This document shows, in pieces, positions 1-64,000 of a DNA stretch of 64,000 bases. The translations under genes were made by a program, and so were the position numbers. The notes beneath the pieces were generated by a model. The model had not been told where the DNA came from, did no database searches, and saw nothing but the letters and a program-made list of their open reading frames with translations. Every line of letters starts with the position of its first letter. Positions within the stretch are counted from its first letter, which is position 1. The DNA is from Alistipes sp. (GTDB lineage Bacteria; Bacteroidota; Bacteroidia; Bacteroidales; Rikenellaceae), in contig JAGAMA010000019.1 in assembly GCA_017624955.1 (NCBI GenBank), forward strand, positions 62,001-126,000. The letters are read 5' to 3'.

Positions 1-1943
1 GTATAAAGCTCCCCGTTAAGCTCATCGGCTACCTCCATGGCCGTTGCTTGTCGATCGCCAAAGGGTTTGAGCGCCACGAAGATCACGCCCGAATGGGGCG
101 TGGCAATCCCTGCCAGGAGATTAAACCCTGCGGCAAACGAGGTATCGAGCACCGCCTCGTGCTGTCGGATCCGCTCGTCGATCTTGAGCATCGCCTCGGA
201 GGTCACCTGCAACGAGGAGGCCTCCGGAGTATTGACCATCACCATCACATAGCCCTGATCCTCATCGGGAAGAAATCCGTCGGGTAGCGAGCGCCACAAC
301 AGCGCTATCACGAGGAGCATAGCCCCGGTCAGCAGCGCCGTACGCAGGGTATGCCGCACAAAGATCGGCAGCCGCTCCGTGTAGCGGTGCTGTTCGCGTG
401 CAAACCATCGGTTGAAAGGGCCGAACACGCCCTTCTCCTTCATCTCCACGGGGCGCAACACCAAGGCGCAAAGGGCGGGCGAGAGGGTCAGGGCATTGAA
501 CGCCGAGAGTACCACCGAGACGGCTATCGTCACGGAGAATTGCTGAAACATCAGCCCCGCCACACCTCCCGCGAAGGACATCGGCACAAAAACAGCCAGC
601 AGGACGACCGTCGTAGCCACGATCGGCGAGGAGACGTTGCGCATCGCCTCCAAGGTGGCCTCGCGGGGTTTAAGACCACGCGCCAGGTTTACCTGCACCG
701 CCTCGACCACGACGATTGCATCGTCCACCACAAGACCGATCGCCAACACCAAGGCCAGGAGCGAGATGATGTTGATCGTAAAGCCCAGCAGCGGAAAGAT
801 GGCGAAGGCGCCAATGAGCGACACGGGAATTGCCACCAACGGAATCAGCGTCGAACGCCAATCCTGCAGGAAGAGGTAGATGATTGCAATCACGAGCACC
901 AGGGCAATCAGGAGCGTGTGGAAGATATCCTTCACACCTGCCCGAATCGAGGTGGTAGTATCAACAATCGAGGTTGCCTCCACGCCATCGGGAAAGCGCT
1001 CCGAGAGCGCATTCATCGCCTCCTTAATAGCGGCACCGACCTGCATCGCATTGCTGCCCGGCTCCTGATAGATCACCATCAGGGTCGTAGGATTCCCTTC
1101 AAAGCGCGAGCTGACTCCGTAGCTTTGACTTCCAAGCTCCACTTCGGCAATGCGCCCCAGACGGATCTGCTCACCCGACGGAGTGGTATAGACCACGATG
1201 CGCGCAAACTCCTCGGCCGTGTTATAGGCCGGCGGGAGGGTCACGGTGTAGGTATAAGGAGTCCCTTCAGGGGCGGGCTCGGCACCAAATTGCCCCACGG
1301 GGTAGAGCCGACTTTGGGCATTGATCGCCTCCGTGACGGCATCGAGCGGAATCCCGTAATATTTCAACAGGTCGGGCTTCAGCCAGATGCGCATGGCGTA
1401 TTCACCGGCACCCATGATCTGAATCTTACCCACACCGTTGATCTTCAGCAGTTCGTTCTGCAGGTTGATATAGGCGTAGTTTGAAAGCCACTCATCGTTG
1501 TAGCGGCCGTCGCTATGCAGCGCATAGACCAACAGAAAGCCCGTCATGGTCTTCTCGGTCGTGATGCCTTGCTGCAACACCGCCTCGGGCAGTTTGGCTT
1601 GTGCGGCCGCCACGCGGTTCTGCGTAAAGACGGCATCCATATCGGGATCGGAGCCGATATCGAAGAGAATCTGCAGGGTGGCCGTGCCGTCGTTGGCCGA
1701 GGTGCACTGCATATAGAGCATGTCGCTGACCCCCATGATGCTCTCGGCCAAAGGGGTCGTCACGGCATTATTGACCGTCTCGGCATCGGCACCCGGGTAG
1801 GTAGCCGAGACCTCCACCACGGGCGGCGTAATATCGGGATACTGCTCCACGGGAAGCTCCGCGAGCGAGAGAAGACCGAGGGCCACAATCGCCACCGAGA
1901 GCGCGATGGCAAAGATCGGGCGGCTGACAAAAAATCGTTCCAT
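1..1943 (-). CDS. RND efflux pump inner-membrane permease (AcrB/HAE1 family), C-terminal part beyond the window
   Basis: Proton-driven exporter of the inner membrane that works with a periplasmic adaptor and an outer-membrane channel to expel drugs or lipophilic compounds. The visible 647 residues start MERFFVSRPIFAIALSVAIV, give the first transmembrane helix, the porter domain, then the first helical bundle. The GLVVDDAIVVVE motif places adjacent Asp at residues 407 and 408, the same numbers as the proton-relay pair in E. coli AcrB, so the pump looks functional. It follows the adaptor gene by 23 bases and is surely co-transcribed with it. The reading frame is intact to the edge. Family call is very secure; the substrate cannot be read from sequence. 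No outer-membrane channel gene is visible; it may lie to the left. Confidence 0.96.
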   Translation of the reverse strand, partial: MERFFVSRPIFAIALSVAIVALGLLSLAELPVEQYPDITPPVVEVSATYPGADAETVNNAVTTPLAESIMGVSDMLYMQCTSANDGTATLQILFDIGSDPDMDAVFTQNRVAAAQAKLPEAVLQQGITTEKTMTGFLLVYALHSDGRYNDEWLSNYAYINLQNELLKINGVGKIQIMGAGEYAMRIWLKPDLLKYYGIPLDAVTEAINAQSRLYPVGQFGAEPAPEGTPYTYTVTLPPAYNTAEEFARIVVYTTPSGEQIRLGRIAEVELGSQSYGVSSRFEGNPTTLMVIYQEPGSNAMQVGAAIKEAMNALSERFPDGVEATSIVDTTTSIRAGVKDIFHTLLIALVLVIAIIYLFLQDWRSTLIPLVAIPVSLIGAFAIFPLLGFTINIISLLALVLAIGLVVDDAIVVVEAVQVNLARGLKPREATLEAMRNVSSPIVATTVVLLAVFVPMSFAGGVAGLMFQQFSVTIAVSVVLSAFNALTLSPALCALVLRPVEMKEKGVFGPFNRWFAREQHRYTERLPIFVRHTLRTALLTGAMLLVIALLWRSLPDGFLPDEDQGYVMVMVNTPEASSLQVTSEAMLKIDERIRQHEAVLDTSFAAGFNLLAGIATPHSGVIFVALKPFGDRQATAMEVADELNGELY

Positions 1944-1966
1944 CTTTTTTTGCTACAACTCAAAAC

Positions 1967-3079
1967 TTAATCTACCTGTCGAGGCTGAATCTTCATCCCT
2001 TCGTGCAATTTCTGGCGACCTGCAAGCACCACCCACTCCGTGGGTTCAAGGCCACCGGTCACAACCCAGAGCGAATCGCGCTGTGCGCCCAACTCCACGC
2101 GCCGAAATTGCACCGTACTATCAGCTCCGACCACCCACACCGAGTTCACGCCTTGCGCCTGACTGACGGCACGCGCCGGCAGGATCAGCCGTCTCTCCTT
2201 GGCCCCCACATCACACCCCACGCGGGCAAATTGACCCGCTTTGAGCTCCTTGTTCGGATTGACGAATTTCACGACCAGCAACAGCGTACCCGTCGAGCTG
2301 GAGATATCCTTGCGTGTATGGCTGTAGAATCCCTCCAACGGGTAGTGCGTGCCGTCATCGAGCGTGAGGGTAATATCCGAAAGCAGTCCCTCGTTATCGT
2401 AAATCTCGGCGCGGTTGCCCGTAAGGCGGAGGTAGTCGGTCATCGCCAGCGCCACATCGAACGAGACGGTATCGACATTCGAGAGGGTCGTCAGGACGTT
2501 AAACTCCGTCCCGGGGCCGACAAAGTCGCCTATGTGGGCCTGTGACGAACCGGCTATGCCGTCGATCGGGGAGCGCAGTTCGGTGTAGGAAACATTGAGT
2601 TGTGCATTGCGCAACGACTCTTCGGCCGATCGCACCGAAGCCTCCGAGGCGCGGTATTGGGCCGTATATTGATCCAGCTGCGCGCGGCTGATGGCATTCA
2701 TCGAGGCCAGAGGAACGGCACGTTCATAATTATTGCGCGCCTCGATGGCCTCGGCCCGAGCCGACTGCAGCGCTGCCTCGGCAGCATACATCGCCGTAGA
2801 GAGTTGCGTAGGGTCGATCCGATAGAGTAGTGCACCACGCCGAACGGGCTTGCCACTATCAAAATGTTTCGAGATGAGAAAGCCATTGACACGGGGTTGA
2901 ATCACGGCATCGAAGTTACTTTGAAGGTAGCCGATAAACTCCATACGATGAGCCAATTCTGCCTCCTTAACCTGCACCACGGGGATCGAAAGAGGCGCGG
3001 TAGCAACGGCCGCCTTGTGGCTTTTGCAGGCCGAAAGAGCCAGCAAAGCCGTAAAAAGGGTTACGATTTGTATGCGCAT
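1967..3079 (-). CDS. RND efflux periplasmic adaptor lipoprotein (AcrA/MexA family)
   Basis: Membrane-fusion subunit that bridges the RND permease and the outer-membrane channel. The 370-residue product starts MRIQIVTLFTALLALSACKS: a lipoprotein signal with lipobox LSAC, so the mature protein should be lipid-anchored. I chose this ATG because a start 12 codons upstream only adds residues in front of the signal peptide. A barrel-sandwich/lipoyl half (around residues 50-90), a long helical hairpin rich in Ala, Glu and Arg (about 90-160), the second lipoyl half (SPIDGIAG) and beta-barrel domains follow in the usual order. It is first in the operon with the permease 23 bases downstream. Typical length for the family. 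Confidence 0.95.
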   Translation of the reverse strand: MRIQIVTLFTALLALSACKSHKAAVATAPLSIPVVQVKEAELAHRMEFIGYLQSNFDAVIQPRVNGFLISKHFDSGKPVRRGALLYRIDPTQLSTAMYAAEAALQSARAEAIEARNNYERAVPLASMNAISRAQLDQYTAQYRASEASVRSAEESLRNAQLNVSYTELRSPIDGIAGSSQAHIGDFVGPGTEFNVLTTLSNVDTVSFDVALAMTDYLRLTGNRAEIYDNEGLLSDITLTLDDGTHYPLEGFYSHTRKDISSSTGTLLLVVKFVNPNKELKAGQFARVGCDVGAKERRLILPARAVSQAQGVNSVWVVGADSTVQFRRVELGAQRDSLWVVTGGLEPTEWVVLAGRQKLHEGMKIQPRQVD

Positions 3080-3208
3080 AGCTTTCTGTTTTCCCGTTTT
3101 GGGGACAAAAAACATACCGCACGGAGCGAAATTGGGCTGAAAAGGCTATAAATAGAGAAAAAATCGAAAATTTTTCGGGGATTTATGGTGTGATTTAGAA
3201 TAATTTCA

Positions 3209-3216
3209 TATCTTTG
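3209..3216 (+). promoter_or_regulatory. Probable -7 element (TATCTTTG) of the histone-like gene
   Basis: TATCTTTG fits the Bacteroidota -7 consensus TAnnTTTG and lies 31 bases before the ATG at 3248. No clear TTTG -33 box is seen at the usual 18-20 base spacing. Confidence 0.55.
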
Positions 3217-3247
3217 TGTCGATATCAACCCTTAAAATTTTAAGACA

Positions 3248-3421
3248 ATGAAAGAATTGGTTGCAAACATCAACGCACAGTATGAGGTGTTCGCTGCAAA
3301 TGCGGCAGCTCAGGTAGAGAAGGGTAACAAGGCTGCCGGCACGCGCGCTCGCAAGGCCGCTCTTGAGCTTTCGAAGCTGATGAAGGAGTTCCGCAAGGTT
3401 TCGGTAGAGGCTGCGAAATAA
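3248..3421 (+). CDS. Histone H1-like DNA-binding mini-protein (Hc1-like)
   Basis: A 57-residue protein, MKELVANINAQYEVF to FRKVSVEAAK, rich in Lys, Arg and Ala, with two predicted amphipathic helices. The pattern NAAAQVEKGNKAAGTRARKA followed by LxLSKLMKEFRKVS matches the short histone H1/Hc1-like proteins found across Bacteroidales, thought to bind DNA. It stands alone, with its own -7 element upstream and a strong terminator right after it (3450-3478), so it is probably a short, abundant transcript. The function in the nucleoid is family knowledge, not shown here. Confidence 0.85.
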   Translation: MKELVANINAQYEVFAANAAAQVEKGNKAAGTRARKAALELSKLMKEFRKVSVEAAK

Positions 3422-3449
3422 TCCGTCACACTAAACTTCTCGAGAAGAT

Positions 3450-3478
3450 AAGGGCCGTCCCAAAGTGGGATGGCCCTT
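3450..3478. terminator. Bidirectional terminator between histone-like gene and hydrolase
   Basis: A 12-13 base-pair stem (AAGGGCCGTCCCA / TGGGATGGCCCTT) with a 3-base loop, followed by TTGTTATTT. It sits between convergent genes and can serve both. Confidence 0.85.
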
Positions 3479-3508
3479 GTTATTTGTAAGAGGTATATCG
3501 GCGGAGGA

Positions 3509-4267
3509 TTACCGCTTTGCTCGCTTTTTCAGTCGTCGTACGATCTTCTTCGGATCATCGAGCGAATGGGGATGGTGACCGCAATCGGGTTTAGCAATGG
3601 TGTAGATGCGGCGCTTGTAGTGTTCGGCAATGCGCCCGAAATTCTCCTCATAGGGCACCAGCTCGTCGGTCATACCGTAGCAGACAATGACGGGAATCCC
3701 TGCGCGGTGAATCTTCTCAAAGTGGCGGATGGGGTAGTCGTAACCCTCCTCGAAGTCGGCACCTGCCTCTCGCCATTGGCGCACGGCATCGCCATAGAGC
3801 CTCTTCTCGCGCTCCGAGGGCCAACTCTTCAGGTCGCACACCGGAGCATCGACATAGATCTTTTCAATCTGCTCGGGGTGGTCGATCGCATAGCTCAGGG
3901 CGAAGAATCCGCCACGGCTAAAGCCCTCGATGATAAATTTCTCGTCCAGCCCGTAACGGCGGCGCGCCTCGTGGTAGAACTGCTCAAAGTCGCGTTTGGC
4001 CTGCGGGTTGGCGTAGGCGTGTGTTACATCGCAATAGGCCACCGTAAAGCCCAGCTCCAACATCCGCTCATCCACCGACGGGAAAGCCCCCAGAAAGGCG
4101 GGGCGTACAATCCAACGGCCATTCTTTTCGCCCGTAGGATGAATCACGATGCAGCTACGATCCGCCACGCGGAATTGGTCGTAGCGGTATTTATCCTGCC
4201 ACTTCGGCTTGGCCGAAAGCGGAAGCATCAACAGGAGCAGCACAAGGCTCAAAAGGAGTCTTTTCAT
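3509..4267 (-). CDS. Secreted alpha/beta hydrolase (prolyl-oligopeptidase-type fold)
   Basis: 252 residues with a cleavable signal peptide (MKRLLLSLVLLLLMLPLSA). The nucleophile elbow GFSRGG places Ser117, the acid is probably Asp201 in CYGMTDELVPYEEN, and the base one of the His in CGHHPHSL (231-234), so the catalytic triad is complete. The exact ester, peptide or acyl substrate cannot be told. It is the last gene of a four-gene envelope operon, 22 bases after the phosphoethanolamine transferase gene, and ends at the shared terminator at 3450-3478. Context suggests work on surface glycolipid or cell-wall material, which is inference. Confidence 0.88.
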   Translation of the reverse strand: MKRLLLSLVLLLLMLPLSAKPKWQDKYRYDQFRVADRSCIVIHPTGEKNGRWIVRPAFLGAFPSVDERMLELGFTVAYCDVTHAYANPQAKRDFEQFYHEARRRYGLDEKFIIEGFSRGGFFALSYAIDHPEQIEKIYVDAPVCDLKSWPSEREKRLYGDAVRQWREAGADFEEGYDYPIRHFEKIHRAGIPVIVCYGMTDELVPYEENFGRIAEHYKRRIYTIAKPDCGHHPHSLDDPKKIVRRLKKRAKR

Positions 4268-4289
4268 GGTCTATGAGGTTCGTAAAAGG

Positions 4290-6008
4290 TTAGTCGATCA
4301 CGACACCGCAGTTACGCAAAATAGCGATATCCTCGGCCGAGAGTCCCGTTTCGGAGTAGGGGACAGCCTCGTTGTGGTCGTTGAGATAGCGGCGCGGAGC
4401 AGTCAAATCGTAATCGGGGCTGACCAGCGACGAACTCTCCTCCACAAAGCGCCCCTCGATCGAAGCCATATCGGCCATCGTGTGATACATCGCATGCGTG
4501 GTAGCAGGAGCGCTCGTATGTTCCTCGGCCACTGCAACCTTGTGGGGATAGCGACTGCGGTAACGCTCCGAGAACCAGCAGAAAGCGGCTACATGGAGCT
4601 GATAGGCCGTAGTCGTGGGCGAGGCGTGCAGGAAGCGATGGCGCTTGTCATCCATCAGATCCTCGCCATGGTCGGCACAATACAAGAGCGCCGTAGCCGT
4701 ATCGTCGAGCGACGAAAGGTAGTCGAGCGTCTCATCGAGGAACAAATCGGTGTAACGAATCGAGTTATCGTAGCCGTTACGCAGCTCCTCGCTATGGTCA
4801 CGACGAATCGCCACATCGGGATCGGGGCTGAAGTGCGCCTCCGAGCGCGGATAACGCTGGTGGTAGCTGAAGTGCGAGCCGTAGCAGTGGAGGATAAAGA
4901 GCATCTTGTTGCTCTTCGAAAGGTTGATTTGGCGCTCCAGCTCCTCCCTAAGCTGCAGGTCGTGGCGCGGCTCTTCCAGGTAGATGAGGTGATCCACATC
5001 GCCTGCCAGGTTGTCGATCATAGCCCCCTGGGGCGACTGGTTCGAGATAAACCACGTCTCGAAGCCCGCCTCGCCAAAGAGCGCCGGAAGGCCACGACGA
5101 CGGTAGAGCTCCTCGTGCTCGTGGGTATTGATGGAGGAGAGGAACAGCGGCACACTCTTGTGTGTCGTGTTGCTCTGCGTCAGTACATTCTTAAACAGGA
5201 TCAGATCCTCGCGGCGGCTCAATCGCGGATTGGTCTCACGGTCGTAGCCGTAGAGTTGCCAACTCATGGCGCGCGATGCCTCGCCAATGATATAGACATA
5301 GATTTCGCGCTCGGGGCAGGAGGCCGTGCGGTGTGCATCGAACGTGAAGCCCTCGGTCGTAAGGTCGTAATTGTAGGTCTTGCGCAGCTCCGAGGCGGCC
5401 AGGTGTACATTGTAGCAGACATTCAGGGGGAAAATCTCGTCACGCAGGACATGCTTATTCTTGCTCACGGCATAGGCGGGCCACAGGGCCACCGCACCCA
5501 ACACAAAGAGGATCGCACCCGTCAGCGAGAAGATCAGGCGCAGTTTACGCGAGAAGATGCGCCGCTTGCCGATTTCACGCGCCGCGAGGTAGAGCAGCGG
5601 CAGGTAGATCACGGCCACCATCAACACCGCCGGCCAGATGTTGGCCAACAGCTCGTTCGCCTCGCCGGGGTTGGTCGTCACGAGGTTCGTGAACATATCG
5701 GTTGCGATGATCGAGTTCCCGAAGAGGTAGAGCAACACGAGCTGGAACGCCCCGAAGAAGATAAACGGGAAGCCGAGCCAGATCATCAGTCCCGAACGGC
5801 GGAGCACCATGCTCCACATCAGGTAGAAGCCCAGGGGCATCAAAATCAGCGCCTCGGTGGTCCAAATCGAGTAGTTCTCGGTGACGGCCAGTGCAAAGTT
5901 AGGGGCAATGATCGACACAATAAACCACACCGTCAAGAGGATCGAGAAGCGGCTGCGCGTCTCGCCCGGGTAGGGGTTAGGGTAGATATATTGCCAAATC
6001 TTCTGCAT
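4290..6008 (-). CDS. Phosphoethanolamine transferase (EptA-like, lipid A or surface glycan modification)
   Basis: 572-residue inner-membrane enzyme of the sulfatase/alkaline phosphatase fold. About five transmembrane helices (roughly residues 22-180) are followed by a periplasmic catalytic domain. Active-site residues are visible: Glu243 in IGEASR, Thr281 or Thr282 in QSNTTHKSVP as the nucleophile that carries the phosphoethanolamine, HCYGSHFSYHQRYP around 374-387, and Asp446-His447 in CADHGED. These match the metal and nucleophile sites of the neisserial EptA family. It lies 15 bases downstream of the Omp85-like gene and 22 upstream of the hydrolase. Modification of lipid A phosphates typically lowers binding of cationic peptides; the exact acceptor here is not known. 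Confidence 0.92.
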   Translation of the reverse strand: MQKIWQYIYPNPYPGETRSRFSILLTVWFIVSIIAPNFALAVTENYSIWTTEALILMPLGFYLMWSMVLRRSGLMIWLGFPFIFFGAFQLVLLYLFGNSIIATDMFTNLVTTNPGEANELLANIWPAVLMVAVIYLPLLYLAAREIGKRRIFSRKLRLIFSLTGAILFVLGAVALWPAYAVSKNKHVLRDEIFPLNVCYNVHLAASELRKTYNYDLTTEGFTFDAHRTASCPEREIYVYIIGEASRAMSWQLYGYDRETNPRLSRREDLILFKNVLTQSNTTHKSVPLFLSSINTHEHEELYRRRGLPALFGEAGFETWFISNQSPQGAMIDNLAGDVDHLIYLEEPRHDLQLREELERQINLSKSNKMLFILHCYGSHFSYHQRYPRSEAHFSPDPDVAIRRDHSEELRNGYDNSIRYTDLFLDETLDYLSSLDDTATALLYCADHGEDLMDDKRHRFLHASPTTTAYQLHVAAFCWFSERYRSRYPHKVAVAEEHTSAPATTHAMYHTMADMASIEGRFVEESSSLVSPDYDLTAPRRYLNDHNEAVPYSETGLSAEDIAILRNCGVVID

Positions 6009-6023
6009 CGTGTTATTCCATTG

Positions 6024-7238
6024 TTAGAAGGCCTCATTGATCGAAAGCAGGAATCCGCTTGTCGAGCGACCAAAGCCGTAATCCATGCGGACATTGACCC
6101 GCTTTTTCAGCTCCCAGCGAAGGCCGATACCGTAGTTCGGCAGTGTCTTTCGCCAGCTGAAGGGTTCATCCTCGGAGAAGATGTTACCCGCGCCACCCCA
6201 AACAGCACAACCGATTCTTCGCCAAATGTGCTGACGAAGTTCAACCTGGGCCGTGAGGAGGTTGTTATCGGTGTATTGGCCCTCGTAGTAGCCACGCATA
6301 CGCTCCGTGCCACCCAGGCGGGCCAACATCGGCCAGGGTGTACCCTCGGAGTTAAATTCGCCCTGCAGGTCAAAGGCAGCCAAGCCCCCTTTCCAGAGCC
6401 TGAGATAGGCATTGGCCCGGAACGTAAGGCGATTCAGGCTCTTCTCGCAATTGCCCAGCCCGCGCGGGAACCACACCTCCTGCACGCTGAGGTAGAGACC
6501 GCGTGCCGGGTTGGGGATAAAGTCGCGCGAATCGTACTCGACCAACAGACCAAAACCCGTGGCCGTGTAGCTCTCGTGCTGCCCCTCGAGGTAGGCGAGG
6601 CTTTCGGGCTTGAACTTGCGGCCGCGTGTATGCTCAAAGTTCAGAATAGCACCTGCGTAGGTATTCGCGAAGAGGCGTTGCAGGAAACGTCCGCGGATCG
6701 CGTATCGCTGCTCAACATAGTCCGATTTGGGGTTGTGGCGGCCTGCCGTATAGCCCAAACCCCAGCTATCGCGCGGTGCGGAGACGAAGCTCACATCGTA
6801 ATCGATCTTGCGCACAGCATGGCGGAAAATCGTGTTGCCCGTCACGCCAAAGGAGTAGAACCCCGAGGTGGTGACATTGGCATAGATCGAAAGGTCGGAG
6901 GGTGGGGTGATCGAATCGGTGCGATCGAGGCGATAAAGGCCGGCTGCCAAGACTCCCAGACCGAGCTTCGTAGTCTTCGAGTAGCTCGGACCTCCGGCAA
7001 AGGTGAGGTCTATTTTCTTGTCAAAGGTATGATCCTCGGCCGATTGACCGAAGTAGTCCACCACGCGGTGCAGGAAACCCTTGCGTTGCGGTTGCAGGAG
7101 CGACGAATCGATCTGAATCGGGGTATAGGTATAACGCACCGTATCGCCATCAATGACATGATAGCGATACTCGGTCTGCGCCGTGGCCGCCGTAGCGAGC
7201 AACAGGAGCATTGTTAATATAGGTGCGAAATGCCGCAT
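6024..7238 (-). CDS. Outer-membrane beta-barrel of the Omp85/BamA surface-antigen type
   Basis: 404 residues with a signal peptide (MRHFAPILTMLLLLATAATA). After about 65 residues without POTRA repeats the chain is a barrel of alternating strands. Typical C-terminal Omp85 elements are present: LEYDSRDF-like (LLVEYDSRDFIPNPARGLYLSV), LGGTERMRGYYEGQYTDNN, and a final strand ending in Phe. The LGGTERMRGY segment resembles the VRGY lid-lock motif of BamA/TamA. The length is half that of BamA, so it is a short Omp85 relative, not BamA. Genes on both sides are only 15-16 bases away, which puts it in the operon with the phosphoethanolamine transferase. Confidence 0.85.
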   Translation of the reverse strand: MRHFAPILTMLLLLATAATAQTEYRYHVIDGDTVRYTYTPIQIDSSLLQPQRKGFLHRVVDYFGQSAEDHTFDKKIDLTFAGGPSYSKTTKLGLGVLAAGLYRLDRTDSITPPSDLSIYANVTTSGFYSFGVTGNTIFRHAVRKIDYDVSFVSAPRDSWGLGYTAGRHNPKSDYVEQRYAIRGRFLQRLFANTYAGAILNFEHTRGRKFKPESLAYLEGQHESYTATGFGLLVEYDSRDFIPNPARGLYLSVQEVWFPRGLGNCEKSLNRLTFRANAYLRLWKGGLAAFDLQGEFNSEGTPWPMLARLGGTERMRGYYEGQYTDNNLLTAQVELRQHIWRRIGCAVWGGAGNIFSEDEPFSWRKTLPNYGIGLRWELKKRVNVRMDYGFGRSTSGFLLSINEAF

Positions 7239-7254
7239 GAAAAAGTCGGATTGG

Positions 7255-7764
7255 TTAGCGATAGAGCTTTACCACACGGTAGAACTCCGCCTTGTCCTCC
7301 TCCGTCAACTCGCCTTTGCGCAGGAAGAGCATCTCGCCATCCTTCGAGACAAACATCAGGACAAACTGATTGTTGCAATCGCCCAATCCCCAGGCCTTGG
7401 CCAGCGTACGATCCGTATCGGCCAACACCGTAGCGCCGTTTTTCTCGGTGCGCTTGCGGGCCATCGTGCGGACAATACCACTCGGAAGCATCGTATCTTT
7501 GAGGTTCAGCACGCCAAAGCCCTCGATATGCTCGCCCTCGGCGGCATGATTCTCCTCAATCTCAACCGTGAAATCCTCGTTCTGCTTGTGTCGGTCGGGA
7601 TCGACATAGAAGATCAACAGGTGCTTCTCGCCCCACCAGGGGAGCATCGTGGGCTGTTTTTTCAAGTCCATCAACTCGACATTCTGCAGTTTGTTATTAT
7701 TCTCTTGTGCCGTCACGGCCAGGGCCATCATCAGCCCCAAAAGTGTAAACACTACTCTTTTCAT
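7255..7764 (-). CDS. Periplasmic thioredoxin-fold protein (YtfJ-like)
   Basis: 169 residues with signal peptide MKRVVFTLLGLMMALAVTA. The pattern LLIFYVDPDRHKQNEDF, GVLNLKDTMLPSGIVRTMARK, LADTDRTLAKAWGLGD and a closing KGELTEEDKAEFYRVVKLY resembles the YtfJ group of thioredoxin-like proteins. There is no CXXC pair and only one Cys, so it is not a dithiol oxidoreductase. It is the first gene of the four-gene envelope operon, 16 bases before the barrel gene. Family assignment is moderately sure; biochemical role unknown. Confidence 0.7.
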   Translation of the reverse strand: MKRVVFTLLGLMMALAVTAQENNNKLQNVELMDLKKQPTMLPWWGEKHLLIFYVDPDRHKQNEDFTVEIEENHAAEGEHIEGFGVLNLKDTMLPSGIVRTMARKRTEKNGATVLADTDRTLAKAWGLGDCNNQFVLMFVSKDGEMLFLRKGELTEEDKAEFYRVVKLYR

Positions 7765-7790
7765 GGCTTTCTCTTGCTTGTTTTATGGGG

Positions 7791-7798
7791 CAAAGGTA
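7791..7798 (-). promoter_or_regulatory. Probable -7 element of the envelope operon
   Basis: CAAAGGTA on the plus strand reads TACCTTTG on the minus strand, matching TAnnTTTG, 26 bases before the start codon at 7764. No clear -33 box seen. Confidence 0.5.
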
Positions 7799-7914
7799 CG
7801 GTTTTTCTCCGAAAAAAGGTGGGCGAAACAAGATTTATCTTGTTCGTTTCGGTTGATAGATCGACTAAATGGAAGAGCGCAAATCGGAACAGAGAGACTC
7901 TAAAAAGAAAAAGA

Positions 7915-7939
7915 GGTGGCCGAATCCTCCTTCGCCACC
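7915..7939 (-). terminator. Terminator after the tyrosine phosphatase gene
   Basis: GGTGG/CCACC and CGAA/TTCG stem with one bulged base; on the minus strand it is followed by CTCTTTTTCTTTTT. Confidence 0.6.
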
Positions 7940-7947
7940 CCAAACAA

Positions 7948-8421
7948 TCATTGCGCTTTGCACAACTCATCGAGAAGCTTTTGACAACCCTCCTCCAAGA
8001 GATCCAGGACAATCTCGAACCCCTCGCGCCCTTCGTAGTAGGGGTCGGGGACATAGTGATAACGCGTTGAGGAGAAGAACTCGCGCATGCGGTAGATTTT
8101 ATTGGCTCCCTCGCGCGAGGGAGCCAGGCGATGCACATCCTCGTAGTTGTAGTCGTCCATGACGATAATGCGGTCAAAGCGTTCAAAGTCCGCCTCGCGG
8201 ATCTGGCGGGCACGGTGTGTCAGCTCAATACCGCGCGCCGATGCGGCTCGGCGCATGCGGGGATCGGCCAACTCGCCCGTGTGGCCCGCATAAGTACCTG
8301 CCGAATCAACCTCGATGCGCTCCGTGAGCCCACGGCGAATCACCAAATCGCGCAGGATGCCTTCAGCCGCCGGCGAACGACAAATATTGCCCAGGCAAAC
8401 AAATAAGATGCGTTGTTTCAT
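7948..8421 (-). CDS. Low-molecular-weight protein-tyrosine phosphatase
   Basis: 157 residues. The N-terminal P-loop CLGNICRS (Cys9 to Arg15, the C-x5-R signature) and the catalytic acid Asp126 in VPDPYY are both in place, so it should hydrolyse phosphotyrosine by the cysteinyl-phosphate mechanism. Such enzymes often act on bacterial tyrosine kinases that control capsule or exopolysaccharide, but no kinase or capsule gene is visible here. The gap upstream (8422-8543) is a CT-rich repeat array. Cytoplasmic, standard length. Confidence 0.94.
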   Translation of the reverse strand: MKQRILFVCLGNICRSPAAEGILRDLVIRRGLTERIEVDSAGTYAGHTGELADPRMRRAASARGIELTHRARQIREADFERFDRIIVMDDYNYEDVHRLAPSREGANKIYRMREFFSSTRYHYVPDPYYEGREGFEIVLDLLEEGCQKLLDELCKAQ

Positions 8422-8423
8422 GT

Positions 8424-8541
8424 TCTATTCTTTTTCTCTTCGCTCTATTCTCTTCGCTCTATCCTCTTCCAAATATCTCTCTCCTCTTTGCTCTATCCTC
8501 TTCCAAATATCTCTCTCCTCTTTGCTCTTTGCTCTCTCCTC
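8424..8541. repeat. CT-rich heptad array containing a perfect 34-base tandem duplication
   Basis: Degenerate repeats of the form CTCTTNN/CTCTATN about every 7 bases. Inside it, the 34-base segment 8456-8489 is repeated exactly at 8490-8523. The array fills the gap between the barrel gene stop and the phosphatase start. Confidence 0.9.
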
Positions 8542-8543
8542 CA

Positions 8544-9422
8544 TTAAAAGTCCAAGCCGAAGCTGATGCTGTAGGTGTTGCGCAGCGGGGTATCCTTCTT
8601 GGCCATCAGGTAGGCAAAATCGACACGGATATGCAGCAGGCGCACGCCCACACCTACCGACCCGAACGAGGGGTAGTAGGCCGTTCGTTCGCCCACATGG
8701 TAGCCAGCGCGTAAGCAAATGAGCTGCATGAGGTTATACTCGGCACCTAAAGCAGCTTGGAAGCCACGCACCGAGGAGGGCGTAAAGTAGTATCCCACAT
8801 CACAACCCACGGTCAGCTGATGCTGATCCGAGAAGAAGGTTTCAAGTGCCGCGCCGACCTTCAAATCCATCGGCAGCGACAGATCCGACCCATCGAGGAA
8901 GCCGCCCAGGTTGGCTATTTTGGCACCCAGGCGCAGGGTCGAGTAGCGCTTCCAACTCGCAATGGGCTGCTCGTAGGCCACCGAAAGATCCACCGAGAGG
9001 GCATCGCTCGTCTCCTCATAGCGCTTCAGGTGCATATAACGCCCCACGGTAGCCACAGCCACCCGCTCGCCCAAACGGCGCGTATAGCCCAGATCGAGTG
9101 CCGAATCGTGGTTGCCCTTCTCGCGCAGATACTGGCGCCAGCCGAGTTGCAGCGTATTCATCCGATCGAAGCGCCAATAGCCCGAGATGCCGTAATAGTC
9201 GAAGTCGGTCTGGCCGTAGTAGGAGGCCGAGAGCTTTGCCGGAAAGCGCGAAAAAGCGGTTTGTGCCGCATTGTTAAAGAGGGCATGCGTGTCCGACGAA
9301 ATGGCCATCGTAACACCGCCCATACCGAGCGACTGGGCATCAATGGTCGGCATGGCCGACTCCTGAGCCTGTGTCGTCGAGAGCGCCAGAAGCGCAGCAA
9401 GGGTAACCAAGAGCTGTTTCAT
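8544..9422 (-). CDS. PorV/PorQ-like outer-membrane barrel protein
   Basis: 292 residues with signal peptide MKQLLVTLAALLALSTTQA. The mature start, with AQSLGMGGVTMA and LFNNAAQTAF, is the typical opening of the PorV/PorQ/FadL-like barrels of Bacteroidota, followed by regular beta strands and a terminal Phe. PorQ-type proteins assist type IX secretion in gliding or oral species; no other type IX gene is visible here, so the role is open. I start at 9422 because a signal peptide begins there; the frame stays open far upstream through the antisense of glyA but that part is not coding. A -7 element lies only five bases before this ATG. Confidence 0.82.
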   Translation of the reverse strand: MKQLLVTLAALLALSTTQAQESAMPTIDAQSLGMGGVTMAISSDTHALFNNAAQTAFSRFPAKLSASYYGQTDFDYYGISGYWRFDRMNTLQLGWRQYLREKGNHDSALDLGYTRRLGERVAVATVGRYMHLKRYEETSDALSVDLSVAYEQPIASWKRYSTLRLGAKIANLGGFLDGSDLSLPMDLKVGAALETFFSDQHQLTVGCDVGYYFTPSSVRGFQAALGAEYNLMQLICLRAGYHVGERTAYYPSFGSVGVGVRLLHIRVDFAYLMAKKDTPLRNTYSISFGLDF

Positions 9423-9427
9423 GGGAA

Positions 9428-9454
9428 CAAAGATAGTAAAAAGCGGGCCACAAA
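9428..9454 (-). promoter_or_regulatory. Probable promoter of the PorV/PorQ-like gene, very close to its start codon
   Basis: Minus-strand TATCTTTG (plus 9428-9435) with a TTTG (plus CAAA 9451-9454) at a short 15-base spacing. The -7 box ends five bases before the ATG, implying a leaderless or almost leaderless message if this is the only promoter. Confidence 0.5.
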
Positions 9455-9521
9455 CGACCAACTGTGTAATCTTTGTCGAAAAATTCCCCATTTTTGGCGC
9501 ATTTCTTTCCCAATTCCTTTG

Positions 9522-9529
9522 TATCTTTG
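9522..9529 (+). promoter_or_regulatory. -7 element of glyA
   Basis: TATCTTTG, a perfect TAnnTTTG, 40 bases before the glyA start. The -33 box is not obvious at standard spacing. Confidence 0.6.
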
Positions 9530-9569
9530 GCTTCGGGAAAAAGTATAAACCAAAAAACAGAGTGATATC

Positions 9570-10850
9570 ATGAAAAAAGATGCAGTTGTTTTTGACCTGA
9601 TCGAGCGTGAGCGCAGCCGCCAGATGCACGGCATCGAGCTGATCGCATCGGAGAACTTCGTTAGCGACGAGGTGATGCAGGCCATGGGGTCGGTCCTGAC
9701 AAATAAGTATGCCGAGGGCTATCCCGCAGCGCGCTACTACGGCGGTTGCGAGGTGGTGGACGAGGTGGAGAAGCTCGCCATCGAGCGCATTTGCAAGCTC
9801 TACGGCGCAGCATACGCCAACGTACAGCCCCACTCGGGTGCCCAGGCCAACATGGCCGTATTCTTTGCCGTGATGCAGCCCGGCGACACCTTCCTGGGTC
9901 TTGACCTGGCACACGGCGGCCACCTGTCGCACGGCTCGCTCGTGAACTTCTCGGGCAAATATTTCAAAGCCGTGGGCTACCAGCTCAACGAGGCTACGGG
10001 CACGATCGACTACGACCAGATGGAGGCCCTGGCCATGGAGCACAAGCCCAAGCTGATCGTGGGTGGTGCTTCGGCCTATTCGCGCGAGTGGGATTACAAG
10101 CGCATGCGCGAGATCGCCGATAAGGTGGGCGCACTGCTGATGATCGACATGGCCCACACGGCCGGTCTGATTGCCGCAGGTCTCTTGGAGAACCCCGTGA
10201 AGTATGCCCACATCGTCACCTCGACGACCCACAAGACCCTGCGCGGCCCGCGTGGCGGTATTATCCTCATGGGCGAGGATTTCGACAATCCGTGGGGTCT
10301 GACTACGCCGAAGGGTGTCGTGAAGAAGATGTCGCAGCTGATCAACTCGGCCGTATTCCCCGGCATCCAGGGTGGTCCGCTCGAGCATGTGATTGCCGCC
10401 AAGGCTGTTGCCTTCGGCGAGGCCCTCGAGCCGAGCTATGTGGAGTACCAGACGCAGGTGAAGAAGAACGCTGCAGCGATGGCCGAGGCCTTTGTAAAGC
10501 GTGGTTACAAGATCGTTTCGGGCGGTACGGACAACCACCTGATGCTGGTCGATCTGCGCACGAAGTTCCCCGAGCTGACGGGTAAACTGGCCGAGAAGTG
10601 CCTGGTAGCTGCCGACATTACGACCAACAAGAACATGGTGCCGTTCGATTCGCGTTCGGCCTTCCAGACCTCGGGTCTGCGTTTCGGTACGCCGGCTATC
10701 ACGACGCGCGGACTGAAGGAGGAGCAGATGGAGTACATCGTTGAGCTTATCGACCGCGTACTGCACGATCCCGAGAACGAGGAGAACATCGCCGCCGTAC
10801 GCAAGGATGTCAATGCGCTGATGGAGAACTACCCGCTCTTTGCGTGGTAA
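9570..10850 (+). CDS. glyA: Serine hydroxymethyltransferase
   Basis: PLP enzyme that converts serine and tetrahydrofolate to glycine and methylene-tetrahydrofolate, the main source of one-carbon units. 426 residues, normal length. Visible signatures: [48 protein letters not shown], and [13 protein letters not shown] with the PLP lysine at 222. It is monocistronic, with its own -7 element and a strong shared terminator downstream. Confidence 0.98.
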
Positions 10851-10876
10851 ATCGGTGCGTTGCAAACGAGCAAGCA

Positions 10877-10910
10877 AAAGCGGGAAGAGTGATGCTCTTC
10901 CCGCTTTTTT
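10877..10910. terminator. Bidirectional terminator between glyA and the GH3 gene
   Basis: Stem AAGCGGGAAGAG / CTCTTCCCGCTT followed by a run of T; the A-rich other side lets it also serve the convergent GH3 gene. Confidence 0.88.
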
Positions 10911-13277
10911 TTATTCAATGACCTCGAACGAGCCGTCGAGGCGAATATCCTGCGACGAGGACCCGATCATCACCTCGAAGCATCCGGGCTCGACCACGAA
11001 CCGATTTTCACGATTCCATAGTCCCAGATCCTGCTTATCGAGGCGGAAGGTCACGCGCCGCGACTCCTTCGGGCGGAGGGTGATGCGCTCAAAGCCGCGC
11101 AAGACCTTCGTGTAGGTCGTCACCGAGCTAACGCAATCGTTCAGGTAGAGCTGCACCACCTCGTCACCTGTTCTCTCTCCTGTATTGGTAATGGTGCAAC
11201 TCACCTCAAGCTCCTCCTGAGGGCCAATCTTCGCCTTGGAAATCCGAAGGTCGTCATAGTGGAACGTGGTGTAGCTTAAGCCATATCCGAAGGGATAGAG
11301 CGCACCCGAAATCGAACTTTCGGACGGCACATCGACACCCGGTTTGAAGGGGAAGGCGTAGGGGAGTTGTCCCACCGTTTTGGGGAACGTCACGGGCAGT
11401 TTACCGCCCGGATTGTAGTCGCCAAAGAGCGCCTCGGCAATGGCAAGGCCCATCTTCTCGCCCGGGAACCAGGCATGCAGGATAGCCGGCACATGTGCCT
11501 GGGCATAGTTGATCGTGGCAGCACGGCCATCCACCATGACCAGCACCGTGGGTCGTCCGGCCTTAAGCACCGCCTTCAACAGCTCCTCCTGTCGCCCGGG
11601 AAGTCGCAAATCGGTACGCGAACGACTTTCACGCACGGTACGCTCCGAGCCGCCCAAGACCAGCACTACCACCTCGGAGGCTTGGGCAACCTCCACGGCT
11701 TCGTGCAACAATCGCTCCTCGTCGGTCGTCATGGCGTACTCCATAATTTCGCTCATCGGGAAGTGCGGATCGACAATCTCGCACCCCTTGGCGTAGCGAA
11801 TTTCCGTATTGGGAAGATGTTGTCGCAACCCCTCCAGCACGCTGATAATCGGCGTATTGGCAGGGCCATAGCGGCAAATCAGCTCCTTTACCTCGTCTGC
11901 ATTGGGCCCGATGACGGCCAACGACAAAATCGTTTTATCGAGCGGCAGGAGATTCGCTTCGTTTTTCAGCAGCACGAGCGACTGCCGAGCCGCCTCAAGC
12001 GAGAGAGCCTGATGCGCTTCGCAGTGCACCAGTCGGTCGGCCTCTTCGGGGTCGCCAAGATAGGGGTTGTCAAAGAGCCCGAGTTCAAACTTTACGCGCA
12101 GAATATCGCGCACGCGATCATCAATCGTCCGCTCCGAGATCAACCCCTCCTGCACGGCACGGCGCAGGGGAAGGATAAAATCGGCCGGCGGGGTGAAGTT
12201 GGTGCGAATATTCAGTCCGGCATTGACCGCCTCGGCCACCATCTCCTCGTCGCGCTCGACGATGCGGTGTTTGGTTTTGATAAACTCCACCGCCTCGCTA
12301 TCCGACACCACATATCCGCGGAAGCCCCATCGTTCGCGCAACAGCTCGGTCAGAAAGTAGCGACTGCCCGTAATCGGAATGCCGTCATAATCGTTGTAGG
12401 AGCTCATCACACCCTTGGCTCCGGCCTCCTCGAAGGCCACACGGAAGGGTTCGAGATAGAGCGTGTGCATCTCTCGGGGCGCGACCTTCGGATCGGTGCG
12501 TGTGTCGCCATCGCGCCCTCCAACCGGAACACTATACACGCCAAAATGTTTCGGCGTGGAGACCACACCGCCTCGTTGCAGACCGAGGATCATCTCGCGC
12601 CCCAACTCCGACACCAGGTAAGGATCCTCGCCATAGCACTCCACCACACGCCCCCAACGCGGATCTTGCGCCAGGTCGAGAATCGGCGAATAGATGTTCG
12701 TGTAACCCAGCGCACGCGCCTCGGACGCCTCGACCGCGGCAATTTGGGCAATCAGCTGCCGATTCCAACTCGCCCCCTGCCCGCATTGTGCCGGAAACGA
12801 GGTGGCGCGGTCGTGACAAAGACCGCGAATACCCTCATTCGTAAAATCGACCGGAATACCCAGCCGTGTCTGCTCCACAAACCAGCGTTGCACGGCATGG
12901 CGCGCCTCGACCGAACGGGCGTAAGGGTAGGAGTAGGTCGAGCGGAATTTTCCCAGTCCGTTGTGCTGCTCATCGATGTTGCCGATGCCGTCCTTCCACA
13001 CCTCATTGTGCCATGCAGGGGTGGGCAGGGCATCCTTCAGCACACGACCGCTACCATAGAGGGTCGCCATCTGGGCCGTCTTCTCGTCGAGGGTCATCTG
13101 CCGCAGAAGGTTCTCCACGCGCCGCTCGACAGCTTGTCGCCGATCTTCATAGATATCCCGACGGCCGTTTTTATTCAGGTCGATCCAGCCATCGTGGTAG
13201 ATTTCGGTTTTGGAGGGTTGCGCCTCGACCGACCCCGCAGCGCAGGTCAGCAGGCAAAGCAGCAAAAAGTGTTTCAT
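10911..13277 (-). CDS. Secreted GH3 glycoside hydrolase (beta-glucosidase/beta-xylosidase type)
   Basis: 788 residues with signal peptide MKHFLLLCLLTCAAGSVEA. Domain order is that of BglX-like GH3 enzymes: TIM barrel (about 50-380) with GLCHDRATSFPAQ, QDPRWGRVVECYGEDPYL and TPKHFGVYS; nucleophile Asp326 in YVVSDSEAV; alpha/beta sandwich (about 410-620) with LKNEANLLPL and VLVLGGSERTVRESRSR; and a C-terminal fibronectin-III-like domain (about 680-780). It cuts beta-linked sugars from the non-reducing end in the periplasm. Substrate (glucoside, xyloside or other) cannot be decided. No polysaccharide utilisation locus surrounds it. Confidence 0.93.
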   Translation of the reverse strand: MKHFLLLCLLTCAAGSVEAQPSKTEIYHDGWIDLNKNGRRDIYEDRRQAVERRVENLLRQMTLDEKTAQMATLYGSGRVLKDALPTPAWHNEVWKDGIGNIDEQHNGLGKFRSTYSYPYARSVEARHAVQRWFVEQTRLGIPVDFTNEGIRGLCHDRATSFPAQCGQGASWNRQLIAQIAAVEASEARALGYTNIYSPILDLAQDPRWGRVVECYGEDPYLVSELGREMILGLQRGGVVSTPKHFGVYSVPVGGRDGDTRTDPKVAPREMHTLYLEPFRVAFEEAGAKGVMSSYNDYDGIPITGSRYFLTELLRERWGFRGYVVSDSEAVEFIKTKHRIVERDEEMVAEAVNAGLNIRTNFTPPADFILPLRRAVQEGLISERTIDDRVRDILRVKFELGLFDNPYLGDPEEADRLVHCEAHQALSLEAARQSLVLLKNEANLLPLDKTILSLAVIGPNADEVKELICRYGPANTPIISVLEGLRQHLPNTEIRYAKGCEIVDPHFPMSEIMEYAMTTDEERLLHEAVEVAQASEVVVLVLGGSERTVRESRSRTDLRLPGRQEELLKAVLKAGRPTVLVMVDGRAATINYAQAHVPAILHAWFPGEKMGLAIAEALFGDYNPGGKLPVTFPKTVGQLPYAFPFKPGVDVPSESSISGALYPFGYGLSYTTFHYDDLRISKAKIGPQEELEVSCTITNTGERTGDEVVQLYLNDCVSSVTTYTKVLRGFERITLRPKESRRVTFRLDKQDLGLWNRENRFVVEPGCFEVMIGSSSQDIRLDGSFEVIE

Positions 13278-13299
13278 CGGAGTTCGGGTTCTATTTCTA

Positions 13300-13307
13300 C
13301 AAATGTA
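13300..13307 (-). promoter_or_regulatory. Probable -7 element of the GH3 gene
   Basis: Plus-strand CAAATGTA, minus TACATTTG, fits TAnnTTTG and lies 22 bases before the start codon at 13277. Confidence 0.5.
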
Positions 13308-13312
13308 CGAAA

Positions 13313-13348
13313 AAAGAGCGAAAAGACAAGGCTGTCTCTTCGCTCTTT
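13313..13348 (-). terminator. Terminator after the M20 dipeptidase gene
   Basis: Stem AAAGAGCGAA / TTCGCTCTTT extended by GACA/TGTC, with a T run on the minus strand. Confidence 0.75.
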
Positions 13349-13368
13349 GGCTGTTCGGCTCTACAATT

Positions 13369-14727
13369 TTAGGCGAAATACTTATAGAAATAAGGTATCG
13401 TCTCCACGCCCTTGTAGAATTGGTTCAGGCCGTAGCTCTCGTTGGGCGAGTGGATGGCATCCTCCTGCAGGCCGAAACCGATGAGCAGCGACTTGATGCC
13501 CAAGATTGCCTCAAAGCCACTGATGATGGGAATCGAACCGCCCGAATAGAAGGGGAGGGGCTTTTTGCCGAAGGTGGTCAGGATGGCCTTCTCGGCGGCC
13601 TTATAAGCCGGCATATCGGTCGGAGCCACATAGGGCTGACCGCCGTGCAGCGACTTAACAACCACCTTTACGCTCTTCGGGGCAATCGCCTTGAAGTGCT
13701 TCTCGAAGAGCTTGGCAATCTCCTTGTGATCCTGATCGGGCACGAGGCGCATCGAGATCTTGGCCGAGGCCTTCGACGGGATGACCGTCTTCGTTCCTTC
13801 GCCCGTGTAACCGCCCCAAATACCGTTCACATCGAGCGAGGGGCGAACGCCCGTGCGCTCAATGGTCGTATAGCCGGCCTCGCCCTCCACAGCACCAATC
13901 TCCAGCGACTGCTTGTATTTGCGCAGGCAGAAGGGGGCTTTGTTGAAGGCTTTACGCTCGGCAGTGGTCAGCTCGCGCACCTTGTCGTAGAAGCCGGGGA
14001 TCGTGATGCGTCCCTCGTCATCCACCAGCTGGTTGATCAGACGAGCCAGCACATTGGCCGGATTGGCCACCGCGCCACCAAACAGGCCCGAGTGCAGGTC
14101 CTTATTCGGGCCCGTTACCTCGACCTCCATGTAGGCCAGACCGCGCAGACCGCAGGTAATCGAGGGCTGCTCCATCGAGATCATCGAGGTATCCGACACG
14201 AGGATAATATCGGCCTTCAAGAGCTTCTTATTCTTGGCGCAGAAGCCGTAGAGGCTGGGCGAGCCGATCTCCTCCTCGCCCTCCAACATGAATTTCACGT
14301 TGCACGGGAGCGAATCCGTGGCACACAGCGCCTCGAAAGCCTTGGCGTGCATAAAGAGCTGCCCCTTATCGTCATCGGCGCCTCGGCCCCAGATGCGGCC
14401 ATCCTTTACCACGGGTTCGAAGGGCTCCGTACGCCACTCCTCCTTGGGATCGACGGGCATCACATCGTAGTGACCGTAAACCAACACCGTCTTGGCCTTC
14501 GGATCGATGATTTTCTCGGCATACACCACGGGGTTACCCTCCGTGGGCATCACCTCGGCACGATCGGCACCCGCCTTGACGAGCGAGGCGGCCAGCCACT
14601 CGGCACAACGTACCATGTCGGGCTTATGGGCAGCGATGGCGCTGATCGAAGGGATGCGCAACAGTTCGAACAACTCCTCCAGGAAGCGCTCCTTGTTGGC
14701 TTCAATATAGGCTTGTACTTTTTCCAT
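13369..14727 (-). CDS. M20 family metallo-dipeptidase
   Basis: 452-residue zinc peptidase. Metal and catalytic residues are visible: GHYDVMPVDP (His86, Asp88), WGRGADDDKGQ (bridging Asp near 118), and the Glu pair of MLEGEEEIGSPS (151-152), followed by the small lid domain and a GGSIPII turn near the end. The start is the ATG at 14727; an earlier in-frame start adds nine residues that overlap the glmM end. It lies 14 bases after glmM and shares its transcript. Typical role: cleavage of dipeptides in the cytoplasm. Confidence 0.93.
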   Translation of the reverse strand: MEKVQAYIEANKERFLEELFELLRIPSISAIAAHKPDMVRCAEWLAASLVKAGADRAEVMPTEGNPVVYAEKIIDPKAKTVLVYGHYDVMPVDPKEEWRTEPFEPVVKDGRIWGRGADDDKGQLFMHAKAFEALCATDSLPCNVKFMLEGEEEIGSPSLYGFCAKNKKLLKADIILVSDTSMISMEQPSITCGLRGLAYMEVEVTGPNKDLHSGLFGGAVANPANVLARLINQLVDDEGRITIPGFYDKVRELTTAERKAFNKAPFCLRKYKQSLEIGAVEGEAGYTTIERTGVRPSLDVNGIWGGYTGEGTKTVIPSKASAKISMRLVPDQDHKEIAKLFEKHFKAIAPKSVKVVVKSLHGGQPYVAPTDMPAYKAAEKAILTTFGKKPLPFYSGGSIPIISGFEAILGIKSLLIGFGLQEDAIHSPNESYGLNQFYKGVETIPYFYKYFA

Positions 14728-14741
14728 ATTATATACGAGTT

Positions 14742-16133
14742 TTACAGGTTGCAAATCGCTTTAATTTCGGCAATGAATCGCTCGGCCAACTGATCTGCCT
14801 CGGCTTGCGATTTTGCCTCCGTGTAGACACGGATAATCGGCTCGGTATTCGACTTGCGCAGGTGTACCCAATTCTCCGCAAAATCAATTTTCACGCCGTC
14901 GATATCGGTCACATTCTCATTTGAATAACGCTCCTTCATCTCAACCAGCACTTTATCCACATCAATCGCGGGCGTAAGCTCGATTTTGTTCTTCGATGCG
15001 AAGTAGGCGGGAAGCTCTGCGCGCAGCTCGGTCATCGTCTTGTTGAGCTTGGCAAAATAGGTCAAAAAGAGGGCGACACCCACCAGCGCATCACGGCCGT
15101 AATGCAGCTCGGGATAGATCACTCCGCCATTGCCCTCGCCACCGATCACGGCACCTACCTCCTTCATCTTCGTCGTCACGTTTACCTCGCCCACAGCGGC
15201 TGCCGTATAGCTGCCACCCAAGGCCTCCGTCACATCGCGCAAGGCACGCGACGAGGAGAGGTTCGACACCGTAGCGCCCGCACCAAACTCCTTCAGGATG
15301 TACTGCGACACGGCAACGAGCGTATACTCCTCACCAAACATCACGCCATTCTCCATGATAAAGGCCAGACGATCCACATCGGGATCGACCACCACACCCA
15401 GGTCGGCCTTCTCCTTCACGACCGCCTCGCAGATCTCCGTCAGGTTCTCGGCCAGCGGCTCGGGATTATGGGCAAACTCGCCCGTGGGGTCGCAGTTCAG
15501 CTCCACGACCTCGCAACCCAGCTCGCGCAACAAGGCAGGGATCACCACGCCACCCACCGAATTGACGGCATCGACCACCACGCGGAATTTGCGCGCCTTG
15601 ACAGCCTCGACATCTACGCCCTTGAGTGTCAGCACCTGGCGGATATGTTCCTCGTTGAAGTCCGAGACCTCCTCCATCTTGCCGATCTCGTTGATCGTGG
15701 GGTAGTTGTAACCCACCTCCTCGGCCATGGCAAGCACCTCTTTACCCTTCACATCCGAGAGGAATTCGCCGGCGCTGTTCAGCAGCTTCAGGGCGTTCCA
15801 TTGACGGGGGTTGTGCGATGCAGTGATGATAATACCGCCATCGGCACGCTTTGTGATGACTGCCATCTCGGTACCCGGCGTGGTGCAGAGCCCCACATCG
15901 ATCACATCGGCACCCGAGGCGAGCAGCGTACCCACCACCAGATCGCGCACCAACTCGCCCGACAGACGGGCATCGCGACCCACCACGATACGCACCTTAC
16001 GACCCGGATTACGCTCGGCAATCAGGCGTGTATAGGCAGTTGTAAATTTTACGACATCAATCGGCGTGAGATTCTCGCCTTGAGGGCCTCCGATCGTACC
16101 ACGGATACCCGAAATAGATTTGATGAGTGTCAT
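14742..16133 (-). CDS. glmM: Phosphoglucosamine mutase
   Basis: Makes glucosamine-1-phosphate from glucosamine-6-phosphate for UDP-GlcNAc, peptidoglycan and lipopolysaccharide. 463 residues in the four-domain phosphohexomutase layout: the phosphoserine loop TASHNPRQWNALK (Ser106), metal loop DPDVDRL, sugar-binding GGEGNGGVIYPE, and the phosphate-binding RKSNTEPIIRVYTEA near the C-terminus. GlmM is preferred over phosphomannomutase for its IRGTIGG opening, but archaeal-type GlmM and PMM/PGM are hard to part by eye. First gene of a two-gene operon with the M20 peptidase. Confidence 0.88.
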   Translation of the reverse strand: MTLIKSISGIRGTIGGPQGENLTPIDVVKFTTAYTRLIAERNPGRKVRIVVGRDARLSGELVRDLVVGTLLASGADVIDVGLCTTPGTEMAVITKRADGGIIITASHNPRQWNALKLLNSAGEFLSDVKGKEVLAMAEEVGYNYPTINEIGKMEEVSDFNEEHIRQVLTLKGVDVEAVKARKFRVVVDAVNSVGGVVIPALLRELGCEVVELNCDPTGEFAHNPEPLAENLTEICEAVVKEKADLGVVVDPDVDRLAFIMENGVMFGEEYTLVAVSQYILKEFGAGATVSNLSSSRALRDVTEALGGSYTAAAVGEVNVTTKMKEVGAVIGGEGNGGVIYPELHYGRDALVGVALFLTYFAKLNKTMTELRAELPAYFASKNKIELTPAIDVDKVLVEMKERYSNENVTDIDGVKIDFAENWVHLRKSNTEPIIRVYTEAKSQAEADQLAERFIAEIKAICNL

Positions 16134-16245
16134 GTCAAAAAGGCTTTGATACTTATATTATATGATTTTTTGCTCGGTTTGTTTTGTTATTCGAGGTAAA
16201 ATTAGTACTTTTATGCCAAATATAAAAATAAAAAAACGACTTTCG

Positions 16246-17121
16246 ATGCGCACGATTCCCTCTTCCGAGTTGATTATCAACGATGACGGCTCGATTTTCC
16301 ACCTTCATCTGACGCCCGACCAGCTGGCCGACACGGTAATTTTGGTCGGCGATCCCGGTCGCGTAGCCATGGTTTCGGAGTTTTTCGACGAGGTGGAGTG
16401 CCGCGTCTCGAACCGCGAGTTCAACACCGTAACGGGTCGCTACAAGGGGAAGCGCATGACCGTTCTTTCGACCGGTATCGGCATTGGCAATATCGACATT
16501 TCGGTCACGGAGCTGGATGCCCTGGCCAATATCGACTTCGCCACTCGTCAGGTTAAACCCGACTTTCGCCAACTGACCCTGGTGCGCCTCGGAACGTCGG
16601 GTGCCATTCAGCCCGATATCAAGGTGGGCGAGGTGGTCTTCTCGCGCACATCGCTCGGTTTCGATGGTCTTCTGAACTACTACGCAGGCCGCAACGAGGT
16701 GTGTGATCTGGCGATAGAGAAGGCCTTTGTGGAGCACACGGGATGGAATCCCCAACTGCCCGCGCCCTACTTCATTGATGCCGATAAGACCCTCTTCGAG
16801 CACTTCAAGGATGTCACGCGCGAGGGCATTACGATTGCCGCGCCGGGATTCTACGCACCGCAGGGCCGCTGGGTCAGACTGCAGCCGCAGGATTTGAAGC
16901 TCAACGAGAAGATCGAGTCGTTCGAGTACGAAGGTCGTCGCATCACGAACTTTGAGATGGAGGGCTCGGCCCTGGCCGGCCTGGCTGCCCTGATGGGTCA
17001 CCGTGCCGCCACCATCTGTACGATCATCGCCCAGCGCATTGCGCTCGATGCCTGCACCGACTACAAGCCCTTTGTGCGCAAGATGATCCAGACGGCAATG
17101 GATAAGTTGGCCGCCCTCTAA
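16246..17121 (+). CDS. Nucleoside phosphorylase (uridine phosphorylase family)
   Basis: 291 residues. Splits nucleosides with phosphate for pyrimidine or purine salvage. Signatures: VILVGDPGRVAMVSEFFDE (phosphate loop), LSTGIGIGNIDI, LVRLGTSGAIQPDIKVGEVV, and NFEMEGSALAGLAALMGH. The start at 16246 (MRTIPSSELI) fits the family; in-frame ATGs at 16162 and 16213 lie before or at the likely transcription start near 16219, judged from a TACTTTTA at 16206-16213. Stands 52 bases before dnaN and might be its operon leader. Confidence 0.88.
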   Translation: MRTIPSSELIINDDGSIFHLHLTPDQLADTVILVGDPGRVAMVSEFFDEVECRVSNREFNTVTGRYKGKRMTVLSTGIGIGNIDISVTELDALANIDFATRQVKPDFRQLTLVRLGTSGAIQPDIKVGEVVFSRTSLGFDGLLNYYAGRNEVCDLAIEKAFVEHTGWNPQLPAPYFIDADKTLFEHFKDVTREGITIAAPGFYAPQGRWVRLQPQDLKLNEKIESFEYEGRRITNFEMEGSALAGLAALMGHRAATICTIIAQRIALDACTDYKPFVRKMIQTAMDKLAAL

Positions 17122-17173
17122 CAACCGAAAATTAGAAGCATAAAAGTATAACAAACAAAAAAATAGACAGACA

Positions 17174-18298
17174 ATGAAATTTACTGTATCAAGTTCGGCT
17201 CTGCTTTCGCTGCTGGCTACGACCGGCAAGGTGATCAGCAACAAAAACACCCTTCCCATCCTCGACTACTTCCACATGGAGCTTTCGGGCACGGAGCTCA
17301 AAGTAACCGCTTCGGACCTCGAGACGACCCTCGTAGGCTCGATTCAGGTCGAGAGCGTAGAGAGCGAGGGTACGATTGCCGCCCCCGTAAAGCAGATGCT
17401 CGATTCGCTCAAGGAGTTCCCCGAGCTGCCGCTGACGATTGAGGTGAACGATAAGAATTGGGAGATCAAGATCAGCTGGAAGAGCGGTTCGCTCTCGATC
17501 CCCGGTGCTTCGGCCGTGAGCTATCCCGCCGTGCAGCAGCTGCAGGCCGAGCGCAAGGAGTTGGTGCTCGATGTCGATGTGCTGGTAAACGGTATCAACA
17601 AGACGATCTTCGCCACGGCCGACGATGAGCTTCGTCCCGTGATGAATGGTGTTTACCTGAACCTGCAGCCCGCATCGCTCACCTTCGTAGGTACGGATGC
17701 CCACAAGCTGGTAAAGTACGAGGCCGAGTGCGAGAACGAGGTGGCCGCTTCGTTCATCCTGCCGAAGAAGCCCGCCAACCTGCTGAAGACCGTGTTGCTG
17801 AAGGAGGATGATGCCATCCGCGTTTCGTTCGATTCGAAGAACGCCCGCTTTGAGCTGAAGAACCACACGCTGGTTTGCCGCCTGATCGAGGGTAACTACC
17901 CAAACTACAACGCCGTAATTCCTGCAGCCAACCCCAACAAGCTGCTGGTGGACCGCATCGAGCTCGTAAACGGCATCAAGCGCGTTGCCGTCTGCTCGAA
18001 CCCCACGACGAACCTGATCCGCATGGATATTGCCGACAACAAGATCACGCTCACGGCCCAGGATATCGACTTCTCGATGTCGGCCAACGAGACCATCTCG
18101 TGCAGCTACGAAGGTCAGCCCATGTCGATCGGCTTCAAATCGACCTTCCTGGTGGAGATCCTCTCGAATGTCGATACGCCGACCGTGCTGATCGAGCTGG
18201 CCGATTCGACCCGCGCAGGTGTCTTCAAGCCCGTCTATGACGACAAGCAAAGCTCGACGACGCTCATGCTGTTGATGCCGATGATGATTAACGCATAA
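17174..18298 (+). CDS. dnaN: DNA polymerase III beta sliding clamp
   Basis: 374 residues, the usual length, with three clamp domains. Signatures: NTLPILDYFHMELSG, ATDLETTLVG-like LKVTASDLETTLVG, and a C-terminal clamp end with LMPMM. It encircles DNA and tethers polymerase III and repair proteins. It heads a tight plus-strand cluster: the exonuclease gene follows after five bases. No dnaA is next to it, so this is not the classical origin cluster. Confidence 0.97.
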   Translation: MKFTVSSSALLSLLATTGKVISNKNTLPILDYFHMELSGTELKVTASDLETTLVGSIQVESVESEGTIAAPVKQMLDSLKEFPELPLTIEVNDKNWEIKISWKSGSLSIPGASAVSYPAVQQLQAERKELVLDVDVLVNGINKTIFATADDELRPVMNGVYLNLQPASLTFVGTDAHKLVKYEAECENEVAASFILPKKPANLLKTVLLKEDDAIRVSFDSKNARFELKNHTLVCRLIEGNYPNYNAVIPAANPNKLLVDRIELVNGIKRVAVCSNPTTNLIRMDIADNKITLTAQDIDFSMSANETISCSYEGQPMSIGFKSTFLVEILSNVDTPTVLIELADSTRAGVFKPVYDDKQSSTTLMLLMPMMINA

Positions 18299-18303
18299 AA
18301 CGG

Positions 18304-19077
18304 ATGAAACTCAATTTGAAACGCCCGATCGTCTTCTTTGACCTGGAGACGACGGGCGTCGATACGTCCAAAGACCGCATTGTCGAGATCTCGATGATCA
18401 AGGTGATGCCCGATGGGAGCAAGGATGTCAAGACACGCCGTGTCAATCCCGAGATGCCCATCCCCGCCGAGGCTACGGCCGTGCACGGCATTACGGACGA
18501 GGATGTAAAGAACGAGCCTACGTTCCGCCAACTGGCCAAGTCGTTGGCTCAATTCATCCAGGGCTGCGACTTTGGTGGCTTTAACTCGAATCGGTTCGAC
18601 CTGCCGCTGCTGGTGGAAGAGTTCCTGCGCGTGGGGGTCGATGTCGATCTCAAGCGCCGCAAGTTTGTCGATGTGCAGACCATCTTCCACAAAAAGGAGC
18701 AGCGCACGCTCGTTGCGGCCTACAAATTCTACTGCGACAAAGATCTCACGGATGCCCACTCGGCAGCAGCCGACACGATGGCTACCTATGAGGTGCTCTG
18801 CGCGCAGCTCGATCGCTACGACGACCTGGAGAACGATATCGACTTCCTGGCCGAGTTCTCGGAGCGCGAGAAGGCGGTGGACTATGCGGGTCGCATCGTC
18901 TACAACGAGCAGGGTGTCGAGGTCTTCAGCTTCGGCAAGTACCGCGGCCAGTCGGTCGAGGAGGTCTTCCGCCGTGAGCCGAGCTACTACGCCTGGATGA
19001 TGGAGGGGGATTTCCCGCTCTACACGAAGAAGGTGATTACCGAGATTCGCATGCGGGCAGGCACCACCAAGAAATAA
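18304..19077 (+). CDS. DnaQ-like 3'-5' exonuclease with C-terminal ExoX/DUF3820-type domain
   Basis: 257 residues. The RNase H-fold exonuclease domain shows ExoI FFDLETTG (Asp13, Glu15), ExoII GFNSNRFDLPLL and ExoIII HSAAADT, so all acidic metal ligands are present. After about residue 195 comes a small domain, FSFGKYRGQSVEEV and PSYYAWMMEGDFPLYTK, seen in exonuclease-X-like and DUF3820 proteins. Likely proofreading or repair exonuclease; it sits five bases after dnaN. Whether it is the epsilon proofreading subunit cannot be proven, since the host DnaE also has a PHP domain. Confidence 0.9.
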   Translation: MKLNLKRPIVFFDLETTGVDTSKDRIVEISMIKVMPDGSKDVKTRRVNPEMPIPAEATAVHGITDEDVKNEPTFRQLAKSLAQFIQGCDFGGFNSNRFDLPLLVEEFLRVGVDVDLKRRKFVDVQTIFHKKEQRTLVAAYKFYCDKDLTDAHSAAADTMATYEVLCAQLDRYDDLENDIDFLAEFSEREKAVDYAGRIVYNEQGVEVFSFGKYRGQSVEEVFRREPSYYAWMMEGDFPLYTKKVITEIRMRAGTTKK

Positions 19078-19111
19078 ACAAGAAACGAAGCAATACAGAA
19101 CTATTTTGCCC

Positions 19112-20953
19112 ATGAGCATCAAAAGACTCTTCACGACGCTGCTGCTGGCGCTGACCGTATGGTGCGTGTCGGCCATTGAGCGTTCGACCTCGATTGTCTA
19201 TATCAACGGCACGAAGTACTACATCCACACCGTACAGCAGGGCGAGACCCTCTACGCCATCAGCAAGGGCTACGAGGTTTCGACCGAGCTGATCGAGCAG
19301 CACAACCCGAGCGTGAAGGCGGGGCTAAAAGCCGGTGCGAAGATTAAAATTCCCGTTGAGAATGCCCCGACGGCCGAGGTGAGCAAGAAGAAGCAGAAGA
19401 AGAATTTTGCCACACACTATGTCGTGCGTGGCGAGACGCTCTATGCCATTGCCCGACAATATGAGATTCCCGTGCAGACGATCTTGGAGGACAACCCGAA
19501 GATCGACCCCTCGCGCCTGAGCCTGGGGCAGAAGCTTCTGATCCGCAAGAAAGCGATCGGCAAGGGCTCGGAGGAGGAGATCCGCGAGGATTTGAAGGAG
19601 TATGCCGAGCAGCTGAGTGGCGTGACCGAGGGTGACGACTACTATGTGGTGCAGCGCGGCGACACCTTCTATTCGCTCTCGAAGCGTTTCGGGTTGAGCG
19701 AGGAGGAGCTTTCGAAGCTCAACGGCGGACTGAAGGCGGAGGAGCTGAAGGCCGGTGCGATGATCCGCATTCCGGCACAGCAGCAGATAGAACCGGAAGA
19801 GGTGGAGGTTGCCGTTCAGCCCGAGGCGGAGCAGCCGGAGGTGGAGCCCATCAAGCCCGAGCATCCGATTATCGACTTCCGTGCCGTCTGCAACTGCGAT
19901 CCGCTCAAAGTGTCGCTCATGCTCCCGATGACCAACAAGGGCAAGGCCAGCCAGCAATACCTTGAGTTCTACCAGGGCTTCCTGTTGGGCCTTGATTCGC
20001 TGAAGAAGAAGCAGGGCTACTCGGTCGATCTCGATCTCTACGACACGAAGCGCGACCCCGAGGAGGTGGCCACGATCATCAACGAGGATCGTTTCCGTCG
20101 TTCGCAACTCGTCGTGGGTCCCGTCTACGAGGAGGAGATGAGTGAGGTCGTGAAGTTTGCCGAGGAGAAGCAGATCCCCGTCGTGTCGCCCCTGGCACAC
20201 ATGACCCGCGTGGAGAGCGACGTACTCTTCCTGATGGCTCCCGACCCCACGAAGAAGTACGCCAAAGCCGAGAACCTCATCGAGGAGGGCAAGAGTGTCA
20301 CGCTGATTTATACCGGCTCGACCGACAAGGAGTTTGAGCAGGAGATGCTGGCCTTGCTGGGCGACAAGCCTTTCAAGCGCCACGAATACCACTACCAGCA
20401 CCCCTCGATCAAGGTCAAGGAGGGGGAGTTGCACCCGAGCGATTTGAGCCCGCTGCTCGACAACGAGGAGGAGAACCTCTTCATCATTCTGGCGGACAAC
20501 GAGATTGATGTGGATCGCGTCCTGGCCGCCTTGGCTTCGGCCGATACGAACCTGCGCGCCCGTTCGCTCCGTACGCCGAAATACTCGGTGCTGGGCAACT
20601 CGCGTTGGAATCGTTACCAGAACATCGACCGCTCGATCTTCTTCAAAAACCGTGTCGTATTCTTCTCGACCTACCACGCCAAGCGTGACTCGGAGCGCAT
20701 CGTCGCGTTCGACAAGGCATACCTGAGCGCCTTCGGCTCGTTGCCCTCGCTCTATGCCTACCGAGGCTACGATGCCGCGATGATCTTCGTGGCAGGCATG
20801 TACAACGACATCGAGTACGACATGGAGGATCGCCGTTACGCGCCGCTGCAGACCATCTACCGCTTCTCGCAGGAGGAGGAGCACAAGAACCACCTGAACA
20901 GCGATTGGATGCGCGTAAACTACCACTCCGATTTCACCATTACGATCGAATAG
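19112..20953 (+). CDS. Secreted protein with three LysM repeats and a periplasmic-binding-protein-like domain
   Basis: 613 residues. Signal peptide MSIKRLFTTLLLALTVWCVSA, then LysM repeats at about 27-72 (HTVQQGETLYAISKGY), 100-145 (YVVRGETLYAIARQY) and 178-225 (YVVQRGDTFYSLSKRF), which bind peptidoglycan glycan chains. A Glu/Pro-rich linker leads to a type I periplasmic-binding fold (about 265-610: VSLMLPMTNKGKASQQYLEFYQGFLLGLD, YDTKRDPEEV, VVGPVYEEEM, VVSPLAHM). A basic TTG start two codons earlier is possible, but ATG is preferred. It lies between the exonuclease and rex with gaps of 34 and 4 bases. Confidence 0.88.
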   Translation: MSIKRLFTTLLLALTVWCVSAIERSTSIVYINGTKYYIHTVQQGETLYAISKGYEVSTELIEQHNPSVKAGLKAGAKIKIPVENAPTAEVSKKKQKKNFATHYVVRGETLYAIARQYEIPVQTILEDNPKIDPSRLSLGQKLLIRKKAIGKGSEEEIREDLKEYAEQLSGVTEGDDYYVVQRGDTFYSLSKRFGLSEEELSKLNGGLKAEELKAGAMIRIPAQQQIEPEEVEVAVQPEAEQPEVEPIKPEHPIIDFRAVCNCDPLKVSLMLPMTNKGKASQQYLEFYQGFLLGLDSLKKKQGYSVDLDLYDTKRDPEEVATIINEDRFRRSQLVVGPVYEEEMSEVVKFAEEKQIPVVSPLAHMTRVESDVLFLMAPDPTKKYAKAENLIEEGKSVTLIYTGSTDKEFEQEMLALLGDKPFKRHEYHYQHPSIKVKEGELHPSDLSPLLDNEEENLFIILADNEIDVDRVLAALASADTNLRARSLRTPKYSVLGNSRWNRYQNIDRSIFFKNRVVFFSTYHAKRDSERIVAFDKAYLSAFGSLPSLYAYRGYDAAMIFVAGMYNDIEYDMEDRRYAPLQTIYRFSQEEEHKNHLNSDWMRVNYHSDFTITIE

Positions 20954-20957
20954 CGCC

Positions 20958-21602
20958 ATGGCAACCATTCCGAGCGGTATCCCCGAAAAGACCATCGAGC
21001 GACTGAGCGAGTATCGTCGCACGTTGCTCTCGTGCCGTAAGCAGGGTATTACGCACATCTTCTCGCACGTCCTGGCCGGCATTCACGGCATCACGGCCGT
21101 GCAGGTACGCCGTGATTTGATGCTTATCGGCTTTTCGAGCGATACGAAGAAGGGCTACGATGTGCAGGTTCTGATCGACTACATCAGCAGCATCCTCGAC
21201 AGCGAAACGCCGATCAACATCGCCATCCTCGGCATGGGTCACCTCGGTCAGGCCATCACGAAGTACTTCAACAGCAAGGGGTTGAAGCTCAAAATCACGG
21301 CCGCCTTCGATATCGATCCCGAAAAGGTGGGGCATGAGATCGACGGCATTCCGTGCTACCACATGAACGACTTTGAAGTCAAGGCCGAGGAGTTGGACCT
21401 CTCGATGGTGGTTGTTTCGTCGCCGACGAAGGTAGCTCCGAGCCTCGTCGTGCCGATCATCAATGCCGGTATTCGCGGTGTGCTGAATTTCACCTCCACG
21501 CCGCTCAACTTCCCGCAGGGCATCGTAGTCGAGAACTACGACATCACGACCCTCTTGGAGAAGGTGGCCTACTTCGTCAAGGAGAACGACTCGAACGCCT
21601 AA
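20958..21602 (+). CDS. rex: Redox-sensing transcriptional repressor Rex
   Basis: 214-residue NADH/NAD+-sensing repressor of fermentation and respiration genes. The N-terminal winged helix includes RLSEYRRTL and ITAVQVRRDLMLIGFS; the Rossmann domain starts at INIAILGMGHLGQAI (Gly92, 94, 97), and SSPTKVAPS and GVLNFTSTPLNFPQGIVVENYDI follow as in the family. Gaps of four bases on both sides mean it is translated within the dnaN cluster transcript. No Rex operator was recognised in the window. Confidence 0.96.
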   Translation: MATIPSGIPEKTIERLSEYRRTLLSCRKQGITHIFSHVLAGIHGITAVQVRRDLMLIGFSSDTKKGYDVQVLIDYISSILDSETPINIAILGMGHLGQAITKYFNSKGLKLKITAAFDIDPEKVGHEIDGIPCYHMNDFEVKAEELDLSMVVVSSPTKVAPSLVVPIINAGIRGVLNFTSTPLNFPQGIVVENYDITTLLEKVAYFVKENDSNA

Positions 21603-21606
21603 CGCC

Positions 21607-22170
21607 ATGGAGATCATTCACGGCATACCCACCACGCCCTTCCTGCGCCCTGCAGCCGTCACCGTCGGTTCGTTCGATGGTGTGCATTTGGGACACCAAG
21701 CGCTGCTGCAGGCGCTCCGCGAGGAGGCTGATCGGTTGGATGGGGTAGCCGTGGTCGTTACTTTTGACCCGCATCCGCGCATTGCCTTGGGACGCGCGGA
21801 GAGGCTGATTCTTCTGACCGACGAGCAGGAGAAGGGCGAGCTGTTGGCGCGCTACGGGGTCGATTATCTGGTCGTCATTCCCTTCGACAGAGCCTTTGCC
21901 GACCAAAGCGGAGCGGAGTTTGCGACCAAGATTTTGGTAGAGAAGATCGGTGCTAAATCGCTCATTGCCGGCTACAACCACCGTTTCGGGCACGACCGTA
22001 TGGCGGCCCGTGAACTCGCCATCGAGGGGCTTCGGGTGGTGCATGTCGAAAAATGCGAGGTCGAGGGTGGGCATGTCAGTTCGTCCGAGATTCGTCGCCT
22101 GATTGAGGCCCAAAAGTTCAGCGAGGCAGAAAAACTATTGGGACACACCATCAAATTATTAGAACCATGA
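21607..22170 (+). CDS. Stand-alone FAD synthetase domain (RibF without the riboflavin kinase half)
   Basis: 187 residues. Nucleotidyltransferase signatures of the RibF N-terminal half are complete: AVTVGSFDGVHLGHQALL with the HLGH motif at 27-30, VVTFDPHPR, LIAGYNHRFGHDR (the GYDFRFG site), and VSSSEIRRLIEAQKFSEAEKLLG. Usual bifunctional RibF proteins have about 300 residues; here the protein ends just where the kinase domain would begin, and its stop codon overlaps the ATG of the next gene (ATGA). So it should form FAD from FMN and ATP, while FMN must come from another enzyme. Not a frameshift by eye: no kinase-like sequence follows. Confidence 0.88.
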   Translation: MEIIHGIPTTPFLRPAAVTVGSFDGVHLGHQALLQALREEADRLDGVAVVVTFDPHPRIALGRAERLILLTDEQEKGELLARYGVDYLVVIPFDRAFADQSGAEFATKILVEKIGAKSLIAGYNHRFGHDRMAARELAIEGLRVVHVEKCEVEGGHVSSSEIRRLIEAQKFSEAEKLLGHTIKLLEP

Positions 22171-22580
22171 TACAACACGATTGCAAAATACGGGTTTGGT
22201 ACTGCGATACCGACCAGATGGGCATTGTTCACCACTCGAACTACATCCGCTACTACGAGGAGGCGCGCAGCGACTTCCTCCGCGCACTGGGGCTTTCGTA
22301 TGCCGAGGTGGAGCGCAGCGGCCTGATGATGCCGATCCTGGAGGTGCAGTCCAAGTACCGCCGTGCGATTCGCTACGACGAGGAGGTCACGGTGCGCATC
22401 ATGCTGAAGGAGCTGCCCACGACCCGCATCAACTTTCTCTACGAGATCTACAACGCCGAGGGGCTTTTGATGAATACGGGCATGACCCAGCTGGGCTTTA
22501 TGCACAGCGAAACGCGCCGCCCCTGCCGCTGCCCCGAGTGGTTCTTGGAGATCCTGCGCGGCCACGACACAAAGGAGTAA
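22167..22580 (+). CDS. Acyl-CoA thioesterase (YbgC/4HBT family)
   Basis: 137-residue hotdog-fold enzyme. The motif WYCDTDQMGIVHHSNYIRYYEEARSD contains the catalytic Asp16 in the DTDxxGIVHHxNY pattern of 4-hydroxybenzoyl-CoA thioesterase and YbgC. Hydrolyses short acyl-CoA thioesters; in other bacteria YbgC accompanies the Tol-Pal genes, which are absent here. Overlaps the FAD synthetase gene by four bases and ends the dnaN cluster. Confidence 0.9.
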   Translation: MIQHDCKIRVWYCDTDQMGIVHHSNYIRYYEEARSDFLRALGLSYAEVERSGLMMPILEVQSKYRRAIRYDEEVTVRIMLKELPTTRINFLYEIYNAEGLLMNTGMTQLGFMHSETRRPCRCPEWFLEILRGHDTKE

Positions 22581-22582
22581 AA

Positions 22583-22686
22583 GACAGCTAAAGGTTACTA
22601 AAGGTTACTAAAGGCGACTAAAGGAGTCTAAGGATTTGCGCCCAGCCCCCTTAATCGCCCTTAATAACCCTTAATAACCCTTAAAA
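22583..22686. repeat. Two adjacent arrays with a 10-base period
   Basis: First CTAAAGGNNA units (about 22590-22635), then CCCTTAANNN units (about 22648-22686), each spaced 10 bases. Sits between the thioesterase stop and the terminator. Confidence 0.85.
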
Positions 22687-22688
22687 CA

Positions 22689-22724
22689 AAACGCCTCGAC
22701 AACATATTGTCGAGGCGTTTTTTA
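22689..22724. terminator. Bidirectional terminator between thioesterase and htpG
   Basis: Stem ACGCCTCGACAA / TTGTCGAGGCGT with a short loop, then TTTTTATTA. Confidence 0.9.
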
Positions 22725-22744
22725 TTATCGGAATAGACTTCGTC

Positions 22745-24805
22745 TTACTTCTCAATCAGCGAGATCGAGCGCTGGATGAAGTCCGTCAGCGACTTACCCT
22801 TCAGCATGCCGTTCGAGAGCAGGGCCAGGTCGATGATCTGCTTCACGAGTTTATTCTCCGAGCCGATCTCCTTCAGGCGCTCGTTGCGCTCATCGCGCAG
22901 CTCGACCACCTTCTTCGAAAGCTCCTCGCGCATCGTCTTCTCCTCGCTCGTGAGTTCCTCCTCCTTCTTGCCCTTCACGACCTCCTCGAAGCGGTTCTCC
23001 TCCGCCACGGCAGCATCGATCTTCTTGGTCATCGTGCGCAGACGATCGCCATACGACTTCTCGACCTGATCGAGGATGTTGATCACAATCGGATGGTTGC
23101 CATTCACGGCAATCGTGAAGTTGTCGGGCATCTGTCCGTAGAATTGGCTCATGCCACCGCCACCCATACGGGCCATCTCCTTCATGCGGCGCATAAACTC
23201 GTTCTGCGTAATCACCACGGGGGCCTCGTCGGCAGCCATGGCCTCGAACGAGATATGGTAGTTAATCTGCTCATCCGCGGGCATCTGGCTCTCAAATACG
23301 GGGGTCAGCAACTCCTGCTGGGCGGTCGTAAGGGTCATCGTCAGCTGCTCCTCCTTCTGGATCAGCTTCTCGATCACATCGCTATCGACACGCACAAAGC
23401 GGGTCTTCTCGTTCTTCTGCTCATACCAATTCACATAGTGGTTATCGAGCTGACCGTTCATCTCCAGCACATCGTAACCCTTCTGCTTGGCAGCCTCGAC
23501 AAACGAGTGCTTCTCGTTCACATCATCCACATAGAGCAGAATCAGCTCCTTATTCTTATCCGTCTGCTGCTCCTTGACCTTCTCGGTAAACTCCTTCGGC
23601 GTGTAATACTTACCCTCGATCGACTTCCAAAGCATGAAATCCTGCGCCTTCTCGGCAAACTTCTCGTCCGTGAGGATGCCGTACTGGATGAAGATCTTCA
23701 GATCGTCCCACTTCTGCTCATAGTCCGAGCGCATCGTCTTAAAGAGCTCCTGCAGACGATCGGCCACCTTGCGGGTGATGTAGCTCGAAATCTTCTTCAC
23801 ATTCGGATCGCTCTGCAGGTAGCTGCGCGATACATTCAGCGGGATATCGGGCGAGTCGATCACGCCGTGCAGTAGCGTGAGGTACTCCGGCACGATGCCC
23901 TCGACCTGATCCGTGACATAGACCTGGTTGCAGTAGAGCTGAATCTTGTTCTTCTGAATCTCGAAGTTGTTGTGAATCTTCGGAAAGTAGAGAATACCCG
24001 TCAGGTTGAAGGGGTAGTCGATGTTCAGATGAATCGAGAACAACGGCTCCTCCGACATGGGGTAGAGCTCGCTATAGAAGTTCTTGTACTGCTCTTCGGT
24101 AATCTCCGACGGCATGCGGGTCCAGAGCGGCTCGATGTTGTTGATCACGTTGTCCTTCTCCGTATCCTGGTACTTGCCATCCTTCCACTCCTTGACCTTG
24201 CCAAAGACAATCGGCACGGGCAGGAAGCGACAATACTTCTTCAAAAGGCCCTCGATCGTCGCGCTCTCGGCGTACTCCTTCATCTCCTCCGAGAGGTGCA
24301 GCACGATCTGCGTACCGCGCTCGAGTTTCTCCTCGAGCTCCTCCATCTCGAACTCGGGCGTACCCGTGCAGCTCCAATGCACCGACTTGGCCTCCTCACG
24401 ATACGACTGCGAGAAGATCTCCACCTTGTCCGAGACCATGAACGACGAGTAGAAGCCCAGACCGAAGTGGCCGATGATGGCCTGATCCTGGTACTTGGCC
24501 ATAAACTCCTCGGCACCCGAGAAGGCAATCTGGTTGATGTAGCGATCCACCTCGTCGGCCGTCATACCGATACCGTGGTCGCGGATCGTAAGGATTCGCT
24601 TCTCGGTATCGACCTCCACCTCGACCTTCAGATCGCCCGTCTCGCCCTGCCATTCGCCCTTCGAGGAGAGCGTGCGCAGCTTCTGCGAGGCATCGATGGC
24701 GTTCGAGATCAGCTCGCGCAGGAAGATCTCATGGTCCGAATACAAAAACTTTTTGATCACCGGAAAGATGTTTTCCGTCGTTACTCCAATAGTTCCGTTT
24801 CTCAT
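22745..24805 (-). CDS. htpG: Chaperone HtpG (Hsp90)
   Basis: 686 residues. ATP-driven dimeric chaperone. The N-terminal GHKL ATPase domain shows ELISNAIDASQK, IRDHGIGMT, GHFGLGFYSSFMVSDKV and the lid; the middle domain has the catalytic loop region NVSRSYLQSDPNVKKISSYI, and the C-terminal dimer domain follows. The start MRNGTIGVTTENIF is chosen; a start 20 codons upstream adds a stretch unlike the family. Monocistronic with its own terminator. Length agrees with other Bacteroidales HtpG. Confidence 0.97.
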   Translation of the reverse strand: MRNGTIGVTTENIFPVIKKFLYSDHEIFLRELISNAIDASQKLRTLSSKGEWQGETGDLKVEVEVDTEKRILTIRDHGIGMTADEVDRYINQIAFSGAEEFMAKYQDQAIIGHFGLGFYSSFMVSDKVEIFSQSYREEAKSVHWSCTGTPEFEMEELEEKLERGTQIVLHLSEEMKEYAESATIEGLLKKYCRFLPVPIVFGKVKEWKDGKYQDTEKDNVINNIEPLWTRMPSEITEEQYKNFYSELYPMSEEPLFSIHLNIDYPFNLTGILYFPKIHNNFEIQKNKIQLYCNQVYVTDQVEGIVPEYLTLLHGVIDSPDIPLNVSRSYLQSDPNVKKISSYITRKVADRLQELFKTMRSDYEQKWDDLKIFIQYGILTDEKFAEKAQDFMLWKSIEGKYYTPKEFTEKVKEQQTDKNKELILLYVDDVNEKHSFVEAAKQKGYDVLEMNGQLDNHYVNWYEQKNEKTRFVRVDSDVIEKLIQKEEQLTMTLTTAQQELLTPVFESQMPADEQINYHISFEAMAADEAPVVITQNEFMRRMKEMARMGGGGMSQFYGQMPDNFTIAVNGNHPIVINILDQVEKSYGDRLRTMTKKIDAAVAEENRFEEVVKGKKEEELTSEEKTMREELSKKVVELRDERNERLKEIGSENKLVKQIIDLALLSNGMLKGKSLTDFIQRSISLIEK

Positions 24806-24920
24806 ATTTAGTATGTTTTGTTGTTTTCTCTGTTTGTCATACTCTTCCAGCAAAGGGTGTGCCACACGGATTTTTCTGCCATTCTGTCGGTCGGATATGA
24901 CAAAGTCGAAATTTTGGTGC

Positions 24921-24928
24921 TATCTTTG
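24921..24928 (+). promoter_or_regulatory. -7 element of the nitroreductase gene
   Basis: TATCTTTG, perfect TAnnTTTG, 32 bases before the ATG at 24961. Confidence 0.6.
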
Positions 24929-24960
24929 TAACGCAAACTGAAAATTTAACAGCTACTAAG

Positions 24961-25479
24961 ATGGATTTTTTGAAATTGGCAAAGGGGCGCTATGCCTGCC
25001 GTAAATACACCGACCGCAAGGTCGAGCGCGAGAAGTTGATGCAGATTCTGGAGGCGGGTCGTGTAGCTCCGACGGGGGCAAACCGTCAGCCGCAGCGCCT
25101 CGTAGTGATCGAATCGAAGGAGGGCATGGAGCGCCTCGGTCGCTGCACGCGCGACTTCGGAGCGCCGCTGGCAATCCTCGTTTGCGCCGACACGGAGGAG
25201 GTGTGGCAGCGCAAATACGACGGCAAGCAGATTGCCGACATCGATGCTACGATCATCACCGACCACATGATGCTTCAGGCCGCCTCGCTGGGGCTCGATA
25301 CGCTTTGGATCTGCATGTTCAAGCCCGAGTCCGTGCGCGAGGAGTTCGGACTGCCCGCGAATGTCGTACCGGTCAATATCCTCTTGATCGGCTACGGCGA
25401 TGGCGAGCCCGCCTCGCCCGACCGTCACGACACGACGCGCAAGCCCTTGGAGCAGACCGTCGTATGGGAAAAGTTCTAA
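24961..25479 (+). CDS. Nitroreductase-family flavoprotein
   Basis: 172 residues, FMN-dependent NAD(P)H oxidoreductase fold. Typical features: RYACRKYTDRKVEREKLMQILEAGRVAPTGANRQPQR (FMN phosphate grip) and DATIITDHMMLQAASLGLDTLWIC, then NILLIGYGDGEP. Physiological substrate is unknown; members reduce quinones, nitro compounds or flavins. Monocistronic, with a -7 element upstream and a terminator downstream. Confidence 0.9.
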   Translation: MDFLKLAKGRYACRKYTDRKVEREKLMQILEAGRVAPTGANRQPQRLVVIESKEGMERLGRCTRDFGAPLAILVCADTEEVWQRKYDGKQIADIDATIITDHMMLQAASLGLDTLWICMFKPESVREEFGLPANVVPVNILLIGYGDGEPASPDRHDTTRKPLEQTVVWEKF

Positions 25480-25505
25480 CTTCGCTGCTCTTTTGACAGC
25501 ATAAT

Positions 25506-25538
25506 AAACGGGAGGCTTTAGCAAGCTTCCCGTTCTTT
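25506..25538. terminator. Terminator overlapping the end of the YhhN-like gene
   Basis: Stem ACGGGAGGCT / AGCTTCCCGT followed by TCTTTG. The loop contains the stop codon of the convergent membrane-protein gene, so the two genes share very little space. Confidence 0.7.
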
Positions 25539-26072
25539 GTTGGTCGGTCGCACAAAGTAGCGCCAGGCAAAGATCGCTTGCGCTGCGTAGTAGGGTGGCA
25601 GAATCCACCAATCGGCCGAGGGGATCGGCGCGACATAACGGCTATAGCCGATCAATCCGTCCGAGAGGACAAAGAGCAGGGCAGCCGCCACCTCCCAGCC
25701 CCATTGTGCGCGGTGCTGAATAATCGTCGCCGAGAGCATCGAGAGTAGCACCACGGCATAGAACCCCACCGTAGCGGCCTCGATGGTCGAGGGGATGTGA
25801 GAGGCCAAGAAGCCGAAGGCCGTGCAGAAGGCGAGAAAAGCAACCACCAACGGACGCACACGCTCTTTGGTCAGCTTGCCATAGGGCGCAAAGTCGGCGA
25901 TATAGCAGGCCAAAGCCAGGGCAAAGAGTCCCATCTGCGGCTTGAACGCGCCCAACGTCCCGCACAAATCGCCACCTACGGAAAGCAACAATCCCACGGG
26001 AATCCACCAGCCGTTGCGCTTCACACGCAAGAGGCAGACAAGCGCCAAAACAAGAGTCGGAACAGCAATCAT
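25518..26072 (-). CDS. YhhN/TMEM86-family membrane protein (lysoplasmalogenase-like)
   Basis: 184 residues with about seven transmembrane helices. Conserved polar residues of the family are seen: LLLSVGGDLCGTLG, ACYIADF, LLFVLSDGLIGYSRY and LPPYYAAQAIF. Human TMEM86B and some bacterial members cleave the vinyl ether bond of lysoplasmalogens, and many Bacteroidales and other anaerobes contain plasmalogens, so a role in ether-lipid turnover is plausible but unproven. Start chosen at the first ATG of the hydrophobic chain. Confidence 0.8.
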   Translation of the reverse strand: MIAVPTLVLALVCLLRVKRNGWWIPVGLLLSVGGDLCGTLGAFKPQMGLFALALACYIADFAPYGKLTKERVRPLVVAFLAFCTAFGFLASHIPSTIEAATVGFYAVVLLSMLSATIIQHRAQWGWEVAAALLFVLSDGLIGYSRYVAPIPSADWWILPPYYAAQAIFAWRYFVRPTNKEREAC

Positions 26073-26105
26073 CTTTTTTCGCCATTAAATCGACTGCCAA
26101 GATAG

Positions 26106-26144
26106 TAAAAAAGAGGGGATAGGCGAGTGCCCAACCCCTCTTTT
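26106..26144 (-). terminator. Terminator of the dnaE-trxA-epimerase operon
   Basis: Stem AAAAGAGGGG / CCCCTCTTTT with a small inner GGC/GCC helix; minus strand ends in a T run. Confidence 0.82.
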
Positions 26145-26156
26145 CACCACAAATGA

Positions 26157-27149
26157 TTACTTGCAGTAGAGCTTATAGGTAGCCTTCCACTTCTCACCCG
26201 GCTCAACGGCCACAAAACCGGCAGCCTTCGGATCAGCGGCATTGGGGGCGTTCGTCGTCCACGACTGCGGCTCGGGGCAGCAGTAGTTCACCTGACCGCC
26301 GTTGTTCCAGAGGGTCCAATAGGTCGTCTTGTCATCGACCTCGTAGTAAGCCTTCACGCCCGTCTTGATATTCTCGACCACAGCACCACGATACGACTTG
26401 CCATCCACCTCGATTTCACGAAGCGTAAAGCCTGCCTCCAGCGGCTCACACTCGGTTACCTGCAGACCGCCCTCACGGAGCTTGGCCCACTGCTCGTTGA
26501 GCGGCAACTTCTTACCCGTCGGGAGGTTACGCTCGCTCAGCTCCACCTGCTCACCAACAGCAACGCGCATGCGGTAATCGGCAGCCTCGCCACCGGCGAA
26601 GGGGATCACAATCGGCGTGTGGAAGCCTACGCCCACGGGCATATTCTGCTCGCTGCGGTTCGAGAAGACAACCTCCTGCTTCAGCCCCTTGGCCGAGAGC
26701 TTATAGACGATCTTGCACTTGAAGGCGTGCGGGAAATCCTTGTAAATGGCATCGTTGGCCACATTCGAGTAGTAGCGGCACTCCACCTTTACACGCTCGT
26801 CATCCTCCTCGACCTTCGACACCACAAACGGCTCACCCTTGATGATGCCGTGGTGGTAGTTCTGCTCCTTCTCGATCGTGATGGGGTACTGGTAGGTGCG
26901 ACCCTCAAACTCGTAACGGCCATTCTCGATGCGGTTGGGCGGGAAGAGCAGCGGCAGACCAAAGATCTGCGGACGCGACTTGAAGGTCTCGATCTCCTCC
27001 TCGGTCGGCGTGCGAAGAATCTCGACACCGAGCTTCGTATTGGCCAGGCGCACCAGGTTGGCACCCACCGAGGGGATCAACATAGCGACATAGTCGCCCT
27101 TCGAGAACTCGACGGCCTCCAGGCCGTACCAATCAATCTTGCGGATCAT
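26157..27149 (-). CDS. Aldose 1-epimerase-like protein (GalM superfamily)
   Basis: 330 residues of beta-supersandwich fold. Visible: VPSVGANL-like LIPSVGANLVRL, GLPLLFPPNRIENGRY, HHGIIKG (general acid His region), VGVGFHTPI (second His) and a Glu in the C-terminal CCPEPQSW region. It interconverts sugar anomers; whether the substrate is galactose or a related hexose-6-phosphate is open. Starts only three bases after trxA, so it is translated as the third gene of the dnaE operon. Confidence 0.85.
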   Translation of the reverse strand: MIRKIDWYGLEAVEFSKGDYVAMLIPSVGANLVRLANTKLGVEILRTPTEEEIETFKSRPQIFGLPLLFPPNRIENGRYEFEGRTYQYPITIEKEQNYHHGIIKGEPFVVSKVEEDDERVKVECRYYSNVANDAIYKDFPHAFKCKIVYKLSAKGLKQEVVFSNRSEQNMPVGVGFHTPIVIPFAGGEAADYRMRVAVGEQVELSERNLPTGKKLPLNEQWAKLREGGLQVTECEPLEAGFTLREIEVDGKSYRGAVVENIKTGVKAYYEVDDKTTYWTLWNNGGQVNYCCPEPQSWTTNAPNAADPKAAGFVAVEPGEKWKATYKLYCK

Positions 27150-27152
27150 GGC

Positions 27153-27467
27153 TTAGAGCAGTTTTTCGATCTTCTCAACCAACGCAGCCTTCTGGCAGGC
27201 ACCCACCTGCTTGTCCACGAGCTGACCACCCTTAATGAAGAGGATCGTCGGGATGTTTCTCACGCCGTACTTCATCGTGATCTCGTCGTTGTCCTCCACG
27301 TCGCACTTGCCGATGTTCACCTTGCCGGCATACTCCTCGGCCAACTCCTCTACCAGGGGAGCGATCGTGCGGCAGGGGCCACACCACTCTGCCCAAAAAT
27401 CAATTACGAGCGGCAGCTCCGATGCGAGCAATTCCTCGATGTTCGTCTTGTTAATTTCCATTGCCAT
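27153..27467 (-). CDS. trxA: Thioredoxin
   Basis: 104-residue cytoplasmic disulfide reductase. Active site FWAEWCGPC with Cys29 and Cys32, NIGKCDVEDNDEITMKYGVRNIPTILFIKGG with the cis-Pro loop. Standard length and no signal peptide. Placed 21 bases after dnaE and three before the epimerase gene. Two ATGs in line (27467 and 27461) are equally possible starts. Confidence 0.96.
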   Translation of the reverse strand: MAMEINKTNIEELLASELPLVIDFWAEWCGPCRTIAPLVEELAEEYAGKVNIGKCDVEDNDEITMKYGVRNIPTILFIKGGQLVDKQVGACQKAALVEKIEKLL

Positions 27468-27488
27468 AGTTGTAGGTTTTAATGTTAT

Positions 27489-30400
27489 TTATGAAATTGT
27501 GAATTTAATCTCTTGTTCCGTGAGGTAGTCCACCAACTCCTGCGCCACATCCACGCGGTAACGCTTCGAGAAGAGGCGCAGGGCCACCCCCTCGTTATCA
27601 TAGACCATCATGCGCAGTGTCGTGTTGCCTTTGTGGTGCTTGACGAGCTTCGTGAAGTCGCGGATGAAGCTATCGGTAATCTGCTCCACGGGCAGCTGCA
27701 GGTGCAACTCCTTGATCATCGTCTCGCGCACCTCATGCAGCTGCGTAATCGAGAGCACCTTCAGCTCGAGGCGCTCCTCCTCGCCCTCCTTCTGGTAGGG
27801 ACGGGGCTGCACCTTGCAGCGCACCATGAGGTAGTAGTTCGGATAGATGAACTTGCGGAAGTTCTCATAATCCTTGCCAAAGAAGGCAAACTCGAAGGAA
27901 GAGTTGTAATCCTCCAGCGTCAGCTTACCGAACGAGCGGCCCGTGCGGGTGGTCAGTTCGGGCTGTGCTGCCACCACCAGACCCGCCACGCAAATCTCCT
28001 GACCCTTCAGGCTATCTAGGTCGCTCAACTCCGAAAGGCGTGTCTTACACATGTTGTCGATGATGAGTTTATACTCATCAAGCGGATGCGCCGTGAGGTA
28101 GAGACCCATCATATCGCGCTCATGGTTGAGCGTTTCGAGCTGTGTCCAATCGTAGCTCGAAGGGACAGTCGGGGGTTGAATATCGACCACGCCGCCACCG
28201 CCGAAGAGGCTCTGCTGGGCGTTGTTCTTCTCGGCCTGCACACGCTGACCATAGCGAATGAGCGACTCGAGGAAGGTTGCACCCGACGGGTCGCGCTGAT
28301 CGGGAGCGAAGAACTTCGAGCGGTGGAAATCGGTAATCGAGGAGAAGGCTCCGGCATAGGCCAGGCTCTCCAACGCCTTGCGGTTCACCACGCTGTAGTT
28401 CACGCGCTCAAAGAAGTCGTAGATATTCTTAAACTGCCCGCCCTTCTCGCGCTCGGCGATGATGCTCTCGGCCGCTGCCTCGCCCATACCCTTGATGGCG
28501 GCCATACCGAAACGGATATCGCCCTGACGGTTGGCCGAGAAGGCCTTCATCGACTCGTTCACATCCGAACCGAGCACATTGATACCCATGCGCTTGCACT
28601 CGCCCATGTAGATCGTCAGCTGGCTGATGTTCGTCAGGTTTCGGCTCAGCACAGCAGCCATGTACTCCGACGGATAGTTCGCCTTGAGGTAGGCCGTCTG
28701 GAAGGCTACCCACGAGTAGCACGTTGCGTGCGATTTATTGAAGGCGTAGGAGGCAAACTTCTCCCACTCGCCCCAGATCTTTTCCAGCACATTGGGGTCG
28801 TGGCCGTTCGTCTCGCCACGCGTGAGGAATTCGGGCTTCAGTTCGTCCAGCTTCGACTTGATCTTCTTACCCATCGCCTTACGCAGCGTATCCGACTCGC
28901 CGCGCGTAAAGCTACCCAGAAGGCGCGAAAGCAACATCACCTGCTCCTGATAGACCGTAATGCCATAGGTATCCTTCAGGTAGCGCTCCATGATCGGAAT
29001 ATCGTAGACGATGGGCGAACGACCGTGCTTACGGGCAATGAAGTCGGGGATGTTATCCATCGGGCCCGGGCGGTAGAGGGCATTCATGGCGATCAGGTCC
29101 TCGAAGGTCGAGGGCTGCAACTCGCGCAGGTATTTCTGCATACCGGGGGACTCGAACTGGAACGTACCGACCGTACGGCCCTCGCAGTAGAGTTCGTAGG
29201 TCTTCTTATCGTTGATGATCGTGAAGTCGTCGATATCGACCTTCACGCCCTTCGTCTGGACAATATTGGCTACGGCATCCTTCAGGATCGAGAGGGTCTT
29301 CAGACCTAGGAAGTCCATCTTGATCAATCCCGTATCCTCGATTACCGAACCCTCGTACTGTGTCACGAGCATCTTCTCGCCCGTCTCCTTGTCGTCGGCC
29401 GTCGATACAGGCACCCAATCCGTGATGTCATCACGGCAGATGATCGTACCGCAGGCATGCACACCCGTATTACGCACGTTGCCCTCCAGCATCTTGGCGT
29501 AGAGGATCGTGTCGTGCATCACCGGATCTTCCGACTCCTCGGCAGCCTTCAGGTCGGGCACCAGCTCAATGGCGTGGCCCAGGTTCTTTACCTTCTTGCC
29601 ATCGGGGGTCTTATCGGGCACCAGCTTACACAGACGATCCGACTCCGGAAGGGGCAGCTTCTGCACACGCGCCACATCCTTGATGGCCGACTTGGTGGCC
29701 ATCGTACCATAGGTGATGATGTGGGCCACCTTCTCCTTGCCATATTTCTCGGTCACCCAATTCAGCACGCGGCCACGACCATCGTCATCGAAATCGACAT
29801 CGATATCGGGGAGCGAGATACGGTCCGGATTCAGGAAACGCTCAAACAGCAGGTCGTAAGCGATCGGGTCGATCTGCGTAATACCGAGGCAGTAGGCCAC
29901 CGCCGAACCGGCTGCCGAGCCACGACCCGGGCCGACCGATACGTCCAGCTCTTCGCGCGCGGCGCGGATAAAGTCCTGCACGATGAGGAAGTAACCCGGG
30001 AAACCCATCGTCTTCATGATGCGCAACTCGAACTTCAATCGCTCCATCACCTCCTCCGAGAGGGGTTCGCCGTAGCGCTTCTTGGCACCGATCATCGTCA
30101 GGTGCGCCAGATAATCGGCCTCGAACTTGATGCGGTAGAGCTTATCGTAGCCACCCAGCTTGTCAATCTTCTTCTGGGCCGACTTCTCGTCCATCACCAC
30201 CTGCCCGTTCTCGTCGCGCGTGAACTCGTCGAAGAGATCCTGCTCCGTGAGGCGCTGACGATACTCCTCCTCCGTACCGAACTCGGCCGGAATCTCGAAG
30301 TTGGGCATAATGGGGGGATTGTCGATCGAATAGAGCTCGACCTTATTGCAAATCTCGACCGTCGTAGCCAACGATTCGGGATCCGACTCGCCGAAGATAG

Positions 30401-31319
30401 CCTCCATCTCGGCCGTGGTCTTCATCCACTCCTGCTTCGAGTAGCGCATACGCTTCGGATCGTCCAAATCCTTACCCGTCGAGAGGCAAATCAGGCGGTC
30501 GTGCGCCTCGGCATCGCCCTCATCGACAAAGTGCACATCGTTCGAACAGATGGTCTTGACACGGTATTTCTCGGCCAGGTCACGAATACCGTCATTGACC
30601 TTAAGCTGCATGCCGTAGGCCTCGTGGTTGGCATCCTCGACCGTCGCACGGTGGAGCTGCAACTCGAGGTAGAAATCCTCGCCGAAGAGCCCCTTGTACC
30701 ACCTCACGGCCTCCTCGGCACGCTCCATATCGTCGGCCGAGATCGCACGCGGCACCTCGCCGGCCAAGCAAGCCGAGCAACAGATCAGCCCCTCGTGGTA
30801 CTTCTCCAGCTCCACACGATCGGTACGCGGGCGCATATAGAAGCCCTCGGTCCAGGCCTTCGAGACAATTTTAATCAGGTTATGATAGCCCTTGAGGTTC
30901 TTGGCCAGGAGGATCAGGTGATAACCGCTCTGATCCTGCTTGCCCTCCTTATTCTGGAGGCGACGGCGCGCCACATAGACCTCGCAACCGATGATCGGCT
31001 TAAAGGCCGCCTTGCGTTGCCACTCGGCCATCTTTTTCTCCTCGGCACGGATATCGCCCTCGGGCGTGGCCGACTCGATCGAACCATCCTTTAGCCCCGC
31101 GATGCGCTGCTCACACTCAGCGATGGCATCCTTGCACTTACCCTTGAACTTCTTGACATAGTTCGTAAACTCCTTCACGCCAAACATATTGCCGTGATCG
31201 GTCAGCGCGATGCCGGGTTGTCCGTCCGCTACGGCCTTGTCGACCAGGCGCGAAATAGAGGCCTGACCGTCGAGGATCGAGAACTGGGAGTGCACATGCA
31301 GATGGACAAATTGGGACAT
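27489..31319 (-). CDS. dnaE: DNA polymerase III alpha subunit
   Basis: 1276 residues, the replicative polymerase. N-terminal PHP domain (FVHLHVHSQFSILDG, LTDHGNMFGVKEF), palm with GPGRGSAAGSAVAYCLGIT and DIDVDFDDDGR, fingers, helix-hairpin-helix, then an OB fold (EICVAGLVV) and C-terminal part. Start MSQFVHLHVH is chosen over an upstream ATG nine codons earlier. First gene of the dnaE-trxA-epimerase operon; a -7 element lies 24 bases upstream. Confidence 0.97.
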   Translation of the reverse strand: MSQFVHLHVHSQFSILDGQASISRLVDKAVADGQPGIALTDHGNMFGVKEFTNYVKKFKGKCKDAIAECEQRIAGLKDGSIESATPEGDIRAEEKKMAEWQRKAAFKPIIGCEVYVARRRLQNKEGKQDQSGYHLILLAKNLKGYHNLIKIVSKAWTEGFYMRPRTDRVELEKYHEGLICCSACLAGEVPRAISADDMERAEEAVRWYKGLFGEDFYLELQLHRATVEDANHEAYGMQLKVNDGIRDLAEKYRVKTICSNDVHFVDEGDAEAHDRLICLSTGKDLDDPKRMRYSKQEWMKTTAEMEAIFGESDPESLATTVEICNKVELYSIDNPPIMPNFEIPAEFGTEEEYRQRLTEQDLFDEFTRDENGQVVMDEKSAQKKIDKLGGYDKLYRIKFEADYLAHLTMIGAKKRYGEPLSEEVMERLKFELRIMKTMGFPGYFLIVQDFIRAAREELDVSVGPGRGSAAGSAVAYCLGITQIDPIAYDLLFERFLNPDRISLPDIDVDFDDDGRGRVLNWVTEKYGKEKVAHIITYGTMATKSAIKDVARVQKLPLPESDRLCKLVPDKTPDGKKVKNLGHAIELVPDLKAAEESEDPVMHDTILYAKMLEGNVRNTGVHACGTIICRDDITDWVPVSTADDKETGEKMLVTQYEGSVIEDTGLIKMDFLGLKTLSILKDAVANIVQTKGVKVDIDDFTIINDKKTYELYCEGRTVGTFQFESPGMQKYLRELQPSTFEDLIAMNALYRPGPMDNIPDFIARKHGRSPIVYDIPIMERYLKDTYGITVYQEQVMLLSRLLGSFTRGESDTLRKAMGKKIKSKLDELKPEFLTRGETNGHDPNVLEKIWGEWEKFASYAFNKSHATCYSWVAFQTAYLKANYPSEYMAAVLSRNLTNISQLTIYMGECKRMGINVLGSDVNESMKAFSANRQGDIRFGMAAIKGMGEAAAESIIAEREKGGQFKNIYDFFERVNYSVVNRKALESLAYAGAFSSITDFHRSKFFAPDQRDPSGATFLESLIRYGQRVQAEKNNAQQSLFGGGGVVDIQPPTVPSSYDWTQLETLNHERDMMGLYLTAHPLDEYKLIIDNMCKTRLSELSDLDSLKGQEICVAGLVVAAQPELTTRTGRSFGKLTLEDYNSSFEFAFFGKDYENFRKFIYPNYYLMVRCKVQPRPYQKEGEEERLELKVLSITQLHEVRETMIKELHLQLPVEQITDSFIRDFTKLVKHHKGNTTLRMMVYDNEGVALRLFSKRYRVDVAQELVDYLTEQEIKFTIS

Positions 31320-31343
31320 ATTTTTCAGGGCTTTTGTGAGAAA

Positions 31344-31351
31344 CAAAGATA
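31344..31351 (-). promoter_or_regulatory. Probable -7 element of dnaE
   Basis: Plus CAAAGATA, minus TATCTTTG, 24 bases before the dnaE start; no clear -33 box. Confidence 0.5.
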
Positions 31352-31450
31352 CACATATTTCTATGAAAAAAGCATGGCAGGGAGGTTGTATTTTTCAACA
31401 TTATTTCGTATATTTACAAAGGCGAAGAGACATCCTTAATTTTCAACGAT

Positions 31451-31657
31451 ATGCAACAAGAGGAGTTCGTTGTGCTGGCGGAGTACAACACCTTGGCCGA
31501 GGCCGAGATCACGAAATCTATTTTGCAGAGTGCAGGACTTTGGGTCGATATCCGCAACGAGTACATGTCGGCCTTAAATCCGATCAGCGGAGCTGCCCGC
31601 GTAGTGGTGCGCGGCAAGGATATACAAGAAGCGGAGCAACTGCTCAAACAGCGTTAA
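31451..31657 (+). CDS. DUF2007 small protein
   Basis: 68 residues: EFVVLAEYNTLAEAEITKSILQSAGL, then VVVRGKDIQEAEQLLKQR. This is the DUF2007 (putative signal-transducing, GlnB-like ferredoxin fold) pattern: a beta-alpha-beta-beta-alpha-beta chain with an acidic pair. No known reaction. Standing alone between dnaE and the aroE operon, with a terminator directly after. Confidence 0.85.
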   Translation: MQQEEFVVLAEYNTLAEAEITKSILQSAGLWVDIRNEYMSALNPISGAARVVVRGKDIQEAEQLLKQR

Positions 31658-31665
31658 ACAAAAAA

Positions 31666-31695
31666 AGAAGGGGCTGCGAGTGCAGTCCCTTCTTT
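31666..31695. terminator. Bidirectional terminator between DUF2007 and aroE
   Basis: Stem AGAAGGGGCTGC / TGCAGTCCCTTCT, with A- and T-rich flanks on both sides. Confidence 0.85.
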
Positions 31696-31712
31696 CATAT
31701 CTATTTTCGCTT

Positions 31713-32444
31713 TTACTCGTTCCAGATCGCCCAACCGGCAGCCGCCTGACCGAGGAACATCCGTTCGCCATTCATGATCTTGGCACCACGCTGCTGACCA
31801 TAATCCAGGAATTGGGTCAAAGGGGGATTATAGACCAAATCAAGCAGATGATGCTCGGGCGTGAGGTAAGCGTAGGGGATACGGGGTGCCTCCTCGACAT
31901 TGGGCCACGTCCCGACGGGCGTGGCGTTGATGATGAGCTTCGACTCGGCAACCACCTCTACGGGCAGGTTGTCATAGGTGTAGTTACCCTTGGCCGGATC
32001 GCGCGAAATCAGGTCGAACGGAATACCCAGCTCCGTCAGTGCATACTGCACCGCCTGCGAGGCACCGCCCGTACCAAGCACCAAGGCATGCTCGGGCACC
32101 ACGCCATCGAGCAGTTCGGCCAACGCCACGCGCAGGCCGATGATATCGGTATTGTGGCCGATCATGCGACCGTCAGCGTGACGGCGCACGCAATTCACAG
32201 CCCCGATCTTGGCCGCCTCGTCCGACAACCCATCCAGATAACGCATTACCTGCTGCTTGTAGGGGATCGTTACGTTGAAGCCCTCGAGCGGCACACGCTC
32301 CAAGAGCTCGGGCAGCGCCTCAATCGAGGGGAGTTCATACTGTTCGAAGTGGCAATCGAGCCCCTCGTTTTCAAATTTTGCCGTAAAGTGGCGCGCCGAG
32401 GCCGAGTGGCCAAGCGGACGGCCGATGATTCCGAATTCGCGCAT
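31713..32444 (-). CDS. aroE: Shikimate dehydrogenase
   Basis: 243 residues; reduces 3-dehydroshikimate with NADPH in the aromatic amino-acid pathway. Catalytic Lys63 and Asp100 are in NVTIPYKQQVM and HNTDIIGL; the NADP loop is GTGGAS (124-129); LVYNPPLTQFL follows. The start MREFGIIGRPLGHS is the family start; an earlier in-frame ATG is spurious. Slightly short, as is common in Bacteroidales. Last gene of the hisS operon. Confidence 0.94.
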   Translation of the reverse strand: MREFGIIGRPLGHSASARHFTAKFENEGLDCHFEQYELPSIEALPELLERVPLEGFNVTIPYKQQVMRYLDGLSDEAAKIGAVNCVRRHADGRMIGHNTDIIGLRVALAELLDGVVPEHALVLGTGGASQAVQYALTELGIPFDLISRDPAKGNYTYDNLPVEVVAESKLIINATPVGTWPNVEEAPRIPYAYLTPEHHLLDLVYNPPLTQFLDYGQQRGAKIMNGERMFLGQAAAGWAIWNE

Positions 32445-32475
32445 AGTGTATTGAAGTGTTAAGGTTTCGCGTTTT

Positions 32476-33084
32476 TTAGAGCACATAGCCCAGAAGGAAG
32501 AACGACCCGACCAGCAGCACCGTAAAGGCGATGGCCAGGAGGTTGAAATATTTGTCGATAAAGCCCTTGATCGGCGCACCGAATTTCCAGATAAGACCTG
32601 CGATAAGGAAGAATCGCAAACCGCGCGAGATGATCGAGGCGATGAGGAACATCACAAAGTTGATGTGGAACAGACCGCCCGTAATCGTGAAAATCTTATA
32701 CGGCAGGGGAGTGAAGCCCGCCGTGAAGACGATCCAGAAGTTATACTGATCATACAACGCACCCACCTTTTCAAAGGCCTCTACCGAGAAGACATGGTTG
32801 AAGAAGAAGTGAGCCAGGGCGGTGTATTCGCCGGCCGTGGTCTGCCAAGCAAAGAATCCGATGGCATAGCCCAACATGGCACCCAGAATCGAGCCCGCAG
32901 TACAGATGGCCGCAAAGCGGAACGAACGCGCCACGGCACCCAGACAAAGGGCGATGAGCAACACATCAGGCGGAATGGGGAAAAAGCTCGACTCGGCAAA
33001 GGCAAACAGAAAAAGAGCCACCGCTCCCCAACGCGATTCACCCCAAGAGAGCATCCAATCGTAAAGGCGTTTAACGATATTCAT
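32476..33084 (-). CDS. YqaA/DedA-related membrane protein (VTT domain)
   Basis: 202 residues, about five hydrophobic segments. The pattern AFAESSFFPIPPDVLLI and the re-entrant-like TPLPYKIFTITGG is that of the VTT (SNARE-associated Golgi, DedA) group, likely lipid scramblases or undecaprenyl-phosphate flippases. The YqaA subgroup has no defined substrate. Lies 31 bases before aroE and 30 after the S41 protease gene. Confidence 0.85.
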   Translation of the reverse strand: MNIVKRLYDWMLSWGESRWGAVALFLFAFAESSFFPIPPDVLLIALCLGAVARSFRFAAICTAGSILGAMLGYAIGFFAWQTTAGEYTALAHFFFNHVFSVEAFEKVGALYDQYNFWIVFTAGFTPLPYKIFTITGGLFHINFVMFLIASIISRGLRFFLIAGLIWKFGAPIKGFIDKYFNLLAIAFTVLLVGSFFLLGYVL

Positions 33085-33114
33085 GTATTGGTTTAGATAA
33101 TTCTTTGTTTTTAA

Positions 33115-34650
33115 CTATTTATCAAGCAATTCCATTGCTGTTTGATAAGCCTCGTTGTAGGCCGGATTGATCACACGATAAAACCCTTCTACCCCGTAGA
33201 GGCGTTGCGCCACAAGGGCTTTGAGTTGCGTGAGGATCAACGCTTCGGAGCGCTTAAACTCCTCCTCGCGGTAGGTTAATCCCTGCTTTTCGGCCTCCCT
33301 TTTCAGCGTTTCGACCAACGCCTCCGAGGGGCTATAGCGACCGACAAAATCGGCCAAAGCAGGGTAGTCACGCTTGAGCTGTTCGCGGTTTTGATCCAGG
33401 TGATCGGTCACGCTCTGCAACAAGATACCGCGACGCACCAACTGTGCATAGTAGTTCGTGTAGTGGGTCGTATCGCTCTCCACCTTCAGGTCGGGACGGA
33501 TACCGCCACCACCGTAGATCGTACGCCCTTTGGCCAAAGAGCGGTAACGTGGCGTAGCATCCGTAATCGAATCAGCATAGCCGCGTAGATGATCCAGGTA
33601 GTACTCTTGCCGCTTACCCACCTCATACGGGCGTTGGATAGCACGCCCCGAAGGGGTTAGATAGCGCGAAGTCGTGATGCGCATCGCCGAGCCATCGCCC
33701 AGGGGTATCTGTCGCTGCACCAACCCTTTACCAAAGCTTGTGCGGCCAATGATCGTAGCGCGATCCCAATCCTGCAGTGCTCCGGCCACAATCTCAGAAG
33801 CCGAAGCCGACACCTCGTCAATCAGCACCGCCACACGCCCCGTGAGCATCGCGCCATCTTCGCGCGCATAGAAACGCTGCTCGGGCTCAATGCGCCCCTC
33901 GGTCGTGAGGAGCAACGAACCCTTCGGCAGGAAAAACTCCGCCATCCCCAGGGCCTGGTCGAGCAATCCGCCTCCATTGCCTCGCAGATCGAGGATCAGG
34001 CGGCGCGGACGGCCCAATTGATCGTAGGCCTCGCGGAACTCGCTGACCGTCGTTCGGCCAAAGCGCCCCAGCTTGATGTAACCTACGCGCTCGGATGCCA
34101 TGTAGGCGGCATCGACCGTATTGAGCGGAATCTTGTCGCGTGTGAGGGTAAAATGCAGTAACTCGCTTACGCCCCGACGATAAACCGTCAAATCGACCTT
34201 CGTACCTCGTTTACCGCGCAGGTGCTTGGGTACTTCGCTCTGCTTCATGCCCACGGCGTTGAGTGTGTCGATACCGAGGATACGATCGCCCGGCAACATG
34301 CCCACCTGCTCCGCCGGGCCGCCAACCACGGTATTCATCACCGTAATCGTGTCGCGGTTGATGCGGTACTCGATGCCGATGCCGCTAAATTCGCCCTCCA
34401 TCTCGACCTCGACCTCCTCCATCGCTTCGCGCGAGAGGTAAGCCGAATGCGGATCGAGCGTCTGCAACATCCCCGTCAATGCGCCATCGACGGCTCGTTC
34501 GGCACGGAGCGTGTCGACATAGTAGCGCTCCATGTAGCGGTAGGCGCGCACCAACTTTTGCAGCTGGCGCATCGTCTCTGCATCTTGTTGAGCCGAGAGG
34601 GGAGTGCCGATCGCCACCACAAAGGCGAGAAGGAGCAGCAGGCGCTTCAT
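33115..34650 (-). CDS. S41 family C-terminal processing protease (CtpA/Prc type)
   Basis: 511 residues, exported (MKRLLLLLAFVVAIGTPLSA). Order: N-terminal helical part, PDZ domain (about 85-165, GEFSGIGIEY, GMLPGDRIL), then the catalytic core with LDLRGNGGGLLDQA, the Ser283 in VSASASEIVAGALQD and Lys308 in TSFGKGLVQ, the serine-lysine dyad spaced 25 residues apart as in the family. Cleaves C-terminal tails of periplasmic or lipoprotein substrates. Follows hisS by six bases. Confidence 0.94.
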   Translation of the reverse strand: MKRLLLLLAFVVAIGTPLSAQQDAETMRQLQKLVRAYRYMERYYVDTLRAERAVDGALTGMLQTLDPHSAYLSREAMEEVEVEMEGEFSGIGIEYRINRDTITVMNTVVGGPAEQVGMLPGDRILGIDTLNAVGMKQSEVPKHLRGKRGTKVDLTVYRRGVSELLHFTLTRDKIPLNTVDAAYMASERVGYIKLGRFGRTTVSEFREAYDQLGRPRRLILDLRGNGGGLLDQALGMAEFFLPKGSLLLTTEGRIEPEQRFYAREDGAMLTGRVAVLIDEVSASASEIVAGALQDWDRATIIGRTSFGKGLVQRQIPLGDGSAMRITTSRYLTPSGRAIQRPYEVGKRQEYYLDHLRGYADSITDATPRYRSLAKGRTIYGGGGIRPDLKVESDTTHYTNYYAQLVRRGILLQSVTDHLDQNREQLKRDYPALADFVGRYSPSEALVETLKREAEKQGLTYREEEFKRSEALILTQLKALVAQRLYGVEGFYRVINPAYNEAYQTAMELLDK

Positions 34651-34656
34651 GGCATT

Positions 34657-36000
34657 TTATTGCAGCACCGACAACAGATCGGCGAACGCCACGCGGCGCT
34701 GCTCGCCCGTTGTCATATTCTTCACCGTGGCCTCCTTCGCAGCAAGCTCCTCCGAGCCGATAATCACCACAAAGGGAATCTGGCGACGGTTGGCATACTC
34801 CATCTGCTTCTTCATCTTCGCAGGCTCGGGGTAGATCTCCACAGCTACGCCCCTCGAGCGCAGGTCGCGCAGGAGCTTCAGCGAAGCGTTCTGCTCCTCT
34901 TCACCTAGGTTGAGGAAGATGGCACGCGTCGAGGAGTTCAGCTCCTCGGGGAAGAGGTTCAACCCCAGCATCACATCGTAGATGCGGTCTGCACCGAACG
35001 AGATACCCACGCCCGAGACATTCTGCAGGCCGAAGATACCCGTCAGGTTGTCATAACGACCACCGCCCGAAATAGAGCCAATCTGGAAGTCGAGCGCCTT
35101 GACCTCGAAGATGGCACCCGTGTAGTAGTTCAAACCACGCGCCAGCGAGAGGTCGAGCTCCACCTGCAGATTGATACCGAGCGCCTCGACATGGTTAAAG
35201 ACGGTCTCCATCTCGGCAACACCCTTTAGACCCGTCTCCGAAGCAGCCAACACCTCACGCAGCGTAGCGATCTTCTCGGCGTTCGTACCACCCAGCTCCA
35301 GGATCGGCTGCAGTTTCTCGATAGCAGCCTCCTCCAAGCCACGCTCACGCAGCTCGGCCTTCACATTCTCCAGACCGATCTTATCGAGCTTGTCGATGGC
35401 CACCGTGATATCCATCATCTTGTCGGCATGGCCGATCACCTCGGCAATACCGTAGAGAATCTTGCGGTTATTCATCTTCAGCGCCACACGGATGCCGAGC
35501 TTACTGAAGACGCGCTCCACGATCTCGACCAGCTCCACCTCGCAGAGGAGCGACTTGGTACCGATCACATCGACATCGCACTGGTAGAACTCGCGGTAGC
35601 GACCCTTCTGCGGACGGTCAGCACGCCATACGGGCTGCACCTGGTAGCGCTTGAAGGGGAAGGTAATCTCGTTCTGGTGCTGCACGACATAGCGGGCAAA
35701 GGGGACCGTGAGGTCGTAGCGCAGACCCTTCTCCGAGATCTTCGAGGCCTGGCGCACCTCCTCGTCGGAGAGGCCTGCGGCGTAGTCGCCCGAGTTCAGA
35801 ATCTTGAAGAGGAGCTTGTCGCCCTCCTCGCCATACTTACCCAAGAGGGTCGAGAGGTTCTCCATCGAGGGGGTCTCGAGCGGAGCAAAACCATAGAGGC
35901 GGAAGACCGACTTGATGGTATCGAAAATATAGTTACGACGCATCATCTCGACGGGCGAGAAGTCGCGCGTACCCTTTGGAATCGAAGGTTTTTGAGCCAT
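34657..36000 (-). CDS. hisS: Histidyl-tRNA synthetase
   Basis: 447 residues, class II synthetase. Motif 2 is [28 protein letters not shown]; the histidine-specific [17 protein letters not shown] and SGGGRYDNL are present; the anticodon-binding domain closes the protein. Start [16 protein letters not shown] is the family start; a start seven codons upstream lies in the repeat-rich spacer. First gene of hisS-S41-YqaA-aroE. Confidence 0.96.
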
Positions 36001-36024
36001 AATCAAAAATTCAAAATGCAAATT

Positions 36025-36122
36025 AATAAAGGGGGATAAAGGCGAAAAGGGCGTGAAAGGCGCAAAAATAGAAGCTATTTCATCTCTCTGCTCTTTCCTC
36101 TTCGCTCTTTTCTCTTTCCTCT
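36025..36122. repeat. Composite array: nonamer CGCCYTTNN block beside a heptad CTCTTTN block
   Basis: On the minus strand, CGCCTTTCA CGCCCTTTT CGCCTTTAT reads at about 36030-36060; on the plus strand CTCTTTC CTCTTCG CTCTTTT CTCTTTC CTCTTTT reads at about 36086-36122. It fills the gap between hisS and ettA. Confidence 0.85.
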
Positions 36123-36124
36123 TT

Positions 36125-37798
36125 TTATTCTACGAGTTTCTTGTACTTAACACGTTTCGGGGTTGTATCCTCGCCCTGAGCCTTCTTCCAAGCCTCATAC
36201 TCGGAGTAGGTACCCTCGTAGAAGACTACGCGCGAATCGCCCTCGAACGAAAGGATGTGCGTAGCGATACGATCGAGGAACCAACGGTCGTGCGAGATAA
36301 CCACGGCGCAACCGGCGAAGTTCTCCAGACCCTCCTCCAAGGCGCGCAGCGTATTCACATCAATATCGTTGGTCGGCTCATCCAAGAGAATCACGTTGCC
36401 CTCCTCCTTGAGCGCAAGAGCCAGGTGCAGACGATTTCTCTCACCACCCGACAGTACGCCGCACTTCTTCTCCTGGTCGGCACCCGAGAAGTTGAAGCGA
36501 CCGACGTAGGCGCGGGCATTGACCTGACGGTTACCGAGCGTAATAAGGTCGGCACCCTGCGAAATAACCTCGTACACGGTCTTCTCGGGATCGATCGACT
36601 TGTGCTGCTGGTCGACATAGGCGAGCTTCACGGTAGGACCTACGCGGAACGAACCGCTCGTCGGCTCATCCAACCCCATGATCATACGGAAGAGGGTGGT
36701 CTTACCCGTACCGTTCGGACCGATCACACCCACAATACCAGCAGGGGGCAGCGAGAAGTTCAGTCCCTCGTACAGCACGCGGTCGCCAAAGGCCTTCGTA
36801 ACGTCGTGCGCCTCGATGACGATATCGCCCAGACGGGGACCATTCGGGATGTAGATCTCCAGGCGCTCCTCCTTCTGCTTCGTATCCTCGTTCAGCATCT
36901 TATCGTAGGCCGACAGACGCGCCTTCGACTTGGCGTGACGACCTGCGGGCGACATGCGCACCCACTCCAACTCACGCTCCAGGGTCTTGCGGCGCTTCGA
37001 CTCCTGCTTCTCCTCCATGGCCATACGGGCGGTCTTCTGCTCCAACCAGCCCGAGTAGTTGCCCTTCCAGGGAATACCCTCGCCGCGGTCAAGCTCCAGA
37101 ATCCAACCGGCCACGTTGTCGAGGAAGTAACGGTCGTGCGTTACGGCAATCACCGTACCCTTGTACTGCTGCAGGTGCTGCTCCAACCAGTCGATCGACT
37201 CGGCATCGAGGTGGTTCGTCGGCTCGTCCAAGAGCAAGACATCGGGCTGCTGCAGCAACAGGCGGCACAACGCCACGCGACGGCGCTCACCACCCGAAAG
37301 CACCTTCACCGACTGATCGCCATCGGGACAGCGCAGGGCATCCATGGCACGGTTCAGCACCTGATCCAGCTCCCAGCCGTTTACCTGGTCGATCTTCTCG
37401 TAGAGTTCGCCCTGGCGCTCGATGAGGGCGTTCATCTCATCGTCCGACATGGGCTCACAGAGCTTCATGTTGATCTCCTCGTACTCCTTCATCAGGGCTA
37501 CGGTCTCGGCGCAACCCTCCTCGACCACCTCACGGACGGTCTTTGCATCGTCGAGCTTCGGCTCCTGCTCGAGGTAGCCCACCGAGTAGCCGGGCGAGAA
37601 TACCACCTCGCCCTCGAAGTTCTTGTCCAACCCCGCGATAATCTTCATCAGGGTCGATTTACCCGAACCGTTCATACCCACGATACCGATCTTGGCGCCA
37701 TAGAAGAACGAGAGGTAGATGTTGTTCAAAACACGCTTTTGATTGGTGAAGGTCTTCGAGACACCCACCATCGAAAAGATAATTTTTTCGTCTGCCAT
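36125..37798 (-). CDS. ettA: Energy-dependent translational throttle protein EttA (ABC-F)
   Basis: 557 residues with two ABC domains and no membrane part. First domain: Walker [13 protein letters not shown], signature [15 protein letters not shown], Walker [12 protein letters not shown]. Second: [41 protein letters not shown]. Arg- and Lys-rich linker around 250-310. EttA binds the ribosomal E site and couples translation to the ATP/ADP ratio. An ABC-F antibiotic-protection role is less likely because the length and C-terminus (no extra tail) fit EttA. Confidence 0.93.
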
Positions 37799-37832
37799 AT
37801 ATGCTTATTTTTGTTTATTTCGCTTTATCACG

Positions 37833-37840
37833 CAAAGATA
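37833..37840 (-). promoter_or_regulatory. Probable -7 element of ettA
   Basis: Plus CAAAGATA, minus TATCTTTG, 34 bases before the ettA start. Confidence 0.5.
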
Positions 37841-37937
37841 CTAAATTAAATTCAAAATTTAGAATGTATAATTCAAAATTACACTTCGCGTGATTGGTCG
37901 GAGCCGACACAAAATGACAAACTTTTTCATCCTTTTA

Positions 37938-37967
37938 TTTGGGGGGGGGATTTTGTTTGTATATTTG
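37938..37967 (+). promoter_or_regulatory. Promoter with a nine-G tract in its spacer
   Basis: TTTG at 37938-37941 and TATATTTG at 37960-37967 are separated by 18 bases, a near-perfect Bacteroidota promoter. The spacer begins with a run of nine G (37941-37949). Loss or gain of G would change the spacing and thus promoter strength. The expected transcription start near 37972 leaves a 30-base leader before the ATG at 38002. Confidence 0.78.
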
Positions 37968-38001
37968 TACCATTAACCCATCATCTAAAACTACACATAC
38001 C

Positions 38002-38475
38002 ATGAAAAGAGTATTATGTTTGTGCCTCGTGTTGGTTATCAGTGCCATGACCATACAAGCTCAGCCAACACCCGACCAAGAAAAGGAAAAGCGCGTGATG
38101 CCCGTATGGCCGAAATGCGAGAACTACAAAGCGTCTGTTCCCTATTTTCGTGCATGGTTCAACAAGGAGTACGACCGTCAGTTAAACCTGTATCGCAAGG
38201 AGCATAAAGATCTTTACAAGGCTCAACGCCGCGATTTGCAAGATTGCATGGCGCGCATCATCATCGACAAAACGGGGCACATGACCCTCGACTCCACCAA
38301 GCCGGAAACACTCTGCGAGATGCAACGCACCGTCATCATCAACACGTTGCGAGAAGCCCCTGTTTGGCAACCGGCCACCGTCGGCGATAGGACAGTCAAT
38401 TTTCCCATCATCCTTCCGATTAGCCATTCGACCGAACACGAGAATATCCACAAATACCCCGGGCGCACCGAGTAG
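38002..38475 (+). CDS. Secreted protein with TonB C-terminal-like domain
   Basis: 157 residues, signal peptide MKRVLCLCLVLVISAMTIQA. The C-terminal part has the flow MARIIIDKTGHMTLDS ... VIINTLREAPVWQPATVGDRTVNFPIILPI, which resembles the TonB C-terminal fold (PxWxPAxxxGxxVxxxxxxPI). It has no membrane anchor or proline-rich spacer, so it is not an energy-transducing TonB. Four Cys in the precursor signal region and two in the mature part. It stands alone behind the poly-G promoter and ends at a terminator. Function unknown; variable expression would suit a surface-exposed or envelope protein. Confidence 0.72.
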   Translation: MKRVLCLCLVLVISAMTIQAQPTPDQEKEKRVMPVWPKCENYKASVPYFRAWFNKEYDRQLNLYRKEHKDLYKAQRRDLQDCMARIIIDKTGHMTLDSTKPETLCEMQRTVIINTLREAPVWQPATVGDRTVNFPIILPISHSTEHENIHKYPGRTE

Positions 38476-38487
38476 GCAAGCGCAAAA

Positions 38488-38527
38488 ACAAAAAAAAGAG
38501 TTGCAAAGGCAACTCTTTTTTTGTGCT
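38488..38527. terminator. Bidirectional terminator between TonB-C-like protein and rubrerythrin
   Basis: Stem AAAAAGAGTTGC / GCAACTCTTTTT with AAAG loop and T run. Confidence 0.88.
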
Positions 38528-38541
38528 AGATGCTTTTCTTT

Positions 38542-39120
38542 TTAGTAGTTCTGCTTCATCGGCTCGAAGTAGGACTGCGGATGCAGGCAGGCGGGGCAAG
38601 CCTTCGGAGCATCCTCGGCCTCGATGATGAAACCGCAGTTGCGGCACTGCCACCAAATCTTACCGTCGCGGTGGAAGAAGTCGCCATCCGTCAGGCGGCT
38701 CAGCAGCTTCAGGTAGCGGCGCTCATGCTCGGCCTCGACCTTGGCAATGTTGCGGAATGCGGCAGCTACGGCGGGGAAGCCCTCCTCGTCGGCTACAGCG
38801 GCAAAAGCGGGGTAGAGCACATCCCACTCCTCGTTCTCGCCCTGGGCAGCGGCCAGCAGGTTCTCCTGCGTCGTGCCGATCTTACCGGCGGGATAGGTGG
38901 CCGTAATCTCCAGATCGCCACCCTCGAGGAACTTGAAGAAACGCTTGGCGTGCTCCTTCTCCTGCTCGGCCGTCTCCATAAAGAGGCCCGCAATCTGCTC
39001 ATAGCCCTCCTTCTTGGCTACCGATGCGAAGAACGTATAGCGGGTGCGAGCCTGGCTCTCACCGGCAAATGCTTTGAGCAGATTCTGCTCGGTCTTGGTA
39101 CCTTTCAAACTCTTTTCCAT
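38542..39120 (-). CDS. Rubrerythrin
   Basis: 192 residues. Non-haem di-iron peroxidase that removes hydrogen peroxide in anaerobes. Two-iron domain ligands are seen in FAGESQARTRYTFF, ETAEQEKEHAKRFFKFLEG, AQGENEEWDVLYP and IAKVEAEHERRYL; the C-terminal rubredoxin knot has CRNCG and CPAC. Start MEKSLKGTKTEQNLL is chosen. An excellent promoter is upstream. Fits an anaerobic host. Confidence 0.96.
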   Translation of the reverse strand: MEKSLKGTKTEQNLLKAFAGESQARTRYTFFASVAKKEGYEQIAGLFMETAEQEKEHAKRFFKFLEGGDLEITATYPAGKIGTTQENLLAAAQGENEEWDVLYPAFAAVADEEGFPAVAAAFRNIAKVEAEHERRYLKLLSRLTDGDFFHRDGKIWWQCRNCGFIIEAEDAPKACPACLHPQSYFEPMKQNY

Positions 39121-39165
39121 GGTTATTGTTTGTGAGTGTGTTTGTGTAATTTCAATTTGCAAGAG

Positions 39166-39196
39166 CAAAATTACATCTTTTTTCGAATCCTGCAAA
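39166..39196 (-). promoter_or_regulatory. Promoter of rubrerythrin
   Basis: Minus strand: TTTG (plus 39193-39196), 19 bases, TAATTTTG (plus 39166-39173), 45 bases before the start codon. Both boxes and spacing fit the Bacteroidota consensus. Confidence 0.72.
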
Positions 39197-39237
39197 CAAA
39201 ATCGAATCAAGAGTTCTTATAAGACCACAAGCAAGAT

Positions 39238-40290
39238 TTATAGCCCTTTTTCGAGCAGCGCTTCCGTATCGACAAAGAAGGTACGAGATGCCGGATTGGT
39301 GGTCAGCGTATCGGCTGCCTCGCATGTCAGGAGGCGATATCGGTGGGCACGATCAACCCAGACAGGGATCGGCTGATAGCTCATTTGCAGCGGATTGTCG
39401 CCTTTCTTCTCCAGCTCGACCCGAACCATCAGACCTCCGTCCGTATAACGCTTATGCTGATTCGACAGCAAATTACCGAGCGAATAAACGGTCAGCCCTC
39501 CCAACGAATCCTGCACGATGGGCTGCACGACATGCGGATGAGAGCCGATGATGAGCTGCACCCCCTCGCAGCGGAGAAATTCGGCCATGCGGCGCTGATC
39601 GCGGTTGGGTTTGCGCTCATACTCCACGCCCCAATGCAGCGCCACGGCCAGGCAGTCGGGCATCCACTCCTTCGCGCGACGGATATCCTCCTTCATGCGC
39701 ACCGTATCGAGCCGATTGACCACCGCAGGCTTCACGACGGGCATGCCGTTCGTACCATAGGTATAATTCAGCAGGGCGATCGAGATGCCATTGATCTGCA
39801 AATAGAGGTGCGGACGGGCGTTTCGTTCACGCGCGGAGAGGAACACGCCCGTATGTTTCAGCCCCACACGATCGAGCGCCTCGATTGTTTCACGCGCACC
39901 GCGTGCGCCGTAATCCATGCAGTGGTTATTGGCCAAAAGGGCGACATCAAAACCTGCCTCACGCATTGCATCGGCCATCGCAGCCGGAGAGCGAAAGAGG
40001 GGGTAGCCCGTATAAGCACCCTTCGCGGCCAGGGTCGTTTCGAGATTTACAACCGCCAGGTCAGCCTCCTCGATTAGGGGTTTAAGATAGGTAAACGAGG
40101 GGCTGAAATCGTAGCCCTCCGAGGTGTGGGCAGCCGTCAGTTGGGGCGTGTGCACCATCAAATCGCCCGCAAAGAGCAGCGTGGCGCGCTGCACGGGAGG
40201 GTCGGCAACAACCGTCTCTAAAACGGGTGTCGGTTGCCCGCCGCAAGCGACCAGCAACATCACAACGCCATAGATCCACCCGCCACGCAT
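39238..40290 (-). CDS. CapA-family lipoprotein (poly-gamma-glutamate synthesis protein-like metallophosphatase)
   Basis: 350 residues. Lipoprotein signal MRGGWIYGVVMLLVAC. The calcineurin-like CapA/PgsA domain follows: LLFAGDLMVH, VVNLETTL, ALLANNHCMDYGARG, LHWGVEYERKPNRDQRRMA, IIGSHPHVVQP and YSLGNLL. CapA proteins act in capsular poly-gamma-glutamate making, but the family is also common outside such clusters and no pgsB/C is near. Start chosen because the lipoprotein signal begins there; it lies seven bases after DUF4491, so the pair forms an operon. Confidence 0.9.
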   Translation of the reverse strand: MRGGWIYGVVMLLVACGGQPTPVLETVVADPPVQRATLLFAGDLMVHTPQLTAAHTSEGYDFSPSFTYLKPLIEEADLAVVNLETTLAAKGAYTGYPLFRSPAAMADAMREAGFDVALLANNHCMDYGARGARETIEALDRVGLKHTGVFLSARERNARPHLYLQINGISIALLNYTYGTNGMPVVKPAVVNRLDTVRMKEDIRRAKEWMPDCLAVALHWGVEYERKPNRDQRRMAEFLRCEGVQLIIGSHPHVVQPIVQDSLGGLTVYSLGNLLSNQHKRYTDGGLMVRVELEKKGDNPLQMSYQPIPVWVDRAHRYRLLTCEAADTLTTNPASRTFFVDTEALLEKGL

Positions 40291-40297
40291 CGAACGA

Positions 40298-40621
40298 TTA
40301 CTTTTCGGAGCGGTTATACTTACGCTTCGGATTGGCCGGGAACCACCCCTTCTCGACACGTCTGCGCTGGTGGAAAAGCTCACCAATCGACCAGAGCGAC
40401 GAGGCGCCCCACACAGCCAGCAGGGTAGCATAAAAAAGATTGTCAATCAGGATGGAGGCTACAATCGAGACAGCCCCCATCAGGGCAAAGACCCACCAAC
40501 AGCCGACACCGAAATAGTATTCGCCCTTAATCACCAGGGGGTGAAACAGGCCGATAATCAAGAAGGTAGCCACACCGATCGTGAGGCCCAGCAGATTGTA
40601 TGTTTCCAGAAATTCCATCAT
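40298..40621 (-). CDS. DUF4491 small membrane protein
   Basis: 107 residues (starting MMEFLETYNLLGL; the second Met is an equally possible start) with three transmembrane segments: ITIGVATFLIIGLFHPLVIKGEYYFG, CWWVFALMGAVSIVASILI and FYATLLAVWGASSLWSIGELFHQRRRV. The closing RRVEKGWFPANPKRKY tail is typical of DUF4491. No function is known for the family. Co-transcribed with CapA. Its start lies only six bases from the promoter -7 element. Confidence 0.85.
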   Translation of the reverse strand: MMEFLETYNLLGLTIGVATFLIIGLFHPLVIKGEYYFGVGCWWVFALMGAVSIVASILIDNLFYATLLAVWGASSLWSIGELFHQRRRVEKGWFPANPKRKYNRSEK

Positions 40622-40624
40622 AGA

Positions 40625-40710
40625 CGGCAAAGATAAAGAGGAAAGAGGAAAGAGCAAAGAGGAAAAAGAGATTTTTGAAGAGAGCAAAGAGAATTTTAGA
40701 GAGAAAAAGA
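40625..40710. repeat. AG-rich heptad array that supplies promoter elements
   Basis: On the minus strand CTCTTTN heptads: CTCTTTG CTCTTTC CTCTTTC CTCTTTA then TCTTTGCCG, plus a looser copy at 40670-40705. Reads antiparallel to the array next to ettA and hisS. Confidence 0.88.
40628..40658 (-). promoter_or_regulatory. DUF4491-CapA promoter built from heptad repeats
   Basis: Minus-strand TTTG (plus CAAA 40655-40658), 19 bases, TATCTTTG (plus 40628-40635). Both boxes are copies of the CTCTTTG heptad; the box-to-box distance equals about four heptads. Confidence 0.72.
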
Positions 40711-40750
40711 GAGTGCCATCCTAAGTCGTAGGCAAAGGATGGCGCTCTTT
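40705..40750 (-). terminator. Terminator of the DcaP-like porin gene
   Basis: 12-base-pair stem AGAGTGCCATCC / GGATGGCGCTCT with one G-T pair; minus strand continues with CTCTTTTTCTC. Confidence 0.78.
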
Positions 40751-40800
40751 GTTAATCTCATTAAGATCTTTAATTTCGTTAATCTCTTTATCTTTGCTCT
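40750..40800. repeat. Nonamer array GTTAATCTC-like
   Basis: GTTAATCTC ATTAAGATC TTTAATTTC GTTAATCTC units with a 9-base period, ending in a heptad TTTATCTTTGCTCTTT. Confidence 0.7.
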
Positions 40801-42117
40801 TTAGAAGTGGTAGCAAACCTGCAAATTGATTCGGTTGGCGTGGCCGTCGATGCTGTCCATATTCTTGCGCGAACCGTAGAGATACTCGACACCCATCGAG
40901 CAGCGGGGCGTAAGGGCATAGAAGACATTACCGAAGATATAGCGCCCCTGGTGGTACATATTGCCCGTCGTGAAGCTATCGTCATGATCGACCTGCACCA
41001 TCGAGTAACCGCCCGAGAGCCAGCAACGCTGCGAGAGGTTGATGCGGGCAGCCGCCTGCCATCCCCACATCTTGAGCGCCGAAATCTCCTCGCCCGAGCT
41101 GTCGGGCACCAAATCGAGCCCCGAGCCGGTCAAATCCTGGATGTAGGGGGTGATGCCCTTACCATAGACACCATTCATATAGAAGCGCAACCAATCCCAC
41201 GCCTTGATCGTACCGCTCAGCTGCACACCCCAACCGAAGAGGCTCTTGTTATCCTCCACGACGGCATTGCGCACATACATATTACGGAAGACGGCCGATG
41301 CACGCAGGTGGCTCGAACGCTCGGCATCCCACGCATATTGGAAGTAGACCGGAAAGTCGGGAATACGCTGGCGCATTTTGAGGAACTTCTCGTTGTAGGT
41401 TGCCGATACGGAGGGCATCTCGGCCGCAGCACCCAAAGTCAGGTGGTCATTGGCAAAGGTGTACTCATAGCGGATCATCGTGGCAAAGTTGAAGTTATAG
41501 GCGTTCGGGCCTTGGAAGTCGATCGTCAGCGGCGCTGCCTGCAGGTCGCAGAAGGTGGTCACATCACGACCCAACGTAAAGCCCCACATCGAGACATAGG
41601 CCGAGCGCACACGGGGTGTGTAGCTACCCTCCGAGCCGCCACGGAAATCGGCATCGACATAAATCACCACGCGCCCCAGCGTATTCGAGTTGGCAATACC
41701 TTTAAAATAGAGGCGCGAAGTCGAGGCATCCATCAAAAGTTGCTGGCGGTTGTTGTAGTTGGCCGTCAGCGGGATATCGTAAGGGATGAAGTCGAGGTTA
41801 TCCGAGATACCGTCGAAGTCATACGAGGCACGCAGTGCGATAAAGCCGCCCAGAGCGAGCGAGAAACGGTTGTCACGCGTGGCAAAGACAAACATCGGGC
41901 GCTCGGTCTGCTGGAAGCCGTGGCGATGTGTATCGAGGTAATCCTGCGTGGCATCGCTCATCAGCGATAGTTTGTCGCAGGCATCATCCACCGCAACGCT
42001 CTCCTCCACACCGATCAGGTAGACCGTCGGGGAGTACTCCTCGTTAGGTTGCAGCGTCTGCGCCGTTGCGGCCGAGCTAAGGAGAAGGGCCGCCAAGAAA
42101 AGTCGAATGTGTTTCAT
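40801..42117 (-). CDS. DcaP-like outer-membrane porin
   Basis: 438 residues, signal peptide MKHIRLFLAALLLSSAATA. Regular amphipathic strands fill the mature chain, with FSLALGGFIALRASYDF, TSRLYFKG, GRVVIYVDADFRGG, LRSAYVSMWGFTLGRDVTTFCD, and a final strand ending CYHF. This resembles DcaP/OprP-type trimeric porins. The periplasmic N-terminal coiled-coil of classical DcaP is short here. Likely a channel for small acidic solutes; specificity unknown. Confidence 0.8.
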   Translation of the reverse strand: MKHIRLFLAALLLSSAATAQTLQPNEEYSPTVYLIGVEESVAVDDACDKLSLMSDATQDYLDTHRHGFQQTERPMFVFATRDNRFSLALGGFIALRASYDFDGISDNLDFIPYDIPLTANYNNRQQLLMDASTSRLYFKGIANSNTLGRVVIYVDADFRGGSEGSYTPRVRSAYVSMWGFTLGRDVTTFCDLQAAPLTIDFQGPNAYNFNFATMIRYEYTFANDHLTLGAAAEMPSVSATYNEKFLKMRQRIPDFPVYFQYAWDAERSSHLRASAVFRNMYVRNAVVEDNKSLFGWGVQLSGTIKAWDWLRFYMNGVYGKGITPYIQDLTGSGLDLVPDSSGEEISALKMWGWQAAARINLSQRCWLSGGYSMVQVDHDDSFTTGNMYHQGRYIFGNVFYALTPRCSMGVEYLYGSRKNMDSIDGHANRINLQVCYHF

Positions 42118-42243
42118 AAGCCGAATCTAAATTGGTTGAATGTTTCGTTTTTATCAATTCCCTTTGCGGGGTGTTTCGGCTGTGATTTTTGCAAGATATG
42201 TGCCAAAGATGCAGGGACGAGGTGCAGGGGAGGAGGCGCAATT

Positions 42244-42273
42244 TTTGAAGAAGCAATTTTTTCGCTATCTTTG
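42244..42273 (+). promoter_or_regulatory. Promoter of metallophosphoesterase-RibD operon
   Basis: TTTG (42244-42247), 18 bases, TATCTTTG (42266-42273). Consensus boxes and spacing. The -7 box ends four bases before the ATG at 42278, so the transcript would start at or inside that codon. Confidence 0.75.
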
Positions 42274-42277
42274 TCCT

Positions 42278-43438
42278 ATGTTAGGATTCCTGATGATGGT
42301 GGTGGTCTATGGCCTCCTGCTGCGCGATGTGTGGCTGCTTCGTTCGCTCTTAAAGCTGGGCGAGGAGGCGATGTCGCGCCGTCGTTTGGTGCGCGTGTTG
42401 CTGGCCGCGGACCTGCTGCCCGTGATGCTGATGGTCGGCTACCTGATCGATAATCCGCCCATTGTCATGCGCGTTTCGATGTGGGTAACCTGGCTCTGGA
42501 TGGTCGTCACGACCCTTCGACTCAGCTACGCCCTCTTTGCGCGCTATGTACATCGATGGGTAGGGTATATAGCCGCCACCGCCGCAGTCGGTGTTCTTGT
42601 TTATGGCGCTTTTTGGGGGCGTTGTGACCTCCGCACCGAGCAGATCGAATACTGTTCCGAGCGCCTTCCCGCCTCGTTTGACGGCCTACGAATCGCCTTC
42701 TTCAGCGACCTGCACCTTGGTGCGCTGGTCGATACCGAGAAGGAGGTGAGCCAAGTCGTGGAGCGTATCAACAAACTCACTCCCGATCTGGTGCTCTTCG
42801 GTGGCGATCTGGTCAATATTCGCCACTCGGAGCTCGATGAGCGTGCCACACGACTCTTGAAAGGGATTCACGCACCCGTCTACTCGGTCATCGGCAACCA
42901 CGATGTGGGGACCTATATCGGCGATTCGGTGGCGCTGCCGTATGAGGTAAGCTACCGTCGCCTGGTCGAACAGCAAGAGGCAATGGGGTGGTGTGTGATG
43001 CAGGATACGACCCTCTACCTGCATCGGGGCGATGATTCGATTTCGCTCTCGGGCTTTGCCTACGACCCTGCCTACAAGGAGGAGCGCCACGACCGCGATC
43101 TGCCGATGTCGGGGACCGACAAGGGGTATCGAGGCGTTCCGAAGGAGCTGTTTAACATCACGCTGATCCACGTTCCACAACATTGGGAGGAGATTCTGCG
43201 GCTCGGCTACGGCGATTTAACCCTCGCAGGTCACACACACGCCATGCAGCTCAAACTCCGCACGGGGCGTGGTCGCGGCATCTCGCCTGCACGCCTGATC
43301 TATCCCCGCTGGAGCGGTCGATACGATGCGGCAGGACGCACCTTATATATTAACGACGGGATTGGCTATGTGGCCTATCCGATGCGTATCGGAGCCCGTC
43401 CCGAAGTGACACTAATAACGCTAAAACGATGCGAATAA
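42278..43438 (+). CDS. Membrane-anchored calcineurin-like metallophosphoesterase
   Basis: 386 residues. N-terminal membrane part of about four helices (LGFLMMVVVYGLLL, VRVLLAADLLPVMLMVGYLI, VSMWVTWLWMVVTTLRL, WVGYIAATAAVGVLVYGAF) followed by the phosphoesterase domain: FFSDLHLG, LFGGDLVNI, VIGNHDVG, LIHVPQHWEE, LAGHTHAMQ, all five metal-binding motifs. Resembles YkuE/LpxH-distant enzymes that cut phosphodiesters on lipids or nucleotides. The start could also be the MetMet pair at 42293-42298, given the promoter position. Overlaps the RibD-like gene by ten bases. Confidence 0.86.
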   Translation: MLGFLMMVVVYGLLLRDVWLLRSLLKLGEEAMSRRRLVRVLLAADLLPVMLMVGYLIDNPPIVMRVSMWVTWLWMVVTTLRLSYALFARYVHRWVGYIAATAAVGVLVYGAFWGRCDLRTEQIEYCSERLPASFDGLRIAFFSDLHLGALVDTEKEVSQVVERINKLTPDLVLFGGDLVNIRHSELDERATRLLKGIHAPVYSVIGNHDVGTYIGDSVALPYEVSYRRLVEQQEAMGWCVMQDTTLYLHRGDDSISLSGFAYDPAYKEERHDRDLPMSGTDKGYRGVPKELFNITLIHVPQHWEEILRLGYGDLTLAGHTHAMQLKLRTGRGRGISPARLIYPRWSGRYDAAGRTLYINDGIGYVAYPMRIGARPEVTLITLKRCE

Positions 43439-44454
43439 CCCTTTCATACGCAACCTCTAAGGATGGCTACCTCGACGATTGCTCGAACGAGCGACTGATG
43501 CTCTCCACGCCTGCCGACTGGGAGGCTGTCTATCGTCTGCGCCAAGCGCAGGATGCCATTCTGATCGGTGCCGAGACCCTGCGCCGTGACAACCCCTCGC
43601 TGAAGCTTGTCCCGGTGCGTGTCGTCATTTCGCGTTCGGGCAATCTCGATCCCTCGGCCCGTTTTTTCACGGTGGGCGAGGCCCGACGTATTGTCTTTAC
43701 CGAGCAGCCCAATCCCGCGCTGGAGGAGGTTGCCGAAGTCATCGTTTGCGATCGTGGCATCACGGCTCGACGTATTGTAACCGAGCTGGAGCGAAGAGGG
43801 ATCAATAACCTGATGGTCGAGGGTGGAGCAAAGACCCTGCAACTCTTTTTGGGCGAAGGGTTGGTCGATGTCGTACGCGCGGCCGTCAATCCGGCCATCA
43901 CGGTCGGGGAGAGAGGCTACGCACATTTCCGCTATACGCCGCCCGAAGATGCGATCATCGCGCAGGAGCTGCTCGACGGCATGGAGGTTACGACCATCAC
44001 GCTCAACCCCGACACGACGGAGGAGGATCTGAAGGAGCTACGCGCGGCGATTGACGAGAGCCGCCACTGCACGCCCGATGCGGGTTCTTACTGCGTAGGG
44101 GCTGTGGTCATCACATGCGACGGAGCACGTTTCACGGGCTACACACACGAGACATCGCCCACGCACCACGCCGAGCAGGAGGCGCTCAAAAAGGCCCTGG
44201 AGGCGGGTGCCGATCTGCGCGGCGCAACGATCTACGCCTCGATGGAGCCCTGCACCGAACGCAAGAGCGAACCGAAGAGTTGTACGCGCCTCATTATCGA
44301 GCATGGCCTGACGAAGGTGGTCTTTGCCTGCTACGAACCAAGTAAATTTGTGCAGTGCGAAGGGGCTTGCACGCTCCGTGCGGCAGGAATTGATGTAAGG
44401 GTCTATCCCGACCTGGCGAACGAGGTGTTGCAGATCAACGGGCACCACTTCTAA
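43429..44454 (+). CDS. RibD-like reductase-deaminase with reversed domain order
   Basis: 341 residues. Residues 1-200 match the RibD C-terminal/DHFR-like reductase domain (ITLSYATSKDGYLDD, ILIGAETLRRDNPSL, NLMVEGGAKTLQLFLGEGLVD). Residues 205-341 are a zinc cytidine-deaminase domain: HAEQEALKKAL with His247 and Glu249, and SMEPCTERKSEPKSC with Cys275 and Cys285. In RibD of most bacteria the deaminase comes first and the reductase second; here the order is swapped. All metal and catalytic residues look intact, so it can be a working riboflavin-pathway enzyme or a nucleobase deaminase-reductase for another route. Joined to the phosphoesterase by a ten-base overlap. Confidence 0.85.
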   Translation: MRITLSYATSKDGYLDDCSNERLMLSTPADWEAVYRLRQAQDAILIGAETLRRDNPSLKLVPVRVVISRSGNLDPSARFFTVGEARRIVFTEQPNPALEEVAEVIVCDRGITARRIVTELERRGINNLMVEGGAKTLQLFLGEGLVDVVRAAVNPAITVGERGYAHFRYTPPEDAIIAQELLDGMEVTTITLNPDTTEEDLKELRAAIDESRHCTPDAGSYCVGAVVITCDGARFTGYTHETSPTHHAEQEALKKALEAGADLRGATIYASMEPCTERKSEPKSCTRLIIEHGLTKVVFACYEPSKFVQCEGACTLRAAGIDVRVYPDLANEVLQINGHHF

Positions 44455-44580
44455 AGAGCGAAGAGGAAAGAAGAATAAAAGTTAGCTCCCTTTAGTAACC
44501 TTTAGCTCCCTTTTTACCTTTCCGCCCTTAAGCACCCTTAAGTACCCTTAAGGCACCTTATTCCACTCCCATCAGATTCC
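44455..44580. repeat. Composite array: heptad, then CCTTTAGNNN and CCCTTAAGNN decamers
   Basis: AAGAGCG AAGAGGA AAGAAGA heptads are followed by CCCTTTAGTA/ACCTTTAGCT and then CCCTTAAGCA CCCTTAAGTA CCCTTAAGGC units with a 10-base period. Related to the arrays at 22583-22686 but with the first module inverted. Confidence 0.85.
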
Positions 44581-44612
44581 TTTAACGACCTTTAGCGACT
44601 CTCAACTAAAAC

Positions 44613-44643
44613 AGTGAAGGGCAAGCAGCACGCTTGCCCTTCT
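44613..44643. terminator. Terminator between RibD-like gene and TonB-type receptor
   Basis: Stem GAAGGGCAAGC / GCTTGCCCTTC with short loop. Confidence 0.75.
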
Positions 44644-44655
44644 GTTCGAATCGCA

Positions 44656-47600
44656 TTAGCGAGGACCAAAGCCACCGCCACCTCCCGGAGGAGGCCCCAT
44701 CATCCGGCGATGCTGTCGGAACTCTTGCTGACCCGAACTTTCGTAGTCTGACATATTGCGCGAACCCTTCTTGCCAAAGATGCGCAAATTATAGGTAAAT
44801 TGGAGCATGTAGTAGCGGCCCATCGAGAGGTTGGTCGTATTCTGCGTATAACCCGAACCGGTCGAACGCGAGAAGGCCACGCTATTCTCATTGAAGAGGT
44901 CATTAACGCCGATCATAATCTCACCACGCTTATTCTTGAAGATCTTCTTACCCAGGTAGAGGTTGCAGATCAGGTAGTGCTCGTTGTAATCGTTCGTGAT
45001 ACCGAGGTACTGCGAATAGGCGGCATTGGCCGTGAAGGTGATACTCCACGGAAGGACAAACTTCATCGAAGCATTGGCCGTGTGGCTGAAGTACTTATTC
45101 TTCTCGCCGGCTGCGGCCAACGAGTTCTTAGCCTCGTTGTAGTTACCGTTCCAAGAGAGGGTGAAATCGACATTCTCCGAGATATTCGAACCTAAGACGG
45201 CGCGGAAGAAGTAGCCCATATTCTCGGCATTGTTCTTCTCTCCACCCGAGATTACGCCATCGGTCGAAACCGTACCACCCACCATCGAGGGGGTCTTCGA
45301 GTAGCTCACACCACCCATCATGTTGAAGTTCGACTTGAGGAACGAAATGGGCGTACCATACATCAACATCGTATGCAGCCCCCACTGGCCATCGAGATTG
45401 ACCGGCTGCGAGAAGTAGTTGGGCGTGTAGGTGGTCGTAGCACCCTCCGAGTCGGTCAGGGTAATCACGATCGGATTTTCGCGCGTCGATTGCACGAGGT
45501 GGTTAGCCGTCATCTTCTGCGTCTTATTCCACGAGAACATCCACATAAAGGTACGACCCTTCTCGAGGCTCGAGTGCGTGTAGTGGAAGTTTATGTTGTG
45601 GTTGTACGAAGGCTTCAGATAGGGGTTACCACGCGAAATATTTTGGGCATTCGACACATCGAAGATATTCTGCAGGCTCTCGATGTTGGGCGTACCCGTA
45701 TTCGAACGAACAAACAGGCGCAACGAGTTCTGCTGATTCGGCTGCAGCTGACCCATCATGAAGTAGGTGAAGTTGTCGTAGTCGTGCTTGATAAGGCCGT
45801 TATCGCCCACAACCTGGCCGGTAATCACCTCGCCCTCGAGGCGCGATGCCTGGTAATATACATTCGCCACAAAGGTATTGCGATCCTTCGAGTAGCGGAA
45901 ACCGGGGCCTACGCGGTGCTCCATGTTCGAACGCTCGAACTTGCTCGAAAGCGAGGGATCGGCAATCAGACCTGCAATCGAGAAATCATCGCCCGTAATG
46001 TAGGTCGAACGGTCATTCGTATCGCTCTGGTAGTCGGCACGATACTGCAAACTTACCTGGGCATGCTTGGCTACAGGCTCCGTATAGGTTACCTCGCCCT
46101 GCATATCGAGGCTCGTCGTGGGGAAGATGTTGCGCAGGTAGCGCAAATCGGAGTAGGGACCCGGATTCCAAGCCCATACATCGGCACCCTCAGGACGATC
46201 GGGCAGCGTACCCAGCTGATTCGACCACGAGCTGCTCTTGTTGTCGCGATCACCATAGCGCACATTGCCATTGACGGTCAGCGTGCGACCATCCTTGCCG
46301 AGCTTGGCACGGTACACCATGCGCGTATTGAGGTTGATACCTTTGCGGTCCGACTCGTTGAAATTATCCGTGTAGCTGTAGCCGCCACCGCCCATTTCGG
46401 GGGCGCCGAACTGCCAACCATAGGTATTCGAAAGGGGATTATTCGACTGGAAGCTGAACGAGGGACGAATCATCAGGTTGTGATTCTCGTTGATCTTCCA
46501 CTCGATGCGGGCATTGAAACGGTGGTTATTCGACAGGGTCCCCGAAACGCCGCGCGTCATCAGCGTGTCGGGCAGCATCGGGGCCTCGTACCACTTCTCG
46601 ACCGTCGTGCGGTTGTCCGTATTGGTGTTGTTGAAGAAATAGCTGCCCTGGAAGGTCACCTGATCGCGCTTGCCCCACTGATCCGAGTAGTTCAGACCGA
46701 TGGCATTCACCTTGGCAATACCGCTCTGCGGGCGCATCATGTAGGCACCTACGCCACCACGACGACCGCCACCGCCACCGGTTACGCCCAGGATATCCTC
46801 AAACGAGAAGTTCTGCTGGTTGATATTGTTGAAGAGAGCCAGCACCGACACACGGCTGCTGCCGTTGAACAGATTGACATTACCACCGGCCAGGTACTTG
46901 AAGCGATCCGTAGCACCGTCCTCGGCATCGTAACCCACACCGGCATAGACCTTACCAAACTGTCCTTGGCGCATATTACTGTGTGTTACGATGTTGAGCG
47001 CCTTGTAGCCCTCGCCGTCGTCCATGCCCGAGAACTCGGCTGCATCCGAGAGTTTGTTGTAAACCTCGATGCGATCCACCGCCTCGGCCGGCAGCGACTT
47101 GATGGCCGTCGTCACATCCTCGCCAAAGAACTCCTTACCATCGACAAAAATCTTCTTGACCTCTTCGCCCTGCGTCTCGACCTTGCCGTCCGTTACCGTA
47201 ATACCCGGCATTTTCTTCAGCAGGCCCTCCACATCGGCATCGTTCGTCACCTTGAAGGCTCCGGCATTGTAGCTGATCGTATCGCCCTTGGCCGATGCAC
47301 GAATCGCTTTTGCCTCCTTGACAACCGATTCGATCTCGACACCGGCTTTCAGATCAATCTGCCCCAAATCCACCTTCGCTTTATCAATCTTGACGGTAGC
47401 TTCATGATTGTTGTAACCCATGAACGAAACCGTGAGCTGATACTCGCCGTAGGGGAGTGAGGCGGTGGTGAACTTACCACCGTAGCCGGTCGTGGTGTGC
47501 TGTGCCTTATCGGGCGTAGCCACGGGAGCTACCGTCACGACGGCACCAATCACCGTCTCCTTGGTCTCGGCATCGAATACCGCTGCGGTAATCGTGCCTC

Positions 47601-47661
47601 GTTGCGCATAGCCTGCAAGGGCCATGATTGACATCAGGCATGTCAAAATCAAATGCTTCAT
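44656..47661 (-). CDS. TonB-dependent outer-membrane receptor-like protein (carboxypeptidase-regulatory N-domain)
   Basis: 1001 residues. Signal peptide MKHLILTCLMSIMALAGYA; CarboxypepD-regulatory-like domain (about 22-110, ITAAVFDAETKETVIGAVV, TTGYGGKFTTASLPYGEYQLTVSFMGY); plug (about 125-225, GLLKKMPGITVTDGKVETQGEEVKKIFVDGKEFFGED); then a long barrel. This layout is that of the outer-membrane beta-barrel family OMP_b-brl_3 rather than SusC. The last 15 residues are Gly/Pro-rich (MGPPPGGGGGFGPR), unusual for a barrel that normally ends in Phe or Tyr. No SusD partner or enzyme is adjacent, so ligand unknown. Confidence 0.9.
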   Translation of the reverse strand: MKHLILTCLMSIMALAGYAQRGTITAAVFDAETKETVIGAVVTVAPVATPDKAQHTTTGYGGKFTTASLPYGEYQLTVSFMGYNNHEATVKIDKAKVDLGQIDLKAGVEIESVVKEAKAIRASAKGDTISYNAGAFKVTNDADVEGLLKKMPGITVTDGKVETQGEEVKKIFVDGKEFFGEDVTTAIKSLPAEAVDRIEVYNKLSDAAEFSGMDDGEGYKALNIVTHSNMRQGQFGKVYAGVGYDAEDGATDRFKYLAGGNVNLFNGSSRVSVLALFNNINQQNFSFEDILGVTGGGGGRRGGVGAYMMRPQSGIAKVNAIGLNYSDQWGKRDQVTFQGSYFFNNTNTDNRTTVEKWYEAPMLPDTLMTRGVSGTLSNNHRFNARIEWKINENHNLMIRPSFSFQSNNPLSNTYGWQFGAPEMGGGGYSYTDNFNESDRKGINLNTRMVYRAKLGKDGRTLTVNGNVRYGDRDNKSSSWSNQLGTLPDRPEGADVWAWNPGPYSDLRYLRNIFPTTSLDMQGEVTYTEPVAKHAQVSLQYRADYQSDTNDRSTYITGDDFSIAGLIADPSLSSKFERSNMEHRVGPGFRYSKDRNTFVANVYYQASRLEGEVITGQVVGDNGLIKHDYDNFTYFMMGQLQPNQQNSLRLFVRSNTGTPNIESLQNIFDVSNAQNISRGNPYLKPSYNHNINFHYTHSSLEKGRTFMWMFSWNKTQKMTANHLVQSTRENPIVITLTDSEGATTTYTPNYFSQPVNLDGQWGLHTMLMYGTPISFLKSNFNMMGGVSYSKTPSMVGGTVSTDGVISGGEKNNAENMGYFFRAVLGSNISENVDFTLSWNGNYNEAKNSLAAAGEKNKYFSHTANASMKFVLPWSITFTANAAYSQYLGITNDYNEHYLICNLYLGKKIFKNKRGEIMIGVNDLFNENSVAFSRSTGSGYTQNTTNLSMGRYYMLQFTYNLRIFGKKGSRNMSDYESSGQQEFRQHRRMMGPPPGGGGGFGPR

Positions 47662-47748
47662 CTTCTCTGTTTTTATTCAGGTTTGCGATGGTGGTGTGCG
47701 AAAATAACGATTTTTTGCTAAAAATATTTTTCACCAAAGGTGAAACGA

Positions 47749-47783
47749 CAAAAATAGGGTGTCAATCGCCCGATCGGCACCCT
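47749..47783 (-). terminator. Terminator of the Spy/CpxP-like gene
   Basis: Stem AGGGTGTC / GGCACCCT with an inner ATCG/CGAT helix; the minus strand continues with TATTTTTGTCG. Confidence 0.7.
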
Positions 47784-47808
47784 TTGTTGGTTAAAAAATC
47801 CACCGCCA

Positions 47809-48312
47809 TTACTTTTTTTCTCCTCTCGGCATCGGCTTACGTCCCTTATCGTAGGGCTTCGCCTTCCCGATCTTCGGACGACCGCCAACTACACGCGGGG
47901 GCTGATGACCCATCGGCTTGTGGGGCTTGTAGTGGTGCTTGTGGCTGTTGTAATACGGCATCGCGATACGCTCCCACTTGGCCCACTGCATGGCGTTGAG
48001 AATGCGGCGATAATAGCGGGCCAGTTCCTCACGCTCATACTGCCACTTGCGGCGCATCCGCTCAAGCTCGTAACCGCAGGCCTTCATCTCACGCTGCCAC
48101 GCCTTGGCTCGCGCGTAGTGCAGATCATAAAGTTCCTTTACCTGGCGCTTCGAAAGGCCCAACTCGCGCTCCATATAAGCGGTCTTTTCGCGAGCTACCT
48201 CTTTAGCCGAGCGCTGAAAATCCATGCTACTCATCTGTCGGGGCTGTGCCTCTACGCTTGCTACCCCGACCCACATCATGGCTGCGAAAGCCATCCATAC
48301 CATCTTTTTCAT
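47809..48312 (-). CDS. Exported basic helical protein (Spy/CpxP-like)
   Basis: 167 residues, signal peptide ending VGVASVEA. The mature protein is helical with ERELGLSKRQVKELYDLHYARAKAW, like the LTxxQ motif of Spy/CpxP periplasmic chaperones, and a second helix block rich in Arg/Glu. The C-terminal 45 residues are highly basic, with HKHHYKPHKPMGHQ that could bind metal. Confidence in the family is moderate. Lies 98 bases downstream of the LytTR regulator, possibly the end of that operon or a target. Confidence 0.62.
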   Translation of the reverse strand: MKKMVWMAFAAMMWVGVASVEAQPRQMSSMDFQRSAKEVAREKTAYMERELGLSKRQVKELYDLHYARAKAWQREMKACGYELERMRRKWQYEREELARYYRRILNAMQWAKWERIAMPYYNSHKHHYKPHKPMGHQPPRVVGGRPKIGKAKPYDKGRKPMPRGEKK

Positions 48313-48410
48313 AGTCTTTCTGTTTTAGTCGGTTTTCATCAATAAAACGACACGATGGCAGGGGAAATTATCCGTTTTCGGCCAAACGCCCTTTTGGGGT
48401 GCTGAAACGG

Positions 48411-49169
48411 CTATTCCGCGGTGCGAACCGACCGCAGCCAAGCCTTAAATTCGGGTACGCGCGCCTTCGAAATGATGATTTTCTCGGGCGTTTCGACCGT
48501 CAGCGAGAGCGAAAGGCGACTACCGAACCAAACCGTAATCTCCTGCACGGCACGGCGCGAGACAATAAATTGGCGGTTGGCGCGGAAGAAATCGGCAGTG
48601 GGGAGTTGTGCCTGCAGCGCCTCCAGCGTGCGGTCGATAGGGTAGCTCTCGCCCATAAAGTCGTAGGCCGTGACACGCTCGTTGGCCGTATAGCAGAAGG
48701 CGATTTGATCGCGGTGCAGGGGGATAATCTTATCGCGCTGATGAATCAGGAAGGTCTCCTCGTACTCCTTCACGGCCTGCTTGATACGCGGTGCGTAGGC
48801 GGCACGCTCCGTACCCGTCAGACGATCGAGTTTTTCCAACGCGCGGCGCACATCATCAACCGAAATGGGCTTAAGCAGATAGTCTATGCTGCAGAGACGG
48901 AAAGCCTCCAGCGCATACTGATCATAGGCCGTCGTGAAGATCACCGGCGCGGTAATCTCGACCCGATCCAGGATGCGGAACGACTCGCCATCGGCGAGGT
49001 GGATATCCATAAAGAGGAGATCGGGCTGCGGATGGTGTTGCAGGTAGTCGGTACTCTCCTCGATGCTCTCCAGCACCTCCAATACCTGAATCGAGGGATC
49101 TATCTCACGCAGAATGGCTTGCAGGTTTTGAGCAGCAGCCGTTTCGTCTTCGATAATGAGTACTTTCAT
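48411..49169 (-). CDS. LytTR-family response regulator
   Basis: 252 residues. Receiver domain: MKVLIIEDETAAAQNL with acidic pair, phospho-acceptor Asp in LLFMDIHLADGE, TTAYDQYALEAF, and LLKPISVDDV with the conserved Lys. C-terminal LytTR DNA-binding domain: IPLHRDQIAFCYTANERVTAYD, FFRANRQFIVSRRAVQEI. Pairs with the sensor kinase whose gene ends 27 bases upstream. Targets unknown. Confidence 0.95.
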   Translation of the reverse strand: MKVLIIEDETAAAQNLQAILREIDPSIQVLEVLESIEESTDYLQHHPQPDLLFMDIHLADGESFRILDRVEITAPVIFTTAYDQYALEAFRLCSIDYLLKPISVDDVRRALEKLDRLTGTERAAYAPRIKQAVKEYEETFLIHQRDKIIPLHRDQIAFCYTANERVTAYDFMGESYPIDRTLEALQAQLPTADFFRANRQFIVSRRAVQEITVWFGSRLSLSLTVETPEKIIISKARVPEFKAWLRSVRTAE

Positions 49170-49196
49170 GGTTTATATCGGGTTAAAAAAGTGTAA

Positions 49197-50501
49197 TTAC
49201 TTGGTAGGGGGTTGCAGGGGCATGCGCACTAAGAAGCTCTTTCCGTCGTTGTGCACCTCGATTTCGTGACCCGTAATCAGGCGCCAACGGTTTTTCAGAT
49301 TCTCCAGACCAATACCCGTCGAAGGCTCAGCCTCCAATTTCGGGGCGATCGGATTCAAGACCTCCAGCCAGCCGTCAGCCGTGGTGCGAATCGTCACGCG
49401 CAGGGGCTTGGACTTGGTAATCGTATTATGCTTCACGGTGTTACCGATAAGGGGCTGCAACGAAAGCGCCGGAAGCGCCCAACTACGGAAACGATCCTCG
49501 ATTTGGAAATCGAAGAAGAGCTTGTCGGCATAGCGGATGCTGTACTGATAGGAGTAGGCCTCGGCAAATTTCAGCTCCTCGCTCAGGGGGATCAGCGTAT
49601 TTTGTCCGTTCTGGATGATGTAGCGGAAGGTGTAGGAGAGTTGCTCGATATAGCGCAGCGCCGTATCCGACTGTTTGTCGCGCACCAGCATCGAGAGCGA
49701 GTTGAGCGAGTTGAAGAAGAAGTGGGGCGAAATCTGACCCATCAACATATTGTATTTCGAGGTCAGCGACTCGTTTTTGAGCTGCTCGAGCTGCATCTCG
49801 ACATCCTGCTGGCGCGAGACGAGCAGGCGCACCCATGCATAGAGGATCGACACAAACGAGGCCATCGAACACTTCAGGATCAGCTGGGCATCGATCTTAT
49901 CCTGACGCATGAAATTGAGCTTAATCGCTCCCTCATGCCAATCCGTATAGGGGGCGATGAAATACATGCCAAGCCCAATCAGTGCACACAGCACACACGC
50001 CAACACGACACTGGGTGTTCCATAGCGATAGCGACGAATCGTATGCTGCACGGCCGTCATCAACAACAGCGAGAGCAGGATATAAAAACACAGCTGCGAA
50101 AGAATCTCGAAGGTTTGCGACGGGTAGTTGAAGAATTTGTTGTAGTCGAACTCCATGCCGTTGAGCATGTAGATACGATTCAGGCGGTAGTGACCTCCCT
50201 CGCGTCGCGGTGCATTGACATCGACCTCCATGCGGTCGCCATGCTGCAGACGAAACCAACGGATACGATCCTGGGGCACATAGACCGAATCCCGATGCTG
50301 ATAGACCAAATAGCCGTGGCCATCGGGTGAGAGCGACAGCTCCGCCACACCCGGATACTCGATGTTGCGCCCGGGGATACGGGGGCGCCATTCGTTGTGC
50401 TGCTCGCCAAAGAGGAGCATCAGGTACGAGAAGTTGATCACCAAGGAGATGGCTACTGCCACCATAAGGTTGATCAAGAGGTTAGTTCGGCCGTGTTTCA
50501 T
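49197..50501 (-). CDS. LytS/YehU-type sensor histidine kinase
   Basis: 434 residues. N-terminal helix (ISLVINFSYLMLLFG), an extracytoplasmic region of about 100 residues, then further helices (ILSQLCFYILLSLLLMTA, VVLACVLCALIGLGMYFIA) and a cytoplasmic His_kinase domain with QISPHFFFNSLNSLSML carrying the phosphorylated His, and an ATPase domain ending PSTGIGLENLKNRWRL. The small periplasmic domain may sense an envelope signal. Operon with the LytTR regulator. Confidence 0.93.
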   Translation of the reverse strand: MKHGRTNLLINLMVAVAISLVINFSYLMLLFGEQHNEWRPRIPGRNIEYPGVAELSLSPDGHGYLVYQHRDSVYVPQDRIRWFRLQHGDRMEVDVNAPRREGGHYRLNRIYMLNGMEFDYNKFFNYPSQTFEILSQLCFYILLSLLLMTAVQHTIRRYRYGTPSVVLACVLCALIGLGMYFIAPYTDWHEGAIKLNFMRQDKIDAQLILKCSMASFVSILYAWVRLLVSRQQDVEMQLEQLKNESLTSKYNMLMGQISPHFFFNSLNSLSMLVRDKQSDTALRYIEQLSYTFRYIIQNGQNTLIPLSEELKFAEAYSYQYSIRYADKLFFDFQIEDRFRSWALPALSLQPLIGNTVKHNTITKSKPLRVTIRTTADGWLEVLNPIAPKLEAEPSTGIGLENLKNRWRLITGHEIEVHNDGKSFLVRMPLQPPTK

Positions 50502-50554
50502 GGTCGGAGTCTATGAGGTTGAGGGTTCTTCGTTGGACGGGTACGGAGGCGAGC

Positions 50555-51088
50555 TTACTCCTCCTCGCTGTACCACGAGGCGTAGAGCATGTAGTCGCGC
50601 GCCGTACGCTTAACGATCTGCTCACTCTGCTCAGGGGAGATCTCCTTGACCTTCTTGGCCGGCACACCGGCGTAGATCGAGTTGGGCTCCAACTCGGCAT
50701 TCGACAACACCAGCGCATTGGCAGCAATGATGCAACCCGAGGGAACGTGGGCGTTATCGAGCACCGTAGCTCCCATGCCGATCAGCACCTTGTCGTCGAT
50801 GCGTGCACCGTGGATCGTAGCGTTATGGCCGATCGAAACATCGCTGCCGATAATCGTCTGCGAGGGTTTGGGCGACTTGTCATAGAGCGTATGCAACACT
50901 GCGCCATCCTGGATGTTGGTGCGATCGCCGATGACGATCTTATTCACATCACCGCGCAACACGGCACCATACCAGATCGAGCAGTCACGACCTACGGTCA
51001 CATCACCCAACAAAACGGCCGTCTCGGCCAAAAAGGTATTTTCTCCTACCTGCGGCTCATGGCCGCGCACTTTACGAATAATAGCCAT
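50555..51088 (-). CDS. Gamma-carbonic anhydrase-like protein
   Basis: 177 residues of left-handed beta-helix. The three metal-binding His are seen: His66 in DGAVLHT, His88 and His93 in SIGHNATIHGARI. Ends with a C-terminal helix. Family members interconvert CO2 and bicarbonate or are of unknown catalysis; with all three His it may be active. Separated from the kinase gene by 53 bases. Confidence 0.9.
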   Translation of the reverse strand: MAIIRKVRGHEPQVGENTFLAETAVLLGDVTVGRDCSIWYGAVLRGDVNKIVIGDRTNIQDGAVLHTLYDKSPKPSQTIIGSDVSIGHNATIHGARIDDKVLIGMGATVLDNAHVPSGCIIAANALVLSNAELEPNSIYAGVPAKKVKEISPEQSEQIVKRTARDYMLYASWYSEEE

Positions 51089-51185
51089 AGCAAAATTAAG
51101 AATTAAGAATTAAAAATTAAAAATTAAGAATTGGAGGGTGGGGTAAATGTTTACATGCCCGCCTTTATCGCCCTTCTCGCCTTTT
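51089..51185. repeat. AATTAAG heptads next to a CGCCYTTNN nonamer block
   Basis: AATTAAG AATTAAG AATTAAA AATTAAA AATTAAG at about 51097-51133; then CCGCCTTTAT CGCCCTTCT CGCCTTTTT at about 51158-51187. The nonamers match the block at 36025-36060. Confidence 0.85.
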
Positions 51186-51199
51186 TATTCCATGAAAAA

Positions 51200-51979
51200 T
51201 TACTCCGTTTTTTTCGCGGCCTGCCAAATCGCCTCCATCTCGTCGAGCGAGAGTTCGCGCAGCGTTTTACCACGCTTCTCGGCCTCCTCCTCGATGGCCG
51301 TGAAGCGGCGCAGAAATTTCTTGTTGGTGCGCTCCAGCGCCGACTCGGGATCCACGCCGTAAAGACGGCAGGCATTGATCAGCGCAAAGAACAGATCGCC
51401 AAATTCGGCCTCCATGGCCTCGTGGTTCGAGGCCTTCATCTCGGCCTCCACCTCGGCAACCTCCTCGCGTACCTTATCCCAAACATCCTCCTTCTTCTCC
51501 CAGTCGAAGCCTGCACCGGCCGCCTTCTCGCCCATGCGGTAGGCCTTGACCATGGCCGGCAGGGAGGTAGGCACGCCACCCAGCGTGCCGCTCTTGCGGT
51601 GCTTCTTCTTCAACTTCAGCGCCTCCCAGTTGGCCTTCACCTCCTCGGGCGTGTTGGCGTGAATATCGCCGTAGATATGCGGATGACGGTAAATTAACTT
51701 ATCGCACAAGGCGTTGGCTACATCGGCAAAGTCGAAAGCGCCCTCCTCGTCGCCCAGCTTCGAGTAGAAGACCACATGCAGCAGCAGGTCGCCCAGCTCC
51801 TCTTTGATCCCCTCCAGGTTGTGATCCGTAATGGCATCGGCCAACTCGAAGGTCTCCTCAATCGTATTGTTGCGCAACGTATCGAAGGTCTGCTTACGAT
51901 CCCACGGGCACTCTCGGCGCAGGGTATCCATCACCTCCAAAAGGCGGGCCGTAGCCTCCAATTTCTTCTCCATCGACAT
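51200..51979 (-). CDS. mazG: Nucleoside triphosphate pyrophosphohydrolase MazG
   Basis: 259 residues. Two all-alpha MazG modules; the first has RECPWDRKQTFDTLRNNTIEETFELADAI and EELGDLLLHVVFY, the second KWDKVREEVAEVEAEM-like VWDKVREEVAEVEAE and EFGDLFFALIN, each with the ExxE/E-x2-D metal sites. Cleaves NTPs to NMP and pyrophosphate, cleaning nucleotide pools or tuning (p)ppGpp. -7 element near 52024. Confidence 0.95.
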   Translation of the reverse strand: MSMEKKLEATARLLEVMDTLRRECPWDRKQTFDTLRNNTIEETFELADAITDHNLEGIKEELGDLLLHVVFYSKLGDEEGAFDFADVANALCDKLIYRHPHIYGDIHANTPEEVKANWEALKLKKKHRKSGTLGGVPTSLPAMVKAYRMGEKAAGAGFDWEKKEDVWDKVREEVAEVEAEMKASNHEAMEAEFGDLFFALINACRLYGVDPESALERTNKKFLRRFTAIEEEAEKRGKTLRELSLDEMEAIWQAAKKTE

Positions 51980-52023
51980 CGTTATTCTTGTTCTGTTGGT
52001 TTGCTTTTCAGGGTTTAATTAAG

Positions 52024-52031
52024 CAAAGTTA
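52024..52031 (-). promoter_or_regulatory. Possible -7 element of mazG
   Basis: Plus CAAAGTTA, minus TAACTTTG, 44 bases before the start. Confidence 0.45.
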
Positions 52032-52147
52032 CATTTTTAGCAGAAATTTTCCAATTTTGCGCCCCTATTTTCGGCGAGCAGGAAAAAGCAAGGGGTGAAT
52101 CGCCCGAACCCGCTGTTTTCTCCACCTCACCCCAAGCCGCATGGCAA

Positions 52148-52190
52148 AAAAAAATGGGCGACCCTACACACCGGAAGGGTCGCCCATACT
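52148..52190 (-). terminator. Terminator of pheT
   Basis: Stem ATGGGCGACCCT / AGGGTCGCCCAT; the minus strand continues with nine T. Confidence 0.9.
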
Positions 52191-52210
52191 TATATTATAT
52201 AGTGCTTCTT

Positions 52211-54676
52211 TTACGAACGCACGACAGCGCCACACTTCTGCTCGAACTGACGTTGCAGGTTCGACATCACGCGCTCGATCGTCTTTTCGTCGAGCGTGCG
52301 GGTCTTATCCTCGAGCAGGAAGCTCAAAGCATACGACTTCTTACCCTCGGGGAGCTTGTCGCCCTCGTAAACATCGAACAGCGAGACACGCTTCAGCAGC
52401 TTGCGCTCGGTCTGCAGGGCCACCTCACGCAGCTCGGCAAAGCTTACCGAACGATCTACGAGCAGGGCCAGGTCGCGCTTCACCTCGGGGAACTTCGAAA
52501 GCTCCTCGGCCTGGATGCGGTGCTTCTTCGTAGACTTTACCAACAGGTCGAAGTTCAGCTCCAGGAAGTAAACCTCCTGCTTCACATCGAGCTTCTTTCT
52601 CAACTTCTGACTCACAACACCGATCTCGAGCAGCTTCTTACCATTCAGCTGAACAGCAATTGCCTCACTGTACAGATCGCTCTTCAGCGGCTCGCACTTC
52701 AGCGTATAGATATCCTGACCAAAGCGCTTGAGGAGCTTCTCGGCCATAGCGCGCAGCGTAAAGAACGAGGCTTTGAGCGGCTTGGTATCCCACGACTGGG
52801 GCACAGCAACACCCGTTACGGCCATTGCCAGACGATACTCTTCGTCGTAGGCAGCCAGGGGATTCTCCTCGGTCGCCTTCTCGGCATTGTAGAAGTAGCA
52901 ATTACCAAACTCGTAGAGCTTCAGGTCGGCGTGCTTGTGGTTGATGTTGAGGGCCATGGCCTCCAACATGTTGAACAAGAGCGTCTGGCGCATCACATTC
53001 AGGTCGGCACTCAGCGGATTGAGAATCTTCACGCAGTTTTCCGCCTTGTAGCTCTCCAGCCCCTCGTAGTAGGCCGCCTTGGTGAGCGAGTTGGACATAA
53101 TCTCCGTATAACCGTTGGCCGTCAGGAAGTCGGCCGAGAGGTTCATCAGCTTCGTGCGATCGGGGCGCGGAGCATACGAAAGGGTCGAGCGAACCTGCTG
53201 CGGAATCTCTACGTTGTTGTAACCATAGATGCGCAGAACATCCTCCACCAGGTCGGCCTCGCGCTGTACATCGACACGATAGGGCGGAACGGCCACGGTC
53301 AGCACGCCCTCGTTTTCGCCGAGCACCTTGACCTCCAATGCCTCGAGGATCGTCATCACGGTCTCGGTCGGGATCTCCTTGCCGACGAGCATCTTCAGTC
53401 GCTTCAACGAGAAATCGAAGACAAAATCCTTGGCCGGCTCGTCGCAGATGTCGATAATCTCGGACGAGATCTTACCACCGGCAAGCTCTTTGAAGAGCAG
53501 CGCGGCACGCTTCAGCGCGAAGACCTGCATACGGGGATCGACACCACGCTCAAAGCGGAACGAGGAGTCAGTATTCAGGCCAAAGCGCTTGGCCGTCTTG
53601 CGCACCCATACGGGGTTGAAATAGGCACTCTCGAGGAAGACATTGACCGTCTCATCGCTCACACCCGAATCCAGACCGCCAAAGACACCACCGATACACA
53701 TCGGGCGCTCGGCCGAGCAGATCATCAGATCCTTCTCCGTGAGCTTGCGCTCCACACCGTCGAGTGTCACGAAGGGCGTACCCTCCGCGCAGGTGCGAAC
53801 CACAACCTCCTTACCCTCGATCTTATCGGCATCGAAGGCGTGCAGGGGCTGGCCCAGCTCGAAGAGCACGAAGTTCGTAATATCGACCAGGTTGTTCTTG
53901 GGGTTGATACCGGCAGCACGCAGCGAGTTCTGCATCCACTCGGGCGAAGGGGCGATCTTGCAATCGGTAATCGAAAGACCCGTATAGCGAGGCGCAGCCT
54001 CCTTATTCTCCACGCGCACCTTGATCTCCAGGTCGTGGTTATCGACCTTAAACTCCTCGACCGAAGGCCACTGAAGCTCGGCAGGGATATTGTTGGCCTT
54101 AAGGTAGGCATAGAGGTCGCGGGCGACACCGATGTGCGAGGCGGCATCGACACGGTTCGGCGTAAGGCCGATGGCTATCAGGTAGTCATCCTCGATGTGG
54201 AGGTACTCCTTGGCCGTCGTGCCGACCACAGCATCGGCCGGAAGCTCCATAATGCCGTCGTGCGACTCGCCGATACCGAGCTCATCCTCGGCGCAAAGCA
54301 TACCGAGCGACTCCACGCCGCGAATCTTCGAGCGCTTGATCTTGAACTCCTCGTCACCGCCGTTGGGGTAGAGCACCGTGCCTACCGTAGCACAGAGCAC
54401 CTTCAGGCCCTGGCGGCAGTTCGGCGCACCGCAGACAATACCGAGCGGAGCCTCGGCACCCACATCCACGGTCGTAATGTGGAGGTGATCCGAATCGGGA
54501 TGATCCTCACAGGTCAGCACTTCGCCAACCACGACACCCTTCAGACCGCCCTTGATCGTTTCGATCTTCTCGAAGCCCTCGACCTCGAGGCCGATATCGG
54601 TCAGAATCTTGGCAATCTCCTCGGCCGAAAGATCGGTCTTGAGATAGTGTTTAAGCCAATTGTAGGAAATATTCAT
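52211..54676 (-). CDS. pheT: Phenylalanyl-tRNA synthetase beta subunit
   Basis: 821 residues in full-length bacterial PheT order: N-terminal coupling and tRNA-binding EMAP domain (VGEVLTCEDHPDSDHLHITTVDVG), B3/B4 editing region, B5 (VRVDVQREADLVEDVLRIYGYNNV), the catalytic-like core, and C-terminal ferredoxin-fold anticodon domain (LSKFPEVKRDLALLVDRSV). Monocistronic; pheS is not in the window. Confidence 0.97.
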   Translation of the reverse strand: MNISYNWLKHYLKTDLSAEEIAKILTDIGLEVEGFEKIETIKGGLKGVVVGEVLTCEDHPDSDHLHITTVDVGAEAPLGIVCGAPNCRQGLKVLCATVGTVLYPNGGDEEFKIKRSKIRGVESLGMLCAEDELGIGESHDGIMELPADAVVGTTAKEYLHIEDDYLIAIGLTPNRVDAASHIGVARDLYAYLKANNIPAELQWPSVEEFKVDNHDLEIKVRVENKEAAPRYTGLSITDCKIAPSPEWMQNSLRAAGINPKNNLVDITNFVLFELGQPLHAFDADKIEGKEVVVRTCAEGTPFVTLDGVERKLTEKDLMICSAERPMCIGGVFGGLDSGVSDETVNVFLESAYFNPVWVRKTAKRFGLNTDSSFRFERGVDPRMQVFALKRAALLFKELAGGKISSEIIDICDEPAKDFVFDFSLKRLKMLVGKEIPTETVMTILEALEVKVLGENEGVLTVAVPPYRVDVQREADLVEDVLRIYGYNNVEIPQQVRSTLSYAPRPDRTKLMNLSADFLTANGYTEIMSNSLTKAAYYEGLESYKAENCVKILNPLSADLNVMRQTLLFNMLEAMALNINHKHADLKLYEFGNCYFYNAEKATEENPLAAYDEEYRLAMAVTGVAVPQSWDTKPLKASFFTLRAMAEKLLKRFGQDIYTLKCEPLKSDLYSEAIAVQLNGKKLLEIGVVSQKLRKKLDVKQEVYFLELNFDLLVKSTKKHRIQAEELSKFPEVKRDLALLVDRSVSFAELREVALQTERKLLKRVSLFDVYEGDKLPEGKKSYALSFLLEDKTRTLDEKTIERVMSNLQRQFEQKCGAVVRS

Positions 54677-54723
54677 ATCGCGTACTTTATTTGTATTTGT
54701 CTAAATGAGCGCGTAAAGATACA

Positions 54724-54768
54724 AAAATGAATTAAGAATTAAAAATTATGAATTAAGAATTAGGAAAA
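54724..54768. repeat. AATTAAG-type heptad array upstream of pheT
   Basis: AATTAAG AATTAAA AATTATG AATTAAG AATTAGG, period 7, just upstream of a near-consensus minus-strand -7 box (TATCTTTA). Confidence 0.8.
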
Positions 54769-54811
54769 ATTGCCCATGCGCAGTAAAAACATCTCGCTTA
54801 CACAATTTAGA

Positions 54812-54843
54812 TTTGGATTTTTGGATTTCATTTTCTAAATTTG
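54812..54843 (+). promoter_or_regulatory. Promoter of the trp leader and trpB2
   Basis: TTTG (54812-54815), 20 bases, TAAATTTG (54836-54843). Puts the transcription start near 54849, about 15 bases before the leader peptide ATG. Confidence 0.7.
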
Positions 54844-54863
54844 TGAAAACAAACCGCACGAAA

Positions 54864-54926
54864 ATGTTCGTAACTCTTACTCTGCAGGCTTGGTGGTGGC
54901 GTCCGCTCGTCTCTCGTGAACAATGA
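54864..54926 (+). CDS. Trp leader peptide (attenuator control peptide)
   Basis: A 20-codon reading frame, MFVTLTLQAWWWRPLVSREQ and stop, with three consecutive Trp codons (TGG at 54891-54899). It follows a good promoter, precedes an intrinsic terminator (54966-55005) and trpB2 (55042). The distance from the Trp codons to the terminator (about 70 bases) is that of classical trp attenuators. By the standard mechanism, ribosome stalling at the Trp codons when tryptophanyl-tRNA is scarce would prevent the terminator. The frame is too short to be sure by coding statistics; the evidence is WWW plus position plus terminator. This covers the 365-base gap between pheT and trpB2. Confidence 0.85.
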   Translation: MFVTLTLQAWWWRPLVSREQ

Positions 54927-54965
54927 GGGCCGCTTGGCCGTGCGCAGTACAGAACCTAAAACCGC

Positions 54966-55005
54966 AACCCGTTGTTTACGATAAGTAACAGCGGGTTTTT
55001 ATTTT
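54966..55005 (+). terminator. Trp attenuator terminator
   Basis: Stem AACCCGTTGTT / AACAGCGGGTT of 11 base pairs (one G-T), followed by TTTTTATTTT, 37 bases before the trpB2 ATG. I could not settle by eye which upstream segment forms the antiterminator; a GGCC-GCTT-GGCC hairpin lies at about 54928-54939. Confidence 0.85.
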
Positions 55006-55041
55006 GCATTTACACGTTTTTATTCCATAAAACTATTCGCC

Positions 55042-56403
55042 ATGAAGACTAAAAAATTCATTCTTCCGGAAAATCAACTGCCGACCGCGTGGTACAACCT
55101 CATAGCCGACATGCCCAACCGCCCGAATCCCTACCTGAATCCCGTGACACGCAAGCCGACAACGGTCGATGACCTCTCGGTCCTGCTGGCCGAGGAGTTG
55201 GCTCGTCAGGAGCTCTCGACCGAGCGCTACATCGAGATTCCCGAAGAGGTGCAGCAGATCTATCGCATCTGGCGACCGGCGCCGTTGGTGCGCGCCGTGG
55301 GGCTGGAGAAGGCGCTCGACACGCCGGCCAAGATCTACTTCAAGAACGAAGGCGTATCGCCCGTGGGTTCGCACAAGCCCAACAGCGCCGTACCGCAGGC
55401 CTACTACAACGCCAAGCAGGGCGTACGTCGCCTCACGACCGAGACGGGCGCAGGGCAGTGGGGTTCGGCCCTTTCGTTTGCCGGCAATCTGTTCGGTCTC
55501 GATGTTGAGGTCTTCATGGTGCGCGTGAGCTACGACCAGAAGCCCTACCGCCGACTGATGATGCACACCTGGGGTGCGGAGTGCTACGCCTCGCCAACCG
55601 AGCTGACCGCCTCGGGACGTGCCGCCCGCATGGCCGATCCGCATGCAGCAGGCAGCCTCGGCCTGGCCATTTCGGAGGCTGTGGAGCGTGCCCTGGAGGA
55701 TCCCGAGGGAACGCGCTACTGTCTGGGTAGTGTGATGAACCATGTGCTTTTGCATCAAACGATTACGGGCGAGGAGGCCATTCTGCAGATGCAGATGGCC
55801 GATGCCGAGCCGGATGTGGTGATCGGCTGCATCGGCGGAGGTAGCAACTTTGGCGGTATTGCTTTCCCGTTCCTGCGCAAGAACTTCTGCGAGGGGAAGA
55901 AGATCCGCGTTGTAGCCGTCGAGCCGGAGAGTTGTCCGAAGCTCACACGCGGTATTTTCCAATACGACATTGGCGATGTGTCGGGTTACACGCCACTGAT
56001 TCCGATGTACACGCTCGGTCACGATTTCCAACCCTCGGCAATCCATGCCGGAGGCCTGCGCTACCACGGAGCGGGTGCCATCATCAGCCAGCTGCTGCAC
56101 GACGGAGCAATCGAAGCGACGGCTATTCCGCAGACCGAGACGATGAAGGCGGGCGTACTCTTTGCCCGTACCGAGGGTATCATTCCCGCCCCCGAATCGA
56201 CCCACGCCATTGCCGCAGCGATCCGTGAGGCGCAATGGGCCAAGGTGGAGGGACGCGAAAAGACGATCCTGTTCAACCTCTCGGGTCACGGCACGATCGA
56301 CCTCTACGCCTATGAGCAGCACCTGGGCGGTCATCTGCAGGACTACGTTCCCTCGGACGAGGAGATTGCCCGCACGGTGCAGCAGTTGGAGCGGATCATC
56401 TAA
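55042..56403 (+). CDS. trpB: Tryptophan synthase beta-like subunit TrpB2
   Basis: 453 residues. The PLP lysine is Lys112 in GVSPVGSHKPNSAVPQAYYNAKQG; the phosphate loop is GCIGGGSNFGG. The length and SHKPNSA, LSGHGTIDLYAYE motifs place it in TrpB2, which usually works without TrpA and condenses indole with serine, i.e. indole salvage. It stands alone between its attenuator and a terminator with no other trp gene. The Trp-codon leader makes tryptophan-dependent control nearly certain. Confidence 0.95.
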   Translation: MKTKKFILPENQLPTAWYNLIADMPNRPNPYLNPVTRKPTTVDDLSVLLAEELARQELSTERYIEIPEEVQQIYRIWRPAPLVRAVGLEKALDTPAKIYFKNEGVSPVGSHKPNSAVPQAYYNAKQGVRRLTTETGAGQWGSALSFAGNLFGLDVEVFMVRVSYDQKPYRRLMMHTWGAECYASPTELTASGRAARMADPHAAGSLGLAISEAVERALEDPEGTRYCLGSVMNHVLLHQTITGEEAILQMQMADAEPDVVIGCIGGGSNFGGIAFPFLRKNFCEGKKIRVVAVEPESCPKLTRGIFQYDIGDVSGYTPLIPMYTLGHDFQPSAIHAGGLRYHGAGAIISQLLHDGAIEATAIPQTETMKAGVLFARTEGIIPAPESTHAIAAAIREAQWAKVEGREKTILFNLSGHGTIDLYAYEQHLGGHLQDYVPSDEEIARTVQQLERII

Positions 56404-56416
56404 ACGAGTCTATACA

Positions 56417-56459
56417 AAAAAACGAGCGTGTTTGATGGATTCAAACACGCTCGTTTTGC
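56417..56459. terminator. Bidirectional terminator after trpB2
   Basis: Long stem AAAACGAGCGTGTTTGA / TCAAACACGCTCGTTTT; serves the convergent lipoprotein gene as well. Confidence 0.9.
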
Positions 56460-56471
56460 TTAACGCCCTCT

Positions 56472-57053
56472 TCAATCGTTATCTTCGACATCATAGCCAC
56501 CTTCGGGATCGACCTTCACGACATAGGCGAAGTTGCGTGTCCACAAGGCAAGCTCGGCCTTGAGTGCCGCCTCAAATGCGGCCGGATTAGTCGGATCGCA
56601 GGGTAGGGTTACGCTGTGGCGCTCGATATCGGGGCTCTCCATCCAGTGCACCTTGCCATCCGTGCGGTACTCCTTAAACTCCTCCGTAAGAGCCATCTGC
56701 AACGTGTAGCTCGTCTTGTCGTAAGTGACACCCTCCTTGGGCGTTACCGATACGCCAATTTGAAAGTCGGCAGGCAGAGCATCGGCCTCAAAGACCTTTT
56801 GCCAACGCTTCGTCGTCAGTGTCTCCTCTTTTGGGGTCATCGTGCCATCCGCAGCGGCCTCCTCGTAGCTGAAGGTTACGTCGGCCAAGGCCAGCACATC
56901 GTCGCTCACCTCGTAAGTGAAGGTGAACTCCATCTTCTCAAAGTCATACTTCTTGCCCGAATCATCGGACGAATCACACGCCACGACCACCACGGCAGCC
57001 GCCAGCACCACCAGACACGCCAAGAAGGCGCTTCTCCATACATGTTGTTTCAT
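56472..57053 (-). CDS. Lipoprotein of unknown function, ECF operon neighbour
   Basis: 193 residues, signal with lipobox VVAC then DSSDDSGKKYDFEKMEF. The mature part is rich in beta-strand-like and acidic stretches (FTFTYEVSDDVLALADVTFSY; GVSVTPKEGVTYD) and carries a single possible immunoglobulin-like or NigD-like fold. I do not recognise the family. It starts 73 bases after the sigma/barrel gene pair and may be the third gene of that operon. Confidence 0.7.
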   Translation of the reverse strand: MKQHVWRSAFLACLVVLAAAVVVVACDSSDDSGKKYDFEKMEFTFTYEVSDDVLALADVTFSYEEAAADGTMTPKEETLTTKRWQKVFEADALPADFQIGVSVTPKEGVTYDKTSYTLQMALTEEFKEYRTDGKVHWMESPDIERHSVTLPCDPTNPAAFEAALKAELALWTRNFAYVVKVDPEGGYDVEDND

Positions 57054-57126
57054 ACCTTGTAACATTGATTAAGTGTTGTTGCAAGGCAAGGGTGCAAATA
57101 TCGGGCAAAACAGGCCTTCGGGGAGA

Positions 57127-58371
57127 TTATTTTTCGCTACGCAGGCGGAAACGCAAACCTGCACGCAACGAAAGGGTCAGCGGATTCTCCGTGCGGATCG
57201 TCCGCAGTCGCGTTTCGGTCAACTGATAACCCAGGTCGGGTTCAAAGTAGAGCTCCGTCAGCTCGCCCAGGCGATAGCGCGCGCCGGCCACGACCGAGAG
57301 CGAAAGTTGCAATCTTCGATCATGCACCGATATACTCCCCACCTCGTTGTGCAGCGGCAATTCAACCACGCCACCTGCACCCGCATAGAGGCCGAAACGC
57401 CCCGCATTGAGCAGCTCTTTGTGCAAGCGAATCGGCACACCCAGCAGGTGGAGCGACTGCCGCTCCGTAGCATAACGATAGCGCACCTTGGAGCGCAGCA
57501 GGGTATACTGCAGACCCGTTTCGAGCGAGAAGCCGCGCCCAAGCTCGTGTGCCACGGTCACGCCGACACTCCACGGGCGGTAATGCTCCAAATCGGCCGT
57601 GGCGTAATCCGCCGGCCATGTGGTACGCCGCATCTGCTTCGGTTCTTGCGGAAGGGGGCGCAGCAACGAATCGGCATCGAAGGCACCGTCTGTGTTTCCC
57701 TGCATGAAGTCTTCTCCAACCCACGAATCGGCAGCTCCTGCACCGATCCCCACACCGGCTCCGCTACTGCCGACAACACCCAGCCGCCAACCACGCTTTG
57801 CGGGGCGCACCACACGGCGCTGGGCGATCAACATCTCATCGCGTTGTTTGGCAGGGGTGGCAGTTTGTTCTTTCGGCTTCGACGGGGTGGTTTCAACCAC
57901 CTCTTCGGCCACATCCGCCACCTCGGAAGATGGGGGAGTCACCACCGCTTCGGAGGTTTGATTTTCGGGCAGCTGCACAACCTCATCTTTTACTTTTGAT
58001 AAGATCTCTTTTTCGACTGATTGAACGGGATTTATCGACGTTACACGATTAGCCGCGATCGGCTCTTGCGGTGCAAGTCCATCGACCTGTTCCGTCAGCC
58101 ATGGAGCATCATCCGAAGCAGACAACTCCACCTCCTCGGCCACCCAATTTTCATCCACCTGCTCCACGGGGATAAAGTACCACAGCACGCCACACACCAG
58201 AGCCACCAGGGCAGCCGCAACGCAGGCTCTGCGCCACCAAATCCACATCACACCCCGTTCCGTCTGCGACAATGCCCCCTCGAGGCGTTTCCACCCATCG
58301 GCAGGAGGTGCCACCTCCGTTTCAGCCAGCCGTTCGGCCAGACGATCTATCCACTCTTTGTCCCGTATCAT
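57127..58371 (-). CDS. Fusion of anti-sigma-like N-terminus, inner-membrane helix and outer-membrane beta-barrel
   Basis: 414 residues. Residues 1-45 (KEWIDRLAERLAETEVAPPADGWKRLEGAL) are cytoplasmic and look like the short sigma-binding part of Bacteroidota anti-sigma factors. Residues about 47-67 (RACVAAALVALVCGVLWYFI) form one transmembrane helix. About 68-185 is acidic and Pro/Thr/Glu-rich. About 190-414 is a barrel-like domain (PWSVGVTVAHELGRGFSLETGLQYTLL, HLLGVPIRLHKELL, YAGAGGVVELPL, YFEPDLGYQLTETRL, LTLSLRAGLRFRL), of the OMP_b-brl family. The gene overlaps the ECF sigma gene by four bases (ATGA), so the two are made together. The topology, inner-membrane helix plus outer-membrane barrel, is unusual. 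Confidence 0.78.
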   Translation of the reverse strand: MIRDKEWIDRLAERLAETEVAPPADGWKRLEGALSQTERGVMWIWWRRACVAAALVALVCGVLWYFIPVEQVDENWVAEEVELSASDDAPWLTEQVDGLAPQEPIAANRVTSINPVQSVEKEILSKVKDEVVQLPENQTSEAVVTPPSSEVADVAEEVVETTPSKPKEQTATPAKQRDEMLIAQRRVVRPAKRGWRLGVVGSSGAGVGIGAGAADSWVGEDFMQGNTDGAFDADSLLRPLPQEPKQMRRTTWPADYATADLEHYRPWSVGVTVAHELGRGFSLETGLQYTLLRSKVRYRYATERQSLHLLGVPIRLHKELLNAGRFGLYAGAGGVVELPLHNEVGSISVHDRRLQLSLSVVAGARYRLGELTELYFEPDLGYQLTETRLRTIRTENPLTLSLRAGLRFRLRSEK

Positions 58372-58913
58372 CTCTCTTGCTCTTTTTTATCCATCAGACG
58401 TCGCGCCAACGATGCGCGTGCGCGAGCCAACTGCGAGGAGGAGCTACGCTCCTTGATCCCCAACAGATCGGCAATCTCGCGGTGCGAAAGGCCCTCGACA
58501 TAGTAAAGGTTAAAAATGGTGCGATACCCCTCAGGAAGCCGACACACCTCCTCGAAAAGTTCCGCCGAGGAGAAGCAATCGAGCAGTTCGATTGTCGGCT
58601 CGTCGGCAGACTCGCCAACCAAAAGCTCTTCGCACGCACCCTTTGCCGTTCGATGGCGCAAGTGCTCGATACAAAGATTCACCGCCACGCGATCCATCCA
58701 ACCACGCAGAGAACCCTCGCCGCGCCACTCAAAACCCCGAACCGCCTTAAAGACACGCAAAAAGCTGTCGTGCAGCAGATCTTCGGCCTCCTCCCGACCG
58801 CCCATATAGCGCTGACACAGGGACATAAGATGCCCTGCAAAGCGATCGTAAAGCTCCTTCTGAGCCTCACGATCGCCAGCTTTCAGACGATCGACCAATG
58901 CTAATTCCTCCAT
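58368..58913 (-). CDS. ECF-type RNA polymerase sigma factor
   Basis: 181 residues with sigma-2 (LYDRFAGHLMSLCQRYMGGREEAEDLLHDSFLRVFKAVRGF) and sigma-4 (LPEGYRTIFNLYYVEGLSHREIADLLGIKERSSSSQLARARASLARRL). No sigma-3, so an extracytoplasmic-function factor. First gene of an operon with the anti-sigma-like barrel protein that overlaps it by four bases. Its targets are unknown; the neighbouring lipoproteins are candidates. Confidence 0.95.
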   Translation of the reverse strand: MEELALVDRLKAGDREAQKELYDRFAGHLMSLCQRYMGGREEAEDLLHDSFLRVFKAVRGFEWRGEGSLRGWMDRVAVNLCIEHLRHRTAKGACEELLVGESADEPTIELLDCFSSAELFEEVCRLPEGYRTIFNLYYVEGLSHREIADLLGIKERSSSSQLARARASLARRLMDKKEQER

Positions 58914-58995
58914 GGTTCGGGTTGCGATTCATACTATAAACGGCGGGGAGACCGAAATACTGCATCGGAAAGACTAAAAAATCATAAAAAATTTT

Positions 58996-59003
58996 TATCT
59001 TTG
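58996..59003 (+). promoter_or_regulatory. -7 element of the NigD-like gene
   Basis: TATCTTTG, perfect TAnnTTTG, 63 bases before the ATG at 59067. Confidence 0.55.
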
Positions 59004-59066
59004 CATGCAGTATTCGGACTTTTGTCCGTTTATGGAGTGAAAGATAACTAAAAACTATAGAAAAAC

Positions 59067-59765
59067 ATGAAGAAAATTGCATTAATGATGACGGCCTTTA
59101 TCGCTGCATTCGCGATGACGGCCTGCAACGAGTCGGACTCGGACTACGCAACGGATGTAGCCTATGGAAATGTTACCTCCACTGCGCCGGTAACATTTAT
59201 GACCGATGACAACCAGATGCTGGTGGTAGCCGACGATTCGGTAGTAGGCAACTACACCCCCGATTTCGGCCAGCGCGCACTGATCTACTACAAGCGCCTC
59301 CAGACCGCCAACGGCACCAGCAGCAACCAGATCAAGCTCTTCGGCTATTACCACTTCAGCGACGGCGATTCGGAGATCATCGTCGAGGGCGAGGACAGCT
59401 CGTATGGCGATGTAGATATCGACATCTGGCGTCCCGAGGGTGCTTACTACCTGGTGCACTCCATTAAAAAGGTAATCGATATGGCTGTGACCTTCCCCGG
59501 TACGGAGGCAGGCATCAAGAACCACACGCTGACGCTCGTGCTGGACGAGGATGATCCCGTTGATGAGAACAACCTCCTGAAGCTCACCCTGGCACACAGC
59601 ACCTCGGACACGGAGGCTGAGGCAAAGGAGACCATTGCCACGCTCTACACCTTTGATCTGACCCCCTTCGCGTTCCACATCGAGGGTACGGATGGTGTAA
59701 CGATCACGACTCCGGGTATCAAGTCGGAGAAGCCGGTATCGCACAGCTTCCTGTGGGGCAAATAA
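59067..59765 (+). CDS. NigD-like lipoprotein
   Basis: 232 residues. Signal MKKIALMMTAFIAAFAMTAC with lipobox MTAC, then NESDSDYATDVAYGNVTST. The two-part layout, with a LIYYKRLQTANGTSSNQIKLFGYYHF strand block and a C-terminal beta part, resembles NigD-like proteins of Bacteroidales, named from a bacteriocin immunity context but of unknown function here. Divergent from the ECF operon with 153 bases between. Confidence 0.75.
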   Translation: MKKIALMMTAFIAAFAMTACNESDSDYATDVAYGNVTSTAPVTFMTDDNQMLVVADDSVVGNYTPDFGQRALIYYKRLQTANGTSSNQIKLFGYYHFSDGDSEIIVEGEDSSYGDVDIDIWRPEGAYYLVHSIKKVIDMAVTFPGTEAGIKNHTLTLVLDEDDPVDENNLLKLTLAHSTSDTEAEAKETIATLYTFDLTPFAFHIEGTDGVTITTPGIKSEKPVSHSFLWGK

Positions 59766-59787
59766 ACCGCCACAACACACCTAAGCC

Positions 59788-59828
59788 ACGAAAGCTCTCT
59801 CCCGTAGCAGGAGGGGGCTTTCTTTTTT
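59788..59828 (+). terminator. Terminator of the NigD-like gene
   Basis: Stem of AAAGCTCTCTCCC / GGAGGGGGCTTT with mismatches, followed by CTTTTTT. Confidence 0.7.
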
Positions 59829-59887
59829 AAGGTGTAATTTATACGCTCTTTCGGCCTTTCGCGTTTTTACTTTCGATAAAATAGTTG

Positions 59888-59895
59888 TATCTTTG
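59888..59895 (+). promoter_or_regulatory. -7 element of the serine hydrolase gene
   Basis: TATCTTTG 26 bases before the ATG; a TTTT at the -33 position is weak. Confidence 0.5.
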
Positions 59896-59921
59896 CTTAA
59901 TCATTTCAGCCGAAAACTACG

Positions 59922-61229
59922 ATGCACCGCTATAAACTACTCATTGTCCTACTGATGCTGATCGCGGGCCTGACGCTCACGATCCGCTCCTGCCAACCCG
60001 CCGCAAACAGACACATCCTGGCCGAGGAGGAGGAGATTCGCTACCGCCTGAACGACTCGATTCGTAACGCCTTCTGCGACTTCAAAGAGACCGAGCGCAT
60101 GGAGCGCTACCTGAAGAATTGGATGGCCCGCTACAACATTCGCGGTGCCCAGTTGGCAATCATGGACAACGAGCGACTGATCTACGCCAAGGGGTTCGGC
60201 TGGGCCGATCAGCAGGATAGCATACTGCTCGAGGCGGGCGACATTCTGCGCATTGCTTCGGCCTCGAAGCTCATCACGGCCATCGGTGTCATGAAACTCT
60301 GCGAGGAGGGAAAACTCACGACCGAAAGCCCCGTATTCGGCCCGCAGGGCATCCTGAACGATTCGATCTTTCTCCAATACAAGGACAAGCGTGTCCCGAA
60401 GATCACGGTGCACCATCTTTTGAACCACACCTCGGGATTCAGCCGTCGCATGGGCGATCCGATGTTCCGCTCGGCCGATTTGATTCGTTGGACGGGCAGC
60501 AACCGCAAACTCACGGAAGATGAGGTGATTGCCTTTCAGTTAGGGTTGCGCCTGAGGGATAATCCGGGTGGCTCGGCCCAATACTCGAATGTGGGCTACC
60601 TGGTGCTTTCGCGCGTGATTGAAGAGGCCTCGGGGATGACCTACGAGGATTATATCCGCAAGCATGTATTGGAGCCTGCTGGGTGCTACGATATGCAGAT
60701 TGCCCGCAACTTCCACCACGAGAAGCATCGCCGCGAGACGACCTATTACGGCCATGCGCCCGAAGATTTGATCGAGTCGTATGACGGTTCGGGGTTGATG
60801 CGTCCGCGCGAGTATGGCGGTCACAACATCGAGGGGTTGCAGGGGGCAGGTGCCTGGGTCTGCTCGGCTGCCGAGCTGCTGCGCCTGGTGGCCTCGATTG
60901 ACGGCCTTCCGGGTGTACCCGATATTCTCTCGAAGGAGAGCATCCAAAAGATGACAACGCTGAACCGCAAAGGCGACTTTCCCTACGGCTGGGCACGCAT
61001 GCAGGCCAAGGGTGGGGTATTGACCCGCACGGGCACCATGTCGGGCACTTCGGCCTACATCAAAAGCCGTCCGGGAGGCGTTAGCTATGTGCTGATTACC
61101 AACACATCGAGCTACCGCGGAGCTTCGTTCACGAATCGCATCGGGCAGACGATCGACAACGCACTGACCCGCGTTAAGGAGTGGCCCGAGACGGTCGATT
61201 TGTTCAACGAAACACCGAAGAAAAGTTAA
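59922..61229 (+). CDS. Serine hydrolase of the class C beta-lactamase/esterase family
   Basis: 435 residues with an N-terminal membrane anchor or signal (LLIVLLMLIAGLTLTI). Catalytic S-x-x-K is Ser113-Ala-Ser-Lys116 in RIASASKLITA, the Y-x-N is in QYSNVGYLVL, and a HTSGF loop and RTGTMSGTSAY near the C-terminal KTG-like position follow. Such proteins are esterases, D-amino-acid peptidases or penicillin-binding-like; beta-lactamase activity is not implied. Monocistronic. Confidence 0.9.
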   Translation: MHRYKLLIVLLMLIAGLTLTIRSCQPAANRHILAEEEEIRYRLNDSIRNAFCDFKETERMERYLKNWMARYNIRGAQLAIMDNERLIYAKGFGWADQQDSILLEAGDILRIASASKLITAIGVMKLCEEGKLTTESPVFGPQGILNDSIFLQYKDKRVPKITVHHLLNHTSGFSRRMGDPMFRSADLIRWTGSNRKLTEDEVIAFQLGLRLRDNPGGSAQYSNVGYLVLSRVIEEASGMTYEDYIRKHVLEPAGCYDMQIARNFHHEKHRRETTYYGHAPEDLIESYDGSGLMRPREYGGHNIEGLQGAGAWVCSAAELLRLVASIDGLPGVPDILSKESIQKMTTLNRKGDFPYGWARMQAKGGVLTRTGTMSGTSAYIKSRPGGVSYVLITNTSSYRGASFTNRIGQTIDNALTRVKEWPETVDLFNETPKKS

Positions 61230-61242
61230 GAGTTAATAGTTA

Positions 61243-61301
61243 GCTCAACAAAAAGGGAGATAGCCAACGGTTTGACTATCTCCCATATTTTTTTTTGTTG
61301 A
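61243..61301. terminator. Long bidirectional hairpin after the serine hydrolase gene
   Basis: Core stem GGGAGATAG / CTATCTCCC (61255-61284) with a further outer pairing CTCAACAAAAA / TTTTTGTTGAG, and a run of T at 61287-61296. Flanked by heptad arrays AGTTAAG on one side and AACTTTC on the other. Confidence 0.82.
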
Positions 61302-61340
61302 GCGGCTGAAAGCACGACAAAATAACTTTCAACTCTCAAC

Positions 61341-62240
61341 TTATTTCGATCCTATCCACAAGAAGAGCATACCGACAAGGATCAGCGCCAAATCGATGGC
61401 TTTGGCCTTCAGGTTACGCTCGTGGAAGAGCATCGCGCCACAAAGGAACGAGACGATCACCGAGCCTCGGCGAATCATCGAGACGACCGAAATCATCGAA
61501 TCGGCCTCGCTCAGGGCGTAGAAATAGGCAAAGTCGGCTGCCGACAGAAAGATCGAGATCAGCGGAATGGCCCACGACCAATGGAATGGGGTAGTTGTCT
61601 TGCGCTTCGGCCACCACAGAAGGGCAACAATCACGGTCATAATCAGCAGTTGGTAGAGGTTGTACCAGCTCTGCACGAAGACCGGTTCCAGCCGCCCCAT
61701 GATAAACTTATCATAGAGGCCGCTCAGAGCGCCCGTCATGGCCGAGAGGGCGACAAAAAGAATCCAAATGTTGTGGGTAAAATTGACCCCTTCGCGCTTT
61801 GACGAGCGGCTCAAGAGGAACAACGAGAAGAGCGCCAACAGCACACCGATCCACTGATAGAGATTCAATCGTTCGCCAAAAAAGAGCAGTGCTCCCACCA
61901 AGACCATCACGGGGCGCGTAGCATTGATCGGCCCTACGATCGTAAGCGGCAAATGTTTAATTCCGAAGTATCCGAAAATCCACGAAGTGAGCACAATAAC
62001 CGCCTTCAACGCAACCAATCCGTGAGCCTCCATATCGCCCTTCGGTGCGTGCAAAATCGTTCCCTCGAACCATCCGGCATCCAGGGCCGAAGAGAGAATC
62101 ATCGGCACGAAAATCAGCGTCGAGAAGAGGGTATTCAAAAGCAACACCGGCAACACGGCGTTACCGGTGAGTGATTGCTTTTTGGCCGCATCATACAGAC
62201 CCAGCAGCGCGGCCGACAGAAAGGCTAAAGAGAGCCACAT
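61341..62240 (-). CDS. EamA/DMT-family transporter
   Basis: 299 residues with ten transmembrane helices in two EamA halves: first half VTGNAVLPVLLLN, VGPINATRPVMVLVGALLFFGERLNLYQWIGV; second half MTGALSGLYDKF, YALSEADSMISVVSMIRRGSVIVSFLCGAMLFHERNLKAKAIDL. Drug/metabolite exporter group, often amino-acid exporters. Placed six bases after lysA, so possibly a lysine or diaminopimelate exporter; this is context only. Confidence 0.88.
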   Translation of the reverse strand: MWLSLAFLSAALLGLYDAAKKQSLTGNAVLPVLLLNTLFSTLIFVPMILSSALDAGWFEGTILHAPKGDMEAHGLVALKAVIVLTSWIFGYFGIKHLPLTIVGPINATRPVMVLVGALLFFGERLNLYQWIGVLLALFSLFLLSRSSKREGVNFTHNIWILFVALSAMTGALSGLYDKFIMGRLEPVFVQSWYNLYQLLIMTVIVALLWWPKRKTTTPFHWSWAIPLISIFLSAADFAYFYALSEADSMISVVSMIRRGSVIVSFLCGAMLFHERNLKAKAIDLALILVGMLFLWIGSK

Positions 62241-62246
62241 AACGGA

Positions 62247-63404
62247 TTAAAGTTCGTCGCTATATACGGCACCCGGCAGGTCGTGCAGGTTGTAGCGCGA
62301 GGCCATCGACATACCGTAAGCACCGGCCGACTTCAACGCCAACAGATCGCCACGCTTCGTGCGCTTCAGACTCACATTCTCCTGGAATACATCGGTCGAT
62401 TCGCAAGCCGTACCCACGACCGTATATTTGGTCATGATCTCCGACTCGGAGGTGATGTTCTCGATGTTGTGATACGACCCATAGAGGGCGGGGCGAATCA
62501 GCTCGGTCATCGAGGCATCGACAATCACCAGGCGGCGACCCGTAGCGGTCGTTTTGTTGAACAGAACCGAGGTAATCAACTCGCCGCACTCGGCCACAAT
62601 GGCGCGACCAAACTCGAAGTGCACCTCACGATCGCCCACCGAGAGGTGGTTGTGGATAATGGCAAAGAGCGAAGCAAAATTCGGAATCGGCTCATTCTCA
62701 GGAACATCGTAATTCACACCCAGACCACCGCCGACATCCACGAAGCGGAAGTTGAAGCCCAGGCGCTCCATGTTCTCGACAATAACATTGACCTTGTTGC
62801 ACATATTCTCGAAGACATGCAGCTCACGAATCTGCGAACCGATGTGGAGGTGGATACCGATCAGTTTGAGGTTCTGCAACGCCTTGAGCTCCTCGGCATG
62901 CTCCAGAATCTCCTCATACGAGATGCCGAACTTACTGTCGGCCTGACCCGTATCGATGCAGTGATTCGTCTTGGGGTCGATATCGGGGTTCACGCGCAGC
63001 GCCACCTCCGTTATCTTGCCCATTTCGCCCGAAAGGCGATCCAAGAGGAACAACTCCTCGAGCGACTCGACATTGATGGCCAGAATCTCCTGCTCGATGG
63101 CATACTTCAGCTCCTTATCCTTTTTGCCAACACCGGCATAGACAATCTTCTTGGGATCGAAACCCGACTCGACAGCCTTCTTTAGCTCGTTACCGCTGGC
63201 GCAGTCGATACCGAGACCAAACTCGCGGATCGTCTGCAGAATGCGGTCATCGTAGTTGGCCTTGATGGCGTAGTGCAGGTGGTAGCCGTAGCGTTTCGAT
63301 TCGTAAACAACACTTTCGAGGGTTTGGCGCAAGAGGGCCATGTCGTAGAGGTAGAACGGGGTTTCGTAAGCGCGTAGCTTCGCTGCAACCTGTCTTGAAA
63401 GCAT
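62247..63404 (-). CDS. lysA: Diaminopimelate decarboxylase
   Basis: 385 residues. Makes lysine from meso-diaminopimelate. PLP lysine is Lys48 in YHLHYAIKANY; HIGSQI, GGGLGVNYD, EFGRAIVAECGELIT, TACESTDVF (substrate Cys, Ser) and the closing GAYGMSMASRYN are as in the family. Start MLSRQVAAKL chosen; an upstream ATG 20 codons earlier precedes the likely transcription start. Good promoter upstream; operon with the transporter. Confidence 0.95.
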   Translation of the reverse strand: MLSRQVAAKLRAYETPFYLYDMALLRQTLESVVYESKRYGYHLHYAIKANYDDRILQTIREFGLGIDCASGNELKKAVESGFDPKKIVYAGVGKKDKELKYAIEQEILAINVESLEELFLLDRLSGEMGKITEVALRVNPDIDPKTNHCIDTGQADSKFGISYEEILEHAEELKALQNLKLIGIHLHIGSQIRELHVFENMCNKVNVIVENMERLGFNFRFVDVGGGLGVNYDVPENEPIPNFASLFAIIHNHLSVGDREVHFEFGRAIVAECGELITSVLFNKTTATGRRLVIVDASMTELIRPALYGSYHNIENITSESEIMTKYTVVGTACESTDVFQENVSLKRTKRGDLLALKSAGAYGMSMASRYNLHDLPGAVYSDEL

Positions 63405-63437
63405 ATCTAAAGTTGGTTTTAATTCGTAAGTTGGCGG

Positions 63438-63469
63438 CAAAGATATATCTTTTTGACCACACACGCAAA
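63438..63469 (-). promoter_or_regulatory. Promoter of lysA
   Basis: Minus: TTTG (plus CAAA 63466-63469), 20 bases, TATCTTTG (plus 63438-63445), with the start codon about 34 bases further. Confidence 0.68.
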
Positions 63470-63511
63470 CCGCAACACTTCGCTATTTCATTTTTTTGTC
63501 GTATATTTGCG

Positions 63512-63519
63512 CGGATATA
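63512..63519 (+). promoter_or_regulatory. -7 element of lepA
   Basis: TATATTTG 14 bases before the ATG at 63534. Confidence 0.55.
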
Positions 63520-63533
63520 CGAATAGGAAAGGA

Positions 63534-64000
63534 ATGAAAAACATTCGCAACTTTTGCATCATAGCCCACATCGACCACGGTAAGAGTACGTTGGCCGACC
63601 GTCTTTTGGAGTACACCAACACGCTTGGACAGCGCGAAATGCAGTCGCAGGTGTTGGATGATATGGAACTCGAGCGCGAGAAGGGCATCACGATTAAGAG
63701 TCACGCTATCCAGATGGAGTACAAGGCCAAGGATGGCGAAAGCTATACACTGAACCTGATCGACACCCCGGGACACGTCGACTTCTCGTATGAGGTATCG
63801 CGTGCCATCGCCTCGTGCGAGGGAGCGCTGCTGATTGTCGATGCCACGCAGGGCATTCAGGCGCAGACCATCTCGAACCTCTACCTCGCCGTAGGCAACG
63901 ACCTGGAGATTGTCCCCGTGCTGAACAAGATCGACATGGATTCGGCCATGATCGACGAGGTGAAAGACCAGGTGATCGACCTGATCGGTTGCAAGGAGGA
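63534..64000 (+). CDS. lepA: Elongation factor 4 (LepA), 3' end beyond the window
   Basis: First 155 residues of a translational GTPase. G1 AHIDHGKST (11-19), switch [13 protein letters not shown]3 DTPGHVDF and the start of G4 NKID, with KSHAI typical of LepA/EF4 rather than EF-Tu or EF-G. Back-translocates ribosomes under stress. The frame runs open to the right edge. Confidence 0.96.

Follow-up and report, generated by a model that had tools for sequence, protein, structure and literature searches.

In the classic attenuator of the enterobacterial trp operon, the position of the ribosome decides between an antiterminator and a terminator. The element described here, upstream of a trpB2 gene in an Alistipes sp. 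genome, resembles that system (Rfam family RF00513, Trp_leader) in its leader with tandem Trp codons and in an antiterminator and an intrinsic terminator that share an arm. Unlike it, the trpB2 element appears to control a single, isolated gene in organisms that lack a trp operon, and a 1:2 protector stem finds no clear support in it. The RF00513 model scored 15.4 bits (cut-off 41, E-value 2) against the 64,000-nucleotide stretch of DNA that we analysed, hereafter the window.

The Bacteroid-trp RNA (RF01692), listed in the available part of PMC2864571 (Genome Biol 2010), is likewise found in Bacteroidetes and has Trp-rich leaders such as MRTILVNTYWWWHS. It matched 26 of 295 genomes sampled from the order at an E-value of 0.001, 15 of them over the cut-off. 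The next ORF, assigned by its start and confirmed by family search for three of the proteins, was trpB1 in 19 cases, trpE in five and another ORF in one; the remaining match ran into a contig end. The same model had no match in 180 genomes of the genus under strict filters, in the window, or in 60 loci scanned directly. Bacteroid-trp is the trp-operon counterpart of the trpB2 element, which works alike and, by score, is not a member of that family. A sub-cut-off Bacteroid-trp match (L188, minus strand, 1501-1644) has the leader MIKQSGYTFWWWRLTINRFVRS and a terminator-like hairpin; the next ORF of more than 150 aa, about 230 bases on, encodes 203 aa and is not trp-like, and the match is possibly orphaned. 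Rfam searches at 60 loci (20 of the genus at an E-value of 0.1; 20 of the genus and 20 of the order at gathering cut-offs) returned no match, and those of the window only chance-level ones. For T-boxes, there was no gathering match in the window and none at an E-value of 10 in 54700-55100.

In Corynebacterium diphtheriae, candidate attenuators were predicted upstream of trpB1EDGC and trpB2A, according to the accessible portion of PMC1262725. The trpB2A case is similar in that a Trp attenuator is predicted before the second trpB copy, but there, in a different phylum and as far as that portion describes it, trpB2 shares an operon with trpA and thus serves biosynthesis, rather than being a lone gene. 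The available text of PMC2395257 considers that some marine bacteria would have no need of attenuation for their detached trp genes, whereas the trpB2 of the window is a detached trp gene with what is very probably an attenuator. A table in the accessible part of PMC9026213 has a class with TrpAB only and none with a lone TrpB. Our search of the open-licence literature found no report of an attenuator at a lone trpB2. The mechanism is known; the searchable literature seems to contain no report of its target here, of the RNA element or of how widely the element occurs.

The elements of the locus are, in order:

54812..54815, plus strand: TTTG, candidate -33 promoter element of Bacteroidetes type, 20 bases before the -7 candidate
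54836..54843, plus strand: TAAATTTG, candidate -7 promoter element (TAnnTTTG), kept in most genus leaders
54864..54926, plus strand: leader peptide frame MFVTLTLQAWWWRPLVSREQ, 20 codons, ATG at 54864, stop codon TGA at 54924-54926
54891..54899, plus strand: three tandem Trp codons (control codons), read from the sequence
54914..54928, plus strand: arm 2, the antiterminator's 5' arm, overlapping the leader stop codon (duplex energy, pairing counts)
54967..54976, plus strand: arm 3, 5' arm of the terminator, ACCCGTTGTT; 54968-54981 doubles as the antiterminator's 3' arm (fold, pairing counts)
54987..54996, plus strand: arm 4, 3' arm of the terminator, AACAGCGGGT, then a T run to about 55005 (fold, pairing counts)
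55042..56403, plus strand: trpB2, encoding a TrpB-like PLP enzyme of 453 aa (family-model scores)

The encoded protein scores over the cut-offs of the TrpB2-type models NF009057 (694.9 bits, cut-off 366) and TIGR01415 (587.5, cut-off 518.85) and under that of the trpB1 model TIGR00263 trpB (141.2, cut-off 392.45), which places it in the TrpB2 type. Its nearest solved chains (6hul, 4qys, 6hte) are named tryptophan synthase beta chains. The gene stands alone, as the sequence-only reading had said: both the upstream neighbour (52211-54676, pheT by eye) and the next large downstream ORF that we took as a gene (56472-57065) are on the minus strand. Between trpB2 and the latter lies a terminator-like hairpin of 17 pairs (56419-56457), which the scan lists on the minus strand.

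The leader frame with three consecutive Trp codons is present as that reading described it. We compared it with the regions upstream of the 86 mechanically called ORFs of the window that are at least 150 aa long. A weak test, asking for a short ATG frame with at least two Trp in five residues, was passed upstream of six of the 86; with at least three Trp in five residues, the only upstream frame was the leader at 54864-54926.

For the promoter, a sigma-70 scan found nothing, and in its place we take the TAnnTTTG element; this and the TTTG at 54812-54815 presumably represent the Bacteroidetes-type -7 and -33 elements. Of 62 genus leaders, 60 have TAnnTTTG no more than 110 nt before the Trp codons, as compared to a mean of 5.3 and a maximum of 12 in 50 shuffles.

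The terminator, previously described as clear, is formed by a stem of 54967-54976 with 54987-54996 and the T run, which ends about 37 bases 5' of trpB2. It is missing from a simple terminator scan because its 10-base loop exceeds the range of 3-8 bases that the scan allows. The fold of the leader region has a z-score of -2.10, with 5 of 200 shuffles equally good, and the whole leader folded alone prefers the terminator. An antiterminator, which the sequence-only reading did not resolve by eye, is present as well: 54914-54928 pairs with 54968-54981 at -18.8 kcal/mol (z-score -4.3, equalled by none of 300 shuffles). Since it takes up most of the 5' arm of the terminator and overlaps the leader stop codon, the two predicted hairpins are mutually exclusive, and a ribosome at the stop codon would cover arm 2.

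Both hairpins are conserved in the genus. Over 60 sequences, the terminator has 99.2% of its cells paired (at most 67.2% when slid) and 84 cells changed on both sides, against 28.2 after shuffling; for the antiterminator the corresponding values are 94.8%, at most 52.5%, and 39 against 7.0. The arms were located by motif, and arms 2 and 3 hardly vary in their core, so that the covariation rests on flanking pairs; the shuffles behind the pair counts ignore relatedness, for which the slid versions are the sole control. In single leaders, the antiterminator duplex reached p ≤ 0.05 in 49 of 62 from the genus, the other 13 having p above 0.05. A textbook 1:2 protector stem has no clear support, with 72.4% of cells paired and no covariation in the same 60 sequences; in silico, it does not hold arm 2 off arm 3 in the untranslated leader of the window.

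These counts derive from a set of 180 genomes of the genus, 74 of which have a TrpB2 match. We judged 68 convincing and set aside G006, G027, G079, G083, G143 and G147, which have only weak matches or matches of 32% identity. Leaving out the partial genes of G041, G162 and G179 gave 65 loci, and removal of L012 and L031, which lack upstream sequence, left 63 upstream regions, each 400 bases or longer. One of these has no leader (L041), leaving 62; one fails the terminator motif (L064), leaving 61; and one identical row was dropped, leaving 60 for the pair counts.

Conservation of Trp codons among homologous leaders, for which a search upstream of trpB2 in related genomes had been suggested, is pronounced. 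At least two adjacent Trp codons occur in the leaders of 62 of the 63 upstream regions. A short ATG frame with at least two Trp in five residues was likewise found in 62 of 63 (mean 3.0, maximum 6 in 40 shuffle rounds), and a frame with at least three Trp in 48 of 63 (mean 0.03, maximum 1). The leader at trpB2 is real, far beyond chance. The letters GTGAACAATGA are retained although their reading frame differs: they give SREQ and a stop in L001-L005 and L008 and LVNNE in, for example, L009-L011 and L024-L025, so that it seems to be the RNA, and not the peptide, that is conserved there. The exceptions are L041 (G033:C12), a trpB2 without a Trp leader in the 450 bases upstream, and L064 (G065:C8), where a leader is followed by an unrelated terminator and a TAG lies inside the trpB2 match; this gene is possibly decaying.

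A covariance model of the element, R1, had exactly one match above 50 bits in each of 64 of the 180 genomes. Of these strong matches, 63 share a contig with trpB2 and precede it by 12-65 bases, and the remaining one (G132) is at a contig end, as is the end of the trpB2 of that genome. Because 61 of the 64 genomes also supplied R1, the added information is the absence of strong matches elsewhere: by this model, the genus has them at trpB2 only. Four genomes with TrpB2 lack a strong match, namely G010 and G041, where the upstream sequence is not assembled, G033, which has no leader, and G065, with a leader and a different terminator. At an E-value of 0.01, R1 matches 97 of 180 genomes, 33 of them only weakly (under 30 bits). 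We took the weak matches, including second rows of 18-36 bits and a minus-strand match in the window (54958-55043), for chance or for the hairpin read backwards.

Conservation in gut Bacteroidales had been raised as a possibility, and the Trp-rich leader does extend beyond the genus. In the order sample of 295 genomes, 108, including that of the window, have a TrpB2 match, and we examined 102 upstream regions; the sample omits partial or broken trpB2 genes of G267, G289, G296, G325 and G430. A Trp-rich leader is present in 43 of the 102 (shuffles: mean 4.2, maximum 9), and three Trp in five residues in 34 (mean 0.13, maximum 2). A strong hairpin accompanies 38 of the 43 leaders, whereas only 4 of 59 regions without a leader have one (p = 5e-18, ignoring relatedness). 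These four (score 26 or more) are L132, which has a TTG-start frame with WSW that falls outside our leader rule, and L069, L134 and L140, whose hairpins we read by eye as ends of upstream genes, that of L140 being the end of a tRNA-like sequence. In several order leaders (from L149-L160), Arg or Cys residues separate the Trp codons (WRWRW, WCW) in place of plain runs, for example in MSCFTNTSTWIWRWRWQSFRTML. The antiterminator is less certain outside the genus, with p ≤ 0.05 in 15 of 38 leaders and above 0.05 in 23. We also looked at the best 80 of 435 named relatives, a group that shares members with the genus set; 79 have upstream sequence, and the leader is present in 67 of these. Close relatives among those named are Alistipes and Rikenellaceae genomes; the carriers include Butyricimonas synergistica, a Sanguibacteroides, an uncultured Odoribacter and several Paludibacteraceae.

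The metabolic setting bears on what trpB2 does. A trpA gene over the cut-off was found in 1 of 180 genus genomes (G011), with mere 18-24 bit fragments in 11 others; all 14 control genomes were positive in this search. In 36 leader-bearing genomes, picked mostly for completeness and searched for trpA, trpB1 and trpC, both trpC and trpB1 exceeded the cut-off only once, in G011, and the trpB matches of roughly 130-150 bits in the other 35 are TrpB2 itself. Since these 35 have none of the three genes over cut-off, TrpB2 is probably their only tryptophan synthase, as judged by the family models. The view of TrpB2 as an enzyme outside the tryptophan operon holds in that the gene is a lone one, but TrpB2 here is probably not an extra enzyme beside a trp operon. 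In G011, besides the trpB2 attenuator, a Trp-rich frame (with NNAWWWRLQFSVVSDLPRVVVER) lies just upstream of trpB1 (L217, G011:C6:26000-35500); RF01692 has no match in that genome.

Outside the genus, loss of the operon is no precondition for the leader, given that 19 of the 39 order genomes with a leader and a hairpin (score 20 or more) have trpA, and we rejected the idea that the leader occurs only where the trp operon was lost. The corresponding number for genomes without them is 46 of 63 (Fisher p = 0.019, ignoring relatedness).

The tryptophanase model TIGR02617 matches 123 of 180 genus genomes at an E-value of 1e-50, none of them over its cut-off. In the genome of the window the protein is TnaA by NF053783 (901.3 bits, cut-off 750), and a tyrosine phenol-lyase model also scores on it, below its own cut-off. 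The cell could therefore obtain indole through its own tryptophanase or from neighbours. By eye, there is no TnaC-like leader upstream of tnaA in this genome.

In agreement with the sequence-only reading, we have high confidence that the element is a ribosome-mediated Trp attenuator controlling the lone trpB2. RNA polymerase would start near 54850, and a ribosome would translate the leader. With charged tRNA-Trp plentiful, the ribosome would reach the stop codon and cover arm 2, so that arms 3 and 4 form the terminator and trpB2 is off. With charged tRNA-Trp scarce, it would stall on the Trp codons, and arm 2, left free, would pair with arm 3 ahead of the synthesis of arm 4; the terminator would then come too late, and TrpB2 would be made and would convert indole and serine or O-phosphoserine to tryptophan. 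Sequence comparison shows the leader, its control codons, the promoter-like element, the two mutually exclusive hairpins with a spacing suited to such a choice by the ribosome, the restriction of strong matches to trpB2 in the genus and the lack of the tested trp genes; the start site, translation, stalling, the dependence on tRNA-Trp charging, the kinetic choice of structure and indole as the substrate are what we infer.

This spacing was evaluated in silico for 61 leaders, by removing the RNA up to 13 bases, the footprint of a ribosome, from the start of the A-site codon. With the ribosome on the first or the last Trp codon, arm 2 is free and the antiterminator is predicted to form before arm 4 in 61 of 61; with the ribosome at the stop codon, arm 2 is covered and it forms in none. 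In untranslated leader RNA it forms in 39 of 61, among them that of the window. The terminator is favoured at equilibrium in all 61 when the RNA is untranslated or the ribosome is on the last Trp codon or the stop, and in 60 with the ribosome on the first Trp codon; antitermination must therefore be kinetic.

The advantage of the terminator at equilibrium would also fit a constitutive terminator that yields a short leader RNA or an sRNA, the Trp frame being a relic. A relic frame is at odds with the joint retention of leader, antiterminator and terminator across diverged sequences and with the co-occurrence of leaders and strong hairpins in the order sample, and we give this explanation hardly any credence. 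The leader might instead encode a TnaC-like nascent peptide that arrests the ribosome on free tryptophan, so that trpB2 would respond to Trp excess. TnaC has a conserved arrest sequence around one Trp and a C-terminal Pro, and is not known to come with an intrinsic terminator. A short leader with Trp residues before an indole-related gene and the tryptophanase in the genome of the window are reminiscent of such a system; however, unlike in an arrest peptide, the Trp run has variable flanking residues and the frame in which the carboxyl end is read differs between leaders, and what follows is an intrinsic terminator whose antiterminator is conserved. On reading these variable ends, the Trp run and the terminator, we rejected the identity with a TnaC arrest peptide; making more TrpB2 under Trp excess would also have little metabolic sense. 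This origin of the element seems to us extremely improbable.

The attenuator could also be real while the main reaction of TrpB2 is another β-replacement or serine chemistry rather than indole salvage, Trp shortage merely being the cue. TrpB2 enzymes elsewhere depend on O-phosphoserine, according to the part of PMC11917138 available to us (citing Busch 2014), and the accessible portion of PMC1854888 mentions serine deaminase as a proposed second function, yet also reports poor serine deaminase activity of TrpB2o proteins. A Trp-specific switch points to Trp as the product, and the names of the nearest solved chains argue in the same direction, as does the fact that 35 of the 36 leader-bearing genomes have no trpA, trpC or trpB1 exceeding its cut-off. 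We consider this alternative unlikely, if less so than the two above.

The attenuation of a lone trpB2 may have a broader meaning, on which our judgement is evenly poised: the trpB2 elements would make up a family of Trp attenuators that is not yet catalogued, is old and occurs widely across Bacteroidales, and is dedicated to lone trpB2 genes, and where de novo synthesis was lost, indole scavenging would be a lifeline regulated by Trp-tRNA and opposed to the cell's own tryptophanase. If this is true, such bacteria could switch between releasing and consuming gut indole. The trpB2 attenuator itself is an RNA element missed by current Rfam models, and it offers a compact test case for how ribosome and RNA polymerase are coupled in Bacteroidota. 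It would give lone trpB2 genes a physiological role, and it makes uncharged tRNA-Trp the likely signal for the conversion of indole to Trp in gut bacteria without the tested trp genes.
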